Origin: a virus
Virus record (IMG/VR): IMGVR_UViG_3300044941_000448
Location: 1-29,916 of that record
Reading direction: 5' to 3' (one strand)
Length of the DNA stretch: 29,916 nucleotides
Part shown: positions 1-29,916 of the stretch, one piece after another
Layout: each line of letters begins with the position of its first letter
How positions within the stretch are numbered: position 1 is the stretch's first letter
The notes under the pieces: model-generated
Seen by the model: only the letters and a program-made list of their open reading frames with translations
Databases searched by the model: none
Told to the model about the DNA's origin: nothing
Translations under genes and position numbers: made by a program

Positions 1-336
1 AGGGAAACAAAGGTTCGATTTGACGAACGTGCAGAATTGGCTGAAAGCAAGTTGAAGGAGTTTTTGGGAACGACCGTTAAAAAGCGTGACCAAGGGTTGC
101 ATGATGTGATCATGGGACTTTTGGAGCGTAACAGCGCTACCAATGACTTTGATATTCGCTTGATTGGCAAGCTGGTGAAAATGGAAGAGAACTTTGATGA
201 CAAAAACTGGAAAGAAGCCATTCGCTTGTTCAAGGAGTCTATTCAAGAAAGCGGCACAGCTGATTATGTCCGTTTTTACCGCAGGGATGAAAACGGTCGT
301 TGGGTATTGATAAACCTGAACTTAGCCAGTGTATGA
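1..336 (+). CDS. DUF3164 family phage protein, C-terminal part (5' truncated)
   Basis: The frame is open from the first base, so this gene begins upstream of the window. About 111 residues are visible. The C-terminal pattern (a helical stretch, then DYVRFYRRDENGRW and INLNLASV) matches my recollection of DUF3164 proteins, which end in a YVRFY-type motif followed by an LDLA-like strand. DUF3164 genes sit in the early region of Mu-like phages after the transposition genes; their exact role is unknown. The stop (TGA 334-336) overlaps the next ATG as ATGA, so the two are translationally coupled. A TTG at 37 is only an internal codon. The family call is from memory of the motif and is fairly secure; function is not known. 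Confidence 0.75.
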   Translation, partial: RETKVRFDERAELAESKLKEFLGTTVKKRDQGLHDVIMGLLERNSATNDFDIRLIGKLVKMEENFDDKNWKEAIRLFKESIQESGTADYVRFYRRDENGRWVLINLNLASV

Positions 337-584
337 GCTTGATAGAAAAGAGAGAAGGTATCAGGCCACTGCGAAGCATCACTGTGGGTCACGGGGAAAT
401 AGATGGACACCGCTTCAAGGTGTCCATCACCCCTGCCGGGTCACCAGTGATTGAGTTCCCAGGAGAGGATCCTTACTTTATACTTCCAATCCATGAAGTT
501 ATTGGCGAAGTTATGAAAATGAGGTTCCCCGAAATGGAGATTGAAACGATTGTAAAAGAGGTTGAATTTGACTTTGGAAAGTGA
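333..584 (+). CDS. Small early phage protein of unknown function
   Basis: Encodes 83 aa starting MSLIEKREGI. I chose ATG 333 because it overlaps the upstream stop as ATGA, the coupling used repeatedly in this operon; an upstream TTG at 300 in the same frame would overlap the previous gene more deeply and is unlikely. The protein looks like a compact alpha/beta domain: alternating strands (SITVGH, HRFKVSI, SPVIEF), then a helix rich in acidic and basic residues near the C-terminus. No signal peptide, membrane segment or metal motif is visible. I do not recognise the family. Its position among early genes of a Mu-like phage suggests an accessory role early in infection, but that is inference from context only. 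Confidence 0.6.
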   Translation: MSLIEKREGIRPLRSITVGHGEIDGHRFKVSITPAGSPVIEFPGEDPYFILPIHEVIGEVMKMRFPEMEIETIVKEVEFDFGK

Positions 585-588
585 AATC

Positions 589-840
589 ATGTGGTACGGA
601 CATTCACCTGAATTGAAAGTCTTGGTTAACCAAAAAAACCAAGAACTGCTGCCCTGTCCATTTTGTGGTGATGAGGCGAAGCTAGATAACCAATTGGCCG
701 ACATTTATCGTGTTAATTGTGGCGGTTGTGATGCTCAAGTGTCAGCAGGTAATCGTAGCAAGGACGCTCTCTCAGTTGATGCTCACAAAGCGTCAATTGA
801 ACTGGCTGTAGAAAATTGGAATCGGAGGTACCGGTTATGA
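589..840 (+). CDS. Lar-like restriction alleviation zinc ribbon protein
   Basis: Encodes 83 aa. Two CxxC pairs are visible (Cys23/Cys26 in LLPCPFCGDEA and Cys44/Cys47 in CGGCDAQ), and the protein ends with an A-x-x-x-WNRR motif. This order (LxPCPFCG, then a second CxxC pair, then AxxxWNRR) is the signature of the Lar restriction-alleviation family, common as small early genes in phages. In the Rac prophage, Lar lowers type I restriction by EcoKI; most family members are untested. ATG 589 is the first ATG in frame; a TTG at 562 would overlap the upstream gene. The gene is coupled by ATGA to the next. The fold call is strong, the anti-restriction role is by family analogy. Confidence 0.75.
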   Translation: MWYGHSPELKVLVNQKNQELLPCPFCGDEAKLDNQLADIYRVNCGGCDAQVSAGNRSKDALSVDAHKASIELAVENWNRRYRL

Positions 841-1025
841 ATGTGCTAATTAGCTATTTGGGTTCTTCTGTGGAGGACATTCGTTGTCATCTGAAGCATT
901 CCTCGAGCTACACAATACAATATCTCGAAGAAGCTATAAAGCATGAAAGCGAACATCAAAATCGAAGCACAGTAATCAAACTTCTCACAGCATCTTTAAA
1001 CAGAAAAAGGAGGACCGAAAAATGA
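837..1025 (+). CDS. Small early phage protein, helical, unknown
   Basis: Encodes 62 aa. ATG 837 overlaps the preceding stop as ATGA and is preceded at about 10 nt by GGAGG (824-828), one of the few clear Shine-Dalgarno sites here; that fixes the start rather than a TTG at 816. The protein is mostly helical with a very basic C-terminus (SLNRKRRTEK). The sequence contains the pattern SVEDIRxHLxHSSSYTIQYLEEAIKHE, which reads like two amphipathic helices. No metal site or membrane segment is present. I do not recognise the family. It sits in a tight run of four coupled small early genes, so it is expressed with the Lar-like protein. Confidence 0.55.
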   Translation: MNVLISYLGSSVEDIRCHLKHSSSYTIQYLEEAIKHESEHQNRSTVIKLLTASLNRKRRTEK

Positions 1026-1210
1026 GACTTATCACCTACAGCGCACCTGACAATGAAATGCACTTGAATGTTGATCCAACAGAGCCATTAGTTCGCATCG
1101 AGTGCGACAATTTCAAGCCATTAGTATTCAAACCTGAAGAGGCAAGAGAATTGGCAAAAGACCTGATTGCGCTGGCAGATCAGGTTGATGCGAAATACAA
1201 AAAAGATTAA
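1022..1210 (+). CDS. Small early phage protein, unknown
   Basis: Encodes 62 aa. ATG 1022 overlaps the previous stop as ATGA and has AGGAGG about 10 nt upstream (1010-1014 region), supporting the start. The N-terminal half alternates hydrophobic residues (RLITYSA, HLNVDP, LVRIECDN), consistent with a small beta sheet, and the C-terminal half is one amphipathic helix (PEEARELAKDLIALADQVDAKYKKD). This arrangement recurs in small phage proteins of unknown role; I cannot name a family. It is the last gene of the coupled early run before a 53-nt gap that holds a T-arm-like hairpin. Confidence 0.55.
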   Translation: MRLITYSAPDNEMHLNVDPTEPLVRIECDNFKPLVFKPEEARELAKDLIALADQVDAKYKKD

Positions 1211-1249
1211 CCCGGACGGTCTAAGCTCCGGTTCGATTCCGGAGCGGGT
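1210..1249 (+). other. tRNA T-arm/acceptor-like RNA hairpin (tRNA remnant or mimic)
   Basis: The gap between two early genes holds a perfect 7-bp stem GCTCCGG (1225-1231) and CCGGAGC (1239-1245) closed by the seven-base loop TTCGATT, the canonical tRNA T-loop. The flanks ACCC (1210-1213) and GGGT (1246-1249) can pair below it, giving an acceptor-like extension with an 11-nt bulge where the D and anticodon arms would be. No matching 5' half of a tRNA is present upstream. The element CCGGA (1212-1216) can also compete for TCCGG, giving two exclusive hairpins. There is no U-run, so it is not a terminator. A tRNA remnant, a tRNA minihelix mimic or a translation-control hairpin are all possible. 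Confidence 0.45.
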
Positions 1250-1263
1250 ACTAAAGTAACACC

Positions 1264-1605
1264 ATGGTTACGTTCAAACTTTCGAAATGGGAAATGGAGC
1301 TGCTGGCGACTATGATACTGCGACCAGTAGAGTTGAACAGGCATGTTTCTGGCCTGATGCGTGAAAATAATTTTCATGCTGTGGCGGTGCATTCTTACTC
1401 TAATCTTGTGTTTCAAAAAATCGGCATTCGGCTTGCAACCACTGAAGTAAAAAAAGGCATTACAATGCGCTTAAAGCCACACGAAGCAGTGCTTTTGTAT
1501 GTAGGCTTGTCTGAATTATCGAATGACGAGAGTTGTCAAAATGTTGCAGCACCTTTGCTTGTGATGGCGGCCTCTCTCCATCAACAGTTAAAAAACTTGT
1601 ATTAA
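1264..1605 (+). CDS. Early phage protein, unknown
   Basis: Encodes 113 aa from ATG 1264, the first ATG after the T-arm-like hairpin. It looks like a small alpha/beta protein: N-terminal FKLSKWEMELLATMI, a central region with His and Tyr residues, a strand pair around GIRLATTEVKKGITMRLKPHEAVLLYVGLSEL and a C-terminal helix. No signal peptide, zinc site or nuclease motif is evident. The segment MRLKPHEAVLLYVGLS resembles the short helices seen in phage regulatory proteins but is not diagnostic. It is the last gene before the cargo at 1657-3329. I do not recognise the family. Confidence 0.55.
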   Translation: MVTFKLSKWEMELLATMILRPVELNRHVSGLMRENNFHAVAVHSYSNLVFQKIGIRLATTEVKKGITMRLKPHEAVLLYVGLSELSNDESCQNVAAPLLVMAASLHQQLKNLY

Positions 1606-1609
1606 ACGG

Positions 1610-1641
1610 TTGTTAAATGAGTTTGTAAGTTGCTATATTGG
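1610..1641 (+). promoter_or_regulatory. Candidate Bacteroidota-type promoter for the cargo genes
   Basis: TTG at 1610-1612 lies 21 nt upstream of TATATTGG at 1634-1641, close to the Bacteroidota consensus (TTTG or TTG at about -33 and TAnnTTTG at about -7, normal spacing 19 to 21). One base of the -7 box differs. It lies in a 51-nt gap directly before the gene at 1657, so the cargo could be expressed independently of the early operon, as expected for genes active in the lysogen. Match is moderate. Confidence 0.35.
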
Positions 1642-1656
1642 TTGAAACTTAACCTT

Positions 1657-2535
1657 ATGGCAAAATTAAAAAAACCAGTTTTTGATATGTACAGATTCCA
1701 AATTGTGCCAACTGCAAAGTCTTTTCAGCTACCGTTGATCCAAGACGAATTGCTTAATGGTATAGAATCGATGGTTGATTTAATCAAAAACAAAAATGAA
1801 ATTCTATCCAAGATCCTACTGAATGATCAGCTAAAGTTTTTTAGTGGGTCAAAGCGAATTGTTCACAAAACTCTGCAATTCTCGAATAATGAGATGGTGG
1901 GTTTTAAAATGGGTAAGGAGAAGACAGACCAAGTTGAAACGGCCACACTAGAATTAGTGACCATCGAACGTTACCCTCAGTTCAACGTTCTATTTGACTT
2001 GGATTCAAATAGTCAGGTAGTGCTAATTCAGCAAGCCTATAAAGCGCAATCAAGTACTGAGTCTGTAGCCAATGCCCTTTCTAGAAGTCTGAATCGAGCT
2101 TTGAAGAATATTCAACTTCAGATTTCAATTCAACCAATTTATGAGCAAGACGAATTGAGCAAAATCCTGGAAGAGTATCAAGGAAAAATCAGAAGTTTAT
2201 CGTTTCACTTTATGAGGCCAAATATGGCAGCGCTGAGTGATGAGCTGTCCGAGGGCATTAAAGAATATATGAAGGATTTGAACTCTTCTCAAGCCGTTTT
2301 GAAAACAGATGCTCCAGCTGATGGCGTATTAGATATAGCAAAAGAAAACCCTACTTTAGTAGGCTTGAATAAATACTGCAGTAAGGGTGGTGGTTATGCT
2401 GCGGTTAGGGTTAAAAACAAGCGGAAAAGCATCAAGACAGGGAAAACAAAGAAAACCGTTGATGTTGAAATTGAAATTTTTGACCGAGAATTGGCGATTG
2501 AGATTCTACGAGGCATAATAAAAGAAAACGACTAA
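1657..2535 (+). CDS. Unknown soluble protein, candidate RexA-like sensor of a two-gene exclusion module
   Basis: Encodes 292 aa starting MAKLKKPVFDMYRFQIVP; ATG 1657 is preferred over a TTG at 1630, which falls in the putative promoter. It has no signal peptide or membrane segment. Visible layout: N-terminal strand (MYRFQIVP), helices, a central strand-helix-strand around YPQFNVLFDLDSNSQVV, a strand QLQISIQPIY, a long helical part with FHFMRPNMAAL, and a Gly/Lys-rich C-terminus (CSKGGGYAAVRVKNKRKS). The next gene starts directly at its stop (TAAATG) and encodes a protein with about four membrane segments. Lambda RexA (279 aa) with RexB (144 aa, four segments) has the same size, order and topology, and the Kiwa proteins are another soluble-plus-membrane pair. 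No sequence homology is claimed. Confidence 0.6.
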   Translation: MAKLKKPVFDMYRFQIVPTAKSFQLPLIQDELLNGIESMVDLIKNKNEILSKILLNDQLKFFSGSKRIVHKTLQFSNNEMVGFKMGKEKTDQVETATLELVTIERYPQFNVLFDLDSNSQVVLIQQAYKAQSSTESVANALSRSLNRALKNIQLQISIQPIYEQDELSKILEEYQGKIRSLSFHFMRPNMAALSDELSEGIKEYMKDLNSSQAVLKTDAPADGVLDIAKENPTLVGLNKYCSKGGGYAAVRVKNKRKSIKTGKTKKTVDVEIEIFDRELAIEILRGIIKEND

Positions 2536-3021
2536 ATGAATTCTAAATATTTCAGTTGGGCACAAATTGGAAAGCTCTGTGTTTACGGTGTGGCTGGTAC
2601 ACTTTTGTATAGCTTATCCAATGCGGTTGGATCGAAATATTTGGATGAATTTTTTGAAAGTCAACTTTTGCAAGTTGAATTCACATTGCTAGGAATAAAT
2701 GTTGCTACAGCATCTATTTTGTTTAAAGCTATTGCCGAATTGCCTGATGTCAAGTCCACGCATTTTGCGGGATTACGAACGCAGGTGAAGTTTTCCATTT
2801 ACGAGCAGATAGTATTAATTGCGGTAAGTCTGTTGCTTCTTACCTTGAAAACAGCGCCGATAGTTGCCGAAGGCTGGCCTCAATTCAATAATTACTCTGG
2901 AATGTTGCTGACAGGCATAATTGCCTACGAGTTGGAGATCATAAGAGATTTGTTCAAAGCAATGACGACAATAATTCAATTGTCAATGCAAATTAGAGAT
3001 AACCAAAACAGTAAAAAATGA
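2536..3021 (+). CDS. Small integral membrane protein, candidate RexB-like partner
   Basis: Encodes 161 aa. The ATG follows the upstream stop with no gap, implying coupling. About four hydrophobic segments are visible near residues 11-31, 43-66, 88-107 and 119-140, with charged loops between them and a polar tail ending in NQNSKK. There is no cleavable signal peptide. Small proteins with four segments in prophage cargo often act in superinfection exclusion; RexB of lambda is an ion channel of 144 aa opened by RexA. That role is inferred here only from topology and gene pairing. The gene could instead be a holin-like or immunity protein, but it lies far from the lysis cassette at 16534-17761 and in the early region. 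Its stop overlaps the next ATG. Confidence 0.6.
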   Translation: MNSKYFSWAQIGKLCVYGVAGTLLYSLSNAVGSKYLDEFFESQLLQVEFTLLGINVATASILFKAIAELPDVKSTHFAGLRTQVKFSIYEQIVLIAVSLLLLTLKTAPIVAEGWPQFNNYSGMLLTGIIAYELEIIRDLFKAMTTIIQLSMQIRDNQNSKK

Positions 3022-3329
3022 GCATTCGTTGTCCAAAATGTAATTCAGATCAGATTACCGCACACAAGAAGGGATTTAGTGGGCGAAAAGCAGTTGCCGG
3101 TGCAGTATTGACAGGAGGAATAGGTGTGTTAGCAGGCACCATTGGCAGCAATAAGGTCAAAATCACTTGTCTTAATTGTGGCAACATATTTAATCCCGGA
3201 GAGCGTCGTAGAACTACAGCTGCAACAACCTCTCCTGCCAAAGAGAAGAAAAATGAAGAAGATGCCACGCTTGGTATAATCTTTTTTGTTTTAGCCGTTT
3301 TGTTTGGACTATACTTGATGTATTCATGA
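3018..3329 (+). CDS. Membrane-anchored zinc ribbon protein
   Basis: Encodes 103 aa. A zinc ribbon is formed by Cys5/Cys8 (RCPKC) and Cys51/Cys54 (TCLNCG). Between them lies a Gly/Ala-rich hydrophobic stretch (residues 24-44, AVAGAVLTGGIGVLAGTIG), a layout seen in a widespread but uncharacterised group of bacterial membrane zinc ribbons. A Thr/Ala/Lys/Glu-rich linker (residues about 62-82) leads to a C-terminal membrane segment at about 84-102. The ATG overlaps the previous stop (ATGA), so it is part of the same unit as the putative RexA/RexB-like pair, and its own stop overlaps the next ATG. Function unknown; it may be a third component of the module. Confidence 0.6.
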   Translation: MSIRCPKCNSDQITAHKKGFSGRKAVAGAVLTGGIGVLAGTIGSNKVKITCLNCGNIFNPGERRRTTAATTSPAKEKKNEEDATLGIIFFVLAVLFGLYLMYS

Positions 3330-3802
3330 GTCCCAACCAAAATAAGAGGCTTCATTTTTTGCTTCAGAAACTTGATGCTGTGTCGCACAAGGCAGATTTA
3401 GCATGGCATGCGAGCAATGGCAGAACCATGCATACCAGTCAGCTTTTAGACTCTGAAGCAGATGTACTGATAGGCTACTTGTCAAAAAAGCTCGATGAAG
3501 TGAAAGGTCAAAATGCAGCCCTAATTAAAAAGAATCCTGTACTTGATAGGCTTCGTAAGAGATTGATCAGCATGTTTGTTGAAATGGGTGCCGTTGAGGT
3601 AAAAACAGGCAAAGCCGATATGAAAATGATTTATCGAATGGTTCGTGAATTTTGGAAGATGAACCTGAATGAGATGGACCAAGAGCATTTGAGCAAAGTA
3701 ATAGCCGTGGTTGAAAAGAAGTGGTTGCCATGGTACTACAAAAAGCGAGAAGACCCAAATTTTAAAGGTCTTAGAGCGCAGCTACCCGAAGCCTTACAGT
3801 AG
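3326..3802 (+). CDS. Early phage protein in the GemA/DUF1018 position
   Basis: Encodes 158 aa. The N-terminal half (NKRLHFLLQKLD, then GRTMHTSQLLDSEADVLIGYL) and middle (LDRLRKRLISMFVEMGA) match a pattern I recall from Bacteroidota phage proteins: a first helix, GRT, an EAxxLI helix and RMRKKxxSMxHEMGW. In Mu, GemA (DUF1018) holds the equivalent place just before the Mor activator and has a similar helical plan, but identity to GemA is not established. The C-terminus carries KKWLPWYYKKRED. The gene is coupled by ATGA to the zinc ribbon gene and is followed 11 nt later by the terminator that ends the early operon. Confidence 0.55.
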   Translation: MSPNQNKRLHFLLQKLDAVSHKADLAWHASNGRTMHTSQLLDSEADVLIGYLSKKLDEVKGQNAALIKKNPVLDRLRKRLISMFVEMGAVEVKTGKADMKMIYRMVREFWKMNLNEMDQEHLSKVIAVVEKKWLPWYYKKREDPNFKGLRAQLPEALQ

Positions 3803-3812
3803 AGTTTTCGAC

Positions 3813-3843
3813 AATAGCCACAAAAGTGTGGCTATTTTTTTTT
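3813..3843 (+). terminator. Rho-independent terminator of the early operon
   Basis: A perfect 9-bp stem AATAGCCAC (3813-3821) and GTGGCTATT (3828-3836) with a six-base loop is followed by a run of T to 3843. It lies 10 nt after the last early gene. On the opposite strand there is no T-run after the stem, so it would not stop the leftward late operon in the same way. Confidence 0.9.
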
Positions 3844-3873
3844 GTCAAATTGCCCGAATTGCCGTTAGTATTG
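3841..3873 (+). promoter_or_regulatory. Candidate promoter of the small HTH gene
   Basis: TTTG at 3841-3844 is 21 nt upstream of TAGTATTG at 3866-3873, one base off the Bacteroidota -7 consensus TAnnTTTG. The -33 box reuses the last T bases of the terminator, so termination of the early transcript and initiation of the next unit are packed into about 60 bp. Transcription would begin near 3877, which favours the ATG at 3906 over the one at 3879. Confidence 0.45.
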
Positions 3874-3905
3874 CATCGATGGAGGGTAGTATTAACAGGC
3901 GAGAA

Positions 3906-4109
3906 ATGCGCAACAAGCGTATTAGAGAGCTTTTTACCGAAATGACAGTAAAAAAGCACCTGGCTACCAATTACGTTTATAAGCAGCTTTCAGAGCAATT
4001 CTTTCTCGAGCCCAGTACCATTTATTTGATAGTTACCGAGGCCGGATATTACAAGCAGCAACCTGCAAATGGCCAGCTCAGTCTATTCCCTGGGGAGATT
4101 GAAAAGTAG
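3906..4109 (+). CDS. Small helix-turn-helix protein, candidate Mor/C-like late activator
   Basis: Encodes 67 aa from ATG 3906 (76 aa if ATG 3879 is used; the inferred transcription start near 3877 favours 3906). The core NYVYKQLSEQFFLEPSTIYLIV (residues about 22-43) reads as a helix-turn-helix: first helix YKQLSEQF, turn LEPS, recognition helix TIYLIV. Mor and C of Mu also end in such a domain and switch on middle and late genes; Mor lies at this same place, after the early operon. This protein is much shorter than Mor (129 aa) and lacks a recognisable dimerisation domain. It is the only HTH protein in the window besides the small terminase, making it the natural activator of the divergent late promoters. 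Its 3' end overlaps the leftward tail gene by 32 bp. Confidence 0.6.
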   Translation: MRNKRIRELFTEMTVKKHLATNYVYKQLSEQFFLEPSTIYLIVTEAGYYKQQPANGQLSLFPGEIEK

Positions 4110-4641
4110 GGATAATGTTACGCTCTACTTTGGTTGTGCTTCTCAGCTTGCTGGCACTACGATCTTCGATGGTGGTTTCATACTCCAGTGCGGTAACAAT
4201 CATAGCACCATGGTCATCGTCTTCTTCGTCGGCAACGCGCTCCATTGATGTCATACCTGGGCAGCTCCAACCCTGAAGTGCTTGGTGAACAGCCTCATTG
4301 AATTCGAAAAAGCGAATAGCAGACTCAACATCTGGCGACCCATCAAAGGAGCTGGAGTAGTTCTCATACCCTACTTCAATTCGTATTCTCATCACACCTT
4401 GCTGGTAGTTTTGGCTGAGGCTTTTCCATCCAGTTCCAGGAAAGCTGATGAGTATTCCTGGAAGCGGAACACTATCATGCATTTCAGGCCTGTTGAATTG
4501 CCCCATGTTTTTATCAACCCAACGTAATGAAGGAATATCCTTTTGGATTTCGTCTTCGTCGTACTTGAGCACTTCGGTTAATCTGGCCATGATGGCCAAA
4601 TAAATCCTGCCTTTCAGGCTGTTTGCACTTGGTGTACTCAT
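4078..4641 (-). CDS. Tail terminator-like protein
   Basis: Encodes 187 aa, last gene of the leftward late operon. It has an N-terminal helix (LKGRIYLAIMARLTEVL), a strand ILISFPG, a strand pair around GVMRIRIEVGYENY, a helix (AIRFFEFNEAVHQALQG) and C-terminal strands ending TALEYETTIED. This plan (helix, beta sheet, EAVHxAL helix, beta strands) is typical of phage tail terminators that cap the tube and join it to the neck. It follows the gpG-like neck gene with an ATGA overlap (4638-4641), the usual neck-gene order. The role is inferred from fold pattern and neighbours; I could not tie it to one named family with confidence. It ends in a tail-to-tail overlap with the HTH gene. Confidence 0.6.
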   Translation of the reverse strand: MSTPSANSLKGRIYLAIMARLTEVLKYDEDEIQKDIPSLRWVDKNMGQFNRPEMHDSVPLPGILISFPGTGWKSLSQNYQQGVMRIRIEVGYENYSSSFDGSPDVESAIRFFEFNEAVHQALQGWSCPGMTSMERVADEEDDDHGAMIVTALEYETTIEDRSASKLRSTTKVERNIIPTFQSPQGID

Positions 4642-5213
4642 TGGAATATGGCTTTTATTTGGCCTTCGAAGGCCGTGTTTAAGGCGTTTATGAGGTCCTT
4701 GCTGTTGTACAGAAAAGGACGTGCTTCAACATCTAAGTGGGTCTTTTTGGTTAAAGCCAGCGCTTTCCATATTTCAGCATCAGCGCTGTAGCGCGAAGTG
4801 GACTTGGTCACCTGCTTGGTCTTGATATTGAATATGGTTTTGCCAGTGGCTTCTTTGTATTTAGCCCAAAAAAACCGGCGCATCCTTGGTGTAATGGGGA
4901 CCTTTCCTCCGTCGTTTAAGATTTTGCTGTAGGGTAAGTTGCTTGTAATGGCAACGGCTTGTTTGCGTGTTTTGAATTTCAGATCACGTTGTAGGGCTCC
5001 GGTTTTTTTGAGCACAGCTGCCCCTTTTCTGTTGCTAAATTCAAACTTGCGTTTTTTCCAAGGCACCAGCTTGCCATCTATCAATTGTCCTTCGCGGCGA
5101 AAGCCTTCTTTAAAAAACGCCACAGCAGTTACGCCAGCAATCCTCGGCGCGTTGGCCATGAGGGTTTTGAACTGCCTCTTGGCTTGCTCAAACTTCTGGT
5201 GATTGTTATTCAT
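4638..5213 (-). CDS. Phage virion morphogenesis / tail completion protein (Mu gpG-like)
   Basis: Encodes 191 aa. The features KKTGALQRDLKF, an ITSNLPYSKILNDGG motif and PITPRMRRFFWAKY are hallmarks of the phage virion morphogenesis family (Mu gpG, related to HK97 gp10-like neck proteins), in which an LxxTGxLxxS-type segment precedes a Y-x-x-x-N/H-x-G-G turn. These proteins sit at the head-tail junction and are needed to join tails to heads. The protein is strongly basic at its N-terminus. Its ATG overlaps the tape measure stop by one base (TAATG) and its own stop overlaps the next ATG. Confidence 0.8.
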   Translation of the reverse strand: MNNNHQKFEQAKRQFKTLMANAPRIAGVTAVAFFKEGFRREGQLIDGKLVPWKKRKFEFSNRKGAAVLKKTGALQRDLKFKTRKQAVAITSNLPYSKILNDGGKVPITPRMRRFFWAKYKEATGKTIFNIKTKQVTKSTSRYSADAEIWKALALTKKTHLDVEARPFLYNSKDLINALNTAFEGQIKAIFQ

Positions 5214-7030
5214 TACAAAGCAATTTCACTGTCACGAATGGCGCGAATTAAGATCTCCTTCATTTTCCGTTCAATCTGATCAGCTGACTCCTGAAGGTGA
5301 GTAGTACTTACGTTGAGTTCGTGAACCAATCCGCCGTTTATGGTTACGGTTACATTTCGCACTTGACGGCCAGCACCTACAGACTCCGATATTGTGGTCC
5401 CTGCTACATTGTTGTTTTTGTTTGGAGCAGAAATAATTTCGCCATTCTTTCCCTTCTTGAAGCCGAATTGTTCAAGAGTCACAATTGGCGATTTTGACAT
5501 TTTATCGTTTTCCCATGTCACATCGCCAAATCGTTCGTTTATTTGGTTAAGTACATCCTGAATGTTGCTTTTATTAATCGAAAACGGAACAGAGAAAAGG
5601 CGTTCAAGTTCTTTTGTGGAACTGGCCTTTTTTACCATCTCTCTAAACTTTTGCACTCGGTCTTGCTGCAGCTGATAGGCAGTCATTTGGCCAGCAATAA
5701 GGCTTTGATTGGGAAGCGTGTTGTCACTTAAGGCTGCTCCAATCGGAGTTTTTTTACCAGAGCTTTGCTTCAGGTCTAAGTTAAGTTTCTTTAGAGCCGG
5801 GTCTAATCCTTGAAATTTAAAGTGGTCCCCCCACGCTAAAGGTTTTTTCAAATCCTCAGCCATTTTGGCTTGAGTTTCCTTCCATTTGTTGTACAGAAGT
5901 GAAAGCCCACCAACTACTGCGGTTATGCCAGCGGTCATCCAACCAGCTGGACCCATGAATAAACCTGCGGCTTTGACACCTGCAAGCAAAGACTGCATGC
6001 GTCCTAGATTTAATAGCTGCGCTTTTTGAACGGCTGCGATAGCATATTCTCTTCTGAGTCTTAGCCAACCCAAAGTAAGCATTTGTTTATCCAGCGCTGT
6101 ATGCAGCCTCTTGTAGGTTAGAATTGAAATCTGCAACGTGAGGTAGGTTCCACCGATGGCTACAATCGTTTTTAGAATGGCTTTATTTTCTCTTGACCAA
6201 ATGACGATCTGTTGTATCGATGCTAGAGCGCTGTTTTGTAACTCTAAGTACTGCAGATATTCAGGGCCGATTGTTACTCCTAATTCCTGTTTCAGGATGA
6301 GCTTTTTGTTTTGAGCTTCGGTGAGCTTCGCTTGCATTGAATTAATGGCATCGGGCAGGCTTTTTCCAAAATGCTCTTGAAGTTTATCGGCAAATTTTGG
6401 CAAGAAATCGATTGCTTGAATATCTCCCTTTTCGAGTGCCTTGTTGAATTTTTCTAAGGACATGCCCATTGCATCAGCTGCAATGTTCATAGCACCTGGT
6501 AATGACTCACCCAACTGTCGCTTTAATTCTTCGCTCGAGACTGTACCTTTTGAAACCATTTGCTGGAGAGCGAACATTACAAGTCCCTGCCGATAGCTAT
6601 CAAGGTGAAGAACCGTACTGGCTGTCATAACGCCTTTGAAGATGTTTCTGGCCTGCGATTCCAGGGGAGTGTTTTTCATTGCGCTGAGCAGCTTAGAATA
6701 GCCTTCATACGACTCCTGTAGTGGAAGCTTCATATCGCGAATGGTGTCGTTCAAAAACTGTTGGTTTTTGGCAAACTCACCCATGTCGCGAGAGGCGAAT
6801 TTGAGCACGTTATAGTAGCCTTCAAACTTTGCTGTGGTCTGAATTGCTTCCATTCCATATTGACGGATACCTGAAAGAGCCACGGCTCCGCCACCAAGCA
6901 TTAATGTGGACTTGAGCACCTTGTTTACTGCCCCGTCGAGTCCCATGGTCTTTCGCTTGGCATTTTCCATTCCGGAACTGAAATTTCCGTCGCGAAGCAG
7001 CAACCAATATTCTAAACCTCTTGTAGCCAT
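5213..7030 (-). CDS. Tail tape measure protein
   Basis: Encodes 605 aa. The N-terminal 240 residues carry the tape-measure domain: a Gly/Ala-rich hydrophobic start (LMLGGGAVALSGI), a segment with FEGYYNVLKFAS, the stretch FKGVMTASTVLHL and VSSEELKRQLGESLPGAMNIAADAMGMS, which is typical of tape measure proteins. Two hydrophobic segments follow around residues 285-310 and 350-385. At about 0.15 nm per residue, 605 residues predict a tail near 90 nm; that figure is a rule of thumb. It is unusual that this gene lies in the leftward head operon, while sheath, tube and tail chaperone genes are about 11 kb away on the other strand. A 77-nt upstream gap holds a candidate antisense RNA. Confidence 0.88.
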   Translation of the reverse strand: MATRGLEYWLLLRDGNFSSGMENAKRKTMGLDGAVNKVLKSTLMLGGGAVALSGIRQYGMEAIQTTAKFEGYYNVLKFASRDMGEFAKNQQFLNDTIRDMKLPLQESYEGYSKLLSAMKNTPLESQARNIFKGVMTASTVLHLDSYRQGLVMFALQQMVSKGTVSSEELKRQLGESLPGAMNIAADAMGMSLEKFNKALEKGDIQAIDFLPKFADKLQEHFGKSLPDAINSMQAKLTEAQNKKLILKQELGVTIGPEYLQYLELQNSALASIQQIVIWSRENKAILKTIVAIGGTYLTLQISILTYKRLHTALDKQMLTLGWLRLRREYAIAAVQKAQLLNLGRMQSLLAGVKAAGLFMGPAGWMTAGITAVVGGLSLLYNKWKETQAKMAEDLKKPLAWGDHFKFQGLDPALKKLNLDLKQSSGKKTPIGAALSDNTLPNQSLIAGQMTAYQLQQDRVQKFREMVKKASSTKELERLFSVPFSINKSNIQDVLNQINERFGDVTWENDKMSKSPIVTLEQFGFKKGKNGEIISAPNKNNNVAGTTISESVGAGRQVRNVTVTINGGLVHELNVSTTHLQESADQIERKMKEILIRAIRDSEIAL

Positions 7031-7050
7031 TGATTAAAGTTGTAAATTTG
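7021..7050 (+). promoter_or_regulatory. Candidate + strand promoter for a small RNA
   Basis: TTG at 7021-7023 is exactly 19 nt upstream of TAAATTTG at 7043-7050, a full match to the Bacteroidota -7 consensus TAnnTTTG. It points right, opposite to the surrounding genes, and lies at the start of the tape measure gene. Initiation is expected near 7054, just before the hairpin RNA at 7060-7132. Confidence 0.45.
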
Positions 7051-7053
7051 TCC

Positions 7054-7132
7054 CATTCGAACGCCTCAGTATAGGCTGGCAGATTCGGGAAACCGAATTT
7101 CCAGAGGTCACTGCTGAGGCGTTTTCTTTTTT
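7054..7132 (+). ncRNA. Candidate structured small RNA antisense to the MuF/tape measure junction
   Basis: Downstream of the promoter at 7021-7050 lies a long imperfect hairpin: outer stem AACGCCTCAG (7060-7069) with CTGAGGCGTT (7114-7123), CTGG (7076-7079) with CCAG (7101-7104), and an apical stem ATTCGG/CCGAAT (7083-7098) closed by a GAAA tetraloop. It ends in TTTTCTTTTTT (7122-7132), as in an intrinsic terminator. The T-run also encodes Lys codons at the end of the MuF gene on the other strand, so it is not free evidence. If transcribed, the RNA of about 79 nt would be antisense to the MuF 3' end and to the tape measure leader. In the leftward mRNA the same sequence would also fold, so a processing hairpin is the alternative. 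Confidence 0.4.
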
Positions 7133-8289
7133 AAAGTCAAGTCATAAACGCTGTACTTATCAGGCGTTTGTTTGATCACGATTTCCACGTCAAAATCTCC
7201 ATAGTAGGAAAGAAGGTAATGAAACCCTACGCCTGGCCTTTGGTCTTTGTCAGGCTGAAAGCGATCATAAATACTTCTTTCCAGAAGAATATCGATTTCG
7301 CTGGCTGCCTTAAGCTTGAATTCAGGATAAGGACTTCTGAAATTTACGATATGTTGCAAGCCTTGCCAAGTTACCTCCGGTGTGATTGGTCCGACTTTTC
7401 GGGTACTTCCTACGAGAAAGCTTCTGCCGTAGTTTAAGACAGCTTTTTTCCTTTCAACACTCCCCGTTGTTTCTCCCCAAACTGGAGGAATAGCATTGTC
7501 CACGGCTCGATTGATTAAACGAACATCTTGGGGCTTTAATCCTGTGAAATATGGGTGTGAGTCGGGAAAAACCACACCATCGATGCCAACATTGTTTTTG
7601 AACATCAATGGCTGTTTATCTGGCAAAAAGGCCGGTTCAACTTCTCCTAATTCAGAGCTTACAAGTTCAATGACATCGCATCTGCAGTTCCATCCATTCG
7701 GAGGATACCAAGTGCGCCAAAAAGGATCGTCCTTTCTTTTGATGGTGCCATCCAGCCCTCGATGCTCTTCGCGTACTCTTTCGTCTCCGGCTGTTACATA
7801 CTTCAGAAATGGAGCAACATCGATATTGTCCATGTAGTCTTGCCAGTTTACCGCCATCTGTGAGCTTGCCACCGCATGATTATACTCAGCATTCAAGTAG
7901 TGAGTATTGTAGGTGCTATTTATCCTTTTAACAGCCTGTAAAAAGCTATTAAAAGGAACAATATTGCCTTCATCATCGAATAGGAGCTGCGAGATTTCAG
8001 AGAGCTGACGATGCGTTTTAAATCCAGAGAAAACAAAAACATTCCTGGTCATAAACTGCATGGTTCTGAACCGGGTGCTTTCAATGCCAACGTCATTCGC
8101 ACTTCCGCCGAAACCTATCTCGAGTCCTCTAACGAGTTCTCGCGCAATGAGCTCGATTGCTTCCTGGTCAACTGATCCAGACCATCCATCGGAACTGTAA
8201 ATGCGGCGAGCCAACTCTTCAAACCTGCGGTCTAAATCATTGACAGCTGACATTTGAACAATATGCTCAAGCTGGCAATTAACGCACAT
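7108..8289 (-). CDS. MuF-type minor head protein with an extra C-terminal domain
   Basis: Encodes 393 aa. Residues 164-204 carry the MuF signature: YVTAGDERVREEHRGLDG, then DPFWRTWYPPNGWNCRC. MuF proteins are minor head proteins (SPP1 gp7 type) bound to the portal and packaged in the capsid. The MuF core normally ends soon after CRC; here about 90 residues follow (300-393) with a helix KAASEIDILLERSIYD, a region GVGFHYLLSYY and strands DVEIVIKQ and YSVYDLTL. Small C-terminal domains of this shape on MuF proteins include nucleases of the BECR fold, so this may be an injected effector; that part is inference. Start ATG 8289 overlaps the portal by 11 nt; ATG 8253 (MSAVNDLDRR) is an alternative. 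Confidence 0.85.
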   Translation of the reverse strand: MCVNCQLEHIVQMSAVNDLDRRFEELARRIYSSDGWSGSVDQEAIELIARELVRGLEIGFGGSANDVGIESTRFRTMQFMTRNVFVFSGFKTHRQLSEISQLLFDDEGNIVPFNSFLQAVKRINSTYNTHYLNAEYNHAVASSQMAVNWQDYMDNIDVAPFLKYVTAGDERVREEHRGLDGTIKRKDDPFWRTWYPPNGWNCRCDVIELVSSELGEVEPAFLPDKQPLMFKNNVGIDGVVFPDSHPYFTGLKPQDVRLINRAVDNAIPPVWGETTGSVERKKAVLNYGRSFLVGSTRKVGPITPEVTWQGLQHIVNFRSPYPEFKLKAASEIDILLERSIYDRFQPDKDQRPGVGFHYLLSYYGDFDVEIVIKQTPDKYSVYDLTLKKKTPQQ

Positions 8290-9637
8290 GATAGATGTCT
8301 TGAAGCTGTTCGTGCATCATCATTAATGCGTCAATATCTTTTTTAGGACCATCGTGACCCTTGGGTTCTTTGCTCTTGGTCGTTTCCCCAACGATTTTCA
8401 CACCAAATTCCGATTCAACCTGAGTCTTGTCGATTTTGTACCCCATGTTGTGGATTTGTGTGAAAATGCTCATGCGATCAACCGGCTTTTCGTTGATGGC
8501 ATCGTCCCATTCAAAAATGTCGTCCTCTCCAATTGGATAACCGTTCCTTCTAAGCAAAGGAAGTAGTTCGTCGTTGATCAGGTAGTAGATGAAGTTCTTG
8601 TCGTCTTCAGTTACTTCATCTGACTCATCCTGCATAACCTTTTCTTTGGCATATGCTCCTCCCTTCTGGGTTATTCTGTTCTGCCCGGTAAAGAGCACCT
8701 CCAGTTCTTCATTGGCGAGTTTGATTTTTTCGCTGAATACCTGAAATGCATCTGTTTTGCTGGATTCTAATACCTGAAGCTCAGCATCGGCAGGGAACAG
8801 GCCATAGGATGCGGAGCCCATGGATGAAAGCCACTTTTCCATTTCGGCGCGAACCTTTTCGTCTTGACTAGCGGTTTTTGCATAGCGGATGGGTATGCCG
8901 AAAATCTCTTCAAACTCATCCCAGCTTCTCCAGCCATGCTTCTTTAGTACGTAATGAATTGCAGCCTTTTCGAAAAGGCCCAAGTCTCTGGGATTGCCAA
9001 TTCCTATGAGGTAATCGCTATAAGGCTTGTCGGTGAAGATGATGCCGTCATTGTCGTAGGGCCGTTTTGTGATTAGGCTGCGTTCAGGAATGACGTGGTC
9101 CCTGTAGACGAGTTCCGTTTTGTGGATTCGAGCATTCCGCCATTCATAGAAGTAGACCAAGGAAAATCCATAGAATCGGCTTTCCATAGCGTACTTGAGA
9201 AAGTCGTTAAACCACATGCAATTCAGCAGGTCTGTTTTATCATTGTCTTTCTCCAAGGTTCCGCGCTTGCATATTTTGAAGTTCTTGTTGCTGATCTTCA
9301 GAATACGCCTGTTGTAGACCACGCCCCAGATAAATGGATCCAGGACGAGGTCTTCATAAAACTCCATAAGCGCTACCCTCCGTGGGGTGATGGTTGACTT
9401 TGCTTCAGCTCGAGCAATTTTGAATGCATCGATTTCCCTAGAATAGTTGCTAAACTGATTCCTTGTGATTTGAACCATTACGCCAACCGGATCCTTCTTA
9501 AATGCGTTCTGAAGCTTTTTTAAAACCGACTGATTGTTCGGTTCAGCAAGCCTACGTTGAATAATTTCGGAAAGCTCTTGGTCGCTTAATTTGCGCTTAG
9601 AACTAGGCCAAATACCAGAGAGGGCAGGAAGTTTCAT
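8279..9637 (-). CDS. Portal protein (DUF935, Mu gp29-like)
   Basis: Encodes 452 aa, in the range of DUF935 portals. The segments RRVALMEFYEDLVLDPFIWGVVYNRR, FYGFSLVYFYEWR, the lysine-rich middle (KKHGWRSWDEFEEIFGIPIRYAK), and the FTGQNRITQKGGAYA stretch followed by a helix with DEVTEDDKNFIYYLINDELLPLL are typical of the family: in many members the equivalent reads E-x-x-G-x-P...GxxxT...G..A. Portals form the dodecameric ring through which DNA enters and leaves the capsid and which binds terminase. It is followed by MuF, as in Mu (29-30). The C-terminus is Met-rich (ALMMMHEQLQD). Confidence 0.88.
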   Translation of the reverse strand: MKLPALSGIWPSSKRKLSDQELSEIIQRRLAEPNNQSVLKKLQNAFKKDPVGVMVQITRNQFSNYSREIDAFKIARAEAKSTITPRRVALMEFYEDLVLDPFIWGVVYNRRILKISNKNFKICKRGTLEKDNDKTDLLNCMWFNDFLKYAMESRFYGFSLVYFYEWRNARIHKTELVYRDHVIPERSLITKRPYDNDGIIFTDKPYSDYLIGIGNPRDLGLFEKAAIHYVLKKHGWRSWDEFEEIFGIPIRYAKTASQDEKVRAEMEKWLSSMGSASYGLFPADAELQVLESSKTDAFQVFSEKIKLANEELEVLFTGQNRITQKGGAYAKEKVMQDESDEVTEDDKNFIYYLINDELLPLLRRNGYPIGEDDIFEWDDAINEKPVDRMSIFTQIHNMGYKIDKTQVESEFGVKIVGETTKSKEPKGHDGPKKDIDALMMMHEQLQDIYHVR

Positions 9638-9649
9638 TACAGGGCAGAT

Positions 9650-10447
9650 TTAACGGTAATTAAACGGCGCTAATGACTGTGCATAGTTCGAGGTGAGAAC
9701 CTCGATTTTTGTCTTATTGACTTTTTTACTCACGGCCACTGCCTTTTCGACTTGTTGACTGCTCCATTTGTGGTCAGCTGTAAACCTTTCCAAAACGTCG
9801 CTGGGATAGCTGCTCAACAAGAACTTGCCCTGAAGGCTGGAAAGTAATTCTAAAAGGTTTTCAAAGTCTTTGCGACTGTAACCTGCATAGTGGCCGCAAT
9901 CTGAATTGAAATATGGTGGATCAACGTAATGGAAGGTATCAGGGCTATCGTAACGCTGAATTACCTTCAGTGCGTCATCGCATTCAATGGTAGTGTTTGA
10001 TAAACGCTCCTTCAGTTCCTCTGCGAAGGCATCGCGTTTGTTTGCCACTTTTTTGGTACAGCTTCCTTGACGGTCAAAACCCCAAGTTGACATGTTGGCA
10101 CTGAATGATTGGTTGGCCATTGTGTAAAATGACCAAGCCCGCTTTACCGGAGAAAACAAGTGTGGATTTTCATACACCACCTTGGCATCGCTGTACGCCG
10201 TACGACTGTGTAATGTCGTTGTGATTTCTCTCTTGAGCAGAGAATGATTGGTGACTGCAACCTTATAGAAGTTTACCGCTTCCTTGTTGACGTCGTTGAT
10301 TACTTCAGCTTTACTCGGTTCTTTGCTGAAGTACACTGCTCCCCCACCAAAAAAAGGTTCGACATAAAGTTTGTGATCCGGGATCATCGGCAGAATGTAC
10401 TTCAGCATCATCTGTTTGCCTCCGTACCATGTGATTGGCGTTTTCAT
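9650..10447 (-). CDS. DNA adenine N6-methyltransferase (Dam/D12 class)
   Basis: Encodes 265 aa, the usual length of this class. Motifs: WYGGK at residues 7-11 (AdoMet-binding lead), EPFFGGGAVYF at 30-40 (motif I), and DPPY at 176-179 (motif IV, catalytic). These place it in the D12-type alpha-class adenine methyltransferases, which include Dam and phage enzymes such as T4 Dam. Its own recognition site cannot be read from the sequence. It lies between the gp36-like connector and the portal in the late leftward operon, so methylation probably happens while genomes are being packaged, consistent with protecting virion DNA from restriction. No restriction endonuclease gene lies next to it, so this is an orphan enzyme. 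Confidence 0.93.
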   Translation of the reverse strand: MKTPITWYGGKQMMLKYILPMIPDHKLYVEPFFGGGAVYFSKEPSKAEVINDVNKEAVNFYKVAVTNHSLLKREITTTLHSRTAYSDAKVVYENPHLFSPVKRAWSFYTMANQSFSANMSTWGFDRQGSCTKKVANKRDAFAEELKERLSNTTIECDDALKVIQRYDSPDTFHYVDPPYFNSDCGHYAGYSRKDFENLLELLSSLQGKFLLSSYPSDVLERFTADHKWSSQQVEKAVAVSKKVNKTKIEVLTSNYAQSLAPFNYR

Positions 10448-10496
10448 AATATTGATCTATTTAATGGGTAACATGTGCAGTTGATGAAGTGTTGCG

Positions 10497-10907
10497 CTAC
10501 CAAGTAGTGCTTGTTTTTATTCTGGATCCACCTTTGAATAATCCGCTTTCTCTTCCTTCCTTTAAAGGCAAGTCAGGGTTAAGCAAGTCTTTGGCAACCA
10601 TTTGAAGCCAATCCATTGCTGCCTTATACCTTTTTTCTCTGAGCTCTGGAATGGCATTCGGAGTCACTCGAGAATGAACATGATACAGCATGATGTCAAC
10701 CAGGTAAGTCTTCAGTATTGGGTTGCGATCATCACCGGTTGCAGCGAATATTGCTGTGGTATCAAATCTGCCATTCAGGTAACTAGACACCTCGCTAATG
10801 GCTGCAAGTTCTGCTGTATCGAAAATACTGTCGGCATTACCAGAGATAGCTGCTCTTACCGAACTCCGACTTTGCAGCTCTAAATCCTCTTGTGTCAAAA
10901 AAATCAT
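10497..10907 (-). CDS. Head-tail connector (Mu gp36-like, DUF1320)
   Basis: Encodes 136 aa. It begins MIFLTQEDLELQSR, then IFDTAELAAISEVSSYLNGRFD, then a helical segment LKTYLVDIMLYHVHSRV and PELREKRYKAAMDWLQMVAKDLLNPDLP. This is the classic pattern of DUF1320/gp36-type connectors: FLT-x-x-D, a helix with YL-x-x-R/K-Y/F, and the R-Y-x-x-A-x-x-W-L end. Such proteins bridge the portal and tail at the neck. The stop of the upstream coiled-coil gene overlaps its ATG by 4 nt. Confidence 0.82.
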   Translation of the reverse strand: MIFLTQEDLELQSRSSVRAAISGNADSIFDTAELAAISEVSSYLNGRFDTTAIFAATGDDRNPILKTYLVDIMLYHVHSRVTPNAIPELREKRYKAAMDWLQMVAKDLLNPDLPLKEGRESGLFKGGSRIKTSTTW

Positions 10908-11215
10908 TGTCTCTCCTTTTTGTATTCCTCGAAATCGCGTTTGAGTTTGGTGTATTGGCCCTTGAGGCCTTCATGCTCTTTATGAAGCTTGAGGTGCTCT
11001 TGCTCCAAGGTGTGGTACTTATCCTTCCAGTTTTCTACCTGCCCTTCAAGCTCAGATACCTTACCCCAGAGCATGGTTACTTGCTTGGTGAGTTCTGCAA
11101 CCATTTGAATTGCGTGATCGCCTTGGTCTTTTCTGCTCATTTTAAAAAGGTCAATCAACCATTTGATTCCTCCTCCTGCAACCAGCATTACTATTGCTTT
11201 GAAAAACTCTTCCAT
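10904..11215 (-). CDS. Membrane-anchored coiled-coil protein
   Basis: Encodes 103 aa. A short N-terminal membrane segment (about residues 6-24: AIVMLVAGGGIKWLIDLF) is followed by a long charged helix from about residue 34 to the end, with heptad-like Leu/Val spacing (LTKQVTMLWGKVSELEGQV, LEQEHLKLHKEH, LKRDFEEYKKE), that is a coiled coil. No lipobox or cleavage site is seen. The layout resembles i-spanins and other small lysis or membrane-tethering proteins, but it lies in the packaging operon, and a separate one-piece spanin is encoded at 17333. I assign no function. ATG 11215 overlaps the large terminase stop. Confidence 0.6.
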   Translation of the reverse strand: MEEFFKAIVMLVAGGGIKWLIDLFKMSRKDQGDHAIQMVAELTKQVTMLWGKVSELEGQVENWKDKYHTLEQEHLKLHKEHEGLKGQYTKLKRDFEEYKKERQ

Positions 11216-12765
11216 TACCAGCTTCTTTTGTGGATATGTCTGCCCATCCTTGGGCTAAATGTTCTATCGGGTAAATGCATGTCTAAATAGTACCATGCAC
11301 CTTCATCAGCATCTGGAGCATCATCGGGGGATTTGTAGCCAGGTTCTATGCCTTTGAGCTGATTGTTTCCCTCGACCATGTCCGGATTATGCATTTGGTC
11401 AATATCAAAAAACACCAGGCCGTTTTCATAAGTAGGCTGCATGCGTACAATCCTGGTGAATTTCTCCTCTTTTGTCCGTGCGTCCGTAATTATGGCCAGG
11501 GTACGCATACCGAGCCTTTTGCGGCGTTTGTTGTGAAGATGTAAGGCATCTTGAATGGGTCTGTTGAAGAATTGCTTTTCGACGTACCATATGATGCCTG
11601 TTCCGGGCGGCAGCTTGTCTTCAAAATCGCTCATCCAATTAAAAGCATCTCCAAGCTCAGCTCGTCGCACGAATGAGCCAAGGCAATACTTCTCTTCACC
11701 TTTCAGGCCCCAAACTCTGACAGCTTTAAAGTCGGAAGTAGGCTTGTTTTCAAAAGATGGGTCGAAGTAACCAATGATGGGGTTAATGTCTCGATGCCTA
11801 GGTATTTTTCGCCACTGGATGTATTGATCCTTAAAAACTGTTCCTTCAACATGATTCTCATGGAAAAACTCTCTTCGAGCCATGAGAGTCCCAGCGGCTT
11901 TCATTTTTGACTGCAGCTGCTCTAGGGTATAACGTTCTTTCCATGCCGGTTGGCCGGTCTGCTTATCAATGGCGAAAACCTTGCTATGAAATACGCCTTC
12001 CCTTTTGGGTGCTCCAGGCTTAATATCGCCTACGATGTGTGCAAGAATTGACTGTGCATGGATTCTGTTTCCAGCCACAATCATTCTCCAGTCCTTGATC
12101 TGAAGGGCAAAGTATAGCGCACCGAAAATCTTTTCTACCACCTTGCGAACCCTCTTCTGGTTGTTAACTATCTCGTCGTCATCGATGTCGTCAATTACAG
12201 CCAAATTTGGTCTTTTCTCGTTTTTGCGGAGACCACGTGGAGATTGATCACGACCAATGGCCACGAACCGAATTCCGTTTTTAGTGGTAAAGTCGCCTTC
12301 TTCCCATGATCCAAAGTTGTATTGATCACCATAGTCATGGGCGAATAGCTCATTGAACTGTAGTTGTGCCTGAAGGTCTGAAAGCAAATTGCTGGCATCG
12401 GTTTCATTCTTGCCCATTAGCACCATGCCTGTAAGCTTGCCTTGAGAAAGCAACCACATTGGCATGAAAACATTCGAATGCATACTTTTTGCATGCTCTC
12501 TTGGCCACTCAAAAACAGCTATCTCATTGTTGTGCTTGCTGATTCTGTTTGCGGCTTTAATTTGAAAGTCTGCACAATCGCAATCGGTAAGGGTAGGAAA
12601 GTACGTTCTGACAAAGAAGTTGTAGTCTTTCAGGGCCTTGTCTTTTCGGGCCTTTTGCTTTGTTGCATTATCTCCGAAAGGGATAGTGCTTGCCGCTTGA
12701 ATCTGCTCGCAGAATCTTTTCCATTCGTCCAGAGAACGTTTCGCAATGATTGCTCCGTTAGCCAT
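11215..12765 (-). CDS. Terminase large subunit
   Basis: Encodes 516 aa with start ATG 12765, which is preceded by AGGAGA; a longer in-frame start at 12834 would overlap the small subunit deeply and is rejected. The ATPase part has a P-loop-like WPREHAKSM (residues 87-95; Lys93, Ser94) that lacks the usual first Gly, and a Walker B LAVIDDIDD (about 188-196). The C-terminal nuclease part starts with IIGYFDPSFENKPTSDF, where the Asp of FDPS is a likely metal ligand, and contains WYVEKQFFNRP. Large terminases pump DNA into the prohead and cut it. The gene overlaps the small subunit by 8 nt, the standard pairing. Confidence 0.9.
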   Translation of the reverse strand: MANGAIIAKRSLDEWKRFCEQIQAASTIPFGDNATKQKARKDKALKDYNFFVRTYFPTLTDCDCADFQIKAANRISKHNNEIAVFEWPREHAKSMHSNVFMPMWLLSQGKLTGMVLMGKNETDASNLLSDLQAQLQFNELFAHDYGDQYNFGSWEEGDFTTKNGIRFVAIGRDQSPRGLRKNEKRPNLAVIDDIDDDEIVNNQKRVRKVVEKIFGALYFALQIKDWRMIVAGNRIHAQSILAHIVGDIKPGAPKREGVFHSKVFAIDKQTGQPAWKERYTLEQLQSKMKAAGTLMARREFFHENHVEGTVFKDQYIQWRKIPRHRDINPIIGYFDPSFENKPTSDFKAVRVWGLKGEEKYCLGSFVRRAELGDAFNWMSDFEDKLPPGTGIIWYVEKQFFNRPIQDALHLHNKRRKRLGMRTLAIITDARTKEEKFTRIVRMQPTYENGLVFFDIDQMHNPDMVEGNNQLKGIEPGYKSPDDAPDADEGAWYYLDMHLPDRTFSPRMGRHIHKRSW

Positions 12766-13183
12766 TGATCTTCTCCTGGATAAATTCCTGCATGAGTAAA
12801 TTGACTTTTTTGGCCACATCAGGATCCTTTTCAAAAAGGAAGGTGGTAAGGTCCCTGAAGCAGTTGATGTATTGGCTCACGGTGATTTTTCTATCAGAAA
12901 GCTTTTCGATAGCAGCTGCCAGTTTTATCAGTTTATCAGCGTTAACATTGCTTCCAGCTTCGGAGAGTTTATACATCTCGCTGTAGATATTGGCGACGAT
13001 TTTGCGAGCCGTTATTGTTTCGGCTCCTTTGAGGCTTTCCCAGTTATTTTCCTTCTTCCACTTGGTAATGGTTACTTCGGACACACCAACTTTCTCTGCA
13101 ATTTCCTTTTGGGAGAAGTCGGTATTCATGAAAAGTTCAAAGGCTATTGCCTTGGCTTCGGAGCCCTTTTTATTCTTTGCCAT
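12758..13183 (-). CDS. Terminase small subunit (HTH)
   Basis: Encodes 141 aa. It has a clear N-terminal helix-turn-helix at residues 23-42 (FSQKEIAEKVGVSEVTITKW), followed by a Trp-rich basic stretch (KKENNWESLKG) and helices for oligomerisation, typical of small terminase subunits that bind phage DNA and load the large subunit. ATG 13183 is preferred to a TTG at 13186. It is the first gene of the leftward late operon. The predicted -7 box (13189-13196) is only 5 nt upstream of the start codon, so the mRNA may be almost leaderless. The HTH resembles transposase and transcription-factor HTHs, but the coupling to the large subunit settles the call. Confidence 0.82.
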   Translation of the reverse strand: MAKNKKGSEAKAIAFELFMNTDFSQKEIAEKVGVSEVTITKWKKENNWESLKGAETITARKIVANIYSEMYKLSEAGSNVNADKLIKLAAAIEKLSDRKITVSQYINCFRDLTTFLFEKDPDVAKKVNLLMQEFIQEKING

Positions 13184-13188
13184 CAATG

Positions 13189-13221
13189 CAAAGTTGCGCC
13201 TATAAAAGGGCTGTTGGAAAA
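13189..13221 (-). promoter_or_regulatory. Leftward late promoter
   Basis: Read on the - strand, CAACTTTG (13196-13189) is a -7 box one base off TAnnTTTG and is identical to the -7 box of the rightward promoter at 13314. A TTTT block (13221-13218) lies 21 nt upstream in place of the -33 TTTG, so the upstream element is weak, as expected for an activated promoter. Start of transcription is expected near 13185, within a few bases of the terminase start codon. Confidence 0.45.
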
Positions 13222-13226
13222 TGGCC

Positions 13227-13283
13227 GATTAGGGCTTAAAAGAATTTCTTTAAACTTTAAAACAAATCGTTTAAGCCCTAATC
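13227..13283. promoter_or_regulatory. Perfect 14-bp inverted repeat between divergent late promoters (activator operator)
   Basis: GATTAGGGCTTAAA (13227-13240) and TTTAAGCCCTAATC (13270-13283) are exact reverse complements, separated by 29 AT-rich bases centred near 13255. Each arm lies 5 to 7 nt upstream of a -33 region, one per direction, so each promoter has the same half-site in the same orientation immediately upstream. The geometry suits an activator acting like Mor or C of Mu. A cruciform or double terminator is less likely because there is no T-run after the arms. Confidence 0.65.
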
Positions 13284-13290
13284 AAGCGGT

Positions 13291-13321
13291 TTTGAAGGGC
13301 TGTAAAATGCCCTCAACTTTG
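13291..13321 (+). promoter_or_regulatory. Rightward late promoter
   Basis: TTTG (13291-13294) is 19 nt upstream of CAACTTTG (13314-13321), a near-perfect Bacteroidota promoter (one base off in the -7 box). Transcription would start near 13325, 30 nt before the protease ATG at 13355. The operator arm 13270-13283 ends 7 nt before the -33 box. Confidence 0.55.
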
Positions 13322-13354
13322 GTGCTCAGATTCACTATCACTCAAAAAAAGCGA

Positions 13355-14503
13355 ATGAGCAAAAAGCCTTTCTTCCACATCCAGATGGCCGCAAGCATGC
13401 CGGAGATTTATCTCTTTGGCATGATTGGTTACAAGGATGATGATGATGGCATTTTATTCGCAGACTTCTATCGCGAAATCAAATCTCTGGAGGGCAAGTA
13501 CAAGGAAGCGAAAATCGTAATCAACAGCCCTGGTGGTAATATGTATCATGGGTTGGGCATGTTTGATGTCATTGAATCCAGTAGCTTAATCATTCATTGT
13601 GACATAATCGGCGTAGCGGCAAGTATGGCGGCCATAATTCCATTGGCATGCAAGGGCAAGGTAAGAGCCGCCAAAAACTCGAGCTACATGTTGCACAAGC
13701 CCAAGGGTGGCACCATGGGTAGTTCTTCCAATTTAAGAACCTATGCTGATCAGATGGACACGCTGGAAGGCAAAGCAAAAAGTGCTGTTATGTCTAGGAC
13801 CAAGAAGAGTGATCAGGATGTCAGCGCTTGGTTTGTTGAAGGGCAAGACACTTGGTTTACCGCAGAGCAGCTGTTGGCTTATGGGCTTATTGATGAAATA
13901 ATTGATCCATTTGGTAACGTCTCTCCTCCCTCAAGCCCAAAGGCCATAGATGAAGTATGGTCACAGTACCAGGGCATTACAATGCAACTTATCAACGAAA
14001 ATCCAATATCCATGAAAAAAGCCATTTTGGCCATGTTGGCTTCGCTTTCAATTGTCAATCACGGGTTGACCGAAGAATCAAGCGATGATCAATTCACTGC
14101 GAAGCTCAAGGAGCTTTATGGTGAGCAAAAGACGAAAATCGAAAACATGCAGGCCACACTCGCTGCAGGCAAGGTACAGGCGATTACCTCTGCTTTGGAC
14201 GCAGCTGAGCAGTCAGGCAAAATTGCAAAAGAGGATCGTCCTTCCTATGAGGCTTTGATGAAAGCCGATTTCGATGCTGCACAGGCTGTGATTGCCAAAT
14301 TACCAGCTCGCCAGGACATCAACTTGTTCCTTGAAGGAGGTAGTAAGTCACAAAAGCCTGCAACGGATCCCAACGATCGTTCTGCTTGGACCATTCGTGA
14401 CTACGAAACCAAAGCACCAGAAGCCCTTCTTGAAATTAAGCAGAAGGAGCCAGCCAAATACAAGGCCATGTTCAAATCGTATTACGGCCAAGAGCCAGAC
14501 TAA
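13355..14503 (+). CDS. Prohead protease (ClpP/S49-like) fused to a scaffold region
   Basis: Encodes 382 aa from ATG 13355; the frame is open further upstream, but that would run through the promoter region, so the longer start is rejected. Residues 1-205 form a ClpP-like serine protease: NSPGG (57-61), catalytic Ser90 in GVAASMAA and His114 in MLHKP. After a linker comes residue 220 onward (MKKAILAMLASL), a charged helical region (EESSDDQFTAKLKELYGEQKT, Ala/Lys-rich helices), typical of an assembly scaffold. In Mu the protease gene contains an internal start for a separate scaffold; here an ATG at 14012 could do the same. The protease digests the scaffold during capsid maturation. Confidence 0.85.
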   Translation: MSKKPFFHIQMAASMPEIYLFGMIGYKDDDDGILFADFYREIKSLEGKYKEAKIVINSPGGNMYHGLGMFDVIESSSLIIHCDIIGVAASMAAIIPLACKGKVRAAKNSSYMLHKPKGGTMGSSSNLRTYADQMDTLEGKAKSAVMSRTKKSDQDVSAWFVEGQDTWFTAEQLLAYGLIDEIIDPFGNVSPPSSPKAIDEVWSQYQGITMQLINENPISMKKAILAMLASLSIVNHGLTEESSDDQFTAKLKELYGEQKTKIENMQATLAAGKVQAITSALDAAEQSGKIAKEDRPSYEALMKADFDAAQAVIAKLPARQDINLFLEGGSKSQKPATDPNDRSAWTIRDYETKAPEALLEIKQKEPAKYKAMFKSYYGQEPD

Positions 14504-14556
14504 CTCATTACCCTCTGATCGTAATCCAACATCAAAACGCAAACCAAAAACAATTA

Positions 14557-15630
14557 ATGAAAAAGTTTCGCATTCTTCGCTTCTGCCTTTTGGCATTACT
14601 TGCCATCGTAGGAATTCATGTCGTCTCTGACCCCGGTTTTGTCGACCTGGTAGTCGATAATGCCCGTGCCATTGTTGCCAGCACTAATTACAGTGTAATT
14701 GAAGGGTTGGGAATGAGTTTGGCAGGAGCACCTCTTACCATTGCCTTTGCTCGCGACATCGAAGAGCAAATCTTCCCCAACAACGAATTTTACATGCGAT
14801 CGCGCGATGATAGTATGTGGGTTGTCAATAACGAGGTGAAGTATCCGGTTGAAGGCCAAAAGCCCAATGTCGTTATTAACAGGCAGCAGTTTCCGGCTCC
14901 GGTTGTTCGAAGAGAAGATGACGAGAACAGCTACCTACTTGCTGAATTTACATCAGACCCTACGCATCTGCAGTACAGTGAGGAGTTGGTTGTTAATTAT
15001 GCCAAACGCAGCTCTATCCTACGTAGCCATATCGAAACCCTGAATACCAAAATTGCTGATTTTTTCGCGAACATTTGGTATCCGGACGGCACATCAAACA
15101 TTGTGCGGACAACTGGTGAATCTCGTATTGCTGCCTCAATGGGTGCAACAGGAAATCGCAAGCGTATCCGTAAACAGGATCTTATCCAGGCTATCGAAAT
15201 TCTCAACCGTATGGATGCACCGAACGATGGCCGAAACATTTTGATTGCCCCAGAACATTTGAGCGACCTGCTGTTGATTGACGACTTCGTACATGCAGAC
15301 AAGCTCGGTGCGTCATCTCGCCTTGTCGAAGGTTCAATCGGACGCATCCTGGGTTGCGATGTGTTTATGCGCTCGTTTACCGCTGCGTATGACAATTCCG
15401 GTACTCCAGTGAAAAAGGCCCTGGGTGCTGCAGGAGCTTCAGCAGACAACGCAGCTGCGTTGGTGTGGTCAAGCTCATTCGTGACCCGTGCCAAGGGTTC
15501 TACAAAGGTCTTCTATGACCAAGACAAGCCTGAAATGTACGGTGATGTATTCAGCGCACTTGTACGTGCTGGAGGAAAAACCCGAAAAGACAAAAAAGGC
15601 ATTGTGGCCATCGTTGAAGCCCACGCCTAA
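14557..15630 (+). CDS. Major capsid protein with a hydrophobic N-terminus
   Basis: Encodes 357 aa. Position directly after the protease-scaffold gene, length and the body of the protein (FARDIEEQIFPNNEFYMRSRDD, HIETLNTKIADFFANIWYP, then a segment with NILIAPEHLSDLLLIDDFVHADKLG and GCDVFMRSF) match HK97-fold major capsid proteins of Bacteroidota phages; the last segments read like the P-domain and E-loop-bearing part. The N-terminus is unusual: MKKFRILRFCLLALLAIVGIHVV is a signal-peptide-like segment of basic residues then 14 hydrophobic residues. It may be removed by the prohead protease or tether assembly to the membrane; that is inference. A 53-nt gap upstream contains no visible promoter. 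Confidence 0.8.
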   Translation: MKKFRILRFCLLALLAIVGIHVVSDPGFVDLVVDNARAIVASTNYSVIEGLGMSLAGAPLTIAFARDIEEQIFPNNEFYMRSRDDSMWVVNNEVKYPVEGQKPNVVINRQQFPAPVVRREDDENSYLLAEFTSDPTHLQYSEELVVNYAKRSSILRSHIETLNTKIADFFANIWYPDGTSNIVRTTGESRIAASMGATGNRKRIRKQDLIQAIEILNRMDAPNDGRNILIAPEHLSDLLLIDDFVHADKLGASSRLVEGSIGRILGCDVFMRSFTAAYDNSGTPVKKALGAAGASADNAAALVWSSSFVTRAKGSTKVFYDQDKPEMYGDVFSALVRAGGKTRKDKKGIVAIVEAHA

Positions 15631-15659
15631 GCCATACCCTATCTGTCCATGCTGTGTGG

Positions 15660-15701
15660 CCCTATGATCGGTGGCCTTCTTAAATGAAGGCCACCGTAGG
15701 G
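15660..15701 (+). other. Strong hairpin after the capsid gene (mRNA stability or attenuation)
   Basis: A perfect 10-bp stem GGTGGCCTTC (15670-15679) and GAAGGCCACC (15686-15695) with a six-base loop is extended by CCCTA (15660-15664) pairing with TAGGG (15697-15701) after an internal bulge. No T-run follows (the next bases are TCCAAAAAAG), so full intrinsic termination is unlikely. Such a hairpin downstream of the most abundant structural protein could protect the capsid mRNA 3' end or reduce readthrough. Confidence 0.6.
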
Positions 15702-15718
15702 TCCAAAAAAGATCGAAA

Positions 15719-16096
15719 ATGAAAGAACTACTTTTAAAAGTTCAAGCTGCATTTGAAGCCAATGCAGGTGTTGATTTGTACTACGTTACCTCAGACGGTC
15801 AATGCTTTGAGGCCAAAAGCTACGCGGTTTTGCACTCCAAAAGCCTCGCTGATCAAAAGGTACATCTTTGGTCCAGGAAAGCAGTTGAAAATTTATTGGC
15901 AAAAGATGCCGAATCAGGCGGATCCAAGGCTGTAAAGGAGCCAACTGTTGATGAATTGAAAGCCCGCTTAGCTCAGGAGTTCAAAGTATCTGAAGACGAG
16001 CTAAAGGGCAAGAAAAAGGCCGAATTGGTTGAAATGCTGGCAAAAAGCATGGAAGCGGCAAGTGCGACTGGAGAGGGTGATAAGGGCGATCAATAA
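15719..16096 (+). CDS. Small virion-region protein with C-terminal HeH/LEM-like helices
   Basis: Encodes 125 aa from ATG 15719 (an upstream in-frame start at 15671 lies in the hairpin and is rejected). Residues 1-65 form a small alpha/beta domain (LYYVTSDGQCFEAKSYAVLHSKS), a pattern common next to Bacteroidota capsid genes. After a linker, residues about 77-115 (TVDELKARLAQEF, VSEDELKGKKKAELVEML) look like a helix-extended-helix (HeH/LEM/SAP-type) unit, often used to bind DNA or protein. The C-terminus is acidic and Gly-rich (TGEGDKGDQ). Likely a capsid-associated or assembly protein; the exact role is unknown. Confidence 0.6.
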   Translation: MKELLLKVQAAFEANAGVDLYYVTSDGQCFEAKSYAVLHSKSLADQKVHLWSRKAVENLLAKDAESGGSKAVKEPTVDELKARLAQEFKVSEDELKGKKKAELVEMLAKSMEAASATGEGDKGDQ

Positions 16097-16119
16097 AGTG
16101 TAACTCAATAATTTTTCAA

Positions 16120-16443
16120 ATGAGAAATCCGAAATATCCCTTAAGTCGCATTGCGATCGTTGGATCCGCCACCATGTCCGCAACCATTGACAACCAAGAG
16201 ACAATGGTTGATTTGGGAACGCTAACTGCTGCTGGCACTCTGAACCTGGACATCGATGTCGAAGTAGAGCCTGGAGCTCGCTTGACTGTAAAGGCAAAAA
16301 GCGACGGAACGGCCCGGAATGTGACGCTTGGAACAGGATTCCTTGGCGTAAGCATTCCTGGTACCATCGACAAAACCAAGGTTGCAAGCTTTGTATTCTA
16401 CAGCGGTCAATTCCATTTGACCGGGATTCAACAGTTGGATTAA
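16120..16443 (+). CDS. Beta-rich virion protein, candidate head decoration protein
   Basis: Encodes 107 aa with almost only alternating strand residues: IAIVGSATMSATIDN, TMVDLGTLTAAGTLNLDIDVEVEPGARLTVKAKSDGTARNVTLG, then VASFVFYSGQFHLTGIQQLD. No signal peptide or helix bundle is apparent. In this position, downstream of a capsid gene, small all-beta proteins are typically decoration or stabilisation proteins of the head, but this family is not one I can name. It ends 5 nt before the tRNA-like gene. The decoration role is inference from context. Confidence 0.5.
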   Translation: MRNPKYPLSRIAIVGSATMSATIDNQETMVDLGTLTAAGTLNLDIDVEVEPGARLTVKAKSDGTARNVTLGTGFLGVSIPGTIDKTKVASFVFYSGQFHLTGIQQLD

Positions 16444-16448
16444 CCTAT

Positions 16449-16520
16449 TGCGGGATAGAGCAGGGGTAGCTCGTCAGACTCATTATCTGAAGGTCGCAGG
16501 TTCGATTCCTGCTCCCGCTA
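16449..16520 (+). tRNA. tRNA-Met-like gene (CAT anticodon) inside the late operon
   Basis: A near-complete cloverleaf: acceptor 16449-16455 pairs with 16513-16519 in six of seven positions (1:72 is a T-T mismatch), D stem GAGC/GCTC, anticodon stem TCAGA/TCTGA with loop CTCATTA (anticodon CAT, T at position 37), variable AGGTC, T arm GCAGG/CCTGC with loop TTCGATT, discriminator A, CCA not encoded. The mismatch at 1:72 recalls initiator tRNA, but the three G-C pairs of the initiator anticodon stem are absent, and T at 37 is unusual for a functional tRNA. It may be a functional Met or Ile (lysidine-modified) tRNA, or a degenerate copy. It lies just upstream of the lysis genes. Confidence 0.75.
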
Positions 16521-16533
16521 CAAACTCAAAAAA

Positions 16534-16893
16534 ATGAAACGATTCTTAAAGCTTTGGCCGGAAATGTGGGGAATCCCATTGGCAATAATTGTATGGCTGA
16601 TAAGCCCTTATTTGCTTCGCTTGATGGATCCTACAGCAGCAGCCTTTGATTCTGGGATCCTACAGGTTGCAATCCTTGCACAGGTACTCATGCTGGTTTT
16701 TAATGCAGCGACATGGCTCGGGATTCGTTTCAATTTCCCAACACTCTTCAGGTATTATGCCGGTTTGGACCGCGAAGGTGTATCGAGTAAAACAGACTGG
16801 TATAAACTAACCCCATTTCAAAGAACATGCGTATTACTTTGCTTGTACTTGGGCTTCTTGTTTGCCTTCGTGCTTCTGGTTCAGATTCTTTGA
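16534..16893 (+). CDS. Holin-like membrane protein
   Basis: Encodes 119 aa with three hydrophobic segments: about residues 12-30 (WGIPLAIIVWLISPYLL), 40-65 (ILQVAILAQVLMLVFNAATW) and 97-119 (RTCVLLCLYLGFLFAFVLLVQIL), and a basic N-terminus (MKRFLKLW). It directly precedes the exported endolysin, whose start lies inside it (67-bp overlap). Size, topology and position fit a holin that opens the inner membrane; no named family is recognised. It starts 13 nt after the tRNA-like gene. Confidence 0.65.
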   Translation: MKRFLKLWPEMWGIPLAIIVWLISPYLLRLMDPTAAAFDSGILQVAILAQVLMLVFNAATWLGIRFNFPTLFRYYAGLDREGVSSKTDWYKLTPFQRTCVLLCLYLGFLFAFVLLVQIL

Positions 16894-17336
16894 GGCTTGC
16901 TGTCGCAAAGACTTACTACAGCCAAATTGGCGTAGTTGAGGCTACAGGTAGAAACGATGGCACTCAAGTCGAAGCATATCTTTCGTCGGTAGGTTTTGCT
17001 AAAGGTGCTCCTTGGTGTGCAGCATTTGTGAGTTGGGTATTCCAACAGCATAATGTTCCAAATGCCAAAAGCGCTTGGTCACCGGCTTGGTTTCCTCGCT
17101 CACGTACTATTTGGACGCAAGGCAAGGGACAAACACCGCTACCAGCTGACGTTTTTGGGATCTATTTTGTAAATCTCAAGCGAATTGGCCATGTAGGCTT
17201 TATCGATAGCTGGGGTTCGAGTTTTGCAACCACTATCGAGGGCAATACCAATTTGGCTGGTTCTCGAGAAGGAGATGGTGTCTACCGCAAACGCAGATCC
17301 ATAAAACAGATCTATAAAATCTCGAGATGGGTATGA
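16827..17336 (+). CDS. Endolysin (secreted CHAP/NlpC-like peptidase)
   Basis: Encodes 169 aa. A Sec-type signal peptide is visible at the N-terminus (MRITLLVLGLLVCLRASG), which fixes the start even though it overlaps the holin-like gene by 67 bp. The mature part is a papain-like cysteine peptidase: catalytic Cys64 in GAPWCAAFVSW, His121 in RIGHVGFID and a polar EGNTN (137-141). The pattern and the flanking YYSQIGVVEATGRNDG (N-terminal) match the CHAP/TIGR02594-like peptidoglycan hydrolases of Bacteroidota phages. It cleaves cell-wall peptides. With a signal peptide it can reach the periplasm without the holin, which may explain export-dependent lysis. Confidence 0.8.
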   Translation: MRITLLVLGLLVCLRASGSDSLRLAVAKTYYSQIGVVEATGRNDGTQVEAYLSSVGFAKGAPWCAAFVSWVFQQHNVPNAKSAWSPAWFPRSRTIWTQGKGQTPLPADVFGIYFVNLKRIGHVGFIDSWGSSFATTIEGNTNLAGSREGDGVYRKRRSIKQIYKISRWV

Positions 17337-17761
17337 GGGCTTTAGCGTTGACATTAATTCTGCTTTTGATCGGATGCGCTCCGAAATCAAATCGCGAGTT
17401 CTCAGAAAGAATTGAAAAGGTCGTTCCTATTCCTGTTCATGTTCCAGGCGAGACCGTAATTCTTGGCATGACCCTGGACAGCTTAAAAAGCAGATTAGCG
17501 ATTCCAGGTGACACGATTGTTAAGCAATCCAGAAGAGGAACCTCTCAAATCAAAGTATATGCGGACGCGCAAGGCAATGCAATTGTCGAATGCGAGTCCA
17601 AGGATCAGGTGATTGAAGCTCTTGTAAAGCACATTAAAGAAAGCTCAGAGCGAACCACTTCGGTCCCATCGTGGTCAGTCATCGGGAGCGTAAACCTTAC
17701 GCTCCTGGTGCTGGCCTTCATTCTCCTGTTAATTATTATCCTTCGAAATGGCAAGAAATAA
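17333..17761 (+). CDS. Candidate one-piece spanin (lipoprotein with C-terminal membrane anchor)
   Basis: Encodes 142 aa from ATG 17333 (ATG 17327 in the same frame is an alternative); the ATG overlaps the endolysin stop. The N-terminus is a lipoprotein signal with lipobox LLIGC, so Cys15 would be lipidated and anchored in the outer membrane. A C-terminal hydrophobic segment (about 116-137, VNLTLLVLAFILLLIIIL) would lie in the inner membrane with a basic tail (RNGKK). A single protein spanning the periplasm with both anchors is the definition of a u-spanin, as in phage T1 gp11, which fuses outer and inner membranes after the wall is cut. It completes a holin-endolysin-spanin cassette. It overlaps the sheath gene by 14 bp. 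Confidence 0.65.
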   Translation: MRALALTLILLLIGCAPKSNREFSERIEKVVPIPVHVPGETVILGMTLDSLKSRLAIPGDTIVKQSRRGTSQIKVYADAQGNAIVECESKDQVIEALVKHIKESSERTTSVPSWSVIGSVNLTLLVLAFILLLIIILRNGKK

Positions 17762-18998
17762 CGTTTATGTTGAAAAGCTGCAGGGCGGCTTGGGACGTCG
17801 CGCATTAAACACTGATGGTGTTTGTGCTTTAATCACCAATGGTGTTGCTGTGGTAGGTGGGCTTCAGCTGGGAACCGTCTACGAGCTGCGTTCAATCAAT
17901 GATCTGATTGCCCTGAAGGTTGACGCTGCTTATGACACCGCAAACAAGGTATTGGTCTATGAGCGGGTGAAGCGCTTTTTTATTCTCAATCCGGTTGCCG
18001 AGTTGCATCTGATGGTTCTTGCTCAAAGTGTAACTATGGCACAAATGGCCGACAAGGCTAATGCGCTGTATGCGAAGAAGCTCTTGAAGGATCTGAAGGG
18101 GCGTGTGAAGCTTTTGGCTATTTGCAGAAACCCGGCCACCGGTTACACGCCTACAATTGAAGACGGACTTGATGCGGATGTATTGGCGACCATCCCTAAA
18201 GCACAAGCGCTGCTCGATGAGGAGTTCGCACAATTTCGTTTTGCACAGATTTTTGTAGAAGGCCGAAGCTTCAGTGGAAATGCATCTTCAGCAGCTGATC
18301 TGCGAGCGCTTGAAAATGTTGAAGCTCCAAATGTGTCGGTGGTAATTCATCAAGATTTTGATGTGGCTAATCGTGATGCATTGTACGCTGGACATGCAAA
18401 TGTTGAAGACTTTTTGGCTGTAAATGCAGTAGCTGCAGTAAGCCAAAATCCCGGTGAGCGAACCGATCGTTTCAATCTCACCAAGGTTGCCGAGGGGCTC
18501 AACGTGAAGACGGGCCTCTCAAGCAAGCAGCTGATCAACACATTTGATGAGCAAGCGCTCGATGCACTCCATGATAAAGGTTACGTATTCGCAGAACCTG
18601 TAAGTGGCTTGGATGGCCTTTACTTCAATGATTCGCACACTTGTGTAGGCCTGGATAGCGATTATGCTTATGTTGAAAATAATCGCACAATCAACAAGGC
18701 TCTATTCTTGGCCCGGACTGCCATTCTTCCCAATGTAAATTCAAGACTGATTATTGACGAAACAACAGGCCGTTTGATTGACATTGAAAGAAGCCGTCTG
18801 GAGGATGCCGCTGCTGGAGCGGTAGAAACGATGCAAAGGGATGGTGATATTTCTGGTGGCGTTGTTGCTTACATTGATCCCAGTCAGAATCTTTTGGCAG
18901 GAGATGACATCATTCTTCAGCTCACATTTGTGCCTGTTTCGATAGGCCGAAAATTCCGATTGAAAATCGGCTTTAGCAACCCATTCAATAGCAATTAA
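17748..18998 (+). CDS. Tail sheath protein (DUF2586)
   Basis: Encodes 416 aa. The N-terminus MARNNVYVEKLQGGLGR and the ensuing GVCALITNGVAVVG, VYELRSINDL and a domain with NPVAELHLMVLAQSVTM match the DUF2586 family, a sheath-type protein found in Bacteroidota contractile-tail phages. The C-terminal end has a sheath-like IIDETTGRLIDIERSRLEDAAAGAVETM followed by beta strands. The sheath contracts to drive the tube through the envelope. It is directly followed by the tube gene, as usual. ATG 17748 overlaps the spanin gene. Confidence 0.87.
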   Translation: MARNNVYVEKLQGGLGRRALNTDGVCALITNGVAVVGGLQLGTVYELRSINDLIALKVDAAYDTANKVLVYERVKRFFILNPVAELHLMVLAQSVTMAQMADKANALYAKKLLKDLKGRVKLLAICRNPATGYTPTIEDGLDADVLATIPKAQALLDEEFAQFRFAQIFVEGRSFSGNASSAADLRALENVEAPNVSVVIHQDFDVANRDALYAGHANVEDFLAVNAVAAVSQNPGERTDRFNLTKVAEGLNVKTGLSSKQLINTFDEQALDALHDKGYVFAEPVSGLDGLYFNDSHTCVGLDSDYAYVENNRTINKALFLARTAILPNVNSRLIIDETTGRLIDIERSRLEDAAAGAVETMQRDGDISGGVVAYIDPSQNLLAGDDIILQLTFVPVSIGRKFRLKIGFSNPFNSN

Positions 18999-19008
18999 AT
19001 CCACATTA

Positions 19009-19437
19009 ATGGACGTATTTATCAATGAGGAGCGCTTTAGCGCTAACGACGTAGAGGTGGCAATGGCAGGAAGGGTGCTTACTGGCCTACGTAGACTGAG
19101 TTACAATGGCACTCAAGAAGTTACTGGTGTAAAAGTAGTCGGCAACAGAAAAGATGCGGGTTATGTGGCTGGTAATTTCAATCATGAAGGCAGCATCACA
19201 TTGCTCGTTGAAGAAGTATTAGGCCTTCAGGCTACTACTGCGGCTCGAGGCGATATTCGTCGCATGCCAGCCATCGACATCACTGTGGTGATGTTCAAAG
19301 GTGGTGTGCTGATCAAAGACACACTGAAGGCAGTCAAGTTTTTGGCAAACCCTAGAGTTTTTGAAAATGGAAATGCAAACCCGATTGACGTGGAAATTCC
19401 ACTTTACATCGGTGACATTAAATATTTCGGCAGTTAA
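19009..19437 (+). CDS. Tail tube protein
   Basis: Encodes 142 aa, typical of tube proteins. It is all-beta: MDVFINEERFSAND, then RLSYNGTQEVTGVKVVGNRKDAGYVAGNF, HEGSITLLVEEV and the C-terminal strands GGVLIKDTLKAVKFLAN and IDVEIPLYIGDIKYFG. It immediately follows the sheath and precedes the tail chaperone with its frameshift site, the standard tail order. Hexameric rings of this protein stack to form the DNA channel. Identification rests on fold pattern and gene order. Confidence 0.82.
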   Translation: MDVFINEERFSANDVEVAMAGRVLTGLRRLSYNGTQEVTGVKVVGNRKDAGYVAGNFNHEGSITLLVEEVLGLQATTAARGDIRRMPAIDITVVMFKGGVLIKDTLKAVKFLANPRVFENGNANPIDVEIPLYIGDIKYFGS

Positions 19438-19452
19438 TCAACAAACCACAAA

Positions 19453-19782
19453 ATGGACAAAATTCAGTATGTAGGGCTTTTGGAGCCTAACGAAGTAAAA
19501 GCCTTGAAATCGGAGCATAAGGAGGTTCACGAGATCCAAGTAAAAGTCAGTGAGAAAGAAGTCAGCGTGTGTTACATCCGCAAGCCGGATCGCAACGTAA
19601 CAGCACGTGCTCTTTCATTGTATCACCAGGATAAACCTCTCCAAAGTGGCGAGTTTATTCGCGACAACTGCTGGCTTGGGGGTGATCCGAGGGCAAAGGC
19701 TCAGGATGACATCGCGATCAGCGTTGCTCTGCAGTGCAATAATTTGGTCCCAATTATGGAGACCGAAGTAAAAAAGCTCTAG
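19453..19782 (+). CDS. Tail assembly chaperone, short form (G-like)
   Basis: Encodes 109 aa. The middle has the chaperone pattern CYIRKPDRNVTARALSLYHQDKPLQSGEFIRDNCWLGGDP, with AISVALQCNNLVP near the end. This protein stays off the finished virion and guides tube and tape measure assembly. Its last codons GTA AAA AAG CTC TAG contain the slippery heptamer A AAA AAG at 19770-19776 in the correct frame, and the -1 frame downstream is open to 19985, so this is the zero-frame product of a frameshift pair. It lies 15 nt after the tube gene. The tape measure gene, which usually follows, is on the other strand at 5213-7030. Confidence 0.8.
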   Translation: MDKIQYVGLLEPNEVKALKSEHKEVHEIQVKVSEKEVSVCYIRKPDRNVTARALSLYHQDKPLQSGEFIRDNCWLGGDPRAKAQDDIAISVALQCNNLVPIMETEVKKL

Positions 19783-19985
19783 AGGAGTATCCGCCAATCC
19801 GACCCGAACCAGGCGAGGATTTCGTGTTAAAGGTAGATGCACTGATAAGTCATTACTTGCACATCCCCTACCCGGAGCAGTTAAGCGACGAACAATGGGC
19901 CACTGCCTTTAGAAAGGTGCAGTGGCTCACCATTTTCAAACAAAAACAGTCAAATCTGAAATCAGGCGAAAAGCTCGACATCTAA
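19453..19985 (+). CDS. Tail assembly chaperone, -1 frameshift long form (GT-like)
   Basis: A -1 slip at A AAA AAG (19770-19776) would join 108 residues of the short form to 69 residues read from 19776 to 19985, giving 177 aa. The added part reads ALEEYPPIRPEPG, then SHYLHIPYPEQLSDEQW, WLTIFKQKQ and SGEKLDI. It has no ATG of its own, no stop in frame and ends TAATG, overlapping the next gene's ATG (19985). A coding stretch with no start, entered at a slippery site, is exactly the lambda G/GT arrangement, where the extension recruits the tape measure protein. A GTG at 19826 offers a minor alternative start. Slippage frequency cannot be judged. Confidence 0.75.
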
Positions 19986-20644
19986 TGGCGACAGTAAGGT
20001 TCAATATACCAGAGGCTTTCGAACGGGTTTATGGCATTTATGCCAAAATACCTATTTTCTTTCCAAAGCAAATCGAAAGCCAAGGTAGCATCCCTGAATT
20101 CAATCAGGCGGGTGACCCATACCAGGATCCGGCAATTACAGATGGTACCTGGAGCATAGTGGCGCCTGGAACTGGTCTTTTGCTTTGGGATTCATTCGTT
20201 CTAACTATCCCTACAGATGCAGGGCCGAGAAGATTTCAATTGCCGGTTGAAACAGTTGCAGAGCTTCGTACACGTAAGCAAATGGTGGTTACTCCTCTTG
20301 CCGGTCGAGACGGCACGGTGAAGGAATTAATAGCTGCAGGCGATTGGGAAATTACCTTCAAAGGTTTTTGTATAAACTATCAAGAGGATACTTATCCAAG
20401 TTCACAAGTCAAGGAACTGAAGGAACTTTATGATAGCCTGACGGCTCCAAGGTCACAAAAGGGCGTTATGACTTCGGTGCAGGTCACTTCAAAGCAATTG
20501 AATGACCTAGGCATTGTGTATATGGTTTTACAGGAGCTTTCCTTTCCACCCATGGCCGGTTACCAAAATGCTTGTGGCTATGAGCTTTCAGGCTTGAGCG
20601 ACAACGACATTGTGTTAGATCTACAATTGCTGGAAAATGCTTAG
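19985..20644 (+). CDS. DUF6046 tail protein
   Basis: Encodes 219 aa. I chose ATG 19985 because it overlaps the chaperone stop (TAATG); the frame is open 63 bp further upstream from 19922, but that region codes for the chaperone extension. The body (PIFFPKQIES, then LLLWDSFVLTIPTDAGPRRFQLPVETVAELRTRKQMVVTPLAGRDGTVKE, ITFKGFCINYQ, YPSSQVKELKELYD) matches DUF6046, a family found between tail chaperone and hub genes of Bacteroidota contractile phages. The VVxTPLxGRxGTVKE stretch is the most telling. It resembles tail-tube initiator or baseplate adaptor proteins in place, but the precise role is unknown. It overlaps the next gene by 8 nt. Confidence 0.7.
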   Translation: MATVRFNIPEAFERVYGIYAKIPIFFPKQIESQGSIPEFNQAGDPYQDPAITDGTWSIVAPGTGLLLWDSFVLTIPTDAGPRRFQLPVETVAELRTRKQMVVTPLAGRDGTVKELIAAGDWEITFKGFCINYQEDTYPSSQVKELKELYDSLTAPRSQKGVMTSVQVTSKQLNDLGIVYMVLQELSFPPMAGYQNACGYELSGLSDNDIVLDLQLLENA

Positions 20645-21638
20645 AAATCTGACATGCGCCATTAAAATAGGCTCAGTAGAGCTTGACTTCGTTCATGAGG
20701 TGGAAATCACCTCTGGATGGACAGAACGAACTGATATTGCGATAATTCGGCTTGCAAAGTCTGTATTCATAAAAAAAGGTGACTTGCAAAAGCAAACCAT
20801 TGACAAGGTGATAAAAGCTGGGGATAAAGTTGAAATATGGCTTGGATACGATAACAACCAGAAGCTTGAATTCAAAGGCTACGTGGCCACTTCACCCGCG
20901 CCAAAAATCCCTCTTGAGATATACTGTGAGGATGAAATGTACATGCTGAAAAGAAAAGCTGTCAGCACCAAAACATTTGTAAATGCTGATGTAACTACGA
21001 TTCTTCGGCATATTGCGCCTGAGTATACTTCGGATGTGTTAAACAGTCGTTTAGGAACCTTCATCATCGGGAAGAATGGAATAGAAACGGCAGCTCAGGT
21101 TTTGGAAAGGCTTGAAAGCGAAGCAGGGTTGAGAAGTTTCTTTCGGCTATCACAAAATGGAAGCCCGGTTTTAGTTGTAGGCAAGCCTCACTTGTGGGGC
21201 GTTACTGAAGACAAACCAGAGCTAGGGGAAGTAACTTATCATCTTCAAAAGAATGTGGTTGATAACAGCCTCAAATACGTTAGTGCGGATGATCGTCGAA
21301 TTCGGGTAGATGCTCGGTTGGTAAAAGAAGATGGCAGCACTGTTAAGGCTAAATTCAGCGGAGATGTGGATGGCGAAGTCCGGACGTTGCATTACTATGG
21401 GATCACTGAAGATCAGCTCGAGAAAAATGCTCGAGCTGATTATTTGCGTTTCAAGCGTGATGGATTCGATGGTGATATTACCGGATTTGGGATTCCTTGG
21501 ACACAATCAGGTCAGGTAGTGCGGATCATCGATGAAATGTATGAACAACGGGATCGTAGGTTTTTTATTGACAAGGTTAAAGTGACTTTTGGTCAATCGG
21601 GTTTTCGTAGGGCCAACACAATCGGGTTTGCGTTATGA
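20637..21638 (+). CDS. Baseplate hub protein (gp44/gpD-like)
   Basis: Encodes 333 aa. The N-terminal part is beta-rich (CAIKIGSVELDFVHEVEI, DIAIIRLAKSVFIKKG, GDKVEIWLGYDNNQKLEFKGYV) with the KxGDKVEIxxGYxxxxxxFKGYV turn that marks phage late-control D / Mu gp44 hubs. A middle domain has ADVTTILRHIAP and ETAAQVLERLESEAGL, and the C-terminus has the EDQLEKNARADYLRFKRDGFDGDITGFGIP motif, then GQVVRIIDE and RRFFIDKV. The hub trimer links the tube to the spike. Position between DUF6046 and the spike gene supports this. Confidence 0.87.
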   Translation: MLRNLTCAIKIGSVELDFVHEVEITSGWTERTDIAIIRLAKSVFIKKGDLQKQTIDKVIKAGDKVEIWLGYDNNQKLEFKGYVATSPAPKIPLEIYCEDEMYMLKRKAVSTKTFVNADVTTILRHIAPEYTSDVLNSRLGTFIIGKNGIETAAQVLERLESEAGLRSFFRLSQNGSPVLVVGKPHLWGVTEDKPELGEVTYHLQKNVVDNSLKYVSADDRRIRVDARLVKEDGSTVKAKFSGDVDGEVRTLHYYGITEDQLEKNARADYLRFKRDGFDGDITGFGIPWTQSGQVVRIIDEMYEQRDRRFFIDKVKVTFGQSGFRRANTIGFAL

Positions 21639-22165
21639 CAGAGTTTGCAGATAAATATACATTCCGCGAGCTCTTAAATAGGCTTGTTCAAAAAGGAGCA
21701 ACATTGCGATTGGCAGAGGTTGTTCAGGTAGATAAGGCCGCAGGTACCATTGATGCAAAGTGTGTCGCCACTGGTTTCGAAATGCCTGGAGCAAGATTGT
21801 CTGCAGTGCTAAATTCTTCTAAAAAGAAGGTGCTGTTTTACCCTAAAAAAGGCAGCACAGTTCTGGTTGGTATTGTCGATATGTCGCCTCAATTTTTGGT
21901 GTTGCAAATGGATGAAATCGATGAAATCCAATTAGGAGGCGATTCCTTCAGCGTTGTCAAAGGAGAAGAGTTGCAGCGGGAGATTCAAAAGCTCCAAGGA
22001 GTTGTGGATGCAATGGTCCAGGCATTTAATTCATGGGTGCCACCTGTAGGGACTCCAGATTCGGGTGCTGCTCTCAAGTCCGTTATGACAGCTGCTCTTC
22101 AAGGCAGGAGTACAGGTCGTTTTTCTGGTATTCTCAATCAAACCGTCAAGCATGGCACTGAATAA
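21635..22165 (+). CDS. Baseplate spike protein (gp45/gpV-like, OB-fold)
   Basis: Encodes 176 aa, overlapping the hub by 4 nt (ATGA). Residues about 20-100 form the OB-fold: LRLAEVVQVDKAAGTIDAKCV, then FYPKKGSTVLVGIVDMSPQFLVLQM, the P-K-x-G-S-x-V-L-V segment being typical of gpV/gp45 central spikes. After it comes a helix and a repeat-like segment (IQLGGDSFSVVKGEELQREIQKLQGVV), matching the short triple-stranded extension. Spikes puncture the envelope. The protein is short, so a long spike tip is not present. Confidence 0.82.
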   Translation: MTEFADKYTFRELLNRLVQKGATLRLAEVVQVDKAAGTIDAKCVATGFEMPGARLSAVLNSSKKKVLFYPKKGSTVLVGIVDMSPQFLVLQMDEIDEIQLGGDSFSVVKGEELQREIQKLQGVVDAMVQAFNSWVPPVGTPDSGAALKSVMTAALQGRSTGRFSGILNQTVKHGTE

Positions 22166-22451
22166 AGATATTTTGCTTGGACCAGATGGGGATTTGCAAA
22201 TCGTCGGTGGGGATTTTGTTTTAGGCGAAGCACTGGAACAGCAAATTGAACATTTGTTTTTGGCAGATAAGGGTGCATACAAGGATAGTCCACTCGTGGG
22301 TGTAGGCATTAGAAGCTTGTTAAATGGCCGTTTAAAGGGGCCTCAAGAAATAGTGCGAGAATGCAAATTGCAGCTTCAGTCAGATGGTTGGCAGCAAATT
22401 GATTTAGAAGTCAGCGAAGGCTTTAGAGTTAATGTACATGCAGTGCGATGA
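22152..22451 (+). CDS. Baseplate wedge protein (gp25/gpW-like)
   Basis: Encodes 99 aa. It reads LGPDGDLQIVGGDFVLGEALEQQIEHLFLADKGAYKDSPLVGVGIRSLLNG, then VRECKLQLQSDGWQQIDLEV. The strand-helix arrangement with I/F-x-L-x-x-x-x-E-x-x-x-Q-x-I and a P-x-x-G-x-G-I motif is the LysM-free gp25/gpW fold of baseplate wedges, which starts sheath assembly (T4 gp25, Mu gp46). It overlaps the spike gene by 14 nt and the following LysM-like gene by 4 nt. Confidence 0.8.
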   Translation: MALNKDILLGPDGDLQIVGGDFVLGEALEQQIEHLFLADKGAYKDSPLVGVGIRSLLNGRLKGPQEIVRECKLQLQSDGWQQIDLEVSEGFRVNVHAVR

Positions 22452-22768
22452 AAGAGTATAGCGTTAGATATGGCCAAAATTTATTGGATGTGGCAATCCA
22501 TGTTTATGGAGCCTACCACGGTGTCTTTCTGCTGCTTGAAGACAATCCAAGTCTTGAAGCTATCGAGACTACCCTGCAAGCCGGACAAAAGCTTGCAATT
22601 CGGAGTGAAACACCCAGATTGACTGAAAGGAATTTAGATTTTGTCTCCTATTTTAATAGGAATGCAATCGTTGTGAATTCCGGCAGAAAGGTAGCTCCAC
22701 AAAGCGGGCAAGGCTATTATGAAGAAGGATATTTGGAGGCAGGGTATTTTGAGAGGGGACAAGCATGA
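22448..22768 (+). CDS. LysM-like tail protein (gpX-like)
   Basis: Encodes 106 aa. Residues 3-55 read as LysM: EYSVRYGQNLLDVAIHVYG, HGVFLLLEDNPSLEAIETTLQAGQKLAI, with the V-x-x-GQ-x-LxDVAxxxYG start and the x-x-x-AGQ-x-L-x-I end of that domain. Small LysM proteins (gpX, Mu-type) in this position help assemble the baseplate or hub. The C-terminal half is a polar Gly/Tyr/Glu-rich tail (YYEEGYLEAGYFERGQ). It overlaps the gp25-like gene and the next gene by 4 nt each. Confidence 0.78.
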   Translation: MKEYSVRYGQNLLDVAIHVYGAYHGVFLLLEDNPSLEAIETTLQAGQKLAIRSETPRLTERNLDFVSYFNRNAIVVNSGRKVAPQSGQGYYEEGYLEAGYFERGQA

Positions 22769-22977
22769 CATGGGGAATCAAGAAAAGAATACCATTAGGC
22801 AGGGAGTTGACTTGGAAAGAAGGAGACGACAACCTCGACATTCTGGTCACTCAAATACAAAAGAAACAAGACGCCATCCCAGGACATACCTTGGTCAATG
22901 CCGAAGAGAAACAGCTTTTACAACAATTGAACAATGATGGCCTAGATGGGGGCAGGCCAGATAGCTTCCAGCAATAA
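22765..22977 (+). CDS. Small tail-region protein, unknown
   Basis: Encodes 70 aa, coupled to the LysM gene by ATGA. No family is recognised. It is charged and probably helical (QKKQDAIPGHTLVNAEEKQLLQQLNN) and ends GLDGGRPDSFQQ. That ending resembles the C-terminus of the following fibre protein (ELDGGSPGSIF): both have LDGGxPxS at the very end. The shared tail suggests both attach to the same partner, which I infer only from this similarity. Confidence 0.5.
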   Translation: MTWGIKKRIPLGRELTWKEGDDNLDILVTQIQKKQDAIPGHTLVNAEEKQLLQQLNNDGLDGGRPDSFQQ

Positions 22978-22985
22978 AAAACAAA

Positions 22986-23924
22986 ATGATACGCAGAATT
23001 AAAATCAGAAGAGGTACGGCTGCCGACTGGAGCTCAGCGAATCCAATTCTACATGCAGGTGAATTCGGTTTTGCGACCGATACACGGGTGCTAAAATTGG
23101 GCAACGGCAGTCAGAACTGGAATGCGCTGCCAGGTATCAGCATTGACTCAGTCATGCAAAAGTCACAATACGATGTGAATAATGACGGAGTGGTTGATAA
23201 TGCTTCAGCTTTGGATGGCATGAACTTAGCCGCTGTACTGAACCGATCAAACCATACCGGCACTCAGGCCATCAATACCATTGTTGGTTTGCAGACAGCG
23301 CTTGACGAAAGAATTCCTTTAAGCCAAAAAGGTGCCGCAAATGGTGTTGCAAGTTTGGGGGCAGATGGTCGTGTTCCCGCGAACCAATTGCCTACATTGA
23401 GGCTCGTAGAGGTGTTTACAGTGGCCAATGAGGCTGCAATGCTTGCCTTGCCGGATGCTCAGCCAGGTGACATGGCTATTCGGACGGATTTCTCTCCAGA
23501 CCGCATGTTTGTACTTACAGAAGCCCCTGCAACCACCCTCAATAACTGGCGTGACATTACAGTTCAAGTTACGGTGGTTTCGGTGAACGGCCAAACAGGC
23601 GTAGTCGTTCTCAACACGAATGACATTGCGGAGGGAAGCAACAACCGCTATTTTACTGAAGCACGAGTGCTGGCAAGCATTTTAACCGGATATTCTGTTG
23701 GAAGCAATGCTGCGTTGGCAGCCGGTGATACTTTGCTCCAAGCCCTTGGAAAGCTTCAGGGTCAAATCAATGCGAGAATGCCTTTATCCTATCTCGATAC
23801 TGCATCTAACTTAGGCGGCACATCAGCGAGTGATGTTAAAGTGCCAAGCCAAAAAGCTGTTCGCGATCATTTTATGGCTGAAACAGCCGAATTAGACGGA
23901 GGCTCACCAGGAAGTATTTTCTAA
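22986..23924 (+). CDS. Tail fibre/collar protein with Mtd_N-type N-terminus
   Basis: Encodes 312 aa. The N-terminal 50 residues (MIRRIKIRRGTAADWSSANPIL, AGEFGFATD, LKLGNGSQNWNAL) are the N-terminal domain of the major tropism determinant type that docks fibres onto the baseplate. The middle is fibre-like: LNRSNHTGTQ, then AANGVASLGADGRVPANQLP, a strand-rich shaft, FTEARVLASILTGYSVG, and a C-terminal stretch ending LDGGSPGSIF. The LGADGRVPANQLP segment is common in phage fibres. There is no C-type lectin-like variable domain. A gene two bases downstream begins with the same N-terminal domain, so the two are likely paralogues. Confidence 0.78.
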   Translation: MIRRIKIRRGTAADWSSANPILHAGEFGFATDTRVLKLGNGSQNWNALPGISIDSVMQKSQYDVNNDGVVDNASALDGMNLAAVLNRSNHTGTQAINTIVGLQTALDERIPLSQKGAANGVASLGADGRVPANQLPTLRLVEVFTVANEAAMLALPDAQPGDMAIRTDFSPDRMFVLTEAPATTLNNWRDITVQVTVVSVNGQTGVVVLNTNDIAEGSNNRYFTEARVLASILTGYSVGSNAALAAGDTLLQALGKLQGQINARMPLSYLDTASNLGGTSASDVKVPSQKAVRDHFMAETAELDGGSPGSIF

Positions 23925-23925
23925 G

Positions 23926-26900
23926 ATGATTCGAAGGATTAGAGTTCGCAGAGGCACTGCATCGGATTGGTCAACCATCAACCCTATCTTATCTGAAGGG
24001 GAGTTTGGTTACAGCACCAACGATGGCCAGTTGAAAGTAGGGAATGGAAGTTCTCCTTGGAACGATTTGCGCTCTTTAGTTGCATCTGATAGACAACTAA
24101 CTGTCAACGGTACTGCAAATCAGATCACTGTAAATACTCCATCACAAAACTTAGCCGCCAACCCATCTTGGATATTGAGTCTGCCGCAGAATATTCACAT
24201 TGGTACTTTAGGATTAGGAACCAACGCGCCAAGTGACTTTGGCTTTGATGTACTAACAGGAAATACCGCAGGCAATAGACATCTTTTCACGGTTAATGGG
24301 GGTCTGCGCTTTCAACGTCGAGGTGATACTTCAGGTTGGGCATTTACCTATGGTGTCATGACCAACGACAATTTAGTGTCAGGTGGATTTGGCGCAACTG
24401 GAAGCAATACTCAGATAAATTACTACTATATCGGTGCAGATCTAAACGACACTTTATTTCGCATCGCTCCGGCTACAGGAATAATTCTTGTGAACAGATC
24501 GACTGCCCTTGGAAGTCATCGTCTGCAAGTTTCAGGGGGAATAAGTCTTGGCGAAGGCAATGAGCTTGATTGGGCAAATGGAAGTATGCGGATCATTGGA
24601 TTACAACCTGATGCCTCAAATCGTGCAATGGCATTCCAGACATGGAATAGCTCATCTGGAATTCAAACTAGATGGACAATTACCTCGACTGGTATCTGGG
24701 AATCTAATGGCTCACAAACTATCCGAACAAGTTCTGGTAGTCTTATTCTAGCTACAGGAGGTGCAAATGGAAACATTTCTTTGACGCCAAATGGAAGCGG
24801 CGAAGTCTTTTTAAATTCAACGACAGTACTTGGGGGTAATTTATTAAGATTTACATCTGTTTCAGGTGGCTGGAACGAAATCAGGGGCAACATCACGAGG
24901 TCAGGAATCACTGGAGGTACTGAACCCATGTTTAGGGTGATGTCTCATTTTGATGAACTCGTACTTCAAGCCGGAGTTAATGATGCCAATCCAAAATCCA
25001 TTACGCTGAGAAGTGGGCTCACTCAACATGGACTTACCTTGAATACAAACGGAAGGATAGGTGTATTTTCAACTAATGTAGACCATGGCCGATTTCAAAT
25101 TAATTCTACCGTTCACGGTATGCACAATCAGCTTGCTTTGGCTGTAGTTGACGGCACAAACAATCCTAGAGCAATAATTAGGCAAACAACTTCATCAACA
25201 TCACATTTAATTGAGTTTGACAGCAGCTTTACAACTGGTAGTGGATTGGCGAACTGGAGGTTTGTGAGTGGTTGGTTACAAGCAGGAAATATACGGTTGA
25301 ATGGTAACGTGATCAGCAGTGAAAATCTCAACGGAAACATTCGACTTACGCCGAATGGCTCCGGTACCCTTCAAATTGATGGCATAAGCACAGAGAGTCC
25401 AACGAGCTCACATGATTTTTTGCTTTTAGATACTTCAGGGAGTTTGGTCCGGAGAATTAATGCTGCCACTGCCTTGAGTCACTTAGGCGCAGTACCGGTG
25501 ACGAGAACAATTACATTAAATGGTATCGCGCATGATTTAAGTAGTAATAGGGTTTTTAATGTCGGTACCGTTACCTCTGTTTCGCTTGCAGCGCCAGCTG
25601 GATTTGTTGTTTCAAATAATCCATTGACTACTGCAGGTACCTTGACCTTAGGCTTTGCTCCTGGATTTTCTTTGCCATCTAATGCAGCTCAAGATAACTG
25701 GAACACTGCTTATGGTTGGGGAGACTTTCGGATTACTGGTTTTGGTACAGATACAGCAATTGAATATACATCAATAGGTGGAAGCGCTGATAATTTGCCT
25801 TTATTATCTGGTCTTTACGCTGCTAATGCGATCAGCGGTGATTTGCCGAACAACAACTCTAAATTCTATTCGGTAGTTATAAAGGATGGCGCTGGAATTA
25901 CGAGTGGGATTGATTTACAACTTGCGTTTTCGGAATATATTGGCGCAACTAGTGGGCCTGGCAGCAATTTTGGATTGTTCTTGAGAGACGTAAATAATGG
26001 CTCTAGTAATGGTTGGAAAAGGTTTTGGGATACAACCGATTTTGCTATGAGTCAGGTAGAGAATTGGGATGTGGCCTTCTCTTGGGGTGATCATTCTGCA
26101 GCTGGCTATCTTTTGTCAAGTTCTGCTTCCACAACTTATGTTGCACTGTCAGGTTCTTACAACAATCCTGCATGGCTTACTGGGCTGGCTTGGTCCAAAA
26201 TCACTGGTGTGCCAACCAGCTTTACTCCAAGTGCTCATAATCACGCTGCTTCAGATATTACGTCTGGCACAATCTCTTATGCCCGCTTGCCATTCGGGGC
26301 AAGCGATGTGAACAACTGGAATTCTGCTTTCACATGGGGTAATCACTCTACAGCTGGCTATCTCTTGTCGAATGCTGCGGCTACGACCTATGTAGCATTG
26401 GCAGGTTCTTATAACAATCCCTCGTGGATTACCGGGCTAGCTTGGTCTAAAATCACCGGTGTGCCAAGCAGTTTCACTCCAAGCGCTCATAATCATTCGG
26501 CTTCCGAAATCACTTCTGGTACTTTGGCATATGCTCGCTTACCTTTTGGCCTGAATGATGTAAATAACTGGAATACAGCTGTTGGATGGGGCAATCATGC
26601 CGTTGCAGGCTACCTCACATCAAGTGCAGCTGCTTCCAGTTATGTCGCACTAGCAGGTTCTTATTCTAATCCTTCCTGGATAACCGCACTTGCATGGAAT
26701 AAAATCACTGGTGTCCCAGCGTTAGCTGCGCCTGAAGAATATGTGAAAGTACATCTGGATGTAAATAATGCTGTCATTCCCTCGCGCATAACCCCTCTAA
26801 TCAACTCGACTTTGTATCATATTCCAGGAAATGCCGCCTCCAATAGTGGTATTTACACGCCAATCATATGGGATATTGAGGCAGAAGACATAGGCGATAG

Positions 26901-27315
26901 ATTTGATTCCGGAGTCATTGCAATTAACCCAGGTGAGATTTGGCAGATAACTGCCTCAATAGAGTGTTTTTGGGCTCAACAAGGCACCGGGAGTTCATGG
27001 GTGGCTGTATATGGTCAAAGCCCAATGCAGGGCATCTCCCTTGACTTGGTGATAGTCGAAGTTGATGTCAATTCAAATGAAGAAATTATAGCGAAGCAAA
27101 CCACTGATGGTGTATATGCACGACACACCGACCCTCCATTTTTTAATGAAGAAGAACGATCACTTTGGATGAATACTGAGGTAAACCATCAATACCATAA
27201 TAATACCTCGAGCCAAACCTATTTATACATAGCCGCTCGAAGTTGGCTTCCTCACAATTTAGGCATTAATCCATCTCCTGAAGTAACAAGACTAACCGCA
27301 AAACGATTAAAATAA
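23926..27315 (+). CDS. Large tail fibre protein, Mtd_N-type, with 84-residue repeats
   Basis: Encodes 1129 aa, the longest gene in the window. Residues 1-50 repeat the Mtd_N docking domain of the upstream fibre (MIRRIRVRRGTASDWSTINPILSEGEFG). The shaft has Gly/Asn/Thr-rich strands and the segment NGNIxLTPNGSG twice, followed by SHDFLLLDTSGSLVRR. Around residues 712-930 lie tandem 84-residue repeats of the type NW-x-x-AFxWGNHSxAGYLLSxxxxTTYVALAGSYNNPxWITGLAWSKITGVP. The C-terminus is a separate beta-rich domain (from EYVKVHLDVNNAVIP) with no close relative recalled; it is probably the receptor-binding part. The start follows the previous stop by one base. Confidence 0.8.
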   Translation: MIRRIRVRRGTASDWSTINPILSEGEFGYSTNDGQLKVGNGSSPWNDLRSLVASDRQLTVNGTANQITVNTPSQNLAANPSWILSLPQNIHIGTLGLGTNAPSDFGFDVLTGNTAGNRHLFTVNGGLRFQRRGDTSGWAFTYGVMTNDNLVSGGFGATGSNTQINYYYIGADLNDTLFRIAPATGIILVNRSTALGSHRLQVSGGISLGEGNELDWANGSMRIIGLQPDASNRAMAFQTWNSSSGIQTRWTITSTGIWESNGSQTIRTSSGSLILATGGANGNISLTPNGSGEVFLNSTTVLGGNLLRFTSVSGGWNEIRGNITRSGITGGTEPMFRVMSHFDELVLQAGVNDANPKSITLRSGLTQHGLTLNTNGRIGVFSTNVDHGRFQINSTVHGMHNQLALAVVDGTNNPRAIIRQTTSSTSHLIEFDSSFTTGSGLANWRFVSGWLQAGNIRLNGNVISSENLNGNIRLTPNGSGTLQIDGISTESPTSSHDFLLLDTSGSLVRRINAATALSHLGAVPVTRTITLNGIAHDLSSNRVFNVGTVTSVSLAAPAGFVVSNNPLTTAGTLTLGFAPGFSLPSNAAQDNWNTAYGWGDFRITGFGTDTAIEYTSIGGSADNLPLLSGLYAANAISGDLPNNNSKFYSVVIKDGAGITSGIDLQLAFSEYIGATSGPGSNFGLFLRDVNNGSSNGWKRFWDTTDFAMSQVENWDVAFSWGDHSAAGYLLSSSASTTYVALSGSYNNPAWLTGLAWSKITGVPTSFTPSAHNHAASDITSGTISYARLPFGASDVNNWNSAFTWGNHSTAGYLLSNAAATTYVALAGSYNNPSWITGLAWSKITGVPSSFTPSAHNHSASEITSGTLAYARLPFGLNDVNNWNTAVGWGNHAVAGYLTSSAAASSYVALAGSYSNPSWITALAWNKITGVPALAAPEEYVKVHLDVNNAVIPSRITPLINSTLYHIPGNAASNSGIYTPIIWDIEAEDIGDRFDSGVIAINPGEIWQITASIECFWAQQGTGSSWVAVYGQSPMQGISLDLVIVEVDVNSNEEIIAKQTTDGVYARHTDPPFFNEEERSLWMNTEVNHQYHNNTSSQTYLYIAARSWLPHNLGINPSPEVTRLTAKRLK
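25693..26722 (+). repeat. Tandem 252-bp (84-residue) repeats in the large fibre gene
   Basis: Copies begin at 26059, 26311 and 26563 with an exact 252-bp spacing in frame. Each starts near a W-N-x-AFxWG motif and ends at ITGVP; the third copy is cut short at about 26722 where the unique C-terminus starts. A shorter, more distant version (DNWNTAYGWGDF) starts at 25693. The copies are similar but not identical, so they look like old duplications that can expand or shrink fibre length. Confidence 0.75.
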
Positions 27316-27719
27316 TGAGCAAAATCAAAAGAACGTTTCGAGAACTCGAACAACTGCACATTGTGTGCCAAGAGTACCTGTCAAAAGTAGGCGATCAGTC
27401 TACCTTACTTTCAGTAGAGATTGAAAGATTTGTGCGCAAACAGTTAATACCACTGATGGAAGAATACCAAGAAGAGGTTTACTTAAATCAGGTAAAAGCT
27501 GCACACAAAGATGAAAAGGGCATCCTTCAAAAAAATGCTGACGGCTCCTTTCAGTTCACTGAAGAGGGCGAAATGTGTAGAGTTCGACTCAATCGCGCAC
27601 TCCGCCAAGAAAATCGCGAACTACATTGTCGATTTATCAACCCTGTCCCTAAAGACCTTACTTCCGAAGAAGTGGAAGTGTTCGCTGGAATATTTTGGCC
27701 ATCGGAATCGGAGGAGTAA
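27315..27719 (+). CDS. Fibre-adjacent tail protein, unknown
   Basis: Encodes 134 aa from ATG 27315, whose A is the last base of the fibre stop (TAATG). The N-terminus is helical (FRELEQLHIVCQEYLSKVGDQ, then VEIERFVRKQLIPLMEEYQEEV) and the C-terminus acidic (TSEEVEVFAGIFWPSESEE). In this place, between fibre and baseplate J-like genes, such proteins may be fibre assembly chaperones, but no sequence motif supports that directly. It contains HKDEKGILQKNADGSFQFTEEGEMCR, a loop with two strands. I cannot name the family. Confidence 0.5.
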   Translation: MSKIKRTFRELEQLHIVCQEYLSKVGDQSTLLSVEIERFVRKQLIPLMEEYQEEVYLNQVKAAHKDEKGILQKNADGSFQFTEEGEMCRVRLNRALRQENRELHCRFINPVPKDLTSEEVEVFAGIFWPSESEE

Positions 27720-28537
27720 TGGCTCGAAGCATCGATGATATACGATCAGAGATTGACGGAGCAATCAGCCAAGAAGCCACTCTACAGGGTTTAAGCACCG
27801 ATTTATCCACGTCCAGAGTCTCCATTTGGAGGCTCTGGCGCAATGTAGTCGCTGCGGCCATTTTTACTTTAGAAAAGCTTTTTGAAATGCATAAGGTGGA
27901 GGTATCCAAGCTTAGTGAAAAGCTCATTTACGGTAAAGAGGATTGGTATCAAGCGCAGGCATTTTTATGGCAAGTTGGTGATTCATTATCCGTTATTGAT
28001 GGCAAGGCCATTTATGTGCCTATCGACCTTCAGAAACGAATTATTACTCGTTGTAGCGTCAAAACCCAATTGGGTACGGTCGTGCTAAAAGTAGCTAAAG
28101 GAGAAGGCAATGGACTTCAACCGCTTGATACGGATGAAAAAAGTGCATTTGAATTCTATTTGGATAGAATCAAACCTGCTGGCATCAGGACCGAAGTTGT
28201 CTCCATGGGAGCAGATATTCTGTGGCCAGAAATAAAAATTTACTTCAGAGGCGAACTAGCAAGCGGGCTTCTTAAAGCTCGATGTATCGAGGCAATGAAT
28301 CAATACTTGGCCGAAATTGAATTTGATGGCGTTTTTCTGATAACCAAGTTAATAGATGCCATTCAAGCTGTTGATGGCGTTGTTGATGTGGAGGTCACTC
28401 AAATTCGAGTGAAGTCACAAATTGATAATAGCTATCGGCAAGTAATAAGAAGGCACGAAAGCATTGGCGGATATTTCCAATTCGATCCAGACAGGCCCTT
28501 AACCGAAGCTGCTCAAGTTTTAATGATACCGCAATGA
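27719..28537 (+). CDS. Baseplate J-like protein
   Basis: Encodes 272 aa from ATG 27719, preceded by GGAGG (27711-27715), overlapping the previous stop by one base; an earlier frame-open ATG at 27695 is rejected for that reason. The N-terminus (ARSIDDIRSEIDG) and the segments FTLEKLFEMHKVEVSKL, WQVGDSLSVIDGKAIYVP, VLKVAKGEGNGLQPLDTDEKSAFEFYLDRIKPAGIRTEVVSMGAD and the C-terminal IKLIDAIQAVDGVVDVEVTQI pattern fit a short baseplate J-like protein of Bacteroidota phages. The IKPAGxxTEVVSM stretch parallels the P-AGT-V-V motif of gpJ. J-like proteins form the baseplate wedge ring with gp25-like protein. Confidence 0.75.
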   Translation: MARSIDDIRSEIDGAISQEATLQGLSTDLSTSRVSIWRLWRNVVAAAIFTLEKLFEMHKVEVSKLSEKLIYGKEDWYQAQAFLWQVGDSLSVIDGKAIYVPIDLQKRIITRCSVKTQLGTVVLKVAKGEGNGLQPLDTDEKSAFEFYLDRIKPAGIRTEVVSMGADILWPEIKIYFRGELASGLLKARCIEAMNQYLAEIEFDGVFLITKLIDAIQAVDGVVDVEVTQIRVKSQIDNSYRQVIRRHESIGGYFQFDPDRPLTEAAQVLMIPQ

Positions 28538-29082
28538 TACGATGGAATTTGAAGCTTTGGGTGGCATTATATATCCCGTACTTTCTGGGCAAGCAGACAA
28601 TGGTGAGCTGGTTGGCTTCATTGTTAAAGCCTGTTCACACTCTGTTTAGTGGTTTCAAAGAATTTGAATATGATTTCAATGCTGGTTTGAAATACAGCAG
28701 TCAATCAATAGTGCTTGAAAGCTTTTTAAACGATAAGTTTGATCAAGATAACAGGCGACTCAGGGTTATAAACCAAGAACTCGTGTTTGTTCCCAGGTTC
28801 CATTATTTCCAGGCTGAGTACGAAGTGGATCCATCTCTTGTAGCTTATTCGTATTTCTACAAATCAGAGCCTCACTCGCCGTTCTTTACCTATTTTTCAA
28901 ATGAACAGCTAGATGCGATGTACAGCTTTTTGGTATCGTATCCTGTTAGCTTGATCCTTGACCTGAATGAGGTAAGGGCAGCAGTAAATTTCAGAAGGTT
29001 TGCGGGGCTGCGATACAAAATTGTAAAAGTCGAAGATGACCTTATAACTCCCATTGAATTTTTAACCCAAGAATATGAATAG
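28534..29082 (+). CDS. Distal tail protein in the Mu gp48/gpI position
   Basis: Encodes 182 aa, coupled by ATGA to the J-like gene. It has an amphipathic or weakly hydrophobic N-terminus (RWNLKLWVALYIPYFLG) and a central region YDFNAGLKYSSQSIVLESFLNDKFDQDNRRLRVIN that looks like a conserved Bacteroidota tail motif (LNDxFDxxxRRI). The second half is strand-rich (FRRFAGLRYKIVKVED). Position after the J-like protein corresponds to gpI/gp48, which closes the baseplate, but sequence identity to those families is not visible. It overlaps the last gene by 8 nt. Confidence 0.55.
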   Translation: MIRWNLKLWVALYIPYFLGKQTMVSWLASLLKPVHTLFSGFKEFEYDFNAGLKYSSQSIVLESFLNDKFDQDNRRLRVINQELVFVPRFHYFQAEYEVDPSLVAYSYFYKSEPHSPFFTYFSNEQLDAMYSFLVSYPVSLILDLNEVRAAVNFRRFAGLRYKIVKVEDDLITPIEFLTQEYE

Positions 29083-29848
29083 AATTGATCCAAAGTCAGG
29101 AGGATTTCCTGCATATATCCCTACTGATTATGTGTTTTTACAGGCCGCTATCAAGGAGGCATTAGCCGGTTCAATGAAGCTTTTTGGAGAGAGCTTTATT
29201 GTGGATGGGATTGTAATTGACTTGGTCAACGGCAGACGAACTGGTGGTGTTTTGGTCTTTAAAGGCGAGATAGTTGTTGTTGATGAAATTAGTGGTTCCG
29301 AGTTTACGGATTACATTGCGATCAGCAATAAAGTGTGGGTTATACATGAATTTGTTGATCCGACAATCGGTGAAATAACCTATGCTGATGGCCAAGCGAA
29401 ACCAACACACTTGATTCGCAGAGCTAGAGTGATTAGTATGAGCCAGGTTGTCTCAGGTCAAGAATTTGTGCCTGAAGCACAAATGTTGCGTTACAGAACT
29501 GAAAGCAACCTAGCTTTAGGTTTTGGGCAATTTGGTCCTAACATATTGCCGATGGGAAGCTTTGTTGGTTTTGTTCGTGAAAGCAACGTTGTGCGACTTC
29601 ATGGTGTACTCACCGTACAGGCCAATGCGACAATAGTTGGACCAGGATGGCTATTTACATTGCCGACAGGATTTGTGCCTCAACAGGACCAAGAATATGT
29701 TGTCGGTGCTACGATAACCGGCGAGCTCTTCGCTCGTATCCGTATTCGAGGAACAAGCAGCATTCAGCCTGGACGAGTCGAGGTTTTGAATACGCTATTT
29801 GGAGGGAATACCATCACTTTGGATTCGATTTTGTTTAGACTTCCATAG
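29075..29848 (+). CDS. Distal tail/baseplate protein, unknown
   Basis: Encodes 257 aa from ATG 29075 and is the last gene of the prophage. It is rich in beta strands (FIVDGIVIDLV, TGGVLVFKGEIVVVDE, KVWVIHEFVDPTIGEITYAD, NVVRLHGVLTV, ATITGELFARIRI). The first half, with GGFPAYIPTDY, a DGIVID strand and ITYADGQAKPTHLIRR, resembles N-terminal domains of baseplate-attached fibres of this phage group; the second half looks like a small receptor-binding or tip beta domain. No known family is recalled. It lies 14 nt before the terminal repeats. Confidence 0.5.
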   Translation: MNRIDPKSGGFPAYIPTDYVFLQAAIKEALAGSMKLFGESFIVDGIVIDLVNGRRTGGVLVFKGEIVVVDEISGSEFTDYIAISNKVWVIHEFVDPTIGEITYADGQAKPTHLIRRARVISMSQVVSGQEFVPEAQMLRYRTESNLALGFGQFGPNILPMGSFVGFVRESNVVRLHGVLTVQANATIVGPGWLFTLPTGFVPQQDQEYVVGATITGELFARIRIRGTSSIQPGRVEVLNTLFGGNTITLDSILFRLP

Positions 29849-29849
29849 G

Positions 29850-29885
29850 CGAAATGAGCTTGTGAAATTTTGCCATTTCGTTTTT
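29850..29885 (+). terminator. Possible weak terminator overlapping the end repeats
   Basis: CGAAATG (29850-29856) can pair with CATTTCG (29874-29880), and TTTTT follows (29881-29885). The 7-bp stem has a 17-nt loop and is AT-rich, so it is weak. It would end the rightward late operon after the last gene. The CATTTCG part belongs to the first terminal repeat. Confidence 0.3.
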
Positions 29886-29906
29886 GAAATTTTGCCATTT
29901 CGTTTT
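29863..29906. repeat. Tandem 22-bp direct repeat, candidate transposase-binding sites at the right end
   Basis: Two identical 22-bp units lie end to end at 29863-29884 and 29885-29906; each begins TGAAATTTTGCCATTTCG and closes with TTTT. Mu has 22-bp end-type sites (R1, R2, R3) for its transposase at its right end, so these fit R1/R2-like sites. They come 15 nt after the last tail gene, where the end of a Mu-like genome belongs. The phage-host junction itself may be within the last 10 bases or just beyond the window. Confidence 0.65.
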
Positions 29907-29916
29907 GCGGATTATA

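Follow-up and report, generated by a model that had tools for sequence, protein, structure and literature searches.

A candidate two-gene superinfection-exclusion module of the RexAB/DUF4747 type in a Mu-like phage of Bacteroidota

Introduction

Exclusion of other phages by a prophage has been proven for the gene pairs of Sbash (gp30/gp31), CarolAnn (gp44/gp43) and Butters (gp30/gp31). In these pairs the soluble protein shows a weak DUF4747 match and its partner has four transmembrane (TM) segments (PMC6426596, PMC6426606, PMC7542560). Both genes are required in Sbash and CarolAnn, for which loss of membrane potential has been proposed (PMC6426596, PMC6426606). Sbash gp31 is inactivated by substitutions in the loop between segments 2 and 3 (PMC6426596, PMC6426606). 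In mycobacteriophage Butters, gp30 suffices to block phages and is attenuated by gp31 (PMC7542560). RexA of phage lambda and three actinophage homologues are dimeric and show no sequence preference in binding DNA, and RexA biases lambda's switch (PMC11077077). In Pseudomonas putida, RexB is triggered by RexA and damages membranes (PMC12894663). DUF4747/CarolAnn operons were found downstream of restriction-modification (RM) operons in a published survey (PMC13373217). Whether exclusion is a selected function or a by-product is an old question about RexAB.

Here we analysed a virus record of 29,916 bases (the window), whose minus-strand and right-hand genes belong to a Mu-like phage of Bacteroidota. 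The leftmost 4.1 kb form a plus-strand early region, cut by the start of the record, with two adjoining genes, named A and B here. We propose, with a probability of roughly 0.7, that these two genes are cargo of the phage and together make up a superinfection-exclusion (abortive infection) module of the RexAB/DUF4747 type, in which A would sense infection and B would open the membrane. To our knowledge, no such Rex-like pair has been described from Bacteroidota or from a Mu-like phage.

Results

Gene layout and composition

The features of the locus are as follows.

1606-1656, plus strand: the only intergenic gap ahead of A (51 bases), with a candidate promoter inside
1610-1639, plus strand: candidate promoter TTGTTA-N18-TATATT, statistically weak
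1657-2535, plus strand: gene A (P0001), soluble RexA/DUF4747-like protein of 292 aa, proposed sensor/activator
2536-3021, plus strand: gene B (P0002), membrane protein of 161 aa, proposed pore-forming effector
3018-3329, plus strand: membrane zinc ribbon gene, 103 aa
3326-3802, plus strand: downstream early gene, GemA/Gp16-like by eye, ATGA-coupled to the zinc ribbon gene
3813-3836, plus strand: terminator-like hairpin of 10 pairs with a T-run (T-rich tail), 3' of 3802

The ATG of B immediately follows the TAA of A, the stop codon of B is overlapped by the zinc ribbon gene in an ATGA, and the zinc ribbon and GemA-like genes overlap in the same way. A, B and the zinc ribbon gene are thus three contiguous plus-strand early genes, as originally predicted. 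Because the frames abut or overlap and are followed by the hairpin at 3813-3836, the four genes look like one transcription unit, of which the hairpin is likely the end. The homologues of A and B occur in conserved order in unrelated genomes, indicating that the two frames are more than chance.

The original prediction also gave these genes a candidate promoter of their own, which was not confirmed. Promoter-like sites number 11, against 8.5 ± 3.0 in shuffled sequences, and Bacteroidota-type promoter matches equal in quality to 1610-1639 are abundant. Since such sites are no commoner than by chance, a separate promoter for A and B is unproven. The AT-richness noticed by eye was confirmed. The GC content is 37.7% for A and B, 41.7% for the zinc ribbon gene and 44.6-45.0% for the structural genes; of 283 stretches of the same size in the window, only 3 have a GC content as low as that of A and B.

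Related phages lack the pair

Using the portal protein as bait, related phages were fetched as 29 genome loci (all Bacteroidota by title) and 79 viral-contig loci. No homologue of A or B was found in any of the related portal loci, 48 of which reach at least 6 kb past the portal gene; some of them represent the same element, once in a genome and once as a virus. In two related phages, L035 and L050 (loci are cited by L numbers), the same neighbourhood holds a GemA-like gene and small early genes without A or B. The GemA-like gene of the window has no Pfam match; phmmer matched it to L035 17460-17906 (1.6e-7) and L050 17461-17934 (1.2e-6). This gene, which related phages share, delimits the insertion on its 3' side. 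The absence of A and B from related phage loci indicates that the pair is cargo, and the low GC content agrees with that part of the original prediction. The early region of L050 also carries, on the minus strand at 19372-20331, a gene that looks reverse-transcriptase-like by eye.

Gene A belongs to a wider family

P0001 was not assigned to any Pfam, NCBIfam or PADLOC family. It matches phrog_10040 (E 2e-6), residues 124-234 lying on profile positions 121-231. A survey of 395 Bacteroidota genomes with P0001 gave full-length matches of 28-30% identity in L111 (E 6e-36) and L112 (E 2e-26), and a weak match in L113 which proved to be a real homologue. Searching with phrog_10040 added L117-L120, and later searches added L143, L144, L146, L151 and L152. 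Homologues of A were thus found at 12 other loci, comprising ten Bacteroidota genomes, one Hymenobacter plasmid (L152, where the homologue is annotated DUF4747) and one viral contig (L146).

The homologues fall into three groups. The first (P0001, L111, L112, L151) and the second (L113, L120, L143, L144, L146) are related over their whole length (HHalign 95%, E 2.7e-8). In hmmsearch, the second group retrieved P0001 at 9e-5 and the P0001 group retrieved L120 at 2e-5. The third group (L117-L119, L152) is DUF4747, with a Pfam match of 3e-25 for L117, and is linked to the others by direct profile comparison weakly (E about 1e-3). Colinear matches to phrog_10040 were obtained for members of all three groups: P0001 (2e-6), L113 (1.4e-3), L120 (1.4e-4) and L117 (9e-17). 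P0001 has no direct match above the cut-off to Pfam DUF4747 (PF15931), and its placement in a DUF4747-like superfamily rests on the phrog_10040 bridge: A matches phrog_10040 significantly and phrog_10040 overlaps Pfam DUF4747. Among the control genomes, phrog_10040 also matched in Methanocaldococcus jannaschii and Haloferax volcanii, and the family of the soluble protein may, judging by these profile matches, reach archaea.

No tblastn match was obtained for A among phages and plasmids or for B among phages. Scans of viral contigs with A-type queries gave one relative of A (L146) and none near P0001. Neither A nor the family profiles gave more than chance-level matches in sequence searches of the PDB. 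Weak matches to the Pfam families YopR-like and Peptidase_M14 and to PADLOC pAgo were at chance level and were rejected. Single-sequence AlphaFold predictions had a pLDDT of 32 for A, which was unusable, and 47 for B, which was all helical.

A four-segment or FRG-domain partner follows A

At all 12 loci the gene 3' of the A homologue abuts it, overlaps it or lies no more than 32 bases away. In ten of them (L111, L112, L113, L117-L120, L146, L151, L152) this partner is a protein of 143-209 aa with four hydrophobic segments. In the other two (L143, L144) it is an FRG-domain protein (PF08867, about 1e-25) whose gene overlaps that of A by 4 bases. P0002 is homologous to the partners in L111 (2.5e-10), L112 (1.9e-9) and L151 (6e-8) by phmmer, and B proteins are not alignable across groups. 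When P0002 is taken alone, only two segments exceed a Kyte-Doolittle mean of 1.5. Averaging over four homologues gives four clear segments, at about residues 5-27, 44-62, 92-110 and 118-136, in agreement with the predicted topology. Four segments, with a sizeable loop between segments 2 and 3, are common to all five B groups compared, among them lambda RexB and Butters gp31. In P0002-type proteins E90, Q91, D138 and K141 are invariant and border on segments 3 and 4. The exchange of the partner behind a constant first gene is the arrangement predicted for a sensor/effector pair.

A homologues followed by an FRG-domain protein occupy 875-2490 of L143 and 1492-3122 of L144, and also occur in L154 and L155; in L155 the A/FRG pair adjoins HsdM/HsdS of a type I RM operon. 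A patatin-like phospholipase gene lies directly upstream of the DUF4747/4-TM pair in L117, L118 and L119. Directly upstream of the A/B pair in L151, a gene at 202-1230 encodes a cysteine-rich protein of 342 aa with a single TM segment. Its sequence is unrelated to that of the window's zinc ribbon, and its position beside the pair is probably a coincidence.

Restriction-modification genes often adjoin the pairs

A type III RM operon lies with or beside the pair in L131, and a related set was found in L146. Type IIG-like enzymes are present beside the pair in L127 (together with Mrr) and L153, a methyltransferase/restriction operon adjoins the pair on the plasmid L152, and the pair of L155 is in or beside a type I operon, next to HsdS. 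In L125 a HepT/MNT toxin-antitoxin pair is beside the A pair. RM or HepT/MNT neighbours were counted at 7 of 12 pair loci and in none of 20 control stretches (18 kb each, taken from elsewhere in eight of the genomes with pairs), a contrast which is inflated because the queries were taken from the pair loci themselves. Despite this bias, six adjacent RM systems are far from the expectation for random placement. A link of RM operons to DUF4747/CarolAnn pairs has already been reported (PMC13373217), and the present data corroborate it. The region 1-16001 of L153 looks like a mobile island in which the pair is accompanied by recombinase-like and integrase-like genes and an Eco57I-type RM enzyme.

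Comparison with RexA/RexB and other known pairs

The pair had been likened to RexA and RexB of lambda. In layout and topology the likeness stands: a soluble gene is followed immediately by a 4-TM gene, an order kept in L111, L112, L151 and others; the sizes are 279/144 aa in lambda and 292/161 aa here; and RexA and A are both basic soluble proteins (pI 8.6 and 8.9). Sequence homology was looked for and was not detected. A did not match the RexA models (PF15969, PADLOC PDLC02339) at E ≤ 1, whereas lambda RexA as a positive control matched at 1e-97 (Pfam) and 9e-110 (PADLOC). Nor did B match the RexB models (PF15968, PADLOC PDLC02340), for which the lambda RexB control gave 8e-92. BLASTP of A and B to RexA and RexB was at chance level. 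Unlike lambda RexA/RexB (PDB 8TWQ), A and B have no match to the family models or in profile-profile comparison, and no CI-like repressor gene adjoins them in the available sequence. In HHalign and profile alignments, 350 decoy ORFs served as the comparison set, and RexA, the Butters and Toast proteins and even DUF4747 proteins fell among them in the ranking. The missing RexA/RexB signal means little, since the same tests miss the accepted relation between RexA and the Butters and Toast proteins. On present sequence evidence, A and B fall outside the Pfam and PADLOC RexA/RexB families.

The pairs of Sbash, CarolAnn and Butters resemble A and B in having a 4-TM gene directly behind the soluble gene, in being prophage accessory genes, in the sizeable central loop of the membrane protein and in the tie of the soluble protein to DUF4747, which for A is through phrog_10040. 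They differ in the length of the soluble protein (337-403 aa, against 292 aa for A), in the host, which is Bacteroidota for A and B, and in location, A and B being in an early operon by a GemA-like gene and not by a repressor or integrase. The Butters and Toast proteins have no detectable sequence identity to A and B. RexABpp of P. putida (PP_5643/PP_5644) shares the layout, the 4-TM partner and the prophage location (PMC12894663). Kiwa (KwaA/KwaB) is likewise a pair of a soluble and a membrane protein, and here the likeness is one of layout only. The suggested similarity to Kiwa gained no support, as no Pfam or PADLOC match of A or B named a Kiwa protein.

Discussion

The reading of A and B as an exclusion or defence pair is supported by the 12 other A loci, by the RM neighbours and by the phrog_10040/DUF4747 link to proven Rex-like prophage systems. 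In its favour we also count the 4-TM gene directly after A in unrelated backgrounds, with B homologous in the closest three. Against it we count that neither A to RexA nor B to RexB could be linked by sequence, the lack of a direct DUF4747 match of P0001, and the location of the pair in an early operon and not beside a repressor, lysogenic expression of A and B being putative. By analogy with the described systems, A and B have a good probability of functioning like a Rex pair. Sensing, activation, pore formation and protection are inferred from the same analogy. B would lie inactive in the inner membrane as four helices, its termini and the helix 2-3 loop being cytoplasmic. The soluble protein A, which probably binds DNA or DNA-protein complexes, would detect a component of the invading phage and activate B through that loop. 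Activated B would then open the membrane, ATP would fall and the infection would abort.

The zinc ribbon had been suggested as a possible third component. It is in the same operon, its gene overlaps that of B in an ATGA, and like B it is a predicted membrane protein, with a CPKC...CLNC motif and two hydrophobic stretches at 25-43 (glycine-rich) and 83-101. A module of three genes in which it is a necessary part is nevertheless very improbable. The zinc-ribbon family was present at none of the 12 pair loci, where A and its adjoining partner are conserved; a homologue without A or B stands last in the early region of the related phage L050 (15982-16311, E 4e-29); and its GC content (41.7%) fits the neighbouring early genes and not A and B. 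Its first 58 residues match phrog_2546 (E 7.5e-23) and several other phage zinc ribbons. The gene is probably an independent small accessory early gene outside the pair.

Two other readings concern how the pair acts. A might itself be the antiviral agent, tethered at the membrane and restrained by B until infection frees it. This division of roles is that of Butters, where gp30 alone blocks phages and gp31 attenuates (PMC7542560), and the FRG partners in L143 and L144, which have no membrane bundle, imply that A need not act through a membrane pore. We consider it unlikely, since in Sbash, CarolAnn and P. putida both genes are needed and the membrane protein is the effector, and since the exchange of B for an unrelated protein agrees better with B (or FRG) as the effector. 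Alternatively, the pair could tune lysis-lysogeny or early expression of its own phage by DNA binding, exclusion being a by-product as proposed for lambda RexA. The genes lie within an early operon, where they are coupled to the GemA-like gene and followed by the terminator-like hairpin; this would suit such a role, as would the bias of lambda's switch by RexA (PMC11077077). The absence of A and B from the 48 related phage loci and the occurrence of homologues in RM operons of bacteria, remote from any phage switch, speak against it and make it quite unlikely.

The exclusion module thus remains the preferred reading, with A and B as a variant of a sparsely known pair type whose wider family is found in RM operons and exchanges its partners. 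We put at about even the chance that A is the sensor of a modular, unnamed Bacteroidota defence family, often serving as a second line in RM operons, with exchangeable effectors of the 4-TM type (this phage and ten loci) or the FRG type (L143, L144). The A family, its DUF4747 branch excepted, was missed by the Pfam, NCBIfam and PADLOC models tried, so such pairs have been overlooked. Rex-like pairs in RM operons, outside the immunity regions of prophages, make exclusion more plausible as a selected function than as a by-product, and the FRG-paired versions make it possible to test which of the two partners acts as effector.

Two further genes of the window are related to restriction. The gene at 562-840 on the plus strand encodes a Lar-like restriction-alleviation protein (PF14354, 3e-11), and the gene at 9650-10447 on the minus strand looks by eye like a Dam-like adenine methyltransferase. 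The phage therefore seems to have counter-restriction functions besides the candidate exclusion pair.
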